From Actinomycetota bacterium (lineage in GTDB: Bacteria > Actinomycetota > Coriobacteriia > Anaerosomatales > JAUXNU01): a stretch of DNA of 48,860 bases. The position numbers were made by a program, and so were the translations under genes. The notes beneath the pieces were generated by a model. That model made no database searches and had not been told where the DNA came from. It worked only from the letters and a program-made list of their open reading frames with translations. The first letter of the stretch is position 1. The number at the start of each line of letters is the position of its first letter. Below are positions 1 through 48,860 of this stretch, in pieces. Location of the stretch: positions 1 to 48,860 of the forward strand of contig JAUXNU010000105.1 in the NCBI GenBank assembly GCA_030682655.1. The letters run 5' to 3'.

Positions 1-2
1 TC

Positions 3-116
3 CGGCTCATACAGCAACGAGCCTACGGCTTCCACGACCCCTTCGCACTGATAGCGCTCGCCCAGCTCACGCTCTCCGGACTCTGCCCCCCGCTACCCGG
101 AAGAGGTCGGGCGTGA
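3..116 (+). CDS. ISL3-like transposase, C-terminal end (partial at window edge)
   Basis: The frame open from base 3 to a TGA at 114-116 encodes 37 residues containing RAYGFHD and, further on, LIALAQLTLSGLCPPLPGR. This AYGF...ALIALA...LGGLCPPLP pattern resembles the extreme C terminus of ISL3-family (IS204/IS1001/IS1096/IS1165) DDE transposases, as far as I remember the family. The gene begins left of the window, so whether the rest is intact cannot be told. No clear terminal inverted repeat follows the stop; only a short palindrome, ACACATGTGT at 120-129, lies just downstream. The call rests on a short stretch, so a different transposase family is possible. Confidence 0.5.
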   Translation, partial: RLIQQRAYGFHDPFALIALAQLTLSGLCPPLPGRGRA

Positions 117-336
117 CCCACACATGTGTCACAAGATCCGAAAATACCTGGCTAGATGACCACGTGCGCGACGCACAACGTCCGGGTGAGGGTGGGCGCT
201 TTGTCAGACCATACTGTTGCAGGCACGAAACCCCTCACTCCTTCTCGTCCTCCCCGTACGTAAGGATACCTCATTCTCGGGCGGCTAGACCTCACTGGCT
301 GCAATCATCCGGCATGATTGGCCGCAATCACGCAGA
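117..336. other. Gene-free spacer with a stem-loop at 302-320
   Basis: No convincing gene is seen between the transposase end and the stop codon of the next minus-strand gene. At 302-320 a perfect 7-bp stem, CAATCAT/ATGATTG, encloses the loop CCGGC. It lies 17 bases past the stop of the minus-strand gene that ends at 337, so it could act as its transcription terminator, although no run of T follows it on that strand. The right end of the insertion sequence should also lie in this spacer but I could not define it. Confidence 0.4.
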
Positions 337-807
337 CTACGCCTCGCCCTCGCCGGAATGCGGGAGTAGGAGCTCTGTCGAAGTGTACGCCCGGTCACGA
401 ACGGCCCGGGACTTGCGCGGCTCCGGCGCGCGGTACAAGCGCATCAGACGCTTGCTCTCCGCTTCGATGCGGGTACGAATTCGTTCGCTCCGGCGCTCCC
501 ACGCATCGAGTCCCGGCCAGTGGATGACCGACCCGACGATCCCATGCCCGATCGCATCCTGAGCGCAGTGCAGCGCCACCCCAAGATGCGCCAGGCTGCG
601 CTCGTCCACCGCGACCCGAAGGTACTCCTCGGCCAGACGACCAGCGCCCCACAGCACGAGGTGGAACCGCTTGTACCGCAGCTTGCGCCCGGGAAATGCG
701 CGATCCACACGTCCGTTCCACAACGCCAGCTCATCGGCCTCGTGCCTGGAGAACCCCGCCTCGAGTGCCCACTGTCGCGTGAGCCGCTCGTGTGTCTGGA
801 TGTGCAT
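337..807 (-). CDS. Zinc-dependent phospholipase C/P1-nuclease-like protein
   Basis: A 156-residue soluble protein with no signal peptide. Residues 80-89 read HCAQDAIGHG, an H-x3-D-x3-H arrangement (H80, D84, H88) typical of the trinuclear-zinc fold shared by bacterial phospholipase C and S1/P1 nucleases. The N terminus (HERLTRQWALEAGFS, then a segment ending ALWNGRVD) also resembles the first helices of that fold, where a His and an Asp supply metal ligands. It is about two thirds the length of classical PlcC enzymes, so activity is uncertain. The ATG at 807 follows GGGAGAG at a suitable distance. It stands alone; the next minus-strand gene ends 130 bases upstream. The substrate is unknown. 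Confidence 0.55.
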   Translation of the reverse strand: MHIQTHERLTRQWALEAGFSRHEADELALWNGRVDRAFPGRKLRYKRFHLVLWGAGRLAEEYLRVAVDERSLAHLGVALHCAQDAIGHGIVGSVIHWPGLDAWERRSERIRTRIEAESKRLMRLYRAPEPRKSRAVRDRAYTSTELLLPHSGEGEA

Positions 808-937
808 GCATCTCTCCCTGGGATCCCAATGGGCCGGTCACAAGCGCGACCGTGATCGCGTTGCCGGTCGTCCGAGCGGGGGTCCGTACTCCTCGATATA
901 CCCAGCACCGTCACCGTAGGCAAGCGTCGCGGCCTTC

Positions 938-1783
938 CTACGGAAGCGCGGTGAGCCCGACTGCCACGAGAGCCAGCGCGATTCCGGCCCCCTGCAGCCC
1001 CCGAACGCGCTCCCCCAGGAAGACGCGCGCGAGCAACACGGTCGCGACCGGATACAGCGATCCGAGTACCGACGCGATCGCGAGCGGACCGATGCGTATC
1101 GCAGCGAGCATGGTGATGTTGGCCGACGTATCGAGCACTCCGGCGGCCAGAGTCGGAGCCAGCGCCGATCTGCCGACGATCGGTCCCGTCCGACGGGCAA
1201 GAGCGATCACGACCATGAGAGACACGCTCGCAACACGCGCTGAGACCAGCGGCCAGACCCCCGACTCCGTCCCGGTCATTGAGAACGCGACGAACGCGCC
1301 CGCGAAGCCCACTCCGGCCAGAAGCGCCCAACCGATCGAAGCAGGGCTCGTCGCGCGCTCGTCTTCCGCAGGATCTGATGCCACGCTCACGATGACTACC
1401 GCCACGAGCGCAAGCACGATACCCACCATCCCGGTCGGCCTCACCGTCGATCCGCGGACGAGGTCGTAGGTGGCGGGCAACGCTCCCGAAAGCGCCGCGG
1501 TGACGGGGGCTATGACGCTCATTCGCCCCATGGCGAGCGCGGCGTACAGGGCGGCCACGCCGAAACCACCGCAAATACCTGCGAGAGCACCCCACGTCAA
1601 GTCCGCCCGGGCGACAGCGACCGGCAGAGTGAACAGCAACACGAAGACGAGCAGAGCCAGACTGAGCGCATGCGATGTCGCGGTCACAGCCAACGCGGAG
1701 ACGCGCCTGCTCGCAACTCCGCCAAGGAAGTCGGCACAGCCGAACAGCGCCGCGGTGGCGCTGGCAAGCAGGACGGTCGTCAT
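938..1783 (-). CDS. EamA/DMT-family transporter
   Basis: A 281-residue integral membrane protein with about ten hydrophobic segments arranged as two EamA repeats. The second repeat ends with the typical pattern SVLGSLYPVATVLLARVFLG followed by a short basic loop and a last helix. Family members export small metabolites or amino acids; the substrate cannot be read from sequence. I start it at ATG 1783 rather than at an upstream in-frame codon, because this ATG overlaps the TGA of the upstream gene in an ATGA arrangement, implying translational coupling with the HsmA-like protein. The longer start at 1843 would bury 60 bases in that gene. Confidence 0.85.
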   Translation of the reverse strand: MTTVLLASATAALFGCADFLGGVASRRVSALAVTATSHALSLALLVFVLLFTLPVAVARADLTWGALAGICGGFGVAALYAALAMGRMSVIAPVTAALSGALPATYDLVRGSTVRPTGMVGIVLALVAVVIVSVASDPAEDERATSPASIGWALLAGVGFAGAFVAFSMTGTESGVWPLVSARVASVSLMVVIALARRTGPIVGRSALAPTLAAGVLDTSANITMLAAIRIGPLAIASVLGSLYPVATVLLARVFLGERVRGLQGAGIALALVAVGLTALP

Positions 1784-2160
1784 CTGCCCGCGCTCATGCC
1801 CGCGAACATACCGCCAAGGTATGGCACGAGCCAGACGAGCCACACGACCATGCTGTACCGGTGGAAGCCCCCCCGCACCTCTTCAGTTCCCCGGCGCACG
1901 ACCCACGATGCCCACACTGCATGAGCGAACATCAGCAGGAAGGCCGCAAGTCCCGTGAGCGTGTGGAAGTCCCATCTCCATCCGGGTAGCAGCAGCTCCA
2001 TCGCGTAGGTGCCGGCGGCGTCGAAGACGAGCCCGAGCCAGAACGCAGCGAGGTGCCACGACTTGAGGTAGCGCTGGATGCGCTCGCTCCACACGCCCAC
2101 CGTGTAGAAGACCAGCGCGAGGGTGATGAGGACTGTCGCGACGATGAGGTAGGCAGGCAT
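1780..2160 (-). CDS. HsmA-like (TIGR03987-type) small membrane protein
   Basis: A 126-residue membrane protein with four to five predicted helices, conserved-looking WSERIQRYLKSWH after the first helix, and FDAAGTYAMELLL in the second. These match my memory of the HsmA/TIGR03987 family, whose function is not established. The ATG at 2160 is preferred over an upstream in-frame start because it begins directly with the first membrane helix (MPAYLIVATVLITLALV). A TACGAT hexamer ends only six bases upstream of this ATG, so the transcript may be leaderless. It is translationally coupled to the downstream EamA transporter through an ATGA overlap. Confidence 0.6.
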   Translation of the reverse strand: MPAYLIVATVLITLALVFYTVGVWSERIQRYLKSWHLAAFWLGLVFDAAGTYAMELLLPGWRWDFHTLTGLAAFLLMFAHAVWASWVVRRGTEEVRGGFHRYSMVVWLVWLVPYLGGMFAGMSAGR

Positions 2161-2166
2161 GCGCCT

Positions 2167-2172
2167 ATCGTA
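2167..2172 (-). promoter_or_regulatory. Putative -10 box of a leaderless transcript
   Basis: On the minus strand TACGAT is followed by AGGCGC and then the ATG at 2160. A TAnnnT box six bases from the start codon is the usual spacing for leaderless mRNAs in actinobacteria. No good -35 element is visible and no Shine-Dalgarno sequence precedes the ATG. Confidence 0.4.
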
Positions 2173-2281
2173 GCGAATCGCAGGCCGGGACACACGACGC
2201 GCCGCGAATCCTTGGGCCAACCCCTGACCCGCGCGCTATCATACGCGCAGTGCCCGATTCCAACGAGAGGCCCAACCCCAG

Positions 2282-3007
2282 ATGCGCTGGGTCGTGATCG
2301 TTCCGACATACAACGAGCGTGACAACCTTCCGGTGCTGACCGACCGGCTACTCGCGCTTGATCCGCCGATCGACGTGCTCATCGTCGACGACGCTTCCCC
2401 CGACGGCACGGGTGAACTGGCCGAGGAGATCGCCACCACCTCACCACGCTTCCGGGTCATACACCGCACCGGCCAGCGTGGCTACGCGCGGGCCAGCTTG
2501 GAGGGTTTCCGGGCTGCCGTGGATGCCGACAACGACATCGTATGCACGATGGATGCGGACCTCTCGCACGACCCCGACGTCCTTCCCCGGCTGCTCGAAC
2601 GAGCGCGAGACGGCTCGGATGTCGTGATCGGATCGCGCTACACCCCGGGCGGAGCACTCCGCGTCGAGTGGGGGCCCCTCCGGCGAGCGGTCAGCCGCTG
2701 GGGCAGCGGGTACGCACGCACCATGCTCGGTATCGCCACCCGCGACTGTACGAGCGGGTTTCGCTGTTACCGCCGAGAGGCCGCCCAGGTCGTCGCGTCG
2801 TCCACCATCGGCTCAGAGGGCTACAGCTTCCTGGTTGAAATCCTTGGCATACTCTCCGACAAGGGCTTCTCAGTGTCCGAGGTGCCCATCACGTACGTCG
2901 ACCGGCGTGCGGGATCGTCCAAGATATCGCGCATGATCATTCTCGAGGCGCTTGCCCGAACCACACTGCTCGGCCTACGCCGGCTCGCAGGAAGGACCCA
3001 GCGATGA
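2282..3007 (+). CDS. Polyprenol/dolichol-phosphate mannosyltransferase-like GT2 glycosyltransferase
   Basis: A 241-residue soluble GT2 enzyme that transfers a sugar, probably mannose or glucose, from an NDP-sugar to polyprenyl phosphate at the inner face of the membrane. The GT-A signatures are in order: PTYNERDNL near residue 8, VDDASPDGT near 35, the DADLSHDP nucleotide/metal motif near 95 and GSRYTPGG near 120. Its length matches the single-domain DPM1/Ppm1 type without membrane anchor. Its last four bases form ATGA with the start of an SMR-type membrane protein, which could flip the lipid-linked sugar. A membrane GT-C-like protein that could use the product lies convergently just beyond. 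Confidence 0.85.
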   Translation: MRWVVIVPTYNERDNLPVLTDRLLALDPPIDVLIVDDASPDGTGELAEEIATTSPRFRVIHRTGQRGYARASLEGFRAAVDADNDIVCTMDADLSHDPDVLPRLLERARDGSDVVIGSRYTPGGALRVEWGPLRRAVSRWGSGYARTMLGIATRDCTSGFRCYRREAAQVVASSTIGSEGYSFLVEILGILSDKGFSVSEVPITYVDRRAGSSKISRMIILEALARTTLLGLRRLAGRTQR

Positions 3008-3378
3008 ATCGCTCCATCCTAGTTCTCGTTGCAAGCGTCATGCTCGCCGTCGCCGGACAGACCGTGCTCAAGATGGGGATGTCCGATGTCGGCAGGCTCG
3101 GGAGCGCTGAGGTGAGAGACCTCGGCGCGACGATCGTGCGCGTCGCGGCCAACCCTAAGGTGGTCGGAGGTCTCGCGCTCTACTTCATCTCGGCGCTGCT
3201 CTATATGGTCGCGCTCTCGCGGGTCGACCTGTCAGCGGCCTACCCCTTCGCCGGGCTTTCGTACCTCGCCATCGCACTGATCTCCTGGCTCGTCCTTGGC
3301 GAACAGGTCCCTGTGATGCGGTGGGTCGGGACGCTCGTGATCACCTTTGGCGTTGGAATCGTCGCCTTCACGCTCTAG
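3004..3378 (+). CDS. SMR/EamA-type small membrane transporter, possible lipid-sugar flippase
   Basis: A 124-residue protein with four membrane helices. It carries the EamA/SMR-like end AYPFAGLSYLAIALISWLVLG followed by EQVPVMRWVGTLVI. Together with its coupling to a polyprenyl-phosphate sugar synthase this recalls the ArnE/ArnF subunits that flip aminoarabinose-phosphoundecaprenol. The flippase role is an inference from that pairing; a simple SMR drug exporter is the alternative. The 3' end overlaps the 3' end of the convergent gene by 11 bases, so the two stop codons lie inside each other's reading frames. Confidence 0.75.
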   Translation: MNRSILVLVASVMLAVAGQTVLKMGMSDVGRLGSAEVRDLGATIVRVAANPKVVGGLALYFISALLYMVALSRVDLSAAYPFAGLSYLAIALISWLVLGEQVPVMRWVGTLVITFGVGIVAFTL

Positions 3379-5032
3379 GCTTGATGGCGACCGGCTCCAT
3401 CGCTCCGCCTGCCCACGCAACGAGAAGTACCGTGCCGAGGAGATAGAACGGCATCGTCTGCTGACCCCAGTAGCTGCTCGCTGCGCCGATCGTGAGGTAG
3501 AAGACGATCCAGAACGCAGCGTGCGCCGTCGCCGTCCAACGCGCGAGCGGCGAGTCCTTGAGAGCGAGCGCGAACCCGGCGGTGCCGGTGAACATGTAGA
3601 GCGCACCCGGAATCCGAAACGCGCCGTACGGCCACATCATGTAGGACGCAGGCGCGAGGAACTTGCCCGCGAACGTCTGCGCCCAACTCTGCTGGAGGCG
3701 GGCGATGAACGACGCGCTCACCATCGCCTCAGGGGCGATGAGCCGCGCGGCGTTCACGTAGTGGAGGGCATACGCGGCCGCGAACAGCGCGACGTAGCCT
3801 GCCAGTACCCCGACCGTGCGCCACCCACCGGCCAGCTCCTTGCGGCGCCACGCCGCGCCCGCAAGCAGGATCATCGGCCAGAAGACGAGCGTCTCGCGGA
3901 AGAGAGCGGCGAGCAGCGCGAATGCACCCGCCACAAGTAGGTTCTTCCGGAGCAGGAAACCGACGCTGGCGAGCAGCGCGAGTCCCGCCCAGTAGTCTGG
4001 GAAGAAGATGTTCTGCCACGACGCGAGCAGCTCAAGCATCGGAAGCAAGATGACCGGCCCGAGAATCGCAGCGCGCGGAGCCTGGCCAAGGAGACCCCAG
4101 TAGACCGCCGCCATCGCAGCGAGACTCGCAACGAGCGCGAGGTAGAAGACGCCGGTGGACCCGTTCGGAGCAGCCACTCGCCAGAGGTAGAAGGCGGCCG
4201 GCTCGCGGGCGAGTGTTGGCGTGTTGACCCATCCGTAGAACTTGCCGTCGCGCACCCAGTTGTTCTCCGCCACGCGGCTGTCGCCAGCCGCCGAATCGAG
4301 AAGCGCCTGATAGTACCCGCTACCACGCGTCATGAGCAGGTGCGTGTTCTGGTAGACCACGGCATCGTAGGCGTAGGTGCCGCTGACGGGTTCCTCGGCC
4401 AGGTAGGTGTGAAACGCTGGAGTCCCAACCGACAGTGTGTAGACGAGCAGGACGCCAAGGAGCGCAACCACGCCATGTCCGACGTACTGCTCGGTGCGAG
4501 GCATACCGGGAAGCGAGGCGAGGCCGAACCGCACGCCGAAGGCGACTGCCGCAGCGGCGATGACGCCCACGAGCAGGACGAGCGCGGTACCCGCGCCGGA
4601 GACGCCACCGGGATTCAGCGGGTTACTCGTGGCCAGGCCGTACAGGAAGTCCTGGTAGACGTATGAGACGAGCACGTCAGGATTCGCGTACTGCGGCATT
4701 GTGTTCGCAAGCCGTACGAACGCATCGACGCTTGTCGTGGCGAGCGCGAGAAGGACGCCGATCAGGCCGCCGGCTGCGCCGCACACTGCCGCCCAAACGG
4801 GTATGCGCACGATCAGCCCGGCCACTGCGCCGGCGACGATGGGCGCAAACAGAAGCGGCAGAGGCTTCGTGTAGCCAAAGACGATGTAGAAGGAGACTGT
4901 CGCGGCGAACGCAGCGAATGCGATCTCGCGCGTGGGCGCGGGGTCCAGCATGCGCATGGCCGTCGCGGAGCGCGTTGGGCGCGCGGGTGCGGAGCGGGAG
5001 CTGCGTGTGCGCGTCTTGGCGGAATTGCCCAT
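3368..5032 (-). CDS. Polytopic membrane protein, probable GT-C-type glycosyltransferase
   Basis: A 554-residue protein with a basic, Ser/Arg/Thr-rich N-terminal tail of about 33 residues and then about 12-13 hydrophobic helices. Between helices lies a soluble loop (about residues 215-275) with VVYQNTHLLMTRGSGYYQ. The later part contains FFPDYWAGLALLASVGFLLR and AALFRETLVFWP, which resemble polyprenyl-phosphate-sugar-dependent GT-C enzymes and DUF2029-like mannosyltransferases. No family could be assigned with certainty. Its convergent neighbours, a polyprenyl-phosphate sugar synthase and a possible flippase, fit a pathway in which this enzyme glycosylates a cell-surface polymer. The minus-strand ATG at 5032 follows AAAGGTCG weakly; an extended -10 box lies about 45 bases upstream. 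Confidence 0.65.
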   Translation of the reverse strand: MGNSAKTRTRSSRSAPARPTRSATAMRMLDPAPTREIAFAAFAATVSFYIVFGYTKPLPLLFAPIVAGAVAGLIVRIPVWAAVCGAAGGLIGVLLALATTSVDAFVRLANTMPQYANPDVLVSYVYQDFLYGLATSNPLNPGGVSGAGTALVLLVGVIAAAAVAFGVRFGLASLPGMPRTEQYVGHGVVALLGVLLVYTLSVGTPAFHTYLAEEPVSGTYAYDAVVYQNTHLLMTRGSGYYQALLDSAAGDSRVAENNWVRDGKFYGWVNTPTLAREPAAFYLWRVAAPNGSTGVFYLALVASLAAMAAVYWGLLGQAPRAAILGPVILLPMLELLASWQNIFFPDYWAGLALLASVGFLLRKNLLVAGAFALLAALFRETLVFWPMILLAGAAWRRKELAGGWRTVGVLAGYVALFAAAYALHYVNAARLIAPEAMVSASFIARLQQSWAQTFAGKFLAPASYMMWPYGAFRIPGALYMFTGTAGFALALKDSPLARWTATAHAAFWIVFYLTIGAASSYWGQQTMPFYLLGTVLLVAWAGGAMEPVAIKPRA

Positions 5033-5073
5033 CGTAGCGACCTTTCACGCGCGGCAGTGACCCGTGCGAGGAG

Positions 5074-5082
5074 AGTGTAGCA
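5074..5082 (-). promoter_or_regulatory. Putative extended -10 promoter of the GT-C-like gene
   Basis: On the minus strand the sequence TGCTACACT lies upstream of the ATG at 5032. TGnTAnnnT is an extended -10 box of the sigma-70 type, and the same nonamer occurs upstream of the DEAD-box helicase at about 42051. No strong -35 is seen, as is common with extended -10 promoters. Confidence 0.45.
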
Positions 5083-5118
5083 GAGGGGGCGGGCAGCAAG
5101 ACACGGCAGGCAGGAGCG

Positions 5119-6048
5119 CTAGGGGCACATGGAATCCGAGTACAGGTGCGTGACGCCCCTGGCGCGTAGGACCCGTGCTTCGTTGGCGTCGTTGACGGTG
5201 TGGACCGCGCACCACAGACCGCGAGCACGGATGTCCCGAACGAACTCCGCCGTGGCCCTCTTCTTAGGAATCGTCACGAAGCGAATGTGTTCGCGTTCGC
5301 AGAAGTCCAAGGCGGCCTCGGGAGTCGTCCTGAGACGGTAGAAGGTGTAGACAACCTCGCGAAAGCCCTTGCTGCGCACGTAGTTGAGTTCCGACCCGTC
5401 GTAGATCTGGACGACAAACCGCTCGCGGAGCGCCTTGTCGGAGCCGAGCGCTTCGCTGATACCGTCGAGAGCACCCATCTGCTCATCGAGGTCCCGGGGC
5501 TTGATGTCGGTCATGATATAGATGTCGGGGTAACGGCGCATGAAGCCCAGTACGTCATCGAGGGCCAGCGGAGTGTACTCGCCGCGAATCCGCATCTTGC
5601 GGAAGTCCGCGAGCGTGGGGACTCCATCGGCCGGCGATTGCTGCCCGGGACTGGCGGACCGCTCCCAGTTGTGACGGGCAACCACATGTCCGTCCCGGGT
5701 GACCTCGAAGTCGACCTCGAATACGCGGTAGCCCGCTGCGTAGTTTTGTGCGAGAGCCTCGCGGCTGTTGGTCACGGGCACACCGTCGACGCCGCCCATG
5801 CCGTGAGCGATGAGGTCGTTGCGCTCGGCCCAACGGTACATCGGGTCTTCGGACTCTCGAAGCATGAAGGCAGCAACAGGCGGGTTGGGACCGGGCCGGT
5901 CGTTCGCCTGAATCCGGGCAGGCCCCCCTTCGACGGAGCCAAGGACCGCGATAGCAACTCCGGTCCAGACGGCGCCGAGCACTACGAGCACGGCGGTTGC
6001 GCCAAGGAAGCGTCGGACTGGAGCACTCACAACACGCTCACCTGGCAC
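5119..6048 (-). CDS. Membrane-anchored glycerophosphodiester phosphodiesterase-family protein
   Basis: A 309-residue protein with one N-terminal membrane helix (about residues 14-37) and an extracytoplasmic TIM-barrel domain. The GDPD signatures are present in variant form: LIAHGMGG around residue 79 replaces the usual HRG, then TNSREAL, FEVDFEVTRDGHVVARHNW with the ExD metal ligands and second His, then MTDIKP. This variant occurs in a GDPD/PI-PLC-like subfamily with TNSxEA and RVFExD motifs. It probably hydrolyses a phosphodiester of a lipid or polymer outside the membrane. Its start overlaps the end of the ATC-hydrolase gene by 11 bases, so the two are likely cotranscribed. Confidence 0.75.
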   Translation of the reverse strand: MPGERVVSAPVRRFLGATAVLVVLGAVWTGVAIAVLGSVEGGPARIQANDRPGPNPPVAAFMLRESEDPMYRWAERNDLIAHGMGGVDGVPVTNSREALAQNYAAGYRVFEVDFEVTRDGHVVARHNWERSASPGQQSPADGVPTLADFRKMRIRGEYTPLALDDVLGFMRRYPDIYIMTDIKPRDLDEQMGALDGISEALGSDKALRERFVVQIYDGSELNYVRSKGFREVVYTFYRLRTTPEAALDFCEREHIRFVTIPKKRATAEFVRDIRARGLWCAVHTVNDANEARVLRARGVTHLYSDSMCP

Positions 6049-6565
6049 TCTCCGAGGACTGGCCGACCAGACGGAGTTCCAGCAAACACCGCGAGGACCC
6101 TGGGCAGCCTAGCCGGTCGAGGAAAGTCAACTCGAGCCCCGCACCCTCGAAGGTCCCCTCGTCGACGGCCGCAGCTATCTCGCATAGCGCGTCGATCTCC
6201 TCGGCAGGTAGGTCGAGAGAGCGCCAGGCGTCAACGAGCGGGCACGCGGTCATCCTGAGCACGACCACGCCTTCGCCACGCGACTCGACACCGGGTTCGA
6301 AGAGGGCGCCCTCCGACGCGGAGCCTTCGCAGAAGATCCTGCCAACAGTGTCGAGATCGCCGGCCTGGGCGGCCTCGAGGTACTTCGTGCCCCCCTCCCG
6401 ACCGCGGCGACGAATCGCACGCTTCATGAGTTCGGCAGTGCGGGAGCCACCGATCTCCTCGGCGAACTCCTGGAAGATGTAGTGGTACATGAGCGCGCGG
6501 TTCTCGAAAGCGGCGCGAGTCTCGCGTCGGGCCTTCTCGAGCGCTTCGCGATCGGTGTCGTGCAT
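6038..6565 (-). CDS. L-2-amino-thiazoline-4-carboxylic acid hydrolase-family protein
   Basis: A 175-residue cytoplasmic protein of the ATC hydrolase family. The family-typical pattern is visible: LMYHYIFQEFAEEIGG near residue 24, then LRMTACPLVDAWRSL near 102, and the C-terminal part with LCEIAAAVDEG and a CPGSSRC motif. The reference enzyme opens the thiazoline ring in a bacterial D,L-2-amino-thiazoline-4-carboxylate to L-cysteine route, but most homologues in anaerobes have unknown substrates. I use ATG 6565 because GGAGGGGG precedes it; an upstream in-frame start would add 26 residues without homology. The 3' end overlaps the GDPD gene. Confidence 0.7.
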   Translation of the reverse strand: MHDTDREALEKARRETRAAFENRALMYHYIFQEFAEEIGGSRTAELMKRAIRRRGREGGTKYLEAAQAGDLDTVGRIFCEGSASEGALFEPGVESRGEGVVVLRMTACPLVDAWRSLDLPAEEIDALCEIAAAVDEGTFEGAGLELTFLDRLGCPGSSRCLLELRLVGQSSESAR

Positions 6566-6663
6566 GACGGGCCCCCTCCGGTAGGAAGACCAGCATACCG
6601 CTACGCGCCGCAACGGACACGAGCGTAGCGCACCACGCAGCAATCCGGGATTGCGGTGCGGGA

Positions 6664-8136
6664 CTAGACCTGGTCAGAGTTCCTTGGGACGTGGGTCCCG
6701 ATCGCCGCAGGTGCGATCGGGCAGGCGCCGGCGCACAGGTTGCATGCGATGCAGAGCTCGGGGTCGACAACCGGCACGCGCAGTAGAGATTCCCGGCGTG
6801 GCTGCCCCTTCATCGGGTCCTCGACGGAGACCAGCGCGCCACGTATCGGGCATGCGGCCAAGCACTGGAGACAGCGCTTGCCCCTCCCCCAGGCCCTACA
6901 GTTCGCACGATCGACATGCGCGATCACGTAGAGCCCGAGCAGCAGCTCCTCTTCGAAGGTGTGCGTGTGGATCGCGTCGGTCGGGCAGACGGTGGCGCAC
7001 AGGTTGCAGCTCAGCGAGCAGTGCGCAGGGCGCTGGTCGAGCATGGGAGTCCATGGCCCCGCCACCGACGCGAACGAGAGGCTCGGGCGTAGCGCGCCGG
7101 TCGGGCATGCGGCGTAGCAGGCGCCGCATCGCACACACAGCTCCGCAAGTCGCCGCTCGTCGGTGGCCGGAGGCCGCACGATGCCGTCCTCGGATCCGAA
7201 CGCCGGCGCCACCGCCGTTGCCAGCAGCGAGACGCCCGTCGCCCCGGCGACCAGTAGGGCGTCGCGACGATCGAGTTCGAGCGCCGACGATGCCGGGCGG
7301 ATCGGACTGGTTCGGAACACGGCGGCCCCGGTCGGGCAGACGTCCACGCACTGCATGCAGACCGTGCACTCCGTGGCGGTGACGGCGTACTCCTCGGCGC
7401 GATTGACGGCGCCCGTCGGACACGCCACGGCACACCTGGCGCACGAGGTGCACGTCCCGGCATCGACGACGCGGCGCAGTCCGGGGAGCCTGGTGATCAG
7501 CGCCAGCAGCCCTCCCAACGGACACAGCATCCGGCACCATGTCCGGCGTCCAAGTGTGTTGAGTCCCAGCACCAGCGCAAGCGGGACGACGGACAGGACC
7601 GCAACGAGCATGCCGGCCGAGCCCGCGCGCACGGTCGCAATGCGCGTAGCGCGCCCAACCGCGTCACTGCCAAGGAGCGGCATCACGAACTCCTGCAGTG
7701 GCCGGGTCGCGATGGTCACCGGGTCGAGGATCATCGGTGAGAGAGTCCCGAACGCGGCAGCGCCGAGAACGACAGCGAGTGTGATGTAGGAGCCGAGTCT
7801 CCACCTGTCCGTGAGCCAACCCGGCTGCTTGCGCGAGGCGGGCACCGTGTCGAGGAGTGTTCCGACCGGGCATATCCAGCCGCACCATGCGCGGCCGAAG
7901 GCCACCGTCAGCACGACGGTCCCTATCGCCGCCGCCCCGAACGCAAGCAGGGTGCGCGACGCCAACATCGCGGCGAGTCCGATCAGTGGATCGAAACGCG
8001 GGAACACCGTCTCGGGAAGCCAGGGAATCATGCGCGAGAACCCGGCGACCGTGAGCACGACGAACACGACGAGCGCCGTCGCTTGAACAACGCGGCGCGC
8101 GCCAACCCATCGCGGTTTCTTGACCGGGTTGTTCAT
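6664..8136 (-). CDS. NapH-NapG-type fused membrane ferredoxin with six 4Fe-4S sites
   Basis: A 490-residue fusion. Residues 15-200 hold membrane helices with the NapH-type motifs CGWICP (C85, C89) and CRMLCP (C201, C205). Two CxxCxxCxxxCP clusters follow (C229-C239 and C257-C267), as in NapH. Residues 285-315 look like a buried twin-arginine segment (R290-R291, then a hydrophobic stretch), as at the start of NapG/MauM. Four more clusters follow at C334-C344, C373-C384, C413-C429 and C462-C472. The protein probably takes electrons from quinol or ferredoxin across the membrane. No periplasmic reductase is adjacent, so its partner is unknown. ATG 8136 follows GGAGT; the longer frame upstream is not supported. 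The NapH and NapG halves are normally separate genes. Confidence 0.8.
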   Translation of the reverse strand: MNNPVKKPRWVGARRVVQATALVVFVVLTVAGFSRMIPWLPETVFPRFDPLIGLAAMLASRTLLAFGAAAIGTVVLTVAFGRAWCGWICPVGTLLDTVPASRKQPGWLTDRWRLGSYITLAVVLGAAAFGTLSPMILDPVTIATRPLQEFVMPLLGSDAVGRATRIATVRAGSAGMLVAVLSVVPLALVLGLNTLGRRTWCRMLCPLGGLLALITRLPGLRRVVDAGTCTSCARCAVACPTGAVNRAEEYAVTATECTVCMQCVDVCPTGAAVFRTSPIRPASSALELDRRDALLVAGATGVSLLATAVAPAFGSEDGIVRPPATDERRLAELCVRCGACYAACPTGALRPSLSFASVAGPWTPMLDQRPAHCSLSCNLCATVCPTDAIHTHTFEEELLLGLYVIAHVDRANCRAWGRGKRCLQCLAACPIRGALVSVEDPMKGQPRRESLLRVPVVDPELCIACNLCAGACPIAPAAIGTHVPRNSDQV

Positions 8137-8242
8137 CGGGACTCCGGGGGGCGTCCGTGCCGCGGCTGGTTCCGTGGCAAGAGAGCGAAAGTACGCTCCA
8201 AAGGTATACCACCCCGGACGCATGCGAGGACAGTACAACGGG

Positions 8243-8767
8243 CTACTCGGAGACCCGCTCCCGTGCCTGACCAAGGAGTTCGGCCGCCCGCTCCCAGCAT
8301 TCCCGGGTGACCGCGTCGGGGCTGAGGGTGCTAGAGCCTGAGTCCCCGAACTCGAGCCCGGGATGGGTCACGCGCCAGTGCACGGGATCGCCGAACGTCG
8401 TCGGCTCCCAAAGTCCGAGTTCATCGGCCTCCCATGCCTCGCGAGCGGCCAGGTGGTAGTCAAGAGCGCGGCCGATGAGCCGACGCACGTCGCTGTCTCC
8501 CCCGCTCTTGGGGTCGAACCGCTGGTACGCGTTGAGGCACGTGCGCACGGCATCGCCGTAATCTCGGAGCGAGCCTTCGGCGTCGAGCGTCCGCTGGATA
8601 TCGCCCGCGTTCGCAACCAGTGCCTTGACCCCCGGTGACGGCACGGCAAGCCCGGTCTGGAACTGGTACGCGGTATACGCGATCGAGATGGCTAGAAGTG
8701 CGACAAGCGCGACCAGGTATCTGCGCCACGCGTTCTTCCGGGCATGAGGGGTCTGTCCGTGCAACAA
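8243..8767 (-). CDS. Membrane-anchored protein of unknown function
   Basis: A 175-residue protein with one N-terminal membrane helix (YLVALVALLAISIAYTAYQF) followed by a mostly helical extracytoplasmic domain rich in Asp, Glu and Arg. I recognise no family. I choose the TTG at 8767, which follows GGAGG by six bases. An ATG at 8830 has no ribosome binding site and would leave only 32 bases before the divergent gene. The 3' end lies 106 bases upstream of the NapH-NapG-type gene, so the two could form one transcript. Confidence 0.5.
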   Translation of the reverse strand: MLHGQTPHARKNAWRRYLVALVALLAISIAYTAYQFQTGLAVPSPGVKALVANAGDIQRTLDAEGSLRDYGDAVRTCLNAYQRFDPKSGGDSDVRRLIGRALDYHLAAREAWEADELGLWEPTTFGDPVHWRVTHPGLEFGDSGSSTLSPDAVTRECWERAAELLGQARERVSE

Positions 8768-8862
8768 CGGCTGCCTCCGCAGATCGCGATGTGGGCGGGT
8801 GCTGTGTTCCTGATACCATTTGCGGGACATCGACCGCAACGCGACGAGGGGTGTGGCAGCGA

Positions 8863-9405
8863 ATGAGCGACGATACACCGACCGAGAGGCGCGTGGCTCC
8901 GCAGCGCGCCGGAGAGCCGGAGATGCCGAACCGCTTCCCGATTCTGCCCACGCTGGTCTTCCTCGTCATCGGCCTGCTGCTTGGCTCATTCATACCGAGC
9001 CCATTCCGAAGCGCGAATCCGACGCCTCCAGAACAGACGGCGGACGTGCGGACACTCGAGGCCGTTGTGGACACTCTCAAGGAGCAGAACTGGACGTTGT
9101 CGCGACAGCGAGATGCCCTCCAGGACCGCGTGGACGCGGATGGCGCCGACGGAAAGACCACCGCTCCATCGCTTCCGGAAGGAACCCTCGGAGACGGGAT
9201 CTACCGCGTGGGCGAAGACGTCGAGCCTGGCACCTACGACGGTACTGTCGTAGGTGAGTTCGGCTACTGGGCTCGTCTGCGGGCAACCGACGGCACTGTC
9301 GGGTCTATCATCGCGAACGGGCTGCCAACCGGCCCGTTCACCCTCACGATCAACCCTTCCGATGAGGCGATCGAGCTGCGCGGGGTCGAGATCACCCGGC
9401 GGTAG
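8863..9405 (+). CDS. Membrane-anchored protein with GTY-type beta domain
   Basis: A 180-residue protein. Residues 22-45 form one membrane helix, residues about 60-90 look like a short coiled coil, and the C-terminal 75 residues contain GIYRVGEDVEPGTYDG, then GYWARL and a later SIIAN. The pattern VGxDVxPGTY ... CYWaRL ... IIAN is common in secreted actinobacterial proteins of unknown function. The usual Cys near YWARL is missing here. ATG 8863 follows GAGGGGTG. It is transcribed divergently from the preceding gene and converges on the RND exporter gene with only six bases between stop codons. Confidence 0.6.
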   Translation: MSDDTPTERRVAPQRAGEPEMPNRFPILPTLVFLVIGLLLGSFIPSPFRSANPTPPEQTADVRTLEAVVDTLKEQNWTLSRQRDALQDRVDADGADGKTTAPSLPEGTLGDGIYRVGEDVEPGTYDGTVVGEFGYWARLRATDGTVGSIIANGLPTGPFTLTINPSDEAIELRGVEITRR

Positions 9406-9411
9406 GCTCTC

Positions 9412-12400
9412 CTATGCAGTCGCGTCACCGCTGTCGAGGTGTCCGACGATGCGCTCCTTCAGCGCCTCCAGCAGGTCGTAGATCACGGGCACGACGATGA
9501 GGGTAAGAACCGTCGATGTCGTAAGCCCTCCGACCACAACGATCGCCAGCGACTGGGACATCAGCGCCCCGGACTTGAAGCCGCTGGCCATCGGAACGAG
9601 GGCGATGATGGTCGTCAGTGCTGTCATGAGGATCGGCCGCATGCGGTTCGCGCCTGCGTCAAGAAGCGCCTCGCGCCGCTCGAAACCTTCGGCCAGACGC
9701 TGATTCACCCGCTCGATGAACATGATCGCGTTCGTGGTCACGATTCCGATGAGCATGAGCGCGCCGATCATCGCAGGCATGTCGAGCGGAATACCGGCAA
9801 TGAACAGGCCGATAAGACCGCCGATGACCGCCAGTGGCAGCGAGAACATGATGGCGAGCGGCGCGATAGCCTCGCCGAAAGTCAGCATCATCACGAGATA
9901 GACAGCTGCGATCGCGATGAGCATCGCCAACCCGAGCTGGGTGAAGCTCTCGCTCATCATCTGCGCGACGCCGCCGATCTCGACCTCAACGCCGGCAGGC
10001 ATCTTCTGCGCGTCGATGACGGACTGGATGGCGTTGATCACAGAGCTCGTGTCGCGTGTCGTGATCGACCCGGTCACGGAAGCATACTGGCGCTGGTCAT
10101 TCGTAAGGATCGACACCGGTGTCGATGTCTCTTCGACACGTGCGACGTCTCCGATACGGATCTCATCACCGAGGGGCGTTGCCAGCTTGCGGTTGGCGAT
10201 GTCCTTGGCAGACGTCACACCGGAAAGCGCGGTCACATAGAGGATCTCTGCATCCTTGTCGCTGATCTGGGTGAAGCCGGCGCTCTGCTCGGCGACGTAG
10301 CCCCTGATCGTCATGGCGACCATGGCCGCGTTGAGGCCGTACTTCGCCGCCTTGGCCTGGTCGACCTCGGCCGTTATCTGGGGCCGGTTCTCTGCGAGGT
10401 TGCTCGCCACGTTCTCGAGCCCGTCGACGTCCTCAAGTTCAACCAGGAGCTTCTCCACTGCCGACTCGATGCCCTCCATGGGGCCCGTGACAACGATGTC
10501 CACCGAGTTGTCGGAGCCGCCGGACATGCTGACCTGGGACGTTGTGATCTTGCCGCCCTTGGCTTCGATCGGCGCGGCCGCGAATTGGATCTGGGTGAGC
10601 GCATCGTCCACATCACCGTCGTCGTCTAGCTTCACGAAGATGTGGCCGGTCTTGCCGTCGGTGACGCCACCCTGAGCCATGTTGAACCCGCTCGCGGTAT
10701 CCACGGTGGCAGTCTGGAACTGAACGTCCTCCCGGTCCGCAATCTTGGCCTCCAAGACTCTGAGTGCCGCGTCCACGTCCGTTGCGGTGAATCCACCGGG
10801 GTACTCGACGTCAACGTTGATGTACTTCTCTGTGGCAGGCGGCATGAACCCCGTGCCGACGATCGGCACGAGAGCGAGCGAGCCGGCGAATAGCAGCGTC
10901 GCGGTCACGACGACCACGCCCGGGCGGTCGAGAGCCCAAACCAGCGCACGGTGGTAGGCGCGCGCCGTCCGCGTATCCTGCTCGTCACGGTGAGGAACCT
11001 TCGCATTCAGGAGCGACCATTTCGCGAGCAACGGCACGATCGTCAGCGACACGAGAAGCGAGGACAGCAGCGCGACAGCAACCGTGAGGGCAAACGGGGT
11101 GAAGATCTTGCCCACGATGCCGCTCACGAGAGTCATCGGCGCGAACACAGCGACGGTCGTCAGCGTCGAGGACGTGATGGCCGAGGAGACCTCGGCTGTG
11201 GCCTTCCTGATGAGGCTGACGCTCCTCTCCCCACCGGCTTGCATGTGGTTGAAGATGTTCTCGATAACCACGATCGAGTCGTCGACCACGCGACCGATGG
11301 CGACGGTGAGCCCTCCAAGCGTCATGACGTTCATCGTGACGCCGGCGACTTTCATGGCAAGCAGCGACAACACGATCGACAGCGGTATCGATATGGCCGA
11401 GATGAGCGTCGACCGGATGTTGCGCAAGAAGACGAGGATGACGATGAACGCGAAGAGCGCGCCGAGCAGCCCCTCCTGGACCATGTCGTCGATCGACTTG
11501 TCGATCATGACGGCACCGTCGTAGGTGTAGGTCACTTCGGCCCCTTCGGGCAGATCTGCGAGCCCGTCGTTCGCGGCCTGCTGGACCGCCTCGGACACGT
11601 CGATCGTGTTGGCGTCCTGGGTCTTGACGATGCTGATCAGTACGGCCGGCTGACCGTTGGCGCGCGAATGGACAGCGCCCTCCTCGGCCCCGTATGTCAC
11701 CTTCGCGATATCTCCAAGGCGGACGAGCCCTATCTCCGGCTCGTCCATCTCCATGTCCATGTCGATCGAGGCGGAACCTCCGGACGGCGCCGTCATCGAG
11801 GGCATCTCGGCAGAGCCGGACGGCATCGCCGGCATCGCTGCGGCCCCCGCTGCGACGTTCTGCTGCAGCGCCACAATCTGCGCCGCGATGCTGGCCGCTG
11901 CCTGGTCGAGAGCCGGGATCACGGCCTCCAGCTGCGCTGCGCCCATCTGGGCCGCGATGTACTCGGGAGTCGTGGTGGCGCCTGCACTCTCGAGATCGCG
12001 CATCACGGACTGCGCCGAGGAGAGCTGTATCTTGGCCTGGAGCGACTGGGACTGGACGCTTTGCAGGGCACCGGTCAGACCTATCTGCATTCCCAGGCCC
12101 TGGCCCATCTCTCCCATACCGACGGCCATGTCGCCCATCCCGGCGCCCAGGTCGCCGACTGTACCGCCCAGTTGGCCCATCGCGCCGCCCATCTGCCCGA
12201 CAGCGCTCCCGAGGGCCCCCATCCCTTCACCCATCGCGGCGAACGCGTCTGCGAACATGGCGTTGGCGTTGGGGTAGACCGCGACCTTGAAGTCCCTGAT
12301 CGCGTCGACGCTCTCAAGGGTCCCGCTCACACGAACCGGCTGGTCAACCTTATCGATCTCAAGCGAACCTACCGGGAAGGAGAGGTTCGCGGCCTGCAGC

Positions 12401-13011
12401 TGCTGCACCACGTCCTGGGTCGTCAGTCCCTCCTCGTCAAGCGCCTTGGAGTCGAACACTATCTTGATGGTGTCCTCGGTCTCGTTCGAGACACTGACCT
12501 CACCGACGCCGTCCACCGCCTCGAGTACCGGCACCAACGTGTCCTGGACCGCGGCCTGAAGCTCCTCGGCGGAATCGCCACCTGTGACGGCGAAGCGCAA
12601 GATAGGCTGCGATCCCATGCTCACGCGGGAAGTCTCGGGCGCGATGACGTTTTCGGGAAGATCGACACCATCGAGGGCCTGCTGGATGTCGCTCTCGGCC
12701 TTCTCCATGTCCGCCGAGTAGCTGAACTCGGCGACCAGTACCGACACCGAGTCATTCGACATCGCGCTTGTGCTCTTGAGACCCTCGACACGCGAGATAG
12801 CCTGCTCCAGCGGGTCCGTCACCTTCTCATGGACGTCTGCCGGAGCGGCACCGGGGTACGGCGTGACGATCGCAACGATCGGAATCGTCACGTCGGGCAT
12901 GGTCTCACGTTTGAGCTGACCGGCGTAGTAGAGACCGCCCGCGGTAGCAAGGATTGTGACGATCATGACGACGGCTGCGTTCTTCAGGCTGAATCGTGTC
13001 AGGCGGTCCAT
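9412..13011 (-). CDS. RND-family (HAE1/AcrB-like) efflux permease with large insertion
   Basis: A 1199-residue inner-membrane proton-driven exporter; typical family members have 1000-1050 residues. The first helix and TMPDV...PGAAPADVHEKVTDPLEQAI are classic HAE1/AcrB. TM4-type residues and the GRVVDDSIVVIENI signature lie near 585, and the second half repeats the porter and membrane units. The extra length is an insertion of about 180 residues (about 247-425) in the first porter region. It contains seven glycine heptads, an Ala/Gln-rich helix and an acidic Met stretch (DMDMEMDEPE). No membrane-fusion protein or outer-membrane partner is adjacent, as expected for a monoderm. It follows a MarR gene by 41 bases and is probably controlled by it. 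Confidence 0.9.
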   Translation of the reverse strand: MDRLTRFSLKNAAVVMIVTILATAGGLYYAGQLKRETMPDVTIPIVAIVTPYPGAAPADVHEKVTDPLEQAISRVEGLKSTSAMSNDSVSVLVAEFSYSADMEKAESDIQQALDGVDLPENVIAPETSRVSMGSQPILRFAVTGGDSAEELQAAVQDTLVPVLEAVDGVGEVSVSNETEDTIKIVFDSKALDEEGLTTQDVVQQLQAANLSFPVGSLEIDKVDQPVRVSGTLESVDAIRDFKVAVYPNANAMFADAFAAMGEGMGALGSAVGQMGGAMGQLGGTVGDLGAGMGDMAVGMGEMGQGLGMQIGLTGALQSVQSQSLQAKIQLSSAQSVMRDLESAGATTTPEYIAAQMGAAQLEAVIPALDQAAASIAAQIVALQQNVAAGAAAMPAMPSGSAEMPSMTAPSGGSASIDMDMEMDEPEIGLVRLGDIAKVTYGAEEGAVHSRANGQPAVLISIVKTQDANTIDVSEAVQQAANDGLADLPEGAEVTYTYDGAVMIDKSIDDMVQEGLLGALFAFIVILVFLRNIRSTLISAISIPLSIVLSLLAMKVAGVTMNVMTLGGLTVAIGRVVDDSIVVIENIFNHMQAGGERSVSLIRKATAEVSSAITSSTLTTVAVFAPMTLVSGIVGKIFTPFALTVAVALLSSLLVSLTIVPLLAKWSLLNAKVPHRDEQDTRTARAYHRALVWALDRPGVVVVTATLLFAGSLALVPIVGTGFMPPATEKYINVDVEYPGGFTATDVDAALRVLEAKIADREDVQFQTATVDTASGFNMAQGGVTDGKTGHIFVKLDDDGDVDDALTQIQFAAAPIEAKGGKITTSQVSMSGGSDNSVDIVVTGPMEGIESAVEKLLVELEDVDGLENVASNLAENRPQITAEVDQAKAAKYGLNAAMVAMTIRGYVAEQSAGFTQISDKDAEILYVTALSGVTSAKDIANRKLATPLGDEIRIGDVARVEETSTPVSILTNDQRQYASVTGSITTRDTSSVINAIQSVIDAQKMPAGVEVEIGGVAQMMSESFTQLGLAMLIAIAAVYLVMMLTFGEAIAPLAIMFSLPLAVIGGLIGLFIAGIPLDMPAMIGALMLIGIVTTNAIMFIERVNQRLAEGFERREALLDAGANRMRPILMTALTTIIALVPMASGFKSGALMSQSLAIVVVGGLTTSTVLTLIVVPVIYDLLEALKERIVGHLDSGDATA
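12088..12234 (-). repeat. Seven glycine heptads inside the RND exporter
   Basis: Residues 260-308 of the exporter divide exactly into seven heptads, beginning MGEGMGA, LGSAVGQ, MGGAMGQ, LGGTVGD, LGAGMGD, MAVGMGE and MGQGLGM. The pattern is [ML]-G-x-x-[MVL]-G-x. This is glycine-zipper-like and suits tight helix packing or membrane-proximal oligomerisation. It is not part of standard RND porter domains. Confidence 0.8.
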
Positions 13012-13052
13012 CGGGGTCCTCTCATATTTGCTCCGCCAAGGGAACTCGGCGG

Positions 13053-13529
13053 CTAAGTCTCGCTTCTGGCAATCGTCTCGGCCAAAGTATTGTGAATTCG
13101 CGAAAGTGTCCGCAAGTCCTCGATGGAAAGCGTTGAGGTGAATCGGCGCATGAGTGCTCTGTGATGCTCATCGGCCGTGGACAGCCGCTCCCGACCGGCG
13201 TCTGTCAGGGAGATGCGAACAGCTCTTTGGTCGGTCTCGTCGCGCTCTCGCGACGCATAGCCCGCCTGCTCGAGACCCTGGACGATTGCGGAGGCGGCCG
13301 GGTTCTTGACTCCCAGCATGTCGGCGATGTCCGACACCCGCATGTGTCCTTCGACGCCGAGGATGCGCAACACCATGTACTGGGGAGCCGGCACCCCGGC
13401 GCTCCGGAAGCACTCGGCTTGCCGGGACGCCATCAGGCGACCTAGGCGGTACATTGCAGCGTCGAGTTCGTCGAGGATGGCGTCGATCTCGTCGTCAGGG
13501 CGAATTGGTTCATGAGTTGAATTGTTCAT
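13053..13529 (-). CDS. MarR-family transcriptional regulator
   Basis: A 158-residue winged-helix regulator. A dimerisation helix is followed by APQYMVLRILGVEGHMRVSD, the recognition region MLGVKNPAASAIVQGLEQAG, and the wing ERDETDQRAVRISLTDAGRE, all typical of MarR. I take ATG 13529; sequence upstream does not encode family residues. An inverted repeat spans the start codon, suggesting autoregulation. It is the first gene of a likely operon with the RND exporter, so its ligand is probably a compound exported by that pump. Confidence 0.85.
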   Translation of the reverse strand: MNNSTHEPIRPDDEIDAILDELDAAMYRLGRLMASRQAECFRSAGVPAPQYMVLRILGVEGHMRVSDIADMLGVKNPAASAIVQGLEQAGYASRERDETDQRAVRISLTDAGRERLSTADEHHRALMRRFTSTLSIEDLRTLSRIHNTLAETIARSET

Positions 13530-13541
13530 CGCACGAACTAT
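13521..13541. promoter_or_regulatory. Inverted repeat, candidate MarR operator
   Basis: ATTGTTC (13521-13527), seven bases, then GAACTAT (13535-13541). Six of seven positions are complementary. The repeat overlaps the MarR start codon at 13527-13529, a position suited to autorepression. Only the symmetry and position support this. Confidence 0.4.
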
Positions 13542-13613
13542 ATGCGCGGCGCCGAAGCAGGTCAACACATCTGCGGCGCCTCTCATGCAGACCGGGGCGA
13601 AAAAGCCGGGGCT

Positions 13614-13643
13614 TTGACCACACTCCCCCGGACTTGCTAGCCT
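13614..13643 (+). promoter_or_regulatory. Putative sigma-70 promoter of the GDT1-type gene
   Basis: TTGACC at 13614-13619 and TAGCCT at 13638-13643 are separated by 18 bases, and the -10 is preceded by TGC, giving an extended -10. Transcription would start near 13650 and leave a leader of about 40 bases before the GTG at 13690. I looked for a manganese riboswitch in this leader and saw none. Confidence 0.5.
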
Positions 13644-13689
13644 GTGCCGTGCCCAAAGCCGCGTCCGATGGGCAGACTCGGAGGACCGC

Positions 13690-14358
13690 GTGGCATACGT
13701 GTTTCTTGTTGCCCTCGTGCTGATCATGATCGGCGAACTCGCCGACAAGTCCCAGCTGCTCGCGCTCGTGCTGGCCACACGCTACAAGACGTGGCAGGTG
13801 CTGCTCGGGATCTTCGGTGCCACCCTCGTCGTGCACTTCTTCACGGCCCTCGTGGGCCAGTTCCTCGGCGGTGCGCTTCCGAATGCGCTGCTACCGTGGA
13901 TCTCGGGTCTGTTGTTCGTCGGTTTCGGCATCTGGACATTGCGCGGCGACAACATCGAAGCGTCCGAAGCTGACCGAGGAGCCAAGCGGTTCGGGCCGGT
14001 GCTCGCCACAGCCGTCGCGTTCTTCTTCGCGGAGCTCGGCGACAAGACCCAGATCATGACGCTCACGATCGCCGCGGACCCGGGTTCCGCACTCCTCGTC
14101 TACCTCAAGGGTGCCGGACCGATGGTTCAGGGATGGCTCGGCGTGCTCGGCTCGGCAGACACGGCCGGGCCGATGGCCAGATTCTGGGCCGTCACGCTCG
14201 GTTCGACGGTCGGCATGGTGCTGGCGGACGCTGTCGCCATCCTCATCGGACGGGCGCTTGGGAAGAAGCTGCCCGAGCTGCTCATGCGGCGCGTGTCAGG
14301 CGCGATCTTCATCGCCTTCGGACTGCTGACGATCACGTCGGTATTCCTTGGCGGGTAG
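13690..14358 (+). CDS. TMEM165/GDT1 (UPF0016) family cation transporter
   Basis: A 222-residue membrane protein with six helices and two copies of the family signature: GELADKSQ near residue 15 and AELGDKTQ near residue 115. Family members carry Mn2+ or Ca2+ across membranes and the acidic motif residues are thought to bind the cation. The first copy has Ala for the usual Gly (ExxD retained). A loop of about 60 residues separates helices after the second motif. The GTG start follows GGAGG with suitable spacing. It diverges from the MarR gene and stands alone. Confidence 0.88.
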   Translation: MAYVFLVALVLIMIGELADKSQLLALVLATRYKTWQVLLGIFGATLVVHFFTALVGQFLGGALPNALLPWISGLLFVGFGIWTLRGDNIEASEADRGAKRFGPVLATAVAFFFAELGDKTQIMTLTIAADPGSALLVYLKGAGPMVQGWLGVLGSADTAGPMARFWAVTLGSTVGMVLADAVAILIGRALGKKLPELLMRRVSGAIFIAFGLLTITSVFLGG

Positions 14359-14412
14359 GCAGGACATCTTCACCATCGTGGTACTGCTAGACATGGCCCT
14401 TGTCGACCACGC

Positions 14413-14886
14413 TCAACGGGGTCCGCCGGTACGGCCTTCGTCCTCGCGTAGCAGCCTTCTGAGCGCGTCGACGAACCGCTCCCTGTCCTCTTCCTCGAAT
14501 GGGGACGGTCCGCCCGTCCGACCACCAGCGCGCCGATGCTGCTGCTCCGCATGACGCACTGCGAGTTCCATGTCTATGGTCGCCGGTGAGAAGACCCTGC
14601 CGCGGTGACTGACCGCGCGTGCACCCCGTCCGAGCACCATCGCGGCGAGGCCGATATCCGCAGTCACGACGATGTCGTCCGGACTCAGTTCCTCGATGAT
14701 CACGAAGTCGGCGGCATCTCGTCCCGCGCCAACCTGGATCGCCTCTACTCCAGGGCGATCCGTGTAGCGTCCGAGGTTCTGCGTCGTGTTGCCGACGAGT
14801 ACCACCGGTGTCTTGTGCGAACGCGCAAGCGAGAGCGCGTCCCTCGTGACCGGACAGGCGTCGGCGTCGATGAAGAGCGTAGTCAT
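14413..14886 (-). CDS. YaiI/YqxD family (DUF188, UPF0178) protein
   Basis: A 157-residue cytoplasmic protein. It begins TTLFIDADACPVTRDALSLA and contains GRDAADFVIIEE and VVTADIGLAAMVLGRGA, the PIN-like acidic pattern of the UPF0178 family. The conserved Asp residues suggest a nuclease-like fold; no biochemical role is established. The C-terminal 25 residues are charged and variable. It lies just downstream of the M28 peptidase gene with a 9-base gap, so the two probably share a transcript. Confidence 0.88.
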   Translation of the reverse strand: MTTLFIDADACPVTRDALSLARSHKTPVVLVGNTTQNLGRYTDRPGVEAIQVGAGRDAADFVIIEELSPDDIVVTADIGLAAMVLGRGARAVSHRGRVFSPATIDMELAVRHAEQQHRRAGGRTGGPSPFEEEDRERFVDALRRLLREDEGRTGGPR

Positions 14887-14895
14887 GTAGCCAGT

Positions 14896-16128
14896 CTAGC
14901 TACGCGCAAGCGATGCCGCGATGCCGTCCACGATATCTCTCAGGAACCGCGAGATACCCGCGATCATGGCCGGGTCGGCAAGCTCGAGCGTATCGCGGTC
15001 GCTGTGAGCGTACGAGGCCATGAACCCGGCGATGTCGCTCGATGCAATGGCTATCGCCGGGCGACCGTACAGGCCAAGAATCGCGTGGTCGCTCTGGAAC
15101 CATTGCGGGCCTTCGGCGAAGCCGTCGCGACCATCGAGTGCCGAGCGGACGATCTGCCCGATGCCCTCCGGCACCCCGTACATCGAGACATGTGTCCCCG
15201 TCCCCCGCTGACCCGCGTCGTCGATGTTCACGCCAAGGACGATCTCCTCCCACCGCCCGTCGTTCTCCGCCACCCACAGCATCTCTCCCGGGTTCGCGTA
15301 GTTGTCCTCGCCGTTGAACGGCACGAGTTCCACGGTCGGCCCGGTCGTGTAGTCCCCGAGGAGACGAGCCAAGCCAAGGAGCGCCGCAACCCCGCTCGCG
15401 TTGTCTATCGCACCGGGCGAGCCGGTGCGGCTGTCTATGTGCGCCGTGAGCACCACGCGCCCGAGCGCGTCACCCGCCTTCGTCGCCACCACATGTTCGC
15501 CTGTGGCCGCGACGCGTCCCGAATCGATACGCACAGAGACCTCCTTGCTGGCGAAGGCGAGAAGACGCTCTCCATCCACATCCTTCATATAGGCGTTTGG
15601 GATATCGAGGTCGCCGTCCTCGAACAGCGGGAAGGGGTACTGAGCGCCGACCATCTCCGGGTCGGCCCCGGTCGCGGCTATGATGGCCGCCGGGCCAAAT
15701 GCATCCAGCGCACGGTAGACTCGCTTGTGGCTTTCTGGATTGTAGAAGGTGAAGTTGCGAGGCATGATCTGCGAGCGGGCAAGGTCCCCGCGAAGCAGGA
15801 CGACGCGTCCCCTCACGGACTCGCTCTCAAGATCCTCGACAGATACCGCCGACACGAGCTCTGCGTCCACTTCGCACGGCAGCGAATATGGCCCGGCGAA
15901 CACCTGGAACCGCTCGCCTTCGCACTCGATCCACGCCTCGCCATACTCCCAGTCGACGCACTCGAATTCCGTCCGCGATACCTCGAGCCCGCAGCGCTCC
16001 ATCTCCTTCGCGAAGAACTCCGTGGCTTCCAGGTTCCCCGGTCCACCCACGCGACGATCCGGATGCTCCGTGAGCACCTGCATGCTGTGCTCGACTGCTC
16101 TAGCCAGCCCGTCGTCCATGCTCGCCAC
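14896..16128 (-). CDS. M28-family zinc aminopeptidase/peptidase
   Basis: A 410-residue cytoplasmic peptidase with no signal peptide. The di-zinc ligands of the M28 family are visible: AHIDS, PGAIDNASG, then the NGED acidic pair, VNIDDAG, and the late AHSDRDTLE. SDH around residue 345 is also typical. Residues 75-200 form a PA-like insertion domain as in leucine aminopeptidases of this family. It probably removes N-terminal residues from peptides. A minus-strand TACAAT box at 16154-16159 lies 26 bases upstream of the start. Confidence 0.85.
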   Translation of the reverse strand: MASMDDGLARAVEHSMQVLTEHPDRRVGGPGNLEATEFFAKEMERCGLEVSRTEFECVDWEYGEAWIECEGERFQVFAGPYSLPCEVDAELVSAVSVEDLESESVRGRVVLLRGDLARSQIMPRNFTFYNPESHKRVYRALDAFGPAAIIAATGADPEMVGAQYPFPLFEDGDLDIPNAYMKDVDGERLLAFASKEVSVRIDSGRVAATGEHVVATKAGDALGRVVLTAHIDSRTGSPGAIDNASGVAALLGLARLLGDYTTGPTVELVPFNGEDNYANPGEMLWVAENDGRWEEIVLGVNIDDAGQRGTGTHVSMYGVPEGIGQIVRSALDGRDGFAEGPQWFQSDHAILGLYGRPAIAIASSDIAGFMASYAHSDRDTLELADPAMIAGISRFLRDIVDGIAASLARS

Positions 16129-16153
16129 CCAATCCTAGGCATCATCGGCCAGT

Positions 16154-16202
16154 ATTGTACTCTCCGCCTCCGACACGACCGCTGGGAATCTATGACTATA
16201 AT
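16154..16202. promoter_or_regulatory. Divergent -10 boxes between M28 and zinc-ribbon genes
   Basis: ATTGTA at 16154-16159 reads TACAAT on the minus strand and lies 26 bases from the M28 start. TATAAT at 16197-16202 is a consensus -10 on the plus strand. It would start transcription near 16209, giving a very short leader that carries only the AAGGGGG ribosome binding site before ATG 16220. No clear -35 element is seen for either. Confidence 0.45.
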
Positions 16203-16219
16203 GGGCCAAGGGGGTCACC

Positions 16220-16894
16220 ATGCCCGATACTCCAAACGAGCCGCGCTTCTGCACGCAATGTGGCTCACAGCTGGCGTCTGACGCGCGCTTCTGCGCGTCG
16301 TGCGGCGCGCCGGTTGCTGCACCGTCGGCGCCGGCAACGACCGGCCCCGACGGCCCCGCTCCCGCCCCTGCCCCCACCCGCTCGAGGGTGCGTCGCTTCT
16401 GGCGGGTGGCGCTGCCTGTCTGGCTCGCGCTCACCGTCCTTGGCTTCGCAGGATCGTTCGCCTACGGGTGGTTCACGGCGGAGCCCGCCGCGCCGGAGCC
16501 CTCACCCGATCAGCAGGAGGTCCTCGGCCGACTCGGTGAGCCCGAGGCATTCTGGCTGACCGACGGCCCGGGCACACCGGGCGAAAGCGACCTCGTGCGA
16601 ATAGAGGAGTGGTTCTACCCGACTGAAGGCGCGATCGTCACGTTCTTCGACGGTGCGAAGACCCAGGAGTACGGCGTGACCTTCTCTGTGGAATACGCTC
16701 CACCGTCCGTGCGTCCAACCGAACTCGGCCGCTGGATGACCCAGGCGGACGTGGAGTCTCTCCTTGGCGAGACCGGTACGCCGGCGGATGCGCCGTCTGC
16801 GGGCTACCCCGACTACGAGGCGTTCACCTACCCCGAGAGCCGGCTGGCGATCGGCTATTCCGGCGGGCAGCTGTTGTCCGCCCAGACCTACTAG
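16220..16894 (+). CDS. Zinc-ribbon membrane protein
   Basis: A 224-residue protein. The N terminus is a double CxxC zinc ribbon (C11, C14, C25, C28) of the zf-ribbon_3 type. A Pro/Ala linker follows, then one membrane helix (about 62-85), then an extracytoplasmic domain of 135 residues with GRLGEPEAFWLTDGP and, later, VESLLGETGTPADAPSAGYP. The ribbon is cytoplasmic by topology, so it may contact a cytosolic partner. I know no function. It is the first of three closely spaced plus-strand genes that end with a histidine kinase. Confidence 0.65.
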   Translation: MPDTPNEPRFCTQCGSQLASDARFCASCGAPVAAPSAPATTGPDGPAPAPAPTRSRVRRFWRVALPVWLALTVLGFAGSFAYGWFTAEPAAPEPSPDQQEVLGRLGEPEAFWLTDGPGTPGESDLVRIEEWFYPTEGAIVTFFDGAKTQEYGVTFSVEYAPPSVRPTELGRWMTQADVESLLGETGTPADAPSAGYPDYEAFTYPESRLAIGYSGGQLLSAQTY

Positions 16895-16903
16895 GAGCGC
16901 ACG

Positions 16904-17683
16904 ATGTTCGGACTGCTCATGACCGCTGTCGCCACCATGCTGCTGGCGCTGTCCCTCGTGGGAGTAGTCGCCGGCGGCATCAAGTCGGGCGGGGCCATGA
17001 GCCGCTACTCGAGTGGCATCCGACAAACCGCCGAGGACTTCCAGAACGTCGATCTCGACCGGGTGCAGCGCGACCAGCGAACCGCGCCGCTGGAAGCCGC
17101 TACGGGACTTGCCGAAGCCGCGCTGTCCGCGCAGACGATCGGCTCGCCAGACGTCGCCAAGAACCCGGTCGGCCTCGGCTTCACCGATGGAATGAGCCTT
17201 GGTCAGCTGGCCGTCGGCTATGCCGAGGAGAGCGCGAGCGGCTCCTCGGGCGCGAGCGGCGCGACGGACGACGGCGATGCGCCCTCGGCAGGTGAGAGCG
17301 GCGGAGGCAGTGGGGCCGGCAGCCAGACCGGCTCCTCGGGAGGCGGCGGGACTCCGGTCGAGCAGGCGGCGCCGACGACCTACGTGGCCTGGTACGCCGA
17401 CAACATCGGGTTCAAGCCGATCTGGATCACGTCGATCGAGGTCTTTCGCGAGGACAGCCCGGCGAGCTCCTGGCCAGGCGGGGGGCTCGACCCGAACGTG
17501 CCGCTGAAGAAGGTCGCGCTCACGGGCGCCTACGCAACGGGCGGCGAAGCACTCGACGCGATCGGGGGGATGCTCTCCAACAGACGCATGGGCGGCGGCA
17601 TCTACGCCGGCATGCCGCTTGCCGACATCGGTGGCGAAGCGCACAACATGGAGAACGTGGACTGGAAGCGCGTCTGGGAGTAG
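16904..17683 (+). CDS. Membrane-anchored protein of unknown function with Gly/Ser linker
   Basis: A 259-residue protein with one N-terminal membrane helix (about 3-26) and a domain of 80 residues containing DFQNVDLDRVQRDQR. A low-complexity Ser/Gly/Ala linker follows (about 108-150), then a C-terminal domain with WYADNIGFKPIWITSIEVF. I recognise no family. GGAGCGC precedes the ATG, nine bases after the zinc-ribbon stop. The spacing suggests cotranscription with both neighbours. Confidence 0.55.
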   Translation: MFGLLMTAVATMLLALSLVGVVAGGIKSGGAMSRYSSGIRQTAEDFQNVDLDRVQRDQRTAPLEAATGLAEAALSAQTIGSPDVAKNPVGLGFTDGMSLGQLAVGYAEESASGSSGASGATDDGDAPSAGESGGGSGAGSQTGSSGGGGTPVEQAAPTTYVAWYADNIGFKPIWITSIEVFREDSPASSWPGGGLDPNVPLKKVALTGAYATGGEALDAIGGMLSNRRMGGGIYAGMPLADIGGEAHNMENVDWKRVWE

Positions 17684-17699
17684 CCGCCAAGGAGAGCGC

Positions 17700-19097
17700 G
17701 TGCTCATAGCCTTCATCAGCCTTATGCAGAACGTTGCGCTGCTCGTCATGCTGAGCCTCGTACAGCAGTTCGTGCTCGGACGCATCCGGTTCTCGCCGAC
17801 CGTTCGCTCGTCCATCTCCGGAGTGCTCTACGGCGGCGTCGCCATCGCGGGAATGGCGTCTCCTCTCGTTCTGGCCCCCGGGGTCTTCTTCGACGGCCGC
17901 TCCATCGTGCTCAGCATCGCCGGACTCTTTGGCGGCCCGCTCGCGGCCGTCTTCGCCGCCGCCACTGCGAGCCTGTTCCGCATATACCTTGGTGGGTCCG
18001 GCACGCTCATGGGAGTACTGGTCATCTCGGAAGCGAGCGCACTCGGCGTCGCGATGCACTACCTCGCGGCACGCAAACCGCTTCTGATGAAACCGCTTCC
18101 CCTCTGGGTCTTCGCGATGGTCGTCCACCTCTTGATGCTCGGTCTCACGAGCGCCCTGCCACAGGGTATGGCGCCAGAGGTGCTCCGGCAGATCGCCCTG
18201 CCGGTTATCACCATCTATCCCCTCGCCACCGTTCTCATCTGCCAACTCTTTCTCGCACTGGAGCAGTACTTCGACAGGTCTGTAGAGATCCGCAAGCGCA
18301 ACATCACGCTCGAACAGCTCGTCCAGGAGCGCACACACGACCTGACGGCGGCGAACGAGGAGCTGCTGATCGCCAACTCACGGCTGTCCGAGGCGGACGA
18401 AGCCAAGACGCGATTCCTCCGGGCGATGAGCCACGAGTTGCGCACCCCCCTCAACTCGATCATCGGCTTCAGCGACATCCTCAGGCGTGGCATGGCCGGC
18501 GAGCTCAACGACGAGCAGCTCAAGCAGATCTCGATGGTGAACAACTCGGGACATCACCTGCTCGAGCTCATCAACGATATCCTCGACCTTTCGCGTATCG
18601 AAGCGAACAAGGTCGAGCTGCACTACGAGCGGTTCGGAATCGAAGGCCTCGCTCGCGAAGCCCTCGGGCTCGTGGCTCCCGAAGCCGAGGAGAAGGGGCT
18701 GTCGACCGGTCTCGAGATGGCGTCCGATGATCTCGAAGTCGCGTCTGACCCGACCAAGGTCCGCCAGATCCTGCTCAATCTCCTTGGCAATGCGGTGAAA
18801 TTCACCGAGCAGGGCAGCGTGACCCTGCGTGTTCACCAACCGGCCCCCGACCTCGCTGCCTTCGAGGTAGCGGACACCGGTCCCGGCATCACGGCAGAGC
18901 GAGTCGAGGCCATCTTCGGGGAGTTCGTGCAAGGAGACGAGGGTACGGTGTCGCCCCTTCGCGGCACCGGCCTGGGGCTCGCGATCTCCCGTCGGCTGGC
19001 GGTTCTCCTTGGCGGGACGCTCTGCGTTGATAGCACGGTCGGAGAGGGGTCGACGTTCACCCTCACGCTTCCTGTGGAGGCGCCGGGCAGCGCGTGA
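17700..19097 (+). CDS. LytS-like 5TMR sensor histidine kinase
   Basis: A 465-residue membrane sensor kinase. Residues 5-185 form the 5TMR_LYT-type helix bundle (GVFFDGRSIVLSIAGLFGGP is characteristic). A coiled segment of about 40 residues leads to HisKA with FLRAMSHELRTPLNSIIGFS, phosphoacceptor H245. The ATPase domain has the N box LLNLLGNAVKFTEQG, DTGPGI and GTGLGLAIS. LytS-type receptors usually have a LytTR partner and a HisKA-5TM type core; here the core is a classical HisKA. No response regulator is adjacent. The GTG at 17700 follows AAGGAG; an upstream frame would run into the previous gene. Confidence 0.85.
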   Translation: MLIAFISLMQNVALLVMLSLVQQFVLGRIRFSPTVRSSISGVLYGGVAIAGMASPLVLAPGVFFDGRSIVLSIAGLFGGPLAAVFAAATASLFRIYLGGSGTLMGVLVISEASALGVAMHYLAARKPLLMKPLPLWVFAMVVHLLMLGLTSALPQGMAPEVLRQIALPVITIYPLATVLICQLFLALEQYFDRSVEIRKRNITLEQLVQERTHDLTAANEELLIANSRLSEADEAKTRFLRAMSHELRTPLNSIIGFSDILRRGMAGELNDEQLKQISMVNNSGHHLLELINDILDLSRIEANKVELHYERFGIEGLAREALGLVAPEAEEKGLSTGLEMASDDLEVASDPTKVRQILLNLLGNAVKFTEQGSVTLRVHQPAPDLAAFEVADTGPGITAERVEAIFGEFVQGDEGTVSPLRGTGLGLAISRRLAVLLGGTLCVDSTVGEGSTFTLTLPVEAPGSA

Positions 19098-19108
19098 GCG
19101 AGCGGAGC

Positions 19109-21217
19109 CTACTGCTCGGGCAGAGCGCTTCGCACAGCATTCTCGACCGGTGACACAACCCTCGTCTCCCCGCCAAATAGCCACACCTCAGCATCGGCGC
19201 CCACACCCGCGAGGTACGCGCCCGTCTCAGCAGGAAGCTGCGCGCGCCTTGTGAGGAGGAGTACGCCCCGGCGGGCGCCGGCCCCTGCACCGCCCACGAG
19301 CGCGTCAGGGTAGTCGAGCCCGGACGCAACTCCCACGAACCCGGGGCCGGCGAGATCGGCTGCCCGCGCCCACCGTGCGAAGGCGACTGCAGCCGCATAC
19401 CGGTCGCGTCCGGCGATGCGTGTCACACTCGCATAGCGGCCCGAATCGCGCAGCGACCGCTCGATGCCGGCGGACACCGAAGCCGTGCCGCCGCAGATGA
19501 CGACTTCATCGATGGCGGACGGGCGAAGCGCCACCGCCGTGGCGGAGGGTAGCGCCTCGGGTCGCGTGAGCAGCACCGGTATCCCCGCGCAGTACGCGAC
19601 CGGCGACACCGACAGCGCATCGGGGAAGATGTCGCCGCGCACGAGCAGCGCGCGCCCATCGAAGGCGCCCCCACGCATTGTGGCGACCTTCGACGCGACG
19701 GACGCAGCCACGTCGTAGCGGTCGCGACCGCCGATGCGACTGACACGCACACCGGGTAGGGCGTCGAGTTCACGCGCAACAGCCTCGGATACGGAACGGG
19801 GACCCCCAACGATCCAAACCTCCCTTGCGCCGAGTCGCCTGACCTCGCGCGAGACGCTCGCCGGCACCGACGCTGGCCGGGTGAGGAGCACGGGGCCTTC
19901 ATACGCGCCAGCCAGACTGCTCGCGGACAGCGCATCGGCGAAACCCGTTCCGCTGGCGATCACAACGGTGTCCGATCGCTCGAAGCCGAGCTGGCTCGTT
20001 CGCACCGCCGCCTCGTAGCGATCCGGGCCAGCCACGCGAAGCACCTGCGTACGAAGGCGCATCAGCGCCTCGGCGAAGTAGTAGTCACCCCACGAGGTCC
20101 CGTGGTCGGCAGAGCCGGTCCGCCCGTAGTAGGTCCCGTGCAGCAGCGTCGAAGGCTCGACCGCCCTGTCGGCCAAGTAGTCCGCCGAGGAGAGACTTTC
20201 GAGCGTGTCGCGCGCGAGGGTGAGGTAGTCCGCACGGCGACCGGCGTCCGGATCGAGTCGCCCTAGCTCGACGAATGCGGAGGCGGCGATGGCGGCGGCT
20301 GAGCTGTCCCGTGGAGCGTCGGGAATCCCTGGCACATCGAAGTCCCAGTAGGGCACGAGGTCAGCAGGTACGTGGGCGGCCCAGTAGTCTGTCGCACGAT
20401 GTGCCGCGTCAAGCAATCGGGGGTCGCCCGTCTCGCGGTACGCCGCGGCAAGCCCATAGATCAGCCACGCGTGCCCGCGCGACCACGTCGATTCGTCGAA
20501 CGCTCCTTGGCTTGTGCCCTTGTCGATCACAGACCCGGTCGTCTCGGAGTAGGAGACGTAGTGGTAGCTGCTTCCGTCGGGCCGGATGAAGTCGGCGGCA
20601 GTGCGCAGCGCGTGGCTTGTGGCCTTGTCGCGCAGGCGCGGGTCTCCCCCGTTGCTGGCCGCCCAGAACAGCAGCTCGATGTTCATCATCGTGTCGGTGA
20701 TGACGACGAACCTGCCGTCGACCGTGCGACTCCGAACCATTCCCACATCGGGATCGAACCGCTGGGAGAGCGATCCAGCTCCGATGAGGGCCGTGTCGCG
20801 GTAGGCCGCCTCCCCGGTCAGCCGGTAACCGAGCCGGAAGGTGTTGAGCATCAGGAAGCCAAGGTCGTGCGTTCCGGTATCGGTCTTGTAGGGCTCGATG
20901 GACTTCTGCCGCGAGCGCGCCCAATCACGCCACCGAGACTCCCCCGTGCGCTGGTACTGATACCACAGGCTTCCGGGCAGGAAGCTCGAACCCCAACTCC
21001 GGGGGTTCACCGTCTTCCATGTCGGACCCGTCGTGTAGAACGGGAACTGGCCCACGGACGTGGCCGCCTGCGTCGACGAGAGCTTGGAGGCCGCGATGTC
21101 GCGTGCGTGCTCCATCGCGGGCGACAACGTATCGGCGACGGCGGCTGCAGGGGTGCTCGCAGCGATCAGCGCGGCAGCTAGGAGGTGTATGGCGGCACGA
21201 GGGTAGGCTGATCGCAC
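19109..21217 (-). CDS. Secreted GH88-like unsaturated glucuronyl hydrolase with three CWB2 repeats
   Basis: A 702-residue surface protein. A signal peptide (AAIHLLAAALIAASTPAAAVA) is followed by a GH88-type (alpha/alpha)6 domain, residues about 32-390. It includes THDLGF (D118), TDTMMNIELL (D175), STWSRGHAW near 243 and PYWDFDVPG...PRDSSAAAIAA. D118 and D175 match the two catalytic Asp of unsaturated glucuronyl hydrolases, which open unsaturated uronyl ends left by polysaccharide lyases. Residues about 394-702 are three cell-wall-binding repeat 2 units, each starting R[IV]xGxDRY, that anchor proteins to wall polymers. GTG 21217 follows AGGAG; an upstream frame start would add 17 residues before the signal peptide. 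GH105 is the closest alternative family. Confidence 0.85.
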   Translation of the reverse strand: MRSAYPRAAIHLLAAALIAASTPAAAVADTLSPAMEHARDIAASKLSSTQAATSVGQFPFYTTGPTWKTVNPRSWGSSFLPGSLWYQYQRTGESRWRDWARSRQKSIEPYKTDTGTHDLGFLMLNTFRLGYRLTGEAAYRDTALIGAGSLSQRFDPDVGMVRSRTVDGRFVVITDTMMNIELLFWAASNGGDPRLRDKATSHALRTAADFIRPDGSSYHYVSYSETTGSVIDKGTSQGAFDESTWSRGHAWLIYGLAAAYRETGDPRLLDAAHRATDYWAAHVPADLVPYWDFDVPGIPDAPRDSSAAAIAASAFVELGRLDPDAGRRADYLTLARDTLESLSSADYLADRAVEPSTLLHGTYYGRTGSADHGTSWGDYYFAEALMRLRTQVLRVAGPDRYEAAVRTSQLGFERSDTVVIASGTGFADALSASSLAGAYEGPVLLTRPASVPASVSREVRRLGAREVWIVGGPRSVSEAVARELDALPGVRVSRIGGRDRYDVAASVASKVATMRGGAFDGRALLVRGDIFPDALSVSPVAYCAGIPVLLTRPEALPSATAVALRPSAIDEVVICGGTASVSAGIERSLRDSGRYASVTRIAGRDRYAAAVAFARWARAADLAGPGFVGVASGLDYPDALVGGAGAGARRGVLLLTRRAQLPAETGAYLAGVGADAEVWLFGGETRVVSPVENAVRSALPEQ

Positions 21218-21351
21218 GACGGGACTCCTGGGGAGAGAGGTCTGGGACACTCGTATCGTACGCGGCACGCGCGCTCGCGAACAGGAGACCCGCGACTCGA
21301 CGGCGTCAGGGGGCGTATCATGTCGGCGGACGCCGACCGAGAGGACCCCGC

Positions 21352-21849
21352 GTGGACCGCCCCGTCACAGGAGCCCAGAACATCAGCCGCATGTGCATGG
21401 TGTGCGGCGCCGAAAACCCATCTGGCCTGCACGCCCGCTTCTACGAGCTCGAGGGAGGCGAGCTCCTTGGCATCTTCGAACCTGCCGAGGAGCACCAGGG
21501 CTACCCGGGGCGACTGCACGGAGGCATCTCCTCGGCGATTCTGGACGAGACGATCGGGCGCGCGATCAACACGAGCGACCCTGACGCGTGGGGCGTCACC
21601 GTCGAGCTGAACGTGCGATTCCGCAAGCCGGTCCCGCTCGGCGGGGAGCTGCGAGTACTGGGCCGCATCACGAAGGATTCCGGGCGACTCTTCGAAGGCA
21701 GCGGGGAGATCGTGCTCGATGACGGCAGCATCGCGGTCGAGGCCTCGGGGCGCTACATGCGAATGCCCATCGAACGCATCGCAGACGGCGATTTCGCCGA
21801 GGAATGGTTCGTCGACGACAGGGCGAGGCCCGACACCATCGACATCTAG
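21352..21849 (+). CDS. Hotdog-fold thioesterase (PaaI-like)
   Basis: A 165-residue cytoplasmic protein. MCMVCGAENPSGLHARFYE at the N terminus and HQGYPGRLHGGISSAILDE in the middle are the typical PaaI/YbgC hotdog signature, with the Gly-rich HGG and the acidic residue of the central helix. It probably hydrolyses an acyl-CoA thioester; the substrate is unknown. The GTG at 21352 follows GAGAGGA. Upstream in-frame codons cross the promoter of the divergent GH88 gene and are not used. The 88 bases after the stop show no further gene. Confidence 0.8.
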   Translation: MDRPVTGAQNISRMCMVCGAENPSGLHARFYELEGGELLGIFEPAEEHQGYPGRLHGGISSAILDETIGRAINTSDPDAWGVTVELNVRFRKPVPLGGELRVLGRITKDSGRLFEGSGEIVLDDGSIAVEASGRYMRMPIERIADGDFAEEWFVDDRARPDTIDI

Positions 21850-21937
21850 CGGGCGCCCGCCATCGGCCCACCAATGCGTGAGACCACGTCCGCTGCGGGG
21901 TAAGCAGTCGATGAGACCCCGCGACCCGGGAGGAACC

Positions 21938-22441
21938 ATGAACGCAAATGTGAACGAACCCATGGAAGAGACAGACGAAACCGAAGGACATGTGCACAAC
22001 ACACTCGCACCGAGCGTCGTCTCGGAACGCGATGTAGAGGTGACCGCGAGTTTCGCGGGCATTGTCAACGCACAAGGGGGGGCAACGCTCAATCAGAGCG
22101 GTGCATGCACGATCTTTGCGCAGGGCAACGTCGACGCGAACCAGGCGGGTGCCGCGGCAATCGTGACAAGAACGCTTTCCGGTGAGGGCGTGTACGCCGG
22201 GGCCATCGTCGCCGGTGATGTGTCCGTAGGCAAGAGTTGGGTCGGACTCGTTCTCTCGCCCAACATGCAGGTGTCCGAAGACTCTCGCGTCATCATCGGC
22301 CCGGTCGCGGCGCTGATTATCGCACTCGCCATATTCGGGGTATTCGGCGTTGTCGCAGCTCTCGGCTTCTTCGCTGCCCGCAGGGCGATGACATGGCGAC
22401 CGCGCGTGCCCGCCGTTTCCTGGCACCGAATGGGCGAGTGA
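21938..22441 (+). CDS. Membrane protein with beta-rich Gly/Ala/Val repeats, unknown function
   Basis: A 167-residue protein. Residues 1-30 are acidic. Residues 30-115 consist of short alternating hydrophobic stretches with Asn, Gln and Gly turns (FAGIVNAQGGATLNQSGA, then TIFAQGNVDANQAGAAAI), recalling a small beta-helix. Residues 120-146 form a membrane helix (AALIIALAIFGVFGVVAALG) and the tail is basic. The order suggests the beta part is on one side and an 18-residue basic tail on the other. The ATG follows GGGAGGAACC. I do not recognise a family; a bactofilin-like polymer-forming fold is only a guess. Confidence 0.5.
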   Translation: MNANVNEPMEETDETEGHVHNTLAPSVVSERDVEVTASFAGIVNAQGGATLNQSGACTIFAQGNVDANQAGAAAIVTRTLSGEGVYAGAIVAGDVSVGKSWVGLVLSPNMQVSEDSRVIIGPVAALIIALAIFGVFGVVAALGFFAARRAMTWRPRVPAVSWHRMGE

Positions 22442-22475
22442 GGCAACAAACCCGCGCACGCTCCACATCAACGCG

Positions 22476-24464
22476 CTACGACGCCTCGTCGTAGGCTTCC
22501 ACGAACTGGCTGTTGTACAGGTCGCAGTAGAATCCCTCGGCCGCCATGAGTTCGTCGTGGCTACCCTGCTCGATGATGTGTCCCTCGTTCATCACGATGA
22601 TCGTGTCCGCGTTGCGAATCGTCGAGAGTCGATGCGCGATCACGAAGCTCGTGCGTCCCTTCATGAGCTTGGCCATCGCGTCCTGGATCAGAACCTCGGT
22701 GCGCGTGTCGACCGAGCTTGTCGCCTCGTCGAGGATGAGCACCTCGGGATCGGCGAGAAACGCACGTGCAATGGTGAGTAGCTGCCTCTCACCCTGCGAG
22801 ATGTTGGATGCTTCATCGTCGAGCACCGTGTCGTACCCGTCGGGTAGGGTGTGCACGAAGTGCTCGACATAGGCGGCCTGCGCCGCAGTGCATATCTGGT
22901 CCTCGGTGGCGTCCTCACGCCCGTAGGCGATGTTCTCGCGGATCGTGCCCTGGAACAGCCACGTGTCCTGCAGCACCATGCCGAACGTGCGACGTAGGTC
23001 CTCACGGGCGACGTCTCTGATATCGACACCGTCGATCGAGATCCGGCCCTCGTCGATCTCGTAGAAGCGCATCAGGAGATTCACGAGCGTCGTCTTGCCG
23101 GCACCCGTTGGGCCGACGATGGCCACCGTGCTGCCCGGCTTCGCGTCGAGACTCAACTCCTCGATGAGCGGAGTCTCGGGCTCGTAGCGGAACGACACGT
23201 CGTCGAGCGTGATGTGGCCGCTGACGTGGTCGAGCCTCACCGGCGTCTCGGACTCAGGTGTCTCCTCGGCCTCGTCGAGCAACTCGAAGACCCGCTCGGC
23301 AGAAGCGATGGTGGACTGCAGTACGTTCGCGATGCTTGCCGTCTGCGCGATGGGCTGGGTGAACTGACGAGAGTACTGGATGAACGCCTGCACATCGCCG
23401 AGCGAGATCGTCCCGCGCGTGATACCGAGGCCGCCAACGATGGCGATCGCCACATAGTTCAGGTTGTTGATGAAGTTCATCGACGGCATGATGATGCCCG
23501 AGATGAATTGCGCCTTGAAGCTGGCCTGGTAGAGCTTCTCATTCTCCTCGTCGAAGATCTCGATCGCTTCTTCCTGCCGACCGAACACCTTCACGATGCC
23601 GTGTCCTGTGAACATCTCCTCCACATGGCCGTTGAGGGTGCCCGTGGACGCCCACTGTGCGGCGAACTGCTTCTGGGAACGCTTCGCGATCATGACCGTG
23701 GCAACGATCGACAGAGGGATGGTTACCAGAGATATCAGGGCGAGCAGGGGGCTTATCCAGATCATCATGCCAAGGACGCCGACGATGGTCAGCACGGCTG
23801 TGATGATCTGGGTCAAACTCTGTTGAAGGGTCTGCGCGATGTTGTCGATGTCGTTCGTGACCCGTGAGAGCACATCGCCCCGTGGTTGGCTGTCGTAGTA
23901 GCGCAGGGGGAGGCGCGCCAACTTCAGGTCGACCTGACGCCGAAGCTGGTAGACACTGCGCATCGCCACGCCCGCCATCAGGTACTGCTGGAGCCACGCG
24001 AGCAGAGCGCTGAGCGCATACACGATCGCCACGATCGTGAGAATCCTTCGGACTTCGGAGAAGTCGACGCCGGCACCCGGCGTGATGTCCATCTTCGCGA
24101 GCATGTCGGCGACCTCGGTCTTGCCGGCGGCCTTGAGGCCCGCAACCGCCTGGTCCTTGGTCACGCCCTCCGGGAACTGCTTGCCGATTGCGCCTTCAAA
24201 CACCAGCTGGGTAGCGTTGCCGAGGAGCTTCGGCCCAACGATGCTGAACGCAACGCTCGCGATACCCAGCACAAGCACGATGATCAGAATGACGGCCTCG
24301 GGCTTGAGATAGCTGGCGAGACGCTTGAGTGATGCTTTGAAGTTCCTCGGCTTGGCCGCCGGGGCGCCCATGCCCATGTGGCCCCCGGGACCGAATCCTC
24401 GACCGCCAGGTGGTCGACCAGGAGGAGCGGTCTTGGTGTCCACATTCTTGGTGTCCGCGCTCAT
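22476..24464 (-). CDS. Heterodimeric ABC multidrug exporter, canonical-Walker-B subunit
   Basis: A 662-residue half-transporter. A Gly/Pro/Met-rich tail of about 40 residues precedes six membrane helices (about 55-345). Between helices 1 and 2 is an extracellular loop of about 50 residues. The nucleotide domain has Walker A GPTGAGKTT (451-459), a variant signature ISQGE (555-559), and a canonical Walker B with D579-E580 and H611. Its partner has the opposite set of defects. The ATG overlaps the TGA of the partner as ATGA. An upstream frame (to 24974) is only a shadow of the partner gene. The stop codon sits inside an 8-bp hairpin (22476-22494). Confidence 0.9.
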   Translation of the reverse strand: MSADTKNVDTKTAPPGRPPGGRGFGPGGHMGMGAPAAKPRNFKASLKRLASYLKPEAVILIIVLVLGIASVAFSIVGPKLLGNATQLVFEGAIGKQFPEGVTKDQAVAGLKAAGKTEVADMLAKMDITPGAGVDFSEVRRILTIVAIVYALSALLAWLQQYLMAGVAMRSVYQLRRQVDLKLARLPLRYYDSQPRGDVLSRVTNDIDNIAQTLQQSLTQIITAVLTIVGVLGMMIWISPLLALISLVTIPLSIVATVMIAKRSQKQFAAQWASTGTLNGHVEEMFTGHGIVKVFGRQEEAIEIFDEENEKLYQASFKAQFISGIIMPSMNFINNLNYVAIAIVGGLGITRGTISLGDVQAFIQYSRQFTQPIAQTASIANVLQSTIASAERVFELLDEAEETPESETPVRLDHVSGHITLDDVSFRYEPETPLIEELSLDAKPGSTVAIVGPTGAGKTTLVNLLMRFYEIDEGRISIDGVDIRDVAREDLRRTFGMVLQDTWLFQGTIRENIAYGREDATEDQICTAAQAAYVEHFVHTLPDGYDTVLDDEASNISQGERQLLTIARAFLADPEVLILDEATSSVDTRTEVLIQDAMAKLMKGRTSFVIAHRLSTIRNADTIIVMNEGHIIEQGSHDELMAAEGFYCDLYNSQFVEAYDEAS

Positions 24465-26191
24465 GCCACCTCCTCCTCGCTGAGTTGTGAGTAGACGATC
24501 TCGCGGTAGGTCTCGCAGGAGTCCATCAGTTCCCGGTGTGTGCCAACACCTGCGATCTCGCCTCGGTCCATGACGATGATGCGCGTCGCATCCATGATCG
24601 TGCTGACGCGCTGCGCGACGATGAGGACAGTCGCCTCGGCGATCTCGTGCTTGAGTGCCGCACGCAGCCGCGAATCCGTCTTGAAGTCGAGCGCAGAGAA
24701 GCTGTCGTCGAAGACGTACACCTCGGGCCTCTTCACCAGAGCGCGCGCAATCGCAAGCCGCTGACGTTGGCCGCCGGAAACGTTCGTGCCGCCTTGCGTG
24801 ATCGGCGCTTCGAGTCCCTCCGGCATCTCCGTGACGAACTGCGTGCCCTGGGCAACCTTGAGCGCGTGCCACAACTCGTCCTCGGTCGCGTCTTCCTTGC
24901 CGTAGCGCAGGTTGCTGGCAACCGTGCCACTGAATAGGAACGCTCTCTGGTGCACGAAGCCGACCTTGCTCCACAGCCGAGCGAGTGTCAGATCGCGGAC
25001 GTCGACCCCGTCGATCAGGATCGTGCCGCCGGTGACATCGTAGAAGCGCGGAATGAGGTTGATCAGCGTCGACTTGCCACTACCCGTACTACCGATGATC
25101 GCCGTGGTCTCACCCGGACTCGCCGTGAACGACACGTTGCTGATGACCGCGTCCTGGGCGCCGGGATAGCGGAACTCAACGTTCCGGAACTCTATGAGCC
25201 CGCGCTGTGCGGTCTCCTTGGCAGGTGTCTCGGGGTCGTTTACGGACGGCTCGGTGTCGAGGACTTCCTTGATGCGCTCGAGCGAGGCTGCAGCCCGGGG
25301 CACCATCACGAACATGATGACGGCCATCATGACCGACATGAGGATCTGCATGATGTACATCAGAAACGCGGTGAGGTTGCCGATCGGCATCGCGCCGCTG
25401 TCGACGCGGTAGGCGCCGAACCAGATGATCGCCACGCTTGAGAAGTTGAAGATCGCCATGAGCGACGGGATCATGAGCGCGAACAGACGCGTGACCTTGA
25501 GCTGCGTGTCGGTCAGGTCTAGGTTGGCTTCGTCGAATCGGTGCTCTTCGTAGTCGGTGCGCACGAACGCCCGGATGACGCGCACGCCCGAGAGCTTCTC
25601 GCGCATGACGAGGTTCACGCGGTCGACCTTCTTCTGCATTGACTGGAACAGCGGCAGCGCCGTGCGCAGCATGAGTCCGATGATGACGCCCATGAGCGGG
25701 ATGATCACCGCGAGCATCGTCGACAGCGCAATGTCTTGGCGCACGGCCATGATGATCCCGCCGATGGCCATGATAGGAGCGAGGATCATGACATTCAGCG
25801 CCATCACGATGACCATCTGGACCTGCTGCACATCGTTGGTGTTTCGCGTGATCAGCGACGGCGCACCGAAATGGTTGAGCTCGGACTGCGAGAATTCCTC
25901 GACGCGACGGAACAGTGCGCTTCGAAGGTCGCGGCCAAATGCCATGGCTGTCTTCGCGCCCCAGTAGACCGAGACGACCGAGCCGGCCCCCAGCAAGGCC
26001 GTCACGAGGATCATCACTCCACCGGTGCGCCAGATGTAGGGGATGTCGCCCTTGACCACGCCGTTGTTGATGATCTCGGCGTTGAGCTCCGGCAGGTATA
26101 GGTTCGCGATGGCCTGCGCGAACAGCAAGACGATCACGATCGCGATCGCTTTGCGATATGGCCGAAGATATGTCACAAGCAGTCGTATCAC
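24461..26191 (-). CDS. Heterodimeric ABC multidrug exporter, degenerate-site subunit
   Basis: A 576-residue half-transporter with six helices (about 15-300). Walker A is GSTGSGKST (367-375) and the signature VSGGQ (471-475) is canonical. The catalytic Glu after Walker B is Asp (D495-D496) and the H-loop His is Gln (Q527 in VAQRVST). Combined with the ISQGE signature of the partner this creates one degenerate and one active ATP site, as in TM287/288 and BmrCD. It starts with GTG after AAAGGTACC and lies 67 bases after the MarR stop. The pair probably exports lipophilic compounds. Confidence 0.9.
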   Translation of the reverse strand: MIRLLVTYLRPYRKAIAIVIVLLFAQAIANLYLPELNAEIINNGVVKGDIPYIWRTGGVMILVTALLGAGSVVSVYWGAKTAMAFGRDLRSALFRRVEEFSQSELNHFGAPSLITRNTNDVQQVQMVIVMALNVMILAPIMAIGGIIMAVRQDIALSTMLAVIIPLMGVIIGLMLRTALPLFQSMQKKVDRVNLVMREKLSGVRVIRAFVRTDYEEHRFDEANLDLTDTQLKVTRLFALMIPSLMAIFNFSSVAIIWFGAYRVDSGAMPIGNLTAFLMYIMQILMSVMMAVIMFVMVPRAAASLERIKEVLDTEPSVNDPETPAKETAQRGLIEFRNVEFRYPGAQDAVISNVSFTASPGETTAIIGSTGSGKSTLINLIPRFYDVTGGTILIDGVDVRDLTLARLWSKVGFVHQRAFLFSGTVASNLRYGKEDATEDELWHALKVAQGTQFVTEMPEGLEAPITQGGTNVSGGQRQRLAIARALVKRPEVYVFDDSFSALDFKTDSRLRAALKHEIAEATVLIVAQRVSTIMDATRIIVMDRGEIAGVGTHRELMDSCETYREIVYSQLSEEEVA

Positions 26192-26258
26192 GTTCGGTAC
26201 CTTTCTTCTCTCGTGTCTCGAGCCGTCCGGGACGTGCGACGGCGGTCAGGTGCGGCGG

Positions 26259-26768
26259 CTACTGTGTCGCTTCGAGGTTCTTCTCAACGACGCGAAGGAG
26301 CCGCTCGAGTTCGCGCTGGTCTTCTTCGGACATCTCGCCGACGGTGGTCCTGACCACCTCGGCGTGCACGGCCTCTAACTTCGCGTGGAGTTCGCGCCCG
26401 GCCCCGGTCATGAAGACGCGCATCACCCGGCGGTCGTGCTCGTCGGGACAGCGCTCGACGAGACCGGACTTCTCCATCTTGCGGATCATGATGGTGACGG
26501 TCGGCCGTCTCACGTTCAGCATGTCGGCAAGATCGCTTTGGCTGATTCCGTCGTTCTGACTGAGCACCCATAGCGAGAACGCCTGCCCCATGTGCGTGTC
26601 CTTCTCGCCCAGCTTCGTGATCATGAGAAGCTTCTGGGCACGAAGCACTCCGCGCAGAGCGTGAAACACCCGGTACGGTTGTGGCGTGTTCTCGTCGATC
26701 TTCATGTCCGGCAGGTTCGCCGGGTTGGGCATCCCGTGAGGGCGGTGATGCGGATGGTATGGGCACAT
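26259..26768 (-). CDS. MarR-family repressor of the ABC exporter operon
   Basis: A 169-residue MarR protein. Its N terminus is His/Pro-rich (CPYHPHHRPHGMPNP) and could bind metal. The winged helix reads SQSDLADMLNVRRPTVTIMI then MEKSGLVERCPDEHDRRVMR. ATG 26768 follows GGGAGGC. Two adjacent palindromes lie 33-59 bases upstream of the start, the likely operator. Regulation of the downstream ABC pair and itself is inferred from order and spacing. Confidence 0.85.
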   Translation of the reverse strand: MCPYHPHHRPHGMPNPANLPDMKIDENTPQPYRVFHALRGVLRAQKLLMITKLGEKDTHMGQAFSLWVLSQNDGISQSDLADMLNVRRPTVTIMIRKMEKSGLVERCPDEHDRRVMRVFMTGAGRELHAKLEAVHAEVVRTTVGEMSEEDQRELERLLRVVEKNLEATQ

Positions 26769-26800
26769 GGTCGCGCCTCCCGGCGGTGACAGCATTACTG

Positions 26801-26827
26801 TAAGCGTGCTAACTATTAGCATGCTAA
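26801..26827. promoter_or_regulatory. Double palindromic MarR operator
   Basis: TAAGCGTGCTAA (26801-26812) and TTAGCATGCTAA (26816-26827) are separated by three bases. The second is a perfect 12-bp palindrome and the first matches it at ten of twelve positions. MarR dimers usually bind such palindromes, and two copies 15 bases apart centre to centre would allow two dimers. It lies upstream of the MarR gene in the correct place for autorepression. Confidence 0.7.
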
Positions 26828-26877
26828 CGACTCTTGCGCAAGAGGGTCTAGTGGGTCGTGCGACGACCTGGGTGCGT

Positions 26878-28002
26878 CTATGCGTCCCGCTCGGGAGCTG
26901 CTGCCGGCAACGTGAGGGCTATCGCGGTGCCGCCGTTCGGCTCGCTCTCGGCGCTGATCTCCCCGCCGTGGTCGAGCACGATCGCGCGGGATATCGCCAG
27001 GCCAAGGCCCGCACCGCCTCGTCTAGCCGCCCGCGCCGCATCCGCCCGGTAGAAACGCTCGAAGGCGTGCTGGACATCCTCGGCGGACATGCCCTCGCCC
27101 GTGTCGACCACGCTCACAATCTCGCGCTCCCCGTCCGATGTGAGGCGAACGGCCACGGAGCCGGTTGCGGTATGGCGAGCGGCGTTCGAGAGCAGGTTGC
27201 GCAGCACCTGGCCGAGGCGTCGCTCGTCACCGGTGACCACGTGCGGGGCGTCATCTCCCTCGACGCGGATCTCGACGCCGTCGGCGAGCAACGGGCCGAC
27301 GCGCTGCGCTTCCTGCCGCGCGAGGGTCGAGAGATCGGTCGGCGCCATCTCGTAGCGCAGCCGTCCGGCCTCGGCGACAGCCAGCTCCTGCAGATCGTCG
27401 ACTAGCGCCGAAAGGTGCATGAGGTCGTCGACGAGCGAGAGCAACCGCGCTTCGTCGACGCGCAGAACGCCGTCGGCCATCCCCTCGGCCTGGGCACGCG
27501 CCGCTGCGAGCGGGTTGCGTAGCTCGTGCGCGACGTCAGCGACCATGCGCCGACGCAGCTCCTCGGCACGCTCTAGCGAGTCGGCCATGTGGTTGAACGC
27601 GTCCCCGAGCGCGGCGACCTCGGCGGGACCATCCGCCTGCACGCGGTGGGTGAGGTCGCCCGCCGCGAGTTCCTCGGCAGCTACCTCGAGTCGGCGAAGC
27701 GGTCGCGCAAGGTACGCGGCCAGCACCAGCGCGACCAGCGCGGCGATGGCTATCACGACAGCCGCTGCCCCGAGTGCGCTCCTGTCCACGCTAGCGATGA
27801 AGCTCTGCTCCGCCGTGCCAAGGAGCATGCGCCCCATCCCCGGCCGCCCCGCCATGCCGCCACCGCTGGGAAGACCTGCAAGGTAGCTGTCGAACGCCGC
27901 CGAAAGCGCGACGCGTGCGAAGGCCGCCACGACTACCACGGTGCCGAGCGAGACGCCGACGATCGACAGGAAGACCTGTGCACCCAGGCTCACGCGGCGC
28001 AC
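26878..28002 (-). CDS. Sensor histidine kinase (HAMP-HisKA-HATPase)
   Basis: A 374-residue membrane kinase with two helices (about 10-35 and 78-98) around a short external loop. That loop is rich in Gly and Met (GGGMAGRPGMGRML), which suggests metal sensing. HAMP follows, then DVAHELRNPL with H159 as phosphoacceptor, the N box LLSNAARHT, DTGEGM and GAGLGLAIS. The kinase starts with GTG one base after the stop of the response regulator. The last gene of its operon, it has no partner gene downstream. Confidence 0.88.
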   Translation of the reverse strand: MRRVSLGAQVFLSIVGVSLGTVVVVAAFARVALSAAFDSYLAGLPSGGGMAGRPGMGRMLLGTAEQSFIASVDRSALGAAAVVIAIAALVALVLAAYLARPLRRLEVAAEELAAGDLTHRVQADGPAEVAALGDAFNHMADSLERAEELRRRMVADVAHELRNPLAAARAQAEGMADGVLRVDEARLLSLVDDLMHLSALVDDLQELAVAEAGRLRYEMAPTDLSTLARQEAQRVGPLLADGVEIRVEGDDAPHVVTGDERRLGQVLRNLLSNAARHTATGSVAVRLTSDGEREIVSVVDTGEGMSAEDVQHAFERFYRADAARAARRGGAGLGLAISRAIVLDHGGEISAESEPNGGTAIALTLPAAAPERDA

Positions 28003-28003
28003 G

Positions 28004-28690
28004 TCAGGCCTCCAACTTGTAGCCGACGCCGAAGACGGTCTTCACGTAGCGGGGGTTCTTGGAGTCCTCGCCGAGCTTGCGTCGGATGTTCTTGACGTGA
28101 GCGTCCACGGTGCGCTCGTAGCCGTCGAAAGCATCACCTGATGCGATCTCAAGGAGCTGGAGCCGCGTGTAGACGCGACCGGGATGCCCTGCTAGCGCGT
28201 ACAGGATGTCGAACTCGGTCCGGGTGAGATCGACGACCACGCCTTGCACCCTCACCTCGCGCCTCTCGGGGTCGATCGACAGGTCGCCGACGACCAGCGG
28301 CGGCGCGTCGTCCTGATCACGATCGCGCTCCCGCGAGCAACGTCGCAGGACAGCCTTGACGCGCGCAACGACCTCGCGGGGCGAGAAGGGCTTGGTGATG
28401 TAGTCGTCCGCCCCTATCTCGAGCCCGACCAGGCGATCTACCTCATCTCCCCGGGCCGTCACCAGAATCACCGGTATGCCCTGAGCCTGGAAGCGCTTGG
28501 TGAGATCGAGCCCGTCGATGCCGGGAAGCATCACGTCCACCAGCGCGAGATCCGGCCTGGCCTCCGCTGCGCGCAGCAGTGCGGCGTCGCCGTCCAGTGC
28601 CGTCACGGCGGTGTGGCCCGCCGCTGCGAGATACTCGGCGAGAACCTCGACGATCTTCTCGTTGTCGTCGACCACGAGCACGGTGGCCAT
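28004..28690 (-). CDS. OmpR/PhoB-family response regulator
   Basis: A 228-residue regulator. The receiver has D8-D9, the phosphoacceptor D52 in LVDVMLPG, T78 and K100 in ITKPF. The C-terminal winged helix has RTEFDILYALAGHPGRVYTR, then YERTVDAHVKNIRRKLG and RYVKTVFGVGYKLE. ATG 28690 follows AGGAG; an upstream start would add 33 unrelated residues. It controls an operon with its cognate kinase and, probably, the secreted protein upstream. Confidence 0.92.
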   Translation of the reverse strand: MATVLVVDDNEKIVEVLAEYLAAAGHTAVTALDGDAALLRAAEARPDLALVDVMLPGIDGLDLTKRFQAQGIPVILVTARGDEVDRLVGLEIGADDYITKPFSPREVVARVKAVLRRCSRERDRDQDDAPPLVVGDLSIDPERREVRVQGVVVDLTRTEFDILYALAGHPGRVYTRLQLLEIASGDAFDGYERTVDAHVKNIRRKLGEDSKNPRYVKTVFGVGYKLEA

Positions 28691-28750
28691 GGCTTCTCCT
28701 ATTCCAGACGCTACCGGGAGTATCCCACGAGAATCGTGCCCGGACACACG

Positions 28751-28783
28751 CGGGCGGGGCGGGCTCTCGCCTCGCCCCGCCCG
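28751..28783. terminator. Strong GC stem-loop between secreted protein and response regulator
   Basis: CGGGCGGGGCG and CGCCCCGCCCG (28751-28761 and 28773-28783) form a perfect 11-bp stem with an 11-base loop. It lies between the stop of the secreted-protein gene and the response regulator start on the minus strand. There is no T-run, so it may weaken read-through or protect the upstream mRNA rather than terminate fully. Confidence 0.6.
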
Positions 28784-28795
28784 GATCACGCTGTC

Positions 28796-29371
28796 CTACT
28801 GAGTGGCAGCAGGTGCCTGCACGCATGCGCCACCGCAACCACCGGCAGCTCCCATGCCCATACCGCCACCGGCACCACGACCACCGGCACCACGACCGCC
28901 ACCGCGACCGAAGCCGCCACCAGCACCGCAGGCCTCATCGGTGGACTCGACGCGCTCTGTCAGACGGGTCTCCATCTGGGCCAGCGCCGCATCGGCCTGG
29001 TCCTGGGTGATGGTGCCGTCCTTCACGCGCTCGCTCAGGAGGTCCGCACGGACCTTGAGCGCCTCATCGACAACTGCGTCGGAGCCGACGCCAGCCTCAG
29101 CGGCTATGTCAGCGAATGACTCGCCTGCCGTGCGCTTCGCGATGACGTCATCGACTTCGTTGCCGGTTAGCCTGGCAACGACATCCGACAGCCGTCCGCC
29201 GGCGTCGCGCATGGCGGCACCGAGCCTAAGTCCCATCCCGATCCAACCCGTCGCGGCCACGGTGGCCGTCGGATCGGACGCAGGTGCTGCGACACCTATC
29301 ATGGCGTTGCCGGCGAGTAGCCCGAGTGCCAGAGCCGCAACGACCAGAATCGTCGTACGTCGCATCTTCAT
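28796..29371 (-). CDS. Secreted DUF2680-like protein with Gly/Met/Cys-rich tail
   Basis: A 191-residue secreted protein. A signal peptide (MKMRRTTILVVAALALGLLA) is followed by a helical region containing LLSERVKDGTITQDQADAAL, typical of DUF2680-like small secreted proteins. The last 45 residues are Gly-rich with Cys and Met (MGMGAAGGCGGACV). ATG 29371 follows AAAGGAG. It is transcribed ahead of a response regulator and a Met-rich kinase, so it may be a periplasmic metal-binding or stress protein of that system, comparable in layout to CpxP/Spy-type genes. That role is inferred. Confidence 0.65.
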   Translation of the reverse strand: MKMRRTTILVVAALALGLLAGNAMIGVAAPASDPTATVAATGWIGMGLRLGAAMRDAGGRLSDVVARLTGNEVDDVIAKRTAGESFADIAAEAGVGSDAVVDEALKVRADLLSERVKDGTITQDQADAALAQMETRLTERVESTDEACGAGGGFGRGGGRGAGGRGAGGGMGMGAAGGCGGACVQAPAATQ

Positions 29372-29426
29372 GGTGTGCTCCTTTCGAAAGCTGGAACGAT
29401 CTTCATTACAGATGATGCGCCCGAGG

Positions 29427-29443
29427 TTTGAAGCGGATGTGAA
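29427..29443. promoter_or_regulatory. Candidate OmpR-type direct repeats in divergent promoter region
   Basis: TTTGAA (29427-29432) and TGTGAA (29438-29443) lie 11 bases apart; on the minus strand they read TTCACA and TTCAAA. Hexamers repeated every 11 bases are the usual binding pattern of OmpR/PhoB-family regulators. They lie 56-72 bases upstream of the secreted protein gene. CTTTCGAAAG, a 10-bp palindrome at 29381-29390, overlaps the ribosome binding site. Confidence 0.4.
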
Positions 29444-29567
29444 CACCACCTGCGGGGTTCGTGAAGGCGCCTCGGCCGAGTCGCACCAGGGCAGCACGCC
29501 GCCGCACGAGCCACCCTGTGTGCGAGAATCGGGCGACAGCGGAGATGCGTCGCGAAGGAGCCGACCG

Positions 29568-30305
29568 GTGAGAAGATGGGGAGAGAGCCCTGAGGTCGCC
29601 GAGGACAGCGACCCGATGGCACCCTACCGTCGCCAGCAGCGCGTGACCGCGATCGTGGTTGCGCTCTCGTTCGCAGCGATCGTCGTGTTCGTGGGCGGCT
29701 TCCTGTGGCTGTTCAATCGCGCGCAGAGCCGCACGCCCGCTCCACCGGCAGCGGTGTCCTACGAGTCCTACCGGTCCGCGTGGGAGTCGGCGATGGCCAA
29801 GGCAGGCGTCGAGGCCACCTTCCCCGTCGAACCCGTCAACCTTGCCGACGTGCGCGCCACAGGCGTCCACGAGTTCACAGCGACCTTCACCGCCGAGGAG
29901 ATCGGCGCGCTGCTCACGATGTACCGCTCCGACTACACCGTCGAAGGCGGCTCCATCTCCGTTGAGAGCGCGGTCGTTGGCTTCCCGGCAGACGACCGCG
30001 CGAGCATCGACGGTCGGCTAGTCTTCGACGGAAGCCGATACGGGCTGAAGGCCGAGGCGTCTGTGACCTACAAAGACGGGCGTATCGTCGCACAGTCGGA
30101 AGGCGCCGACCTCACCGTTGAGGGCTTCGGCGTGAAGGGCGACAAGCGTGCTCAGGCCATCGATCTCGTAGCCAACTTCCTCAACGCGCACGTACGCGCG
30201 GCACCCAACCTCATCGTGGACGAGGCGCGAGTCGTGGAGGGGGCGCTCGAGGTCACGGGCCGTGCGCCCGTCAAGATCGAGCATCCAACTGCAGGAGCAC
30301 CCTAG
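29568..30305 (+). CDS. Membrane-anchored protein of unknown function
   Basis: A 245-residue protein. A basic, Gln/Arg-rich N terminus leads to one membrane helix (TAIVVALSFAAIVVFVGGFL, about residues 27-48). The rest is an extracytoplasmic alpha/beta domain of about 190 residues with TFPVEPVNLADVRA, then TFTAEEIGALLTMYR and VDGRLVF-like strands. I do not recognise it; the pattern suggests a lipid-binding or StARkin-like beta-sandwich but that is a guess. GTG 29568 follows AAGGAG. It diverges from the secreted-protein operon and converges with the phosphoketolase gene. Confidence 0.6.
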   Translation: MRRWGESPEVAEDSDPMAPYRRQQRVTAIVVALSFAAIVVFVGGFLWLFNRAQSRTPAPPAAVSYESYRSAWESAMAKAGVEATFPVEPVNLADVRATGVHEFTATFTAEEIGALLTMYRSDYTVEGGSISVESAVVGFPADDRASIDGRLVFDGSRYGLKAEASVTYKDGRIVAQSEGADLTVEGFGVKGDKRAQAIDLVANFLNAHVRAAPNLIVDEARVVEGALEVTGRAPVKIEHPTAGAP

Positions 30306-30321
30306 TAGCGCCGCCCGCCCC

Positions 30322-32724
30322 CTACCACTCCCACGTCCAGTCGCGCACCAGCGGCATGTCCTCGCCGTAGCGCTCTATGTACTCGCGATGGTCCACGAGC
30401 GTGTCGCGGACAAACTGCGACACGTACGCACGCTTGTGCTCGAGCTTCTCGATCCGCTCGACAGCGTCGCCGAACAGGTGGAAGCGGTCGAGGTCGTTGC
30501 GCACCACCATGTCGAACGGTGTCGTCGTGGTGCCCTCTTCCTTGTAGCCGCGAACGTGGATGTTGCGGTGGTTCGTGCGCCGGTAGGTGAGCCGGTGGAT
30601 CAGCCACGGGTAGCCGTGGTAGGCGAAGATGACCGGCTTGTCGGTGGTGAACAGCTCGTCGAATGCCTTGTCCGAGAGGCCGTGAGGATGCTCCTCGGCA
30701 GGCTGGAGCGTCATGAGGTCGACAACGTTGACGACCCGGATCTTGAGGTCCGGTGCCTCGCGCCGCAGCAGGTCGACCGCCGCAAGCGTCTCGAGTGTGG
30801 GGACGTCGCCCGCGCATGCCATGACGACGTCTGGCTCCTCGCCACAATCGGTGCTCGCCCACTCGAACATCCCGATGCCGGCGGTGCAGTGCTTCACGGC
30901 CGCATCCATGTCGAGGAACTGCAGCGCAGGTTGCTTGCCCGCGACGATGACGTTGATGTAGTCGGTGCTGCGCAAACAGTGGTCCGCGACGGAAAGCAGA
31001 GTGTTGGCATCCGGCGGCAGGTAGACGCGGATCACGTCGCCGCGCTTGTTGACGACGTTGTCGATGAAGCCGGGGTCCTGGTGCGAGAAGCCGTTGTGGT
31101 CCTGGCGCCACACATGTGACGACAGCAGATACGTGGCCGAGGAGATCGGTGCCCGCCACGGCACCTCGTTCTTGCTCACGTCGAGCCACTTCGCGTGCTG
31201 GTTGAACATCGAGTCGATGATGTGCACGAACGCCTCGTAGGTGTTGAACAGGCCGTGCCGCCCCGTGAGCACGTAGCCTTCGAGCCAGCCGAGGCAGGTG
31301 TGCTCCGAGAGCATCTCCATGACCCGGCCGTCGGGCGCGAGCTCTCCTCCGTCGTCGTCGACGGGTAGCCGCCCGGCAAGCCACGTCTTCTTGCTGACCT
31401 CGAAGATCGCGCCCAGGCGGTTCGATGCGGTCTCGTCGGGGCCGAACACCCGGAAGCGGTCCATGTTGGCCGCCATCACGTCGCGCAGCATCTCGCCAAG
31501 GACGCGGGTCGCCTCGGCAGTCACGCGCCCCGGCTCGGGCACGGCCACAGCGTAGTCGGTGAAGTCGGGCATCTTGAGTTCGCGTCGGAGCAGACCGCCG
31601 TTGGCGTGCGGGTTGTCGCCGAGGCGCTTCGTTCCGCGTGGGGCGAGTGCGGCGATCTCGGCTCGGGGGGCACCGCTCTCGTCGAAGAGCTCCTCGGGCC
31701 GGTAGCTGCGCAGCCAGCCGTCGAGGATGCGAAGGTGCTCCGGGTTCTCGCGCACCTTGTCGATGGGCACCTGGTGAGCCCGCCACGTCCCCTCGACCTG
31801 GTGGCCCTCGACGACGTCGGGCCCGGTCCAGCCCTTCGGGGTGCGTAGAACGATCATCGGCCAGCGCGGGAGCGCGCATGCGCCCCTTGTCCGGCACTCC
31901 GCCTGGATTCCGCGGATCTCTCCCACTATCTGGTCAAGCGTCGCGGCCATCAGCTGGTGCATCGCGGCCGGATCGTCGCCTTCCACGAAGTACGGCTTCC
32001 AGCCGTATCCTATGAGCAACGCCTCGAGGTCGTCACGCGGGATGCGCGCGAGCACGGTCGGGTTGGCGATCTTGTAGCCGTTGAGATGCAGGATCGGCAG
32101 GACCGCGCCGTCGGTCACCGGGTTCAGGAACTTGTTCGAGTGCCAGGCCGTCGCAAGCGGGCCCGTCTCCGCCTCGCCGTCGCCGACCACGCACGTCACG
32201 ATGAGATCGGGGTTGTCGAACGCCGCCCCGAACGCATGGGACAGCGAGTACCCGAGCTCTCCACCCTCGTGGATCGACCCGGGAATCTGGGCAGCAACAT
32301 GGCTCGGGATCCCGCCGGGAAACGAGAACTGCCGAAACAGCCGCTGCATCCCGTCGGCGTCCTGCGACACCGCCGAGTAGCGCTCGCTGAACGTGCCCTC
32401 GAGCCAGGTGTTGGCCACGATCGCCGGCCCACCGTGCCCCGGCCCGGTCACGAGGATCATGTCCAGATCGCTCGCCTTGATGACACGGTTGAGGTGCGCG
32501 TACACGAAGTTCAGCCCCGGCGTTGTCCCCCAATGGCCAAGGAGCCGCGGCTTCACGTCCTCGGCAGTGAGCGGGCGGGCCAACAGTGGGTTGTCGAGCA
32601 GGTAGATCTGGCCGACTGCGAGGTAGTTCGCCGCGCGCCAGTACGCGTCGATGAGGGCAAGTTCGTCGGGCGAGAGCGGCTCGGCGCCGGTCGCGCTGAC
32701 GGCAGGCTGGGTCGGGTCGATCAT
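30322..32724 (-). CDS. xfp: Xylulose-5-phosphate/fructose-6-phosphate phosphoketolase
   Basis: An 800-residue thiamine-diphosphate enzyme that cleaves xylulose 5-phosphate or fructose 6-phosphate with phosphate, giving acetyl phosphate and a shorter aldose phosphate. Family motifs are clear: [20 protein letters not shown] near 70, GPGHGGPA near 95, the TPP motif [20 protein letters not shown] near 180 and NGYKIANPT. The length is the usual one. The ATG overlaps the TGA of acetate kinase as ATGA, so the two enzymes are made together. The gene converges with an unknown membrane protein gene at its 3' end. Confidence 0.95.
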
Positions 32725-33899
32725 GCAGAATCACTCCTCGGTTGGGGCTGTCGATCCGGGAACGCGCACGCGAACGTCTCGCGCGCGATCTCAAGCTCTT
32801 CGTCGGTCGGGATCACGAGCACGGTCACCTCGGCGCCGGGCGGGCTGATCGTCGCGACACCGCTGCCAGTCGCGACCTGGTTTGCGTCCCCGGCGATCTC
32901 GATTCCGAGACGCGTGAGGCCCGTGCAGATCCGCGCGCGCACCTCAGGGTCGTTCTCGCCGATACCCGCCGTGAACACCACTGCGTCAACGCGCCCGAGC
33001 ACGGCGTAGTAGGCGCCAATGTACTTCTTCGCGCGGTAGCAGAACATCTCCACCGCAAGCTGCGCGTCCGCGTCGCCGTCCTCGGCCAGGCGGTGGACCT
33101 CCCGCATGTCGCTCGCGCCGCACAGTCCCGCGAGTCCGCTCTCGAAGTTCAGGAGGTGATGCACTTCCTCGCGCGACCGGCCGGTGATCTCGCCAAGGAG
33201 CATCGGCACCGCCGGGTCGATGTCTCCGCACCGCGTCCCCATCACGAGTCCCTCAAGCGGGGTCATCCCCATCGACGTGTCGATGCTGCGCCCGCCTTCG
33301 ATCGCCGCCACACTCGCCCCGTTGCCGAGATGCAGCGTGATGAGGTTCAGCTCGTCGAGCGGGCGGCCCAGAATGGCGGCGGCGCGACCCGCGACGAATG
33401 CGTGTGACGTACCGTGGAAACCGTAGCGACGGATGCCGTGCTCGCGCGCAAGCGCGCGTGGGAGTGCGTACTCTCGCGCATGCCGCGGCATCGTCCGGTA
33501 GAAGGTGGTGTCGAAGACGGCCACATGGGACACGCCGGGAAGCCAAACCCGCGCTGCCTCGATACCCGCGATGTTGGCTTTCGTGTGCAGCGGAGCCAGC
33601 AGCTCCTGTTCGCGAATGCCCCCGAGCACGCCGTCGTCGATCGTCACGGGACCGGTGAACCGGTCGCCTCCATGCACGACCCGGTGCCCCACAGCGACGA
33701 TCTCGCCCACGTCCGCCGGCGGTTCCGCGCTCTCGAGCATGCCGAGGACCGCGCGAAACGCCTCGAGGTGATCTCGTGCGAGAGAGCCGTCCTGGCCGAT
33801 TCTCTCGACCTCACCGCGGAGCAGGGAACGTGCAGGCTCGATCTCGAACAGCTCGAACTTCACCGAGCTCGAGCCGGAGTTGATGACGAGTACCTGCAA
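32721..33899 (-). CDS. ackA: Acetate kinase
   Basis: A 392-residue cytoplasmic kinase that makes ATP from acetyl phosphate and ADP. It begins [17 protein letters not shown] and contains [38 protein letters not shown], and GIGEND near the end, the standard motifs of the ASKHA acetate kinase family. The start codon is TTG at 33899, preceded by AAGGGGG six bases upstream. It is the first gene of the operon with phosphoketolase, so acetyl phosphate made there is channelled directly into ATP. Confidence 0.95.
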
Positions 33900-34087
33900 C
33901 GCGTGCCCCCTTCGAGCGAACGTACGTAGACGACGGACCAGCAGCCGACCGCGCGCCAGAGGCCGCTTCAGTCGCTTCTATTGATGGTACCCAAGGACAC
34001 GCGCCTTCGAGATGCGTTCAGGCTACCCGGGAACTCGACCGCATCGTCGCCGAGGAGAACCAGGCCCGCGATCGGCTCAGCTCACGC
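33887..34087 (+). pseudogene. In-frame but startless 5' extension of the RlpA-like gene
   Basis: The reading frame of the next gene stays open leftward from 34087 to a TGA at 33884-33886. Its last part encodes RELDRIVAEENQARDRLSSR followed by VQAMYR, matching the coiled coil that normally precedes this domain. No ATG, GTG or TTG exists in this frame before 34088, and no signal peptide is encoded. Homology therefore extends into a stretch that cannot be translated from a normal start. The left part, near 33900-34000, encodes nothing recognisable and overlaps the acetate kinase promoter region. Confidence 0.6.
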
Positions 34088-34732
34088 GTGCAGGCGATGT
34101 ACCGCTCCGCCGACGTCGGCTTCATCCCAGCACTTCTGGATGCCTCGACGATTCAGGATTTCGTGGCGCGCTGGGACCTGTTGGCGCGGATTGCCAGGCA
34201 GGATGCCGAGACCCTGAGAGAGCTGAAAACCGCGCACATCGAAGCGCAGCGGTCTGCGGAGCAGCTGATCGACCTTCAGGCCGAGGAAGCACGCGCGCTC
34301 GATGCGATGGCCGACGAGGTCGCCCGCGCAAAGGAGGAACTCGCCGCAAGCGAGGCCGCGCTGCAAGAGTACGCGGCCAGGACGGCCGCGAGCGCCAAGC
34401 CTGCCATCCCACCGGTTGAAAGCGACCCGACGCAGCAACTCAGTGGTTCCGGTGCCTGGCAGATCGCGGTTGCATCGCACTACGGACGCGACTTCACCGG
34501 ACGCGGGGCAAACGGCGATGCGATCGGCCCGTACTCGATGATCGTCGCGCACAGGACGCTGCCGTTCGGCACGCTCATCGAGTTCGAGTACAACGGGAAG
34601 CGGGCGGTCGCCCGTGTCGCCGACCGTGGTCCGCACACGGAGGGTCGCACGTTCGATCTTGGCCCAGGCGTGGTCCGGGTGCTCGACTTCAGCGGTGTGC
34701 GCGAGGTCCGGCATCGCATCATCACACGGTAG
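34088..34732 (+). CDS. RlpA-like double-psi beta-barrel protein with PcsB-type coiled coil, 5'-truncated
   Basis: From the first usable start (GTG 34088) 214 residues are encoded. Residues 1-100 are a coiled coil of the PcsB/EnvC kind (GFIPALLDASTIQDFVARWD is the hinge motif). Residues 122-214 are an RlpA-type domain with SHYGRDFTGRGANGD, AHRTLPFGTLIEF and the catalytic-region motif ADRGPHTEGRTFDL. Intact family members have a signal peptide and about 60 more N-terminal residues. Here they are missing, so the product could not be secreted and the gene is probably non-functional. Coiled-coil homology continues upstream in frame without a start codon. Confidence 0.75.
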   Translation: MQAMYRSADVGFIPALLDASTIQDFVARWDLLARIARQDAETLRELKTAHIEAQRSAEQLIDLQAEEARALDAMADEVARAKEELAASEAALQEYAARTAASAKPAIPPVESDPTQQLSGSGAWQIAVASHYGRDFTGRGANGDAIGPYSMIVAHRTLPFGTLIEFEYNGKRAVARVADRGPHTEGRTFDLGPGVVRVLDFSGVREVRHRIITR

Positions 34733-34771
34733 ACGAGCAGATTGACTGTCCGGCTCTGGTTCCGGTCTCGT

Positions 34772-35779
34772 TCACGGCTTCGTCAGCCGGTACCGGCCGG
34801 TCTTCTTGGTTCCGACCTTCTCGATAAGTCCGGCCTCCATGAGCGGGTTGATGAGATCCATGGCCCCCTGCCGCGAGACGCCCAGCGCTTCCCAGATCTC
34901 CGACGGGGACATGCTTCCCTGCGCGGTCAGAAGGTTCAACAGGCGCTCCTGCTTCGGGCGAAGGACGAGTCGCCGCGTTCCATCAGGGGCGATGGTCTGG
35001 ATTCTGGTCCAGACACGCTCCAGCGTCAGCCGGAGGCCCTCGGCACAGTATTCGAGCCAGCCGGTTAGGTCCTCGCCATCACCCCGCACGTGGTCAAGGG
35101 CGGCATAGTACGCAAGACGATCCTCCCAGTAGTACTCGTCGACCGAGAAGATGTGATGGGTGTCGAATCCTCGGCGGTACAGCTCCCACAGCGCCAGCGC
35201 CCTGCCGGCCCTGCCATTGCCATCGGCGAAGGGATGGATCGCCTCGAAGCGATAGTGGATGACTGCCGAGGAAATGACGGGCGACAGCGCGGTCGAGGGC
35301 CCGTTCCACCACTCCAGCAGCTCGGACATGAGTCCCCCGACGTCATCCGGTGCGGGCGGTACGTGCCGGCCCACGCGGACGCGAATGACCCGGTAGCTGC
35401 CAGCCTCGCCCTGATCCATCACGCCGTTGGCTAGAATCCGGTGCAGCCCAAAGAGATCTTCGTGAGTGATGCGCTTGTCGGCGCTGTGTCGCTCGACGTA
35501 ACCGAGGCCGGCGAAGTAGTTAATCACCTCTCGCTGTGAGCGAGGGACTGTGGCGAGGACGTCCGTCCCGTCCGCCAGCGCGCGAACCTCTGCCAGCGTC
35601 AGGGGGTTGCCCTCGATCGCTGTCGAGGCATGGGCGTTGCGCGTCCGGGTGTCCTTGCGCAGTGCCGGAATCCATGCAAGTTCGACCGACGCGTCCTCGA
35701 TGCGTTGTCGCAGTCGAGCGATCTCCTCGACGACGGCCAAGAGACTCGGTGTGATGCTGAACTGCGGTTCGTACGACAT
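34772..35779 (-). CDS. Fic-domain protein, class II, with winged-helix tail
   Basis: A 335-residue Fic protein that probably transfers AMP to a target hydroxyl. The active loop HPFADGNGRAGR (H182-R193) matches HxFxxGNGRxxR. The N-terminal inhibitory motif S52-TAI-E56-G57 marks class II self-inhibited Fic proteins. The C-terminal 65 residues form a winged helix (LRPKQERLLNLLTAQGSMS, then SEIWEALGVSRQGAMDL), so it may bind DNA near its own promoter. ATG 35779 is preferred to a TTG 12 bases upstream, though no Shine-Dalgarno is seen. It sits in the scarred 34-36 kb interval. Confidence 0.88.
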   Translation of the reverse strand: MSYEPQFSITPSLLAVVEEIARLRQRIEDASVELAWIPALRKDTRTRNAHASTAIEGNPLTLAEVRALADGTDVLATVPRSQREVINYFAGLGYVERHSADKRITHEDLFGLHRILANGVMDQGEAGSYRVIRVRVGRHVPPAPDDVGGLMSELLEWWNGPSTALSPVISSAVIHYRFEAIHPFADGNGRAGRALALWELYRRGFDTHHIFSVDEYYWEDRLAYYAALDHVRGDGEDLTGWLEYCAEGLRLTLERVWTRIQTIAPDGTRRLVLRPKQERLLNLLTAQGSMSPSEIWEALGVSRQGAMDLINPLMEAGLIEKVGTKKTGRYRLTKP

Positions 35780-35786
35780 GGGATAA

Positions 35787-35814
35787 GTCAAGCATCTGTC
35801 AAGTTATTAGTCAA
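35787..35814. repeat. Three GTCAA iterons upstream of the Fic gene
   Basis: GTCAA occurs at 35787-35791, 35798-35802 and 35810-35814, spaced 11 and 12 bases, about one helical turn each. On the minus strand they read TTGAC. They lie within 36 bases of the Fic start codon and could be an operator for the Fic winged helix, or chance. Confidence 0.35.
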
Positions 35815-35934
35815 CCGAAATTCCCGGCCCTGGAAGCATACTCATGTCAAACGCGAACATGTACGCCCACAATCCCCCCGCGACATGCGGCCCCGACCAC
35901 CTTCTCGATGACCCGGAGCTGTTCGGTGTCTCGC

Positions 35935-36001
35935 TGGCGGAGGGGGAGGGATTCGAACCCTCGGGACGGGGGGTAACCCGCCTAGCGGTTTTCGAGACCG
36001 C
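35935..36001 (-). tRNA. 3' fragment of tRNA-Ser(CGA), 5' half missing
   Basis: On the minus strand the sequence contains a full anticodon arm (GCGGT-CTCGAAA-ACCGC, 35985-36001), a long variable arm, the T arm GAGGG-TTCGAAT-CCCTC (35946-35962), acceptor 3' strand CCCCTCC (35939-35945), G73 and CCA (35935-35937). The expected 5' partner GGAGGGG and a D arm are absent from the next 60 bases upstream. The gene is cut just before the anticodon stem. It cannot make a tRNA. Such 3' remnants starting at the anticodon arm are what tyrosine-recombinase integration and deletion leave behind. Confidence 0.8.
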
Positions 36002-36003
36002 CG

Positions 36004-36035
36004 GGTTCAGGTGCCGGTTGCCGCAACGGTTCAGG
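36004..36035. repeat. Direct repeats beside the tRNA remnant
   Basis: GGTTCAGG occurs at 36004-36011 and 36028-36035, 24 bases apart. Between them lies GTTGC-C-GCAAC (36017-36027), a perfect inverted repeat. They lie immediately next to the broken edge of the tRNA and could be part of an att region, but no integrase gene is present in the window. Confidence 0.35.
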
Positions 36036-36184
36036 CGATGGCGTTGCGACTTGCCAGATGAGACCGGTAGCGGGGATGTCCCGTTGTGCATCGCGAGGGA
36101 CGCATCGCCGGAGAAACGCGAGGCGCAGGCCGTCTCGCCAAAGAGAGAATGCGGCACGTATGCCGCGCAGGACGTGCGGACTCG
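36036..36184. other. Gene-free stretch of the scar region
   Basis: Nothing supported beyond the 3' end of the PAS-GGDEF-EAL gene at 36185. Together with 35815-35934 on the other side of the tRNA remnant, which is likewise empty, the whole 35780-36184 interval holds only the GTCAA iterons, tRNA fragment and repeats described separately. Confidence 0.5.
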
Positions 36185-38239
36185 TCACGCCAAGCCCTCC
36201 CGCGCCGACAACAGCCCGCTTGATCGCTGTGCCTTCATGAACGCAGCGAACTCCTCCACGGTGAGCGGAGGACGGTATAGGAACCCCTGCGCTTGGTCGC
36301 ATCCGCGTTCCCGGAGCCACGCGAGCTGTCCCTCCGTCTCGACTCCCTCCGCGACGACCTCAAGGTGGAGATCGTGCGCCAAGTCGATCATCGAGGAGAC
36401 GAGCCTCCTGTCATCCTCGGAGCCGTCGAGGTCCATGATGAACGCCCGATCGATCTTCATGGTCCGTACCGGGAACTGCTTGAGATAGGCCAGCGAGGAG
36501 TGGCCCGTCCCGAAATCATCGATCGCGACCGAGGCGCCGATGGCGTTGATCCCCGTGAGTATCGCGATGGCCTCCTCGGGGTCTTCGACGGCCATGGTCT
36601 CGGTGATCTCCAGCTGCAAGTCATGCGGCTCGAGTCCTGATCGATCGAGTGCGTTGCGGATGATTCGCAGGAACTCGCTGCCGCGGAACTGCCGTGCGGA
36701 TGTGTTGACAGCCATCCTGAGGCCCTTGAAACCCACTTCTTGCCATGCCATGGCTTGCGCGCACGCCTCCCGGATGACCCATTCGCCAACGGTCTCGATG
36801 AGGCCGGACTCCTCCAGCAGACAGATGAAGCTCACCGGTGCCACCAGCCCCCGTTCCGGATGGTTCCACCTGATCAGCGCTTCGGCACCGATCATCTCCC
36901 CCGTGTCGACACGCATCTGGGGCTGGTAGTGCAGCACGAACTGCTCGTGCTCGACGGCTGCGGCCAGGTCATCCCGCAAGGACAACTTCTCCATCATGCC
37001 GTCCCTCATACCGGAGACGTAGAAGCTCAGATCGTTCCCTCCGGACTGCCGGGCCTTGCGTGCTGCGGCATCCGCTCTCCGCAGCAGCCCTTCGATGTCC
37101 TCCGCGTCCTTGGGAAACAAAGCAATCCCGACGCTCGCCGTCGACCGGATCTCCTTGCCGTAGATCCGGTAGGGCCGCCCCAGTGCCTTCAGCGCCTTGC
37201 GTGCCGCGACCTCCGCCGTTGCCGTGTCGGAGACCGGCAGCAGCACGCCGAACTCGTCGCCTGGGAATCGCACGATTGCGTCTTCCCTCCGAAACACGCC
37301 CGCGATACGGTGCGCAACCTCACAGAGCAGTTGATCCGCGACACTGTGCCCGTACCTGTCGTTCACTCCCCTCAGGTCGTCTACATCGAAGAGGAGGAGG
37401 GCCAGCGGCCTGCCGCTCTGCCGCGCACTGGCGATCACCATCTCGGCACGGTCCTCGAAGAGGATGCGATTCGGTAGCCCCGTGAGCGCATCATAGCAGG
37501 CCATGCGCTCGACAGCCGCCTCGGCTTCCTTGCGCTCGGTGATGTCGATCCCGAAGGACAGCGTGCCCGTGATGCGGCCATCTTCGTCGCGCTGGATCGC
37601 GTTGTGCCACACCACCGACCGTCTGTCACCCGCAGTCGTGATGATGGGGCTCTCGAAGCATGCTACCGGCTCCGCCTCGCCCTGCATGAACTTGGAGAAC
37701 AACTGCTGCCCCTCATATCGGCGCTCTGGAGGCAGGAACTGGCCGTACCAGTCCTCGCCGAGCAGGGCGTCTTTCTCGTCGCCCAGTATCCGCGCCCCCG
37801 CGCGGTTGATGAGCGCAATCCTGCCCTCGGTGTCGAGACCGACGACGATCGCCTCGGTGAAATCAAGGTACTCCTGGATCCGGCCCCGTTCGATCCTCAG
37901 GCGCTCGGCGGTCTGATTCATCGAACGGAAGATGGAGCGGATCCCTCCAATGCCCAGCAGCATGAACGCGGACACGAAGAGCGCGGTCACGCCCTCGTGC
38001 AGCAGCGACACGGAGGGCCACATCAGTACGACATAGAGGCGTCGCCAGACCTGGAGCATCAACCCGCAGGTCAGAAGAATCCATGCGACATGCCTCCCGC
38101 TCAGCCGGATCGACAGGAGAGCGAAGCCCGCCGCCGCGAGTTGCATGAGCACGCCTATCGCGAAGATCGCCACTGCGAGGCCGTCAGCGCTCACACTTGC
38201 CGCACCACCCCTACGGTCCCGACCACGTACAGGCCGCAT
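36185..38239 (-). CDS. PAS-GGDEF(degenerate)-EAL cyclic-di-GMP protein
   Basis: A 684-residue membrane protein. Three to four helices occupy about 20-100, a PAS domain 125-235, GGDEF 245-410 and EAL 425-670. The GGDEF motif is P326-G-D-E-F330, so the first Gly is Pro and the diguanylate cyclase is probably inactive or only binds GTP. The EAL domain has E453-A-L455 in AEALIRWNHP, NTSARQF, DDFGTGHSSLAYLKQFP, KIDRAFI and EGVETE, consistent with active c-di-GMP hydrolysis. The start at ATG 38239 is used; GTG 38194 after AGGGG is the alternative. Confidence 0.85.
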   Translation of the reverse strand: MRPVRGRDRRGGAASVSADGLAVAIFAIGVLMQLAAAGFALLSIRLSGRHVAWILLTCGLMLQVWRRLYVVLMWPSVSLLHEGVTALFVSAFMLLGIGGIRSIFRSMNQTAERLRIERGRIQEYLDFTEAIVVGLDTEGRIALINRAGARILGDEKDALLGEDWYGQFLPPERRYEGQQLFSKFMQGEAEPVACFESPIITTAGDRRSVVWHNAIQRDEDGRITGTLSFGIDITERKEAEAAVERMACYDALTGLPNRILFEDRAEMVIASARQSGRPLALLLFDVDDLRGVNDRYGHSVADQLLCEVAHRIAGVFRREDAIVRFPGDEFGVLLPVSDTATAEVAARKALKALGRPYRIYGKEIRSTASVGIALFPKDAEDIEGLLRRADAAARKARQSGGNDLSFYVSGMRDGMMEKLSLRDDLAAAVEHEQFVLHYQPQMRVDTGEMIGAEALIRWNHPERGLVAPVSFICLLEESGLIETVGEWVIREACAQAMAWQEVGFKGLRMAVNTSARQFRGSEFLRIIRNALDRSGLEPHDLQLEITETMAVEDPEEAIAILTGINAIGASVAIDDFGTGHSSLAYLKQFPVRTMKIDRAFIMDLDGSEDDRRLVSSMIDLAHDLHLEVVAEGVETEGQLAWLRERGCDQAQGFLYRPPLTVEEFAAFMKAQRSSGLLSAREGLA

Positions 38240-38448
38240 GCGTCCCGCGAAGACCTGCCGCAGAATCCGACGTTACTACCCCCCAGTTACCGCAGCGCTC
38301 GCAAGCAGACGTCGTGGAGCTGTCGCCACTACTGTACTTTTCCACTTCTTCGGAAAGCCAAGCGTCCTGCGGGAGGCGTGATGCCGAAGGACAACAGATG
38401 GCCCATGCGGAACGGTCCCGAGAGGGTACGAACCCCACGGAGGGACTG
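38240..38448. promoter_or_regulatory. Divergent promoter region between EAL and rtcB genes
   Basis: Two hundred and nine bases without a supported gene. On the plus strand TACTGT near 38328-38333 could be a -10 for rtcB; the complementary stretch reads TACAGT on the minus strand for the EAL gene. The rtcB ribosome binding site ACGGAGGG lies just before ATG 38449. No RtcR-type sigma-54 site is seen. Confidence 0.3.
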
Positions 38449-39609
38449 ATGCGCACCATCGACACAGAGCGTGTCCCCATCTTCGTGTGGGGCGAGGCAA
38501 TCGACGAGGCGACGCTGGCGCAGACGCGCAACCTCGCGAACCTGCCATTCGCGTTTCACCACGTCGCGCTCTTGCCGGACGCGCACGTCGGCTATGGAAT
38601 GCCGATTGGCGGTGTCTTGGCGGCGCGGGGCCAGGTGATTCCCCACGCCGTCGGACTGGACATCGGCTGCGGCGTGTGCGCCTGGAAGACCAACATCCCT
38701 GCCAAGGACCTGCTTCCCGTCCGCGACGCCATTCTCCGCGAGGTCCAGCGCGCGGTCCCCCAGGGCTTCAACTGGCACCGGTCGAGCCAGGCGGGGCGCA
38801 CCGGGCTGTTCGGTGACGTTCCAGACGTGCCCGCGCTGCAGGCGGAGTCCGCCAAGGCGGAGCGGCAGCTCGGGTCGCTCGGCGGGGGCAACCACTTCAT
38901 CGAGCTGCAGGCCGACCCGGACGGCACAGCGTGGGTGATGGTGCACACGGGTTCCCGCAACGTCGGCAAACAGGTGGCCGAGCACTTCGACCGCGTCGCA
39001 CGCGAGGTGAACCGTCGCGAGGGCTCTCCGGTGCCGCTTGAGTGGGGTCTCGCACACCTTGCCTGCGATAGCGACGAGGGTGCCGAGTACCTGGCGGCGA
39101 TGGACTGGTGCCTACGCTTTGCGCGCGAGAGCCGTCGGCTCATCGCCGAAGCCGTGCAGACCGCGCTGGGCAGGCGCTTCGCCGGAGTGCCGCGGCAGCC
39201 CGCCGTCGACGTCCACCACAACTACGCGTCGATCGAACGCCACTTCGGCGAGGAGGTCGTCATGCATCGCAAGGGAGCGGTTCGTGCGCACGGTATCGTC
39301 CTCGTGCCGGGGTCGATGGGGACCGTCTCGTATGTCGGCGAGGGTCTCGCGAATCCCGACTCCTTCGAGTCCTGCAGCCACGGCGCAGGCCGCGCCATGG
39401 GTCGGAAAGCCGCGATGCGAGCTCTTCCCCGTGATGCTGTGCTGGCCGAACTCGAGGAGCGCGACATCCGGCTCTTCAAGCGAGACTACCGCGATATCGC
39501 CGAGGAGGCACCCGAAGCCTACAAGGACATCGACGACGTCATGCGCTGGCAGAGCGACCTTGTGGAGGCGCGCATCCCTCTTCGGCCGCTCGGAGTGGTG
39601 AAGGGGTGA
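38449..39609 (+). CDS. rtcB: RtcB-family RNA-splicing ligase
   Basis: A 386-residue cytoplasmic RNA ligase that joins 2',3'-cyclic phosphate or 3'-phosphate ends to 5'-OH with GTP and Mn2+. The metal ligands are D71 and C74 in GLDIGCGVCAWKT, H149 in LGGGNHFIEL, H166 in HTGSRNVG, H257 in HHNYA, and guanylation His H311 in SHGAGRAMGR. This short form (about 390 residues) is a common bacterial RtcB. ATG 38449 follows GGAGGG; the upstream frame lacks homology. Its TGA shares one base with the endonuclease V ATG, so a repair operon is likely. Confidence 0.92.
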   Translation: MRTIDTERVPIFVWGEAIDEATLAQTRNLANLPFAFHHVALLPDAHVGYGMPIGGVLAARGQVIPHAVGLDIGCGVCAWKTNIPAKDLLPVRDAILREVQRAVPQGFNWHRSSQAGRTGLFGDVPDVPALQAESAKAERQLGSLGGGNHFIELQADPDGTAWVMVHTGSRNVGKQVAEHFDRVAREVNRREGSPVPLEWGLAHLACDSDEGAEYLAAMDWCLRFARESRRLIAEAVQTALGRRFAGVPRQPAVDVHHNYASIERHFGEEVVMHRKGAVRAHGIVLVPGSMGTVSYVGEGLANPDSFESCSHGAGRAMGRKAAMRALPRDAVLAELEERDIRLFKRDYRDIAEEAPEAYKDIDDVMRWQSDLVEARIPLRPLGVVKG

Positions 39610-40412
39610 TGTGGATGCCGGCACTCCGGGTCGAGCTCGCGCATCCGTGGCGGATCTCCCGCGAAGAAGCTGCGTACATCCAGCGGGACCTCGCGCGCTT
39701 CGTCGAGCTGCGCCCCCTGCCTGCCGAAGGCTCCGCGAGCCCGCGTCTGGCGGCCGGCGTCGACGTCGCCTACGCCAAGGACGGCCCGTGCGCGTGGGCC
39801 GTCGCAGTCGTAATGGACCGGCGGTTCAAGACCCTATCGTGGAGTCTAGCCGAGGGCGAGCCAGACAGCCCGTACACCCCTGGCTACCTGGCGTTTCGCG
39901 AGGGACGCCTCACCGTCGAGGCCCTGCTCGGTCTGGATATCGAGCCGGACATCGTGTTCCTCGACAGCCACGGCGTGGTCCACGAGCGCGGCCTGGGGCT
40001 CGCGTCGCACGTCGGAGTCCTGCTCGGATTGCCCACTATCGGCGTACCCAAGACACCGTTCCACTCGATCGACCACCTGCCTGGTCCCCATCGTGGCGAC
40101 CACTATGTCCTCACGAAGGAATGGGGTGCACAGGGCGCCTCAGTCAGGCTCAAGGCGGGGGTGAAGCCTGTCTACGTATCGCCCGGACACCTCGTCGACC
40201 TTCAGAGCGCACGCGCGTTGTCGCTCGCGTGGTCCAGCGGCTCTCACCGCGTTCCCGAGCCGCTGGCAGCGGCGCACACGATGTCGGTACGGGCGCGGAA
40301 TGCGGCAACGGACCGCGCCTGCTTCGCCCGCTTCTGCAACGACGCCGAACGGCATTCGTCAGCGAACGCTGCTCAGCCCACCACGCTGCCCGAACTGCGA
40401 AAGGAAGGCTGA
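39609..40412 (+). CDS. nfi: Endonuclease V
   Basis: A 267-residue deoxyinosine-specific endonuclease that nicks one base 3' to inosine in DNA (or RNA). GVDVAY with the first catalytic Asp lies near residue 50, the PYTPGYLAFRE wedge near 90, and IVFLDSHGVVHERGLGLASH then GVPKT near 125. HERG replaces the usual HPRx. The last 50 residues are outside the core. ATG 39609 shares a base with the RtcB stop (TGATG); a GTG three bases earlier is the alternative. Translationally coupled to rtcB. Confidence 0.88.
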   Translation: MWMPALRVELAHPWRISREEAAYIQRDLARFVELRPLPAEGSASPRLAAGVDVAYAKDGPCAWAVAVVMDRRFKTLSWSLAEGEPDSPYTPGYLAFREGRLTVEALLGLDIEPDIVFLDSHGVVHERGLGLASHVGVLLGLPTIGVPKTPFHSIDHLPGPHRGDHYVLTKEWGAQGASVRLKAGVKPVYVSPGHLVDLQSARALSLAWSSGSHRVPEPLAAAHTMSVRARNAATDRACFARFCNDAERHSSANAAQPTTLPELRKEG

Positions 40413-40419
40413 GTGAATC

Positions 40420-40650
40420 GTGGGAGGGCTACAGGGAATCGGCAAGATGCTCATCGGTATCGGAATCGCGCTGGCGGTCCTTGGCGGACTGCTGTGGGCG
40501 GCCGGTGGGCTGGGGCTCGGGTCGCTGCCGGGCGACCTTCGCTTCGGCAACGAAAAGTGGAGCTGCTACCTGCCCATCGCGACGGCGCTCCTGCTTTCGC
40601 TGCTGCTCACCCTGGTGCTCAATCTCGTGTGGCGGTGGTTCGGCAATTAG
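40420..40650 (+). CDS. DUF2905 family small membrane protein
   Basis: A 76-residue membrane protein with two helices around LGSLPGDLRFGNEKWSCYLP. The pattern GKMLIGIGIALAVLGGLL...LPGD...P is DUF2905. Function unknown. The GTG at 40420 follows AAGGAAGG by 13 bases; seven bases after endonuclease V, so it is probably the last gene of the same transcript. A weak CAGGG...CCCTG stem (40651-40672) lies in the 24 bases before the convergent helicase gene. Confidence 0.85.
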   Translation: MGGLQGIGKMLIGIGIALAVLGGLLWAAGGLGLGSLPGDLRFGNEKWSCYLPIATALLLSLLLTLVLNLVWRWFGN

Positions 40651-40674
40651 CAGGGAGGGGATACGAACCCTGGT

Positions 40675-41922
<1,248 letters not shown>

Positions 41923-42059
41923 TCAGTTGTCTCCTTCGAGCGTGCCAGCCCTATGTCGGGCGGCACCGCGTTGTAGACGCAGTTGCTCAAGAAGGTCGTC
42001 GCTCTCTTCGGCGACGCATGACAACCGGGTCTTTGGGAAAAGCCTCACGCAGTGTAGCA
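41923..42059 (-). promoter_or_regulatory. Extended -10 promoter and long 5' leader of the helicase
   Basis: TGCTACACT (42051-42059, minus strand) is an extended -10 identical to that of the GT-C-like gene. Transcription would start near 42044 and leave about 120 bases of leader. The leader holds a GTCGC...GCGAC stem with an 8-base loop near 41995-42016. A long structured leader is typical of helicases controlled by cold or autoregulation; no known RNA family was matched. Confidence 0.4.
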
Positions 42060-42064
42060 CGTTT

Positions 42065-43791
42065 CTACACGGCGGGCATCGACCCCGAGCGTGAGTGGCT
42101 GCGCACCTTCGGGAGCAGCACCGCCACGAGCACCGCCATGCCGATGAATACCACCCCCGCGACGAGCAAGAGGATCGGGGCCGCGATCTGCCCCTCGAAG
42201 AAGCTCAGGACCGACTGGAGGGTGAACATCACGACACCAGCTGCACCGAAGCCGAGCAGCACTCCACGCCTGAGCGGTATACTCCCCGCGATCGCAGCGA
42301 CTGACGCCGCAATGCCGAGCCATGCGGCCCATGCCTGAGGTTCTCCCTGATTCGTGTTCTGCAGCATCATCAGTCCGGAGATCGTCGTGAAGGATCCGAA
42401 CGCCAGCGCCATGTTCGAAGGCGTGAGCCGTTCGGTCGCGCCGAGGGCCACCCACGTGAGCCCGACGGCGAGCACCACTACTCCCGGAATCCAGAAATCG
42501 AGCGTGTCCGGAGCTGCAAGCTCGAACGCCAGCTGGGTCGTCATGAACACGGCCCCCGAGAAGGCGAGCAGGGTGATGCCGCCCTTGCGCAACCACCATG
42601 TGATGCCCCCCGCGAGCGTACCCGCCACCCCGCCGCTGAGGGCGGTCCATGTGCCGACGTAGTCGATCTCGGCCGCCGTCGGCGTGCCAAGGACGTGCAC
42701 CGCGATGGGATTGGCCGCCATGGCAGCCGTCACGGCCGTCGCTACGATTCCGGTGCCGAGGAGCATCTGGGCAAGTCGTCGGGCAGGCTGATCGTCTATG
42801 CGGTCGATGAACGTTCCGGCCGTGTACGCCGCCACCGTACCGATCGCGGGCACCGCGACGCGACCGAAGACACCGATCTCCTCCCAGAACCCCGCAACGA
42901 GCGCAACACCGCCCGCGGCAAGGAAGGCCGTGCCGACGTATCCGGCAATCTCCGAGACCATCGGGATCGCTTTCGCGCCTCTCGCGCGCGAGCGACGGAA
43001 TCCCATGACCGCGACGAGCAGGATCACGATCCCAACGCCGATGAGGGCGACCGGGGCTCCAATCCCGCTGCCAAACACGTCGGTCACTGCTTCGGCGGCG
43101 AACACCACGACACCCGCAGCTCCACAGCCGAGAACCACCGTGCGCCGGATCTTGACTCCACCGACAGTGAGCCCGACGGCAGCCGCAAGTCCGAGCCACA
43201 ACGCCCACGGCGCGGACCACATGCCACGCGCCATGTCGGCAGGCCCCCCGGACCCTCCGGTGAGCGCCATGAGCTCGATACCACCAAGGATCCCGAGGCA
43301 CGCAAGCGCAAGCCCGGCATCTGCCGGATCGAGCATTCCCCTCAGGGCCAATGCGCCCCACACCACGCCCACGAACACGAGAACGGCACCGGCACCCCAC
43401 TCGGGGCCATCGATAGGAATGAGCGGAAGGACCAGAAGCGACGCCACTCCGACACCGATTCCGAACGCAAGGTGCTGCATCCACGTTCGACGCTTCCACC
43501 ACACGAGTCCGCCGACCACAGCCGCGCTTGCGAAGGCGGAGAACCAGCCCCACTCCGACGGCGACGACGCCCGATCGCAAAGCCTCCGAGGAGCCCGGCG
43601 ACCGCCAGGCCGGACGCGATTCCCACGCGGCCCCACGTGCCGAGTGCGGTCCAGAACGCGGCCACCAGCGCCACGACGGCCGCGAGCGCAAGTGCACCCC
43701 CGACATAGCCGAGGACCTCCGCCACGACCGGAATCCCCCGCTGGGGCTTCCGCCCGGCGGGACCGCTCGCTGAACCTGCAAGCTCCTCCAT
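42065..43791 (-). pseudogene. Tandemly duplicated multi-pass membrane protein, frameshifted
   Basis: The first 80 residues (from 43791, MEELAGSASGPAGRKPQRG) are in one frame; the remaining 490 are in another, joined near 43565-43580. The protein is two copies of a unit of about 270 residues with some eight helices each. Matches between copies: VVAEVLGYVGGALALAAVVA with MVSEIAGYVGTAFLAAGGVA; GALALRGMLDPADAGLALA with VALGATERLTPSNMALAFG; GCGAAGVVVFAAEAVTDVF with GFGAAGVVMFTLQSVLSFF. In copy 1, about 45-48 residues present in copy 2 (starting DRIDDQPARRLAQMLL) are missing exactly at the frame change. This suggests a real out-of-frame deletion rather than a simple base-call error. The family is not recognised; a DUF2157-like protein is possible. 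Confidence 0.7.
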
Positions 43792-43822
43792 GACCGGCCT
43801 CTCCCCTCGGCGAGCCTCGCCT

Positions 43823-45118
43823 TCAGATGCGCACGGCCCCCGGCCAAGGCTCGCACCTGGCGGCGGTCCAAAGCGTGTTCACATACGAGAGCGCGAAGTG
43901 GTTCTGGGCCAGGTGCAACCAGAACGCGCCGGAGTCGGTGAGATCGAGCGAGCCGTTTCGCCGCCGCGCGAGGCCCGCAGTCGTGATCGCGCGGAGCCAT
44001 CGTCGCGCCTTCTCGGCGTCATCGCCTAGCGCGTCGTCGAGCGCCATCATCGGAATGCTCGTGTCGTAGAAGCGCCAGTAGAGCCACCACCAGCCACCCA
44101 TCTCGCCTTCGAACGGCATGCGAAGCGCGATGGGCGACCGGTCCTTGGCAAGTGAGTTCTCCCACTCGGCGAGATCGAATGTGTTGAGAGTGAACCCGTC
44201 GGGCAGGTGGGAGCCCGAACCGGGACCGATGCCGATGTAGCCATCCCGCGTGACCGAGGAGTAGCGTGGTGCGCCACCGCGTTTGAACCCCCACACACTC
44301 ACGCGTTCGAAGTCGTGCGTCTCGCACCACGCAGCGATTGCGCGGTATTGCTCCCGTCTCGTGGCGAGGTCGGGCATCTTGACACCCTGCAGGTGTAGGT
44401 ACTCGCCCACGGCTGTGTACGGGAACGTGAAGAGCGGGTACGTGGTGATCTGGTCGGCGCCAAGTTCGGCGGCTCGCTCGAGGTCGGCGATGACGCCCGC
44501 GGTCTCCTGCCCCGGCAACGCGAACATGATGTCGGCGTTGACCGATGCGAAGCCGCCGGCAACCAGCAGCGAAAGTGCGTCCTCGACCACCTCGCGCGCG
44601 TAGCGTCTGCCGATGATGTCGAGTGCCTCGCGCCGGAACGACTGCACGCCGAGAGACACGAGCGACACACCGAGGTCACGCAGGTGTGCGACGATCTCCG
44701 GCGTCACGTCTGCGGGGCCGGTCTCGATGCAGATGTCGCCGGTCAGGTCGAAGCGCCCCCGCACCCGCTCGAGCACGCGGCCCACGCTCGCGAGCGCGAG
44801 TGTCGGCGTGCCTCCTCCCACGTACACGCTCGTGACCTCGGCTGGCCCGACGGCATCGGCCCACCGGTCGACCTCGGCAAGCGCAGCCCGCGTGTAGGGC
44901 TCAACGAGCGCCTCGTCGTAGGCGACCTTCGTGTACGGACAGTAGGGGCAGCAGTTGCGACAGAATGGAACGTGCAGGTAGAGCGAGGTGCGCTCGACGC
45001 GACCGGGAACCCAGTCGGGTTCGGGCGGCGCAAAGACCCACGATTGCGCGGACCCGACCATGTGTCGCCGCACCGCGCGGGTCATCGCCCTCGAGACGCC
45101 CTGTCCGGGTCCGCTCAT
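43823..45118 (-). CDS. HemN/HemW-like radical SAM enzyme
   Basis: A 431-residue radical SAM protein. HVPFCRNCCPYCPYTKV carries the CxxxCxxC 4Fe-4S site used to cleave S-adenosylmethionine. YVGGGTPTLA, ETGPADVTPE, SLGVQSFRREAL, NADIMFALPGQ and the HemN-like C terminus follow. It resembles oxygen-independent coproporphyrinogen oxidase relatives (HemW-like), but the usual second Tyr/Arg binding set cannot be confirmed. Its ATG overlaps the TGA of a second radical SAM gene as ATGA, so the two act together in some modification or tetrapyrrole step. Confidence 0.85.
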   Translation of the reverse strand: MSGPGQGVSRAMTRAVRRHMVGSAQSWVFAPPEPDWVPGRVERTSLYLHVPFCRNCCPYCPYTKVAYDEALVEPYTRAALAEVDRWADAVGPAEVTSVYVGGGTPTLALASVGRVLERVRGRFDLTGDICIETGPADVTPEIVAHLRDLGVSLVSLGVQSFRREALDIIGRRYAREVVEDALSLLVAGGFASVNADIMFALPGQETAGVIADLERAAELGADQITTYPLFTFPYTAVGEYLHLQGVKMPDLATRREQYRAIAAWCETHDFERVSVWGFKRGGAPRYSSVTRDGYIGIGPGSGSHLPDGFTLNTFDLAEWENSLAKDRSPIALRMPFEGEMGGWWWLYWRFYDTSIPMMALDDALGDDAEKARRWLRAITTAGLARRRNGSLDLTDSGAFWLHLAQNHFALSYVNTLWTAARCEPWPGAVRI

Positions 45119-45996
45119 ACGTACCTCGCCAGTCCCCAGGCGGCGCTCGGGCGCAGCCGCTGCGCCTCGGAGATCTCCGTACATGCAGCGTAGCCGCAAT
45201 CGGCGCAGACCGCATCCACGGCACGGCAGCACATCGACTCGCCGTCGACATCGGCGACGAGCGCGACCGGCAACCTCCTTGGCCAGTCGCCACGCTGCAG
45301 GGCACGCAGCCCGGCGCGCGAGTTGATGAGCGGCAGGCCTTCGCGCTTGAGTGCGAGCAGCTCGTCGATGACGGGAGCGCGCTCCTCGGCGGAAAGGAAG
45401 AGCTCGTCGATGCCGTAGTACGGCGTGTGGAAGTAGACCATGACGCCGATGACGGGCAGTCGCGTGTCGCGGACCCAACGCAGGAACGGCCCGACGCCCG
45501 GAGCCGTGAACCGGTCGATCACGTAGATGACGGCGGTCTTAGCGTGCGGCTTGTCGCGCACGGCACGCTCGACCTCGGCGAAGTGGTCGCCGCGGCGCAT
45601 CTCGAACACGCCCGGAAGCCCGTCCATGCTCACCCAGACGAGGTCCGCCGAGGAGGCGAGCCCGAGGGTCCCGTTCGTGTAGACGTGCACGTGGAAGTAG
45701 CCGATGCGGCGCGCCTCGGCGATCGCGTCTTCGAGGGTGCGCTCGCCATCGCGCCACAACATCGGCTCGCCGCCGCTGAAGTACGCCTCGCGACAGCCCC
45801 GGTCGTACGCGGAGCGCAGGCGATCGACGAGTTCGTCCCACGTCATGTCCGGCCGGCCGGTGTTGGACACGTGACACTCGCGGCACGCGAGGTTGCAGCG
45901 GTCCGTGACGGCGAGGCCGCAGATCAGCGGCCCGGCTGTACGGGTCACGAGGAAGTGCCACCCGTATGGGACGTAGTATCGGAGCCGAGCGAGCAC
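45115..45996 (-). CDS. Radical SAM enzyme with C-terminal Cys cluster
   Basis: A 293-residue protein. CNLACREC near residue 40 is the radical SAM site; FSGGEPMLW follows at about 72, HVYTNGTLGL near 107 and SMDGLPG. The C terminus has a Cys-rich motif CCRAVDAVCADCGYAAC (SPASM/twitch-like) that could hold an extra Fe-S cluster. GTG 45996 follows GGGAGGAG, which overlaps the YqeY stop region. An upstream frame adds unsupported residues. It is coupled to the HemN-like gene by ATGA. Substrate unknown; peptide or heme modification are candidates. Confidence 0.85.
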   Translation of the reverse strand: MLARLRYYVPYGWHFLVTRTAGPLICGLAVTDRCNLACRECHVSNTGRPDMTWDELVDRLRSAYDRGCREAYFSGGEPMLWRDGERTLEDAIAEARRIGYFHVHVYTNGTLGLASSADLVWVSMDGLPGVFEMRRGDHFAEVERAVRDKPHAKTAVIYVIDRFTAPGVGPFLRWVRDTRLPVIGVMVYFHTPYYGIDELFLSAEERAPVIDELLALKREGLPLINSRAGLRALQRGDWPRRLPVALVADVDGESMCCRAVDAVCADCGYAACTEISEAQRLRPSAAWGLARYV

Positions 45997-46009
45997 CGGC
46001 TGCTCCTCC

Positions 46010-46453
46010 CTACACCAGCTTCGAGCCGACGAGCCGCGCGACTTCGGCCTTGTCGCAGTTGCCGTCCGTCTCGGCGATGACGAGCCCGATCGCGCGACCC
46101 ATGTCGCGCTTCTCGGAGATGCCGTTCTCGGCGACCACGCGATCGACGATCGCGGCGAGCTCATCACCGGCGACCTGCTTTGGGAGGTAGCCCGCGAGGA
46201 TGTCGACCTGGGTCTGCAGAAGAGCCGTGCGGTCGGCGTCGGTGTCCGCCTTGATCGAGGCTTCGAGTGTCTCGCCGGTCTGCTTGATGAGCTTCTTCAC
46301 CAGCGCGACGACATCCGCATCGGAGACCGTCTCGCCCGATTCCTTTTCCTTTATGTCGATCTCGTTCTTCACGAGGCGAAGGATCGACAGCCGCGGCTTG
46401 TCCTTCTCGCGCATCGCCTTCGTGATCTCGGAGATGATGAGGTCCCTGTCCAT
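46010..46453 (-). CDS. GatB/YqeY domain protein
   Basis: A 147-residue cytoplasmic protein with the YqeY pattern: ITKAMREKDKPRLSILRLV, KNEIDIKEKE, DVVALVKKLIKQ then DILAGYLPKQ and a terminal DMGRAIGLVIAE. YqeY proteins share the tail domain of GatB and may bind tRNA; function is unsettled. ATG 46453 follows GGGGGGC; upstream residues are not conserved. It heads a likely three-gene operon with the two radical SAM enzymes, 13 bases upstream of the first. Confidence 0.9.
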   Translation of the reverse strand: MDRDLIISEITKAMREKDKPRLSILRLVKNEIDIKEKESGETVSDADVVALVKKLIKQTGETLEASIKADTDADRTALLQTQVDILAGYLPKQVAGDELAAIVDRVVAENGISEKRDMGRAIGLVIAETDGNCDKAEVARLVGSKLV

Positions 46454-46534
46454 GACGCCCCCCGTTGCCGAAGTACCGTGCCTATGAGGGAACCGTACCA
46501 CGCGGCCGGGCGGGCCTCTACGGGTTCGAACGCA
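46454..46534. other. Spacer between YqeY and arginine deiminase genes
   Basis: Eighty-one bases with no gene. No clear terminator is seen, so read-through from arginine deiminase into the YqeY-radical SAM operon is possible. Confidence 0.4.
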
Positions 46535-47833
46535 TCACGACAGTCGGCCAGCTCGAATGGGATGCCCGTCCACTGCCTCGCGCACGATCGGGCAAGTCAT
46601 ACAGTGGCAGCCGCCACGCCCCTTGCCAAGCTCGGAGCCCTCGACCTCGATGACCTCGATGCCGGCCGCTCTGAGCGCCCGGTTCGTGTGAGTGTTCTTC
46701 GAGTAGCCAATCACGACTCCTGGCTCGACCGCCACGACGTTGTTGGCGTCGTCCCACTGCTCGCGGGCCGACTGGAAGCTGTCCCCACCGGTCGGCACAA
46801 CACGCAGCTTGCCCACGCCGAGCGCGTCGGCGATTGCCGGGAGCAAGCCTTCCTCCTCGGCGACATCGAACATGCTGCCACGTGCACCCGGGCGGATGCT
46901 GTAGACGCGCATCTGATCCACAACCTGGGGAAACAGCGTGACCGTGTCGCGGTCGACGAAGTTGAACACCGTGTCGAGGTGCATGTAGGCGCGCTCTTGA
47001 ACCATCCTGCACACGATGATGCGCTCCGCAGCTCCGGCCGAAAACAGCGACCGCGCGAGATGCTCCACCATGCGACCGGTCGAGCGTTCTCCCAGTCCCA
47101 CGAGCACCGTGCTGTTGCCGATCGGCATGACGTCGCCGCCTTCGAGCGACACTCCTTGGCTGAAATCCTCGACGGCGAAGCGCGTCGCGTCTCCCTCCGG
47201 CGGATACCAGAACTCGAACTCCGCGGCGACGAAGGCCGGATGGTACCGGTAGATGACCGAGAGATTCACGACTTCGAGGCGGCGTGCCGAGCGAAACAGC
47301 GGTGGCAGCACCACTCCGCCGTAGAGCCAGGCACTCGAATCGCGCGTGAAGACGGAGTTGGGCAGCGGAGGCAGGACGAACTCGTCGGGGTCGGCGAGCA
47401 CGGCCCCCAGGGAATGCCGGGACAGCGAATCGAGATCGATACCGTCGAGCTCGCGGACGAGCGCGCCACCGATGAGCAGCTCGGAGAGACGCGAGGACGG
47501 TAGCTGCGCCAGGTAGGCGCGCAGCTCTTCGACCAACGACAGCCCCACCGTGAACGATGAGACCGCACTGCCGATGACCTCGTTGCGAGCCTCTTGCGAG
47601 GCCTCCAGCGTCTCGGCCAGAAGCTGCTCGACGTAGAGGACCTCTACGCCTCGCTCGCGGAGCGCGTCGGTGAACGCATCGTGCTCCGCCTGCGCGCGCT
47701 CGACCCACACGAGGTCGTCGAAGAGCAGGTCCTCGCGGTTCGCCGGAGTCAGGCGCTCGAGCGCGATGCCCGGCCGATGAACGAGCACGGTCCTGAGTCT
47801 GCCGGTTTCCGAGTAGACGCCGGGGCGCTGCAC
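46535..47833 (-). CDS. arcA: Arginine deiminase
   Basis: A 432-residue cytoplasmic enzyme hydrolysing arginine to citrulline and ammonia, the first step of the ATP-yielding ADI pathway. Motifs: VLVHRPG, FDDLVWVERAQAEHDAF, PPLPNSVFTRDSSAWLYGG, EGGDVMPIG, MHLDTVFNFVD, and the catalytic Cys in GKGRGGCHCMTCPI. Upstream ATG 47923 has no ribosome binding site; GTG 47833, ten bases after AAGGAG, gives the usual family length. No arcB, arcC or arcD lies nearby in the window, though the next genes downstream are unrelated. Confidence 0.92.
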   Translation of the reverse strand: MQRPGVYSETGRLRTVLVHRPGIALERLTPANREDLLFDDLVWVERAQAEHDAFTDALRERGVEVLYVEQLLAETLEASQEARNEVIGSAVSSFTVGLSLVEELRAYLAQLPSSRLSELLIGGALVRELDGIDLDSLSRHSLGAVLADPDEFVLPPLPNSVFTRDSSAWLYGGVVLPPLFRSARRLEVVNLSVIYRYHPAFVAAEFEFWYPPEGDATRFAVEDFSQGVSLEGGDVMPIGNSTVLVGLGERSTGRMVEHLARSLFSAGAAERIIVCRMVQERAYMHLDTVFNFVDRDTVTLFPQVVDQMRVYSIRPGARGSMFDVAEEEGLLPAIADALGVGKLRVVPTGGDSFQSAREQWDDANNVVAVEPGVVIGYSKNTHTNRALRAAGIEVIEVEGSELGKGRGGCHCMTCPIVREAVDGHPIRAGRLS

Positions 47834-47948
47834 GTTGAGCCCGCTCCTTCTCGCGTCGCGGTCCCCACCAGGATGCCACGGACCGGGAGTCCGCGCGAGG
47901 TCACGTGCCAAACGGCTCGACATGCAGACGCAGCGACTGCCCCAAACG

Positions 47949-47980
47949 CTGTCGGCCCGCCACGAGTGGCGGGCCGACAG
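47949..47980. terminator. Perfect 15-bp stem-loop after the surface-protein gene
   Basis: CTGTCGGCCCGCCAC and GTGGCGGGCCGACAG pair over 15 bases with a GA in between. It lies 27 bases past the stop of the minus-strand surface protein at 48008 and before the arginine deiminase promoter. There is no T-run on the minus strand, but the stem is strong enough to be an intrinsic terminator or mRNA 3' end stabiliser. Confidence 0.7.
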
Positions 47981-48007
47981 GTGACGGCGAATCTTGGAAC
48001 GGAGGCT

Positions 48008-48860
48008 CTAGCGCAAGTACATGTCCTTGCACATGCCCGTTACTCCGTCATTAAGCGTGATCTTCACCTTGAGAGTCCCCGCTTGCCCCTTGATGGTCTT
48101 GGCGTTGAAGTGGTACGACGGCACGCCATTCTCGTACGAAACGAACGCCTGACCGTACGCCACCTGCGTGGTCGTGGTACCGGTTGTGTTGATGAGCTTG
48201 ACGTCTACCATCGCGATCGCGGCGTCCGTCGGCCGACCATTGGCGTCGAGAACGGTGAACTTGACCGGCATCATCCTGCCAGCATTCCATGTGTGGTCGA
48301 GCGAGCCGGGAGGCAGGATCACACCGGGAGCAAAGGCGACCGTCAGCGATACCGTCACGACTGCCGCATGACCCGCCTGATCGGTGGCGCAGACAACGAA
48401 CTCGTTGGTGCCCGGGGTCGTGAGCGCCAGGGTCTGCCCGTTGGAGACAGCGTTCCCGTTGAACTTGGCGGTAGGCATGCCCGGCAACACCCCGGAACAG
48501 CTGTCGGCTGCCGAGAATCCGGCTACGATGTTGGCGCCGTAGAGATACGTCTTGGCAGTGGGACTTGCCACGTTCACGAGCGGTGCATTGAGGTCGACCT
48601 TGACGCCGAAGGTCTTGGTCGCTTCGGTGTTGCCAGCGCGATCGATCGAGTAGAACTGAAGCGTGTGCTCGCCCTCGGTCGATACGGGAACGACCGTGCC
48701 CTTGCTCCACGTTGTCCCCCCGTCGAGGCTGTGCCAGGTCTCGTCAACGCCGGAGGCGACCCCTCCGCTTACGGGGTCCTCGGCCGTCAGCTCGACCGTT
48801 ACGCCGCTCTTCCACCAGCCGTTGGTGCCCGGTGTGCCGCTCACGACCCGCGCGCTTGTC
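48008..48860 (-). CDS. Surface protein, C-terminal part with Ig-like and PxKF domains (partial)
   Basis: The last 283 residues of a protein that begins beyond the window. Residues from the right edge show an OmpL47/Ig-like repeat pattern (GTPGTNGWWKSGVTVELTA then YSIDRAGN). A second Ig-like module ends VVCATDQAGHAA. The final 120 residues hold DHTWNAGRMMPVKFTVLDAN, the PxKF-type motif found at the C terminus of actinobacterial secreted proteins. It is likely exported and exposed. The frame is open to the window edge, so the in-window GTG at 48844 is not the start. Confidence 0.75.
   Translation of the reverse strand, partial: TSARVVSGTPGTNGWWKSGVTVELTAEDPVSGGVASGVDETWHSLDGGTTWSKGTVVPVSTEGEHTLQFYSIDRAGNTEATKTFGVKVDLNAPLVNVASPTAKTYLYGANIVAGFSAADSCSGVLPGMPTAKFNGNAVSNGQTLALTTPGTNEFVVCATDQAGHAAVVTVSLTVAFAPGVILPPGSLDHTWNAGRMMPVKFTVLDANGRPTDAAIAMVDVKLINTTGTTTTQVAYGQAFVSYENGVPSYHFNAKTIKGQAGTLKVKITLNDGVTGMCKDMYLR

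Follow-up and report, generated by a model that had tools for sequence, protein, structure and literature searches.

We propose, with a probability of about 85%, that the window, the whole 48,860-nucleotide stretch of DNA analysed here, encodes a dual Sec/Tat polyferredoxin of the NapH-NapG fusion kind, which would pass electrons from menaquinol to an acceptor outside the membrane. The fusion itself, the conservation of its cysteines and twin arginine (RR), its helix pattern, the presence of TatC and the absence of NapA come from this analysis; RR- and Tat-dependent translocation past the fifth helix comes from a family member studied elsewhere. What we infer is the topology of the window protein, its direction of electron flow and its acceptor.

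The reading frame opens at position 8136 with an ATG that closely follows a GGAG-like ribosome site, and runs through 490 codons without an internal stop to the stop codon at 6664-6666. The initial annotation had described one continuous protein, and the frame is indeed open throughout. Profile searches matched NCBIfam NapH models to the first half (best E 2e-22) and NapG/MauM models to the second (best E 5e-19), in tandem on one chain, as expected of the end-to-end fusion that had been suggested. All of these matches had E-values of 1e-16 or better and scored below the curated cut-offs; the NapH equivalog NF007013 reached 79.4 of the 234 bits required, and the NapG equivalog NF007012 68.4 of 269. 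The protein contains exactly 28 cysteines, arranged as two CX3CP motifs (Cys 85/89 and 201/205) and two four-Cys [4Fe-4S] motifs (229-239 and 257-267) in the NapH half, followed by four such motifs (334-344, 373-384, 413-429 and 462-472) in the NapG half, so that the earlier count of two plus four clusters stands. We aligned the window protein with 34 sequences from separate genome records: 27 of the 28 Cys columns are invariant across all 35 sequences, and the 26 full-length sequences keep every cysteine with the sole exception of Cys260. Two respiratory iron-sulfur proteins, one NapH-like and one NapG-like, are genuinely fused in this single gene.

Table 1. Features of the fusion gene, with window positions, and loci of another branch of the family. 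Insertion energies are approximate, and only their sign and rank are usable.
Feature	Position	Strand	Basis
NapH-NapG fusion polyferredoxin, whole gene	6664..8136	(-)	open frame; NapH and NapG models in tandem; 34 homologues of the same architecture
NapH-like half, residues 6-275 (four helices, two CX3CP, two 4-Cys motifs)	7312..8121	(-)	NF007013 / TIGR02163; Cys conservation
NapG-like half, residues 297-485 (four [4Fe-4S] motifs)	6682..7248	(-)	NF007012 / TIGR00397; all 16 Cys invariant
Predicted helix 1, residues 17-37	8026..8088	(-)	insertion-energy scan, approx. -0.18; helix 10-33 in model
Predicted helix 2, residues 61-80	7897..7956	(-)	insertion-energy scan; helix 65-80 in model
Predicted helix 3, residues 112-132	7741..7803	(-)	insertion-energy scan; helix 110-128 in model
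Predicted helix 4, residues 173-192	7561..7620	(-)	insertion-energy scan; helix 172-195 in model
Twin arginine, residues 290-291 (LDRRDALL)	7264..7269	(-)	R290 35/35, R291 34/35
Weakly hydrophobic helix 5, residues 293-313, proposed Tat-inserted anchor	7198..7260	(-)	insertion energy approx. +1.34; model helix 290-312, low confidence
DUF362 gene upstream of the fusion: L011, L012, L013, L015, L017, L033-L041, L044, L102			

A draft genome in 221 contigs could in principle contain a false assembly join, or two neighbouring genes could have been joined. Because the same fusion is carried by 34 other, separate genome records (28-56% identity where aligned), we ruled out an assembly artefact, and give this explanation next to no probability. 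Those 34 homologues, all of the same architecture, answer the call for a search of other genomes: 25 further full-length fusions came from related genomes and a large genome collection, and nine more from a phylum-wide search. The large collection placed fusions in records labelled Chloroflexi, Anaerolineae, Dehalococcoidia, Actinomycetes, Coprothermobacterota and Kiritimatiellae. Within the phylum sample the distribution is patchy, since only 12 of 396 genomes match at E <= 1e-20. Two separate translation products from the gene appear unlikely from its sequence, because no suitably placed in-frame start codon preceded by a ribosome site was found between residue 268 and the RR; an ATG with a Shine-Dalgarno-like stretch is present at residue 261, where initiation would split one of the cluster motifs.

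The fusion architecture is not new: the family was described by Tooke et al. in 2017 (eLife, PMC5449189) as polytopic polyferredoxins that hold three clusters in the cytoplasm and four outside, with an RR before helix 5 and homologues in several phyla, Chloroflexi among those listed. The polyferredoxin of the delta proteobacterium MLMS-1 (PFD, Q1NSB0) is explicitly called a NapH-NapG fusion there, and reporters fused to its five helices were exported only when the RR and Tat were both in place (PMC5449189). Whether clusters are counted as three plus four, as in that paper, or two plus four, as here, depends on the CX3CP pair, whose role is unsettled (PMC5928378). Judged against the published description, the window protein resembles MLMS-1 PFD in being a NapH-NapG fusion with five predicted helices, an RR directly before helix 5 and a NapG-type four-cluster C-terminal domain. 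It differs in coming from another lineage, in a helix 5 that starts about 45 residues earlier and in what looks like a less positive charge after that helix. The halves also match the NCBIfam models, Cys motifs and motif order of the NapH and NapG quinol dehydrogenase of E. coli and Wolinella; there, however, the two proteins have separate genes, whereas the window protein is one gene scoring below the equivalog cut-offs, in a genome without NapA or a nap operon. The same subfamily models (TIGR02163, TIGR00397) cover MauN and MauM, which are separate proteins, unlike the joined halves here. The window protein would extend the known dual Sec/Tat family to a further actinobacterial lineage that lacks Nap.

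A twin arginine with a hydrophobic stretch had been noted at residues 285-315, and the RR and a hydrophobic segment of about residues 293-313 do lie there. Insertion energies, which are approximate, are used here for sign and rank only: helices 1-4 are predicted to be favourable and helix 5 unfavourable (+1.34, against -0.18 for helix 1). PMC5449189 likewise reports a positive predicted insertion energy for the fifth helix and a negative one for the first in MLMS-1 PFD, and that of helix 5 is positive in nearly all of our homologues. Structure modelling returned a helix at residues 290-312, in line with the proposed segment, but at low confidence there. The mean pLDDT of the whole prediction was 66 and the fold search was uninformative, with no PDB match at E<=0.001; searching solved structures by sequence gave ferredoxin-type matches only.

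The initial annotation had taken the Tat segment for a relic, a reading that we reject. R290 is present in every aligned sequence, and R291 is replaced once, by lysine; together with an RPP motif, the pair forms the most conserved columns of a variable, 66-column linker. The relic reading is unsupported because few positions in this otherwise variable linker are as well conserved as the RR, because the helix after it is only marginally hydrophobic, and because the same architecture in MLMS-1 needs RR and Tat by experiment (PMC5449189). As far as the alignment tells, the internal signal is strongly constrained, and it most likely still functions in export, taking the last four clusters across the membrane. 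TatC is encoded in the genome, as is a Tat-signalled formate dehydrogenase-like protein bearing SRRDFLK.

Were the segment a relic, helix 5 would be inserted by Sec or serve as a mere linker, leaving the last four clusters independent of Tat and possibly cytoplasmic. The local motif, DRRDALL, differs from SRRxFLK at several positions and lacks the consensus Phe, but close relatives lack this residue too and retain the RR, where a relic would be expected to drift. The charge after helix 5 is also not clearly positive in the window copy (3 K/R and 5 D/E in the following 20 residues), a position at which PMC5449189 stresses a positive tail, and the helix is so poorly hydrophobic that non-insertion is conceivable; the related MLMS-1 construct is nevertheless Tat-dependent, and we consider Tat-independence improbable. 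A cut in the single chain after helix 5 would instead release a free NapG from a membrane-bound NapH, and the small-residue stretch APAFGS, which follows this helix in the window copy, resembles a signal-peptidase site. This stretch is not conserved among the homologues, however, and the fifth helix is treated as a membrane anchor in PMC5449189, which makes cleavage, if anything, less probable still.

With the RR segment as a working signal, Sec would insert the four N-terminal helices with the N-terminus inside, so that both CX3CP motifs come to lie on the cytoplasmic side together with the two NapH-type clusters. Tat, to which the loop would then present the twin arginine, would insert the weak fifth helix and move the folded, cluster-loaded NapG-like domain outside. 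By analogy with the described family, the NapH clusters would be oriented towards the cytoplasm and the final four towards the exterior. Menaquinol oxidation with outward electron delivery would follow naturally: the NapH part probably oxidises menaquinol, and the four outer clusters would then relay electrons to an external acceptor other than NapA. A single UbiA-family prenyltransferase in the genome is compatible with a quinone pool.

The reported lack of a neighbouring NapA holds both nearby and elsewhere in this 97.4%-complete genome, in which none of the three PF00384 proteins reaches the NapA cut-off; they are a formate dehydrogenase, the Tat-signalled formate dehydrogenase-like protein and a NuoG-like protein. 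Searches of the genome likewise gave no match to the NrfA or cytochrome bd (bd I) families. The Tat-signalled molybdopterin protein (L092:688-4428 (+), contig C54) contains one in-frame TGA, which probably encodes selenocysteine.

The fusion is flanked on one side by ATC_hydrolase-family and GDPD genes, and on the other by unannotated genes and an RND transporter. The ATC_hydrolase family gene (PF14196; 6041-6571 (-)) lies 93 bp downstream on the same strand, and none was seen next to the sister loci that we examined. Within the window's branch no conserved operon partner emerged, the neighbours of five sister loci failing to repeat.

Another branch, mostly Chloroflexota with some actinobacterial relatives, has a DUF362 gene (PF04015) directly upstream on the same strand in 16 fusions (Table 1), in most of them either overlapping the fusion or lying a few bases from it, by open-frame coordinates. 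A Tat-like RR motif is recognisable in 9 of these 16 DUF362 genes, clearly so in several (e.g. SRRSFLR). No upstream DUF362 gene was found in the window's branch, the L009/L010 pair or the L094-L101 group, the flanking DNA being short at some loci, and the two DUF362 proteins of the window genome are unlinked to the fusion and lack an N-terminal Tat motif. Our literature search on DUF362, by itself and combined with NapH or twin-arginine, brought up no account of the DUF362-fusion pairing. Tentatively, as a possibility rather than a probability, fusion polyferredoxins may act on their own as quinol dehydrogenases that serve acceptors other than nitrate reductase, with a Tat-exported DUF362 protein as the direct partner in one branch and a DUF362 partner lost from, or never present in, that of the window. 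The DUF362 gene upstream in the other branch offers a testable clue to what such orphan quinol dehydrogenases supply with electrons.
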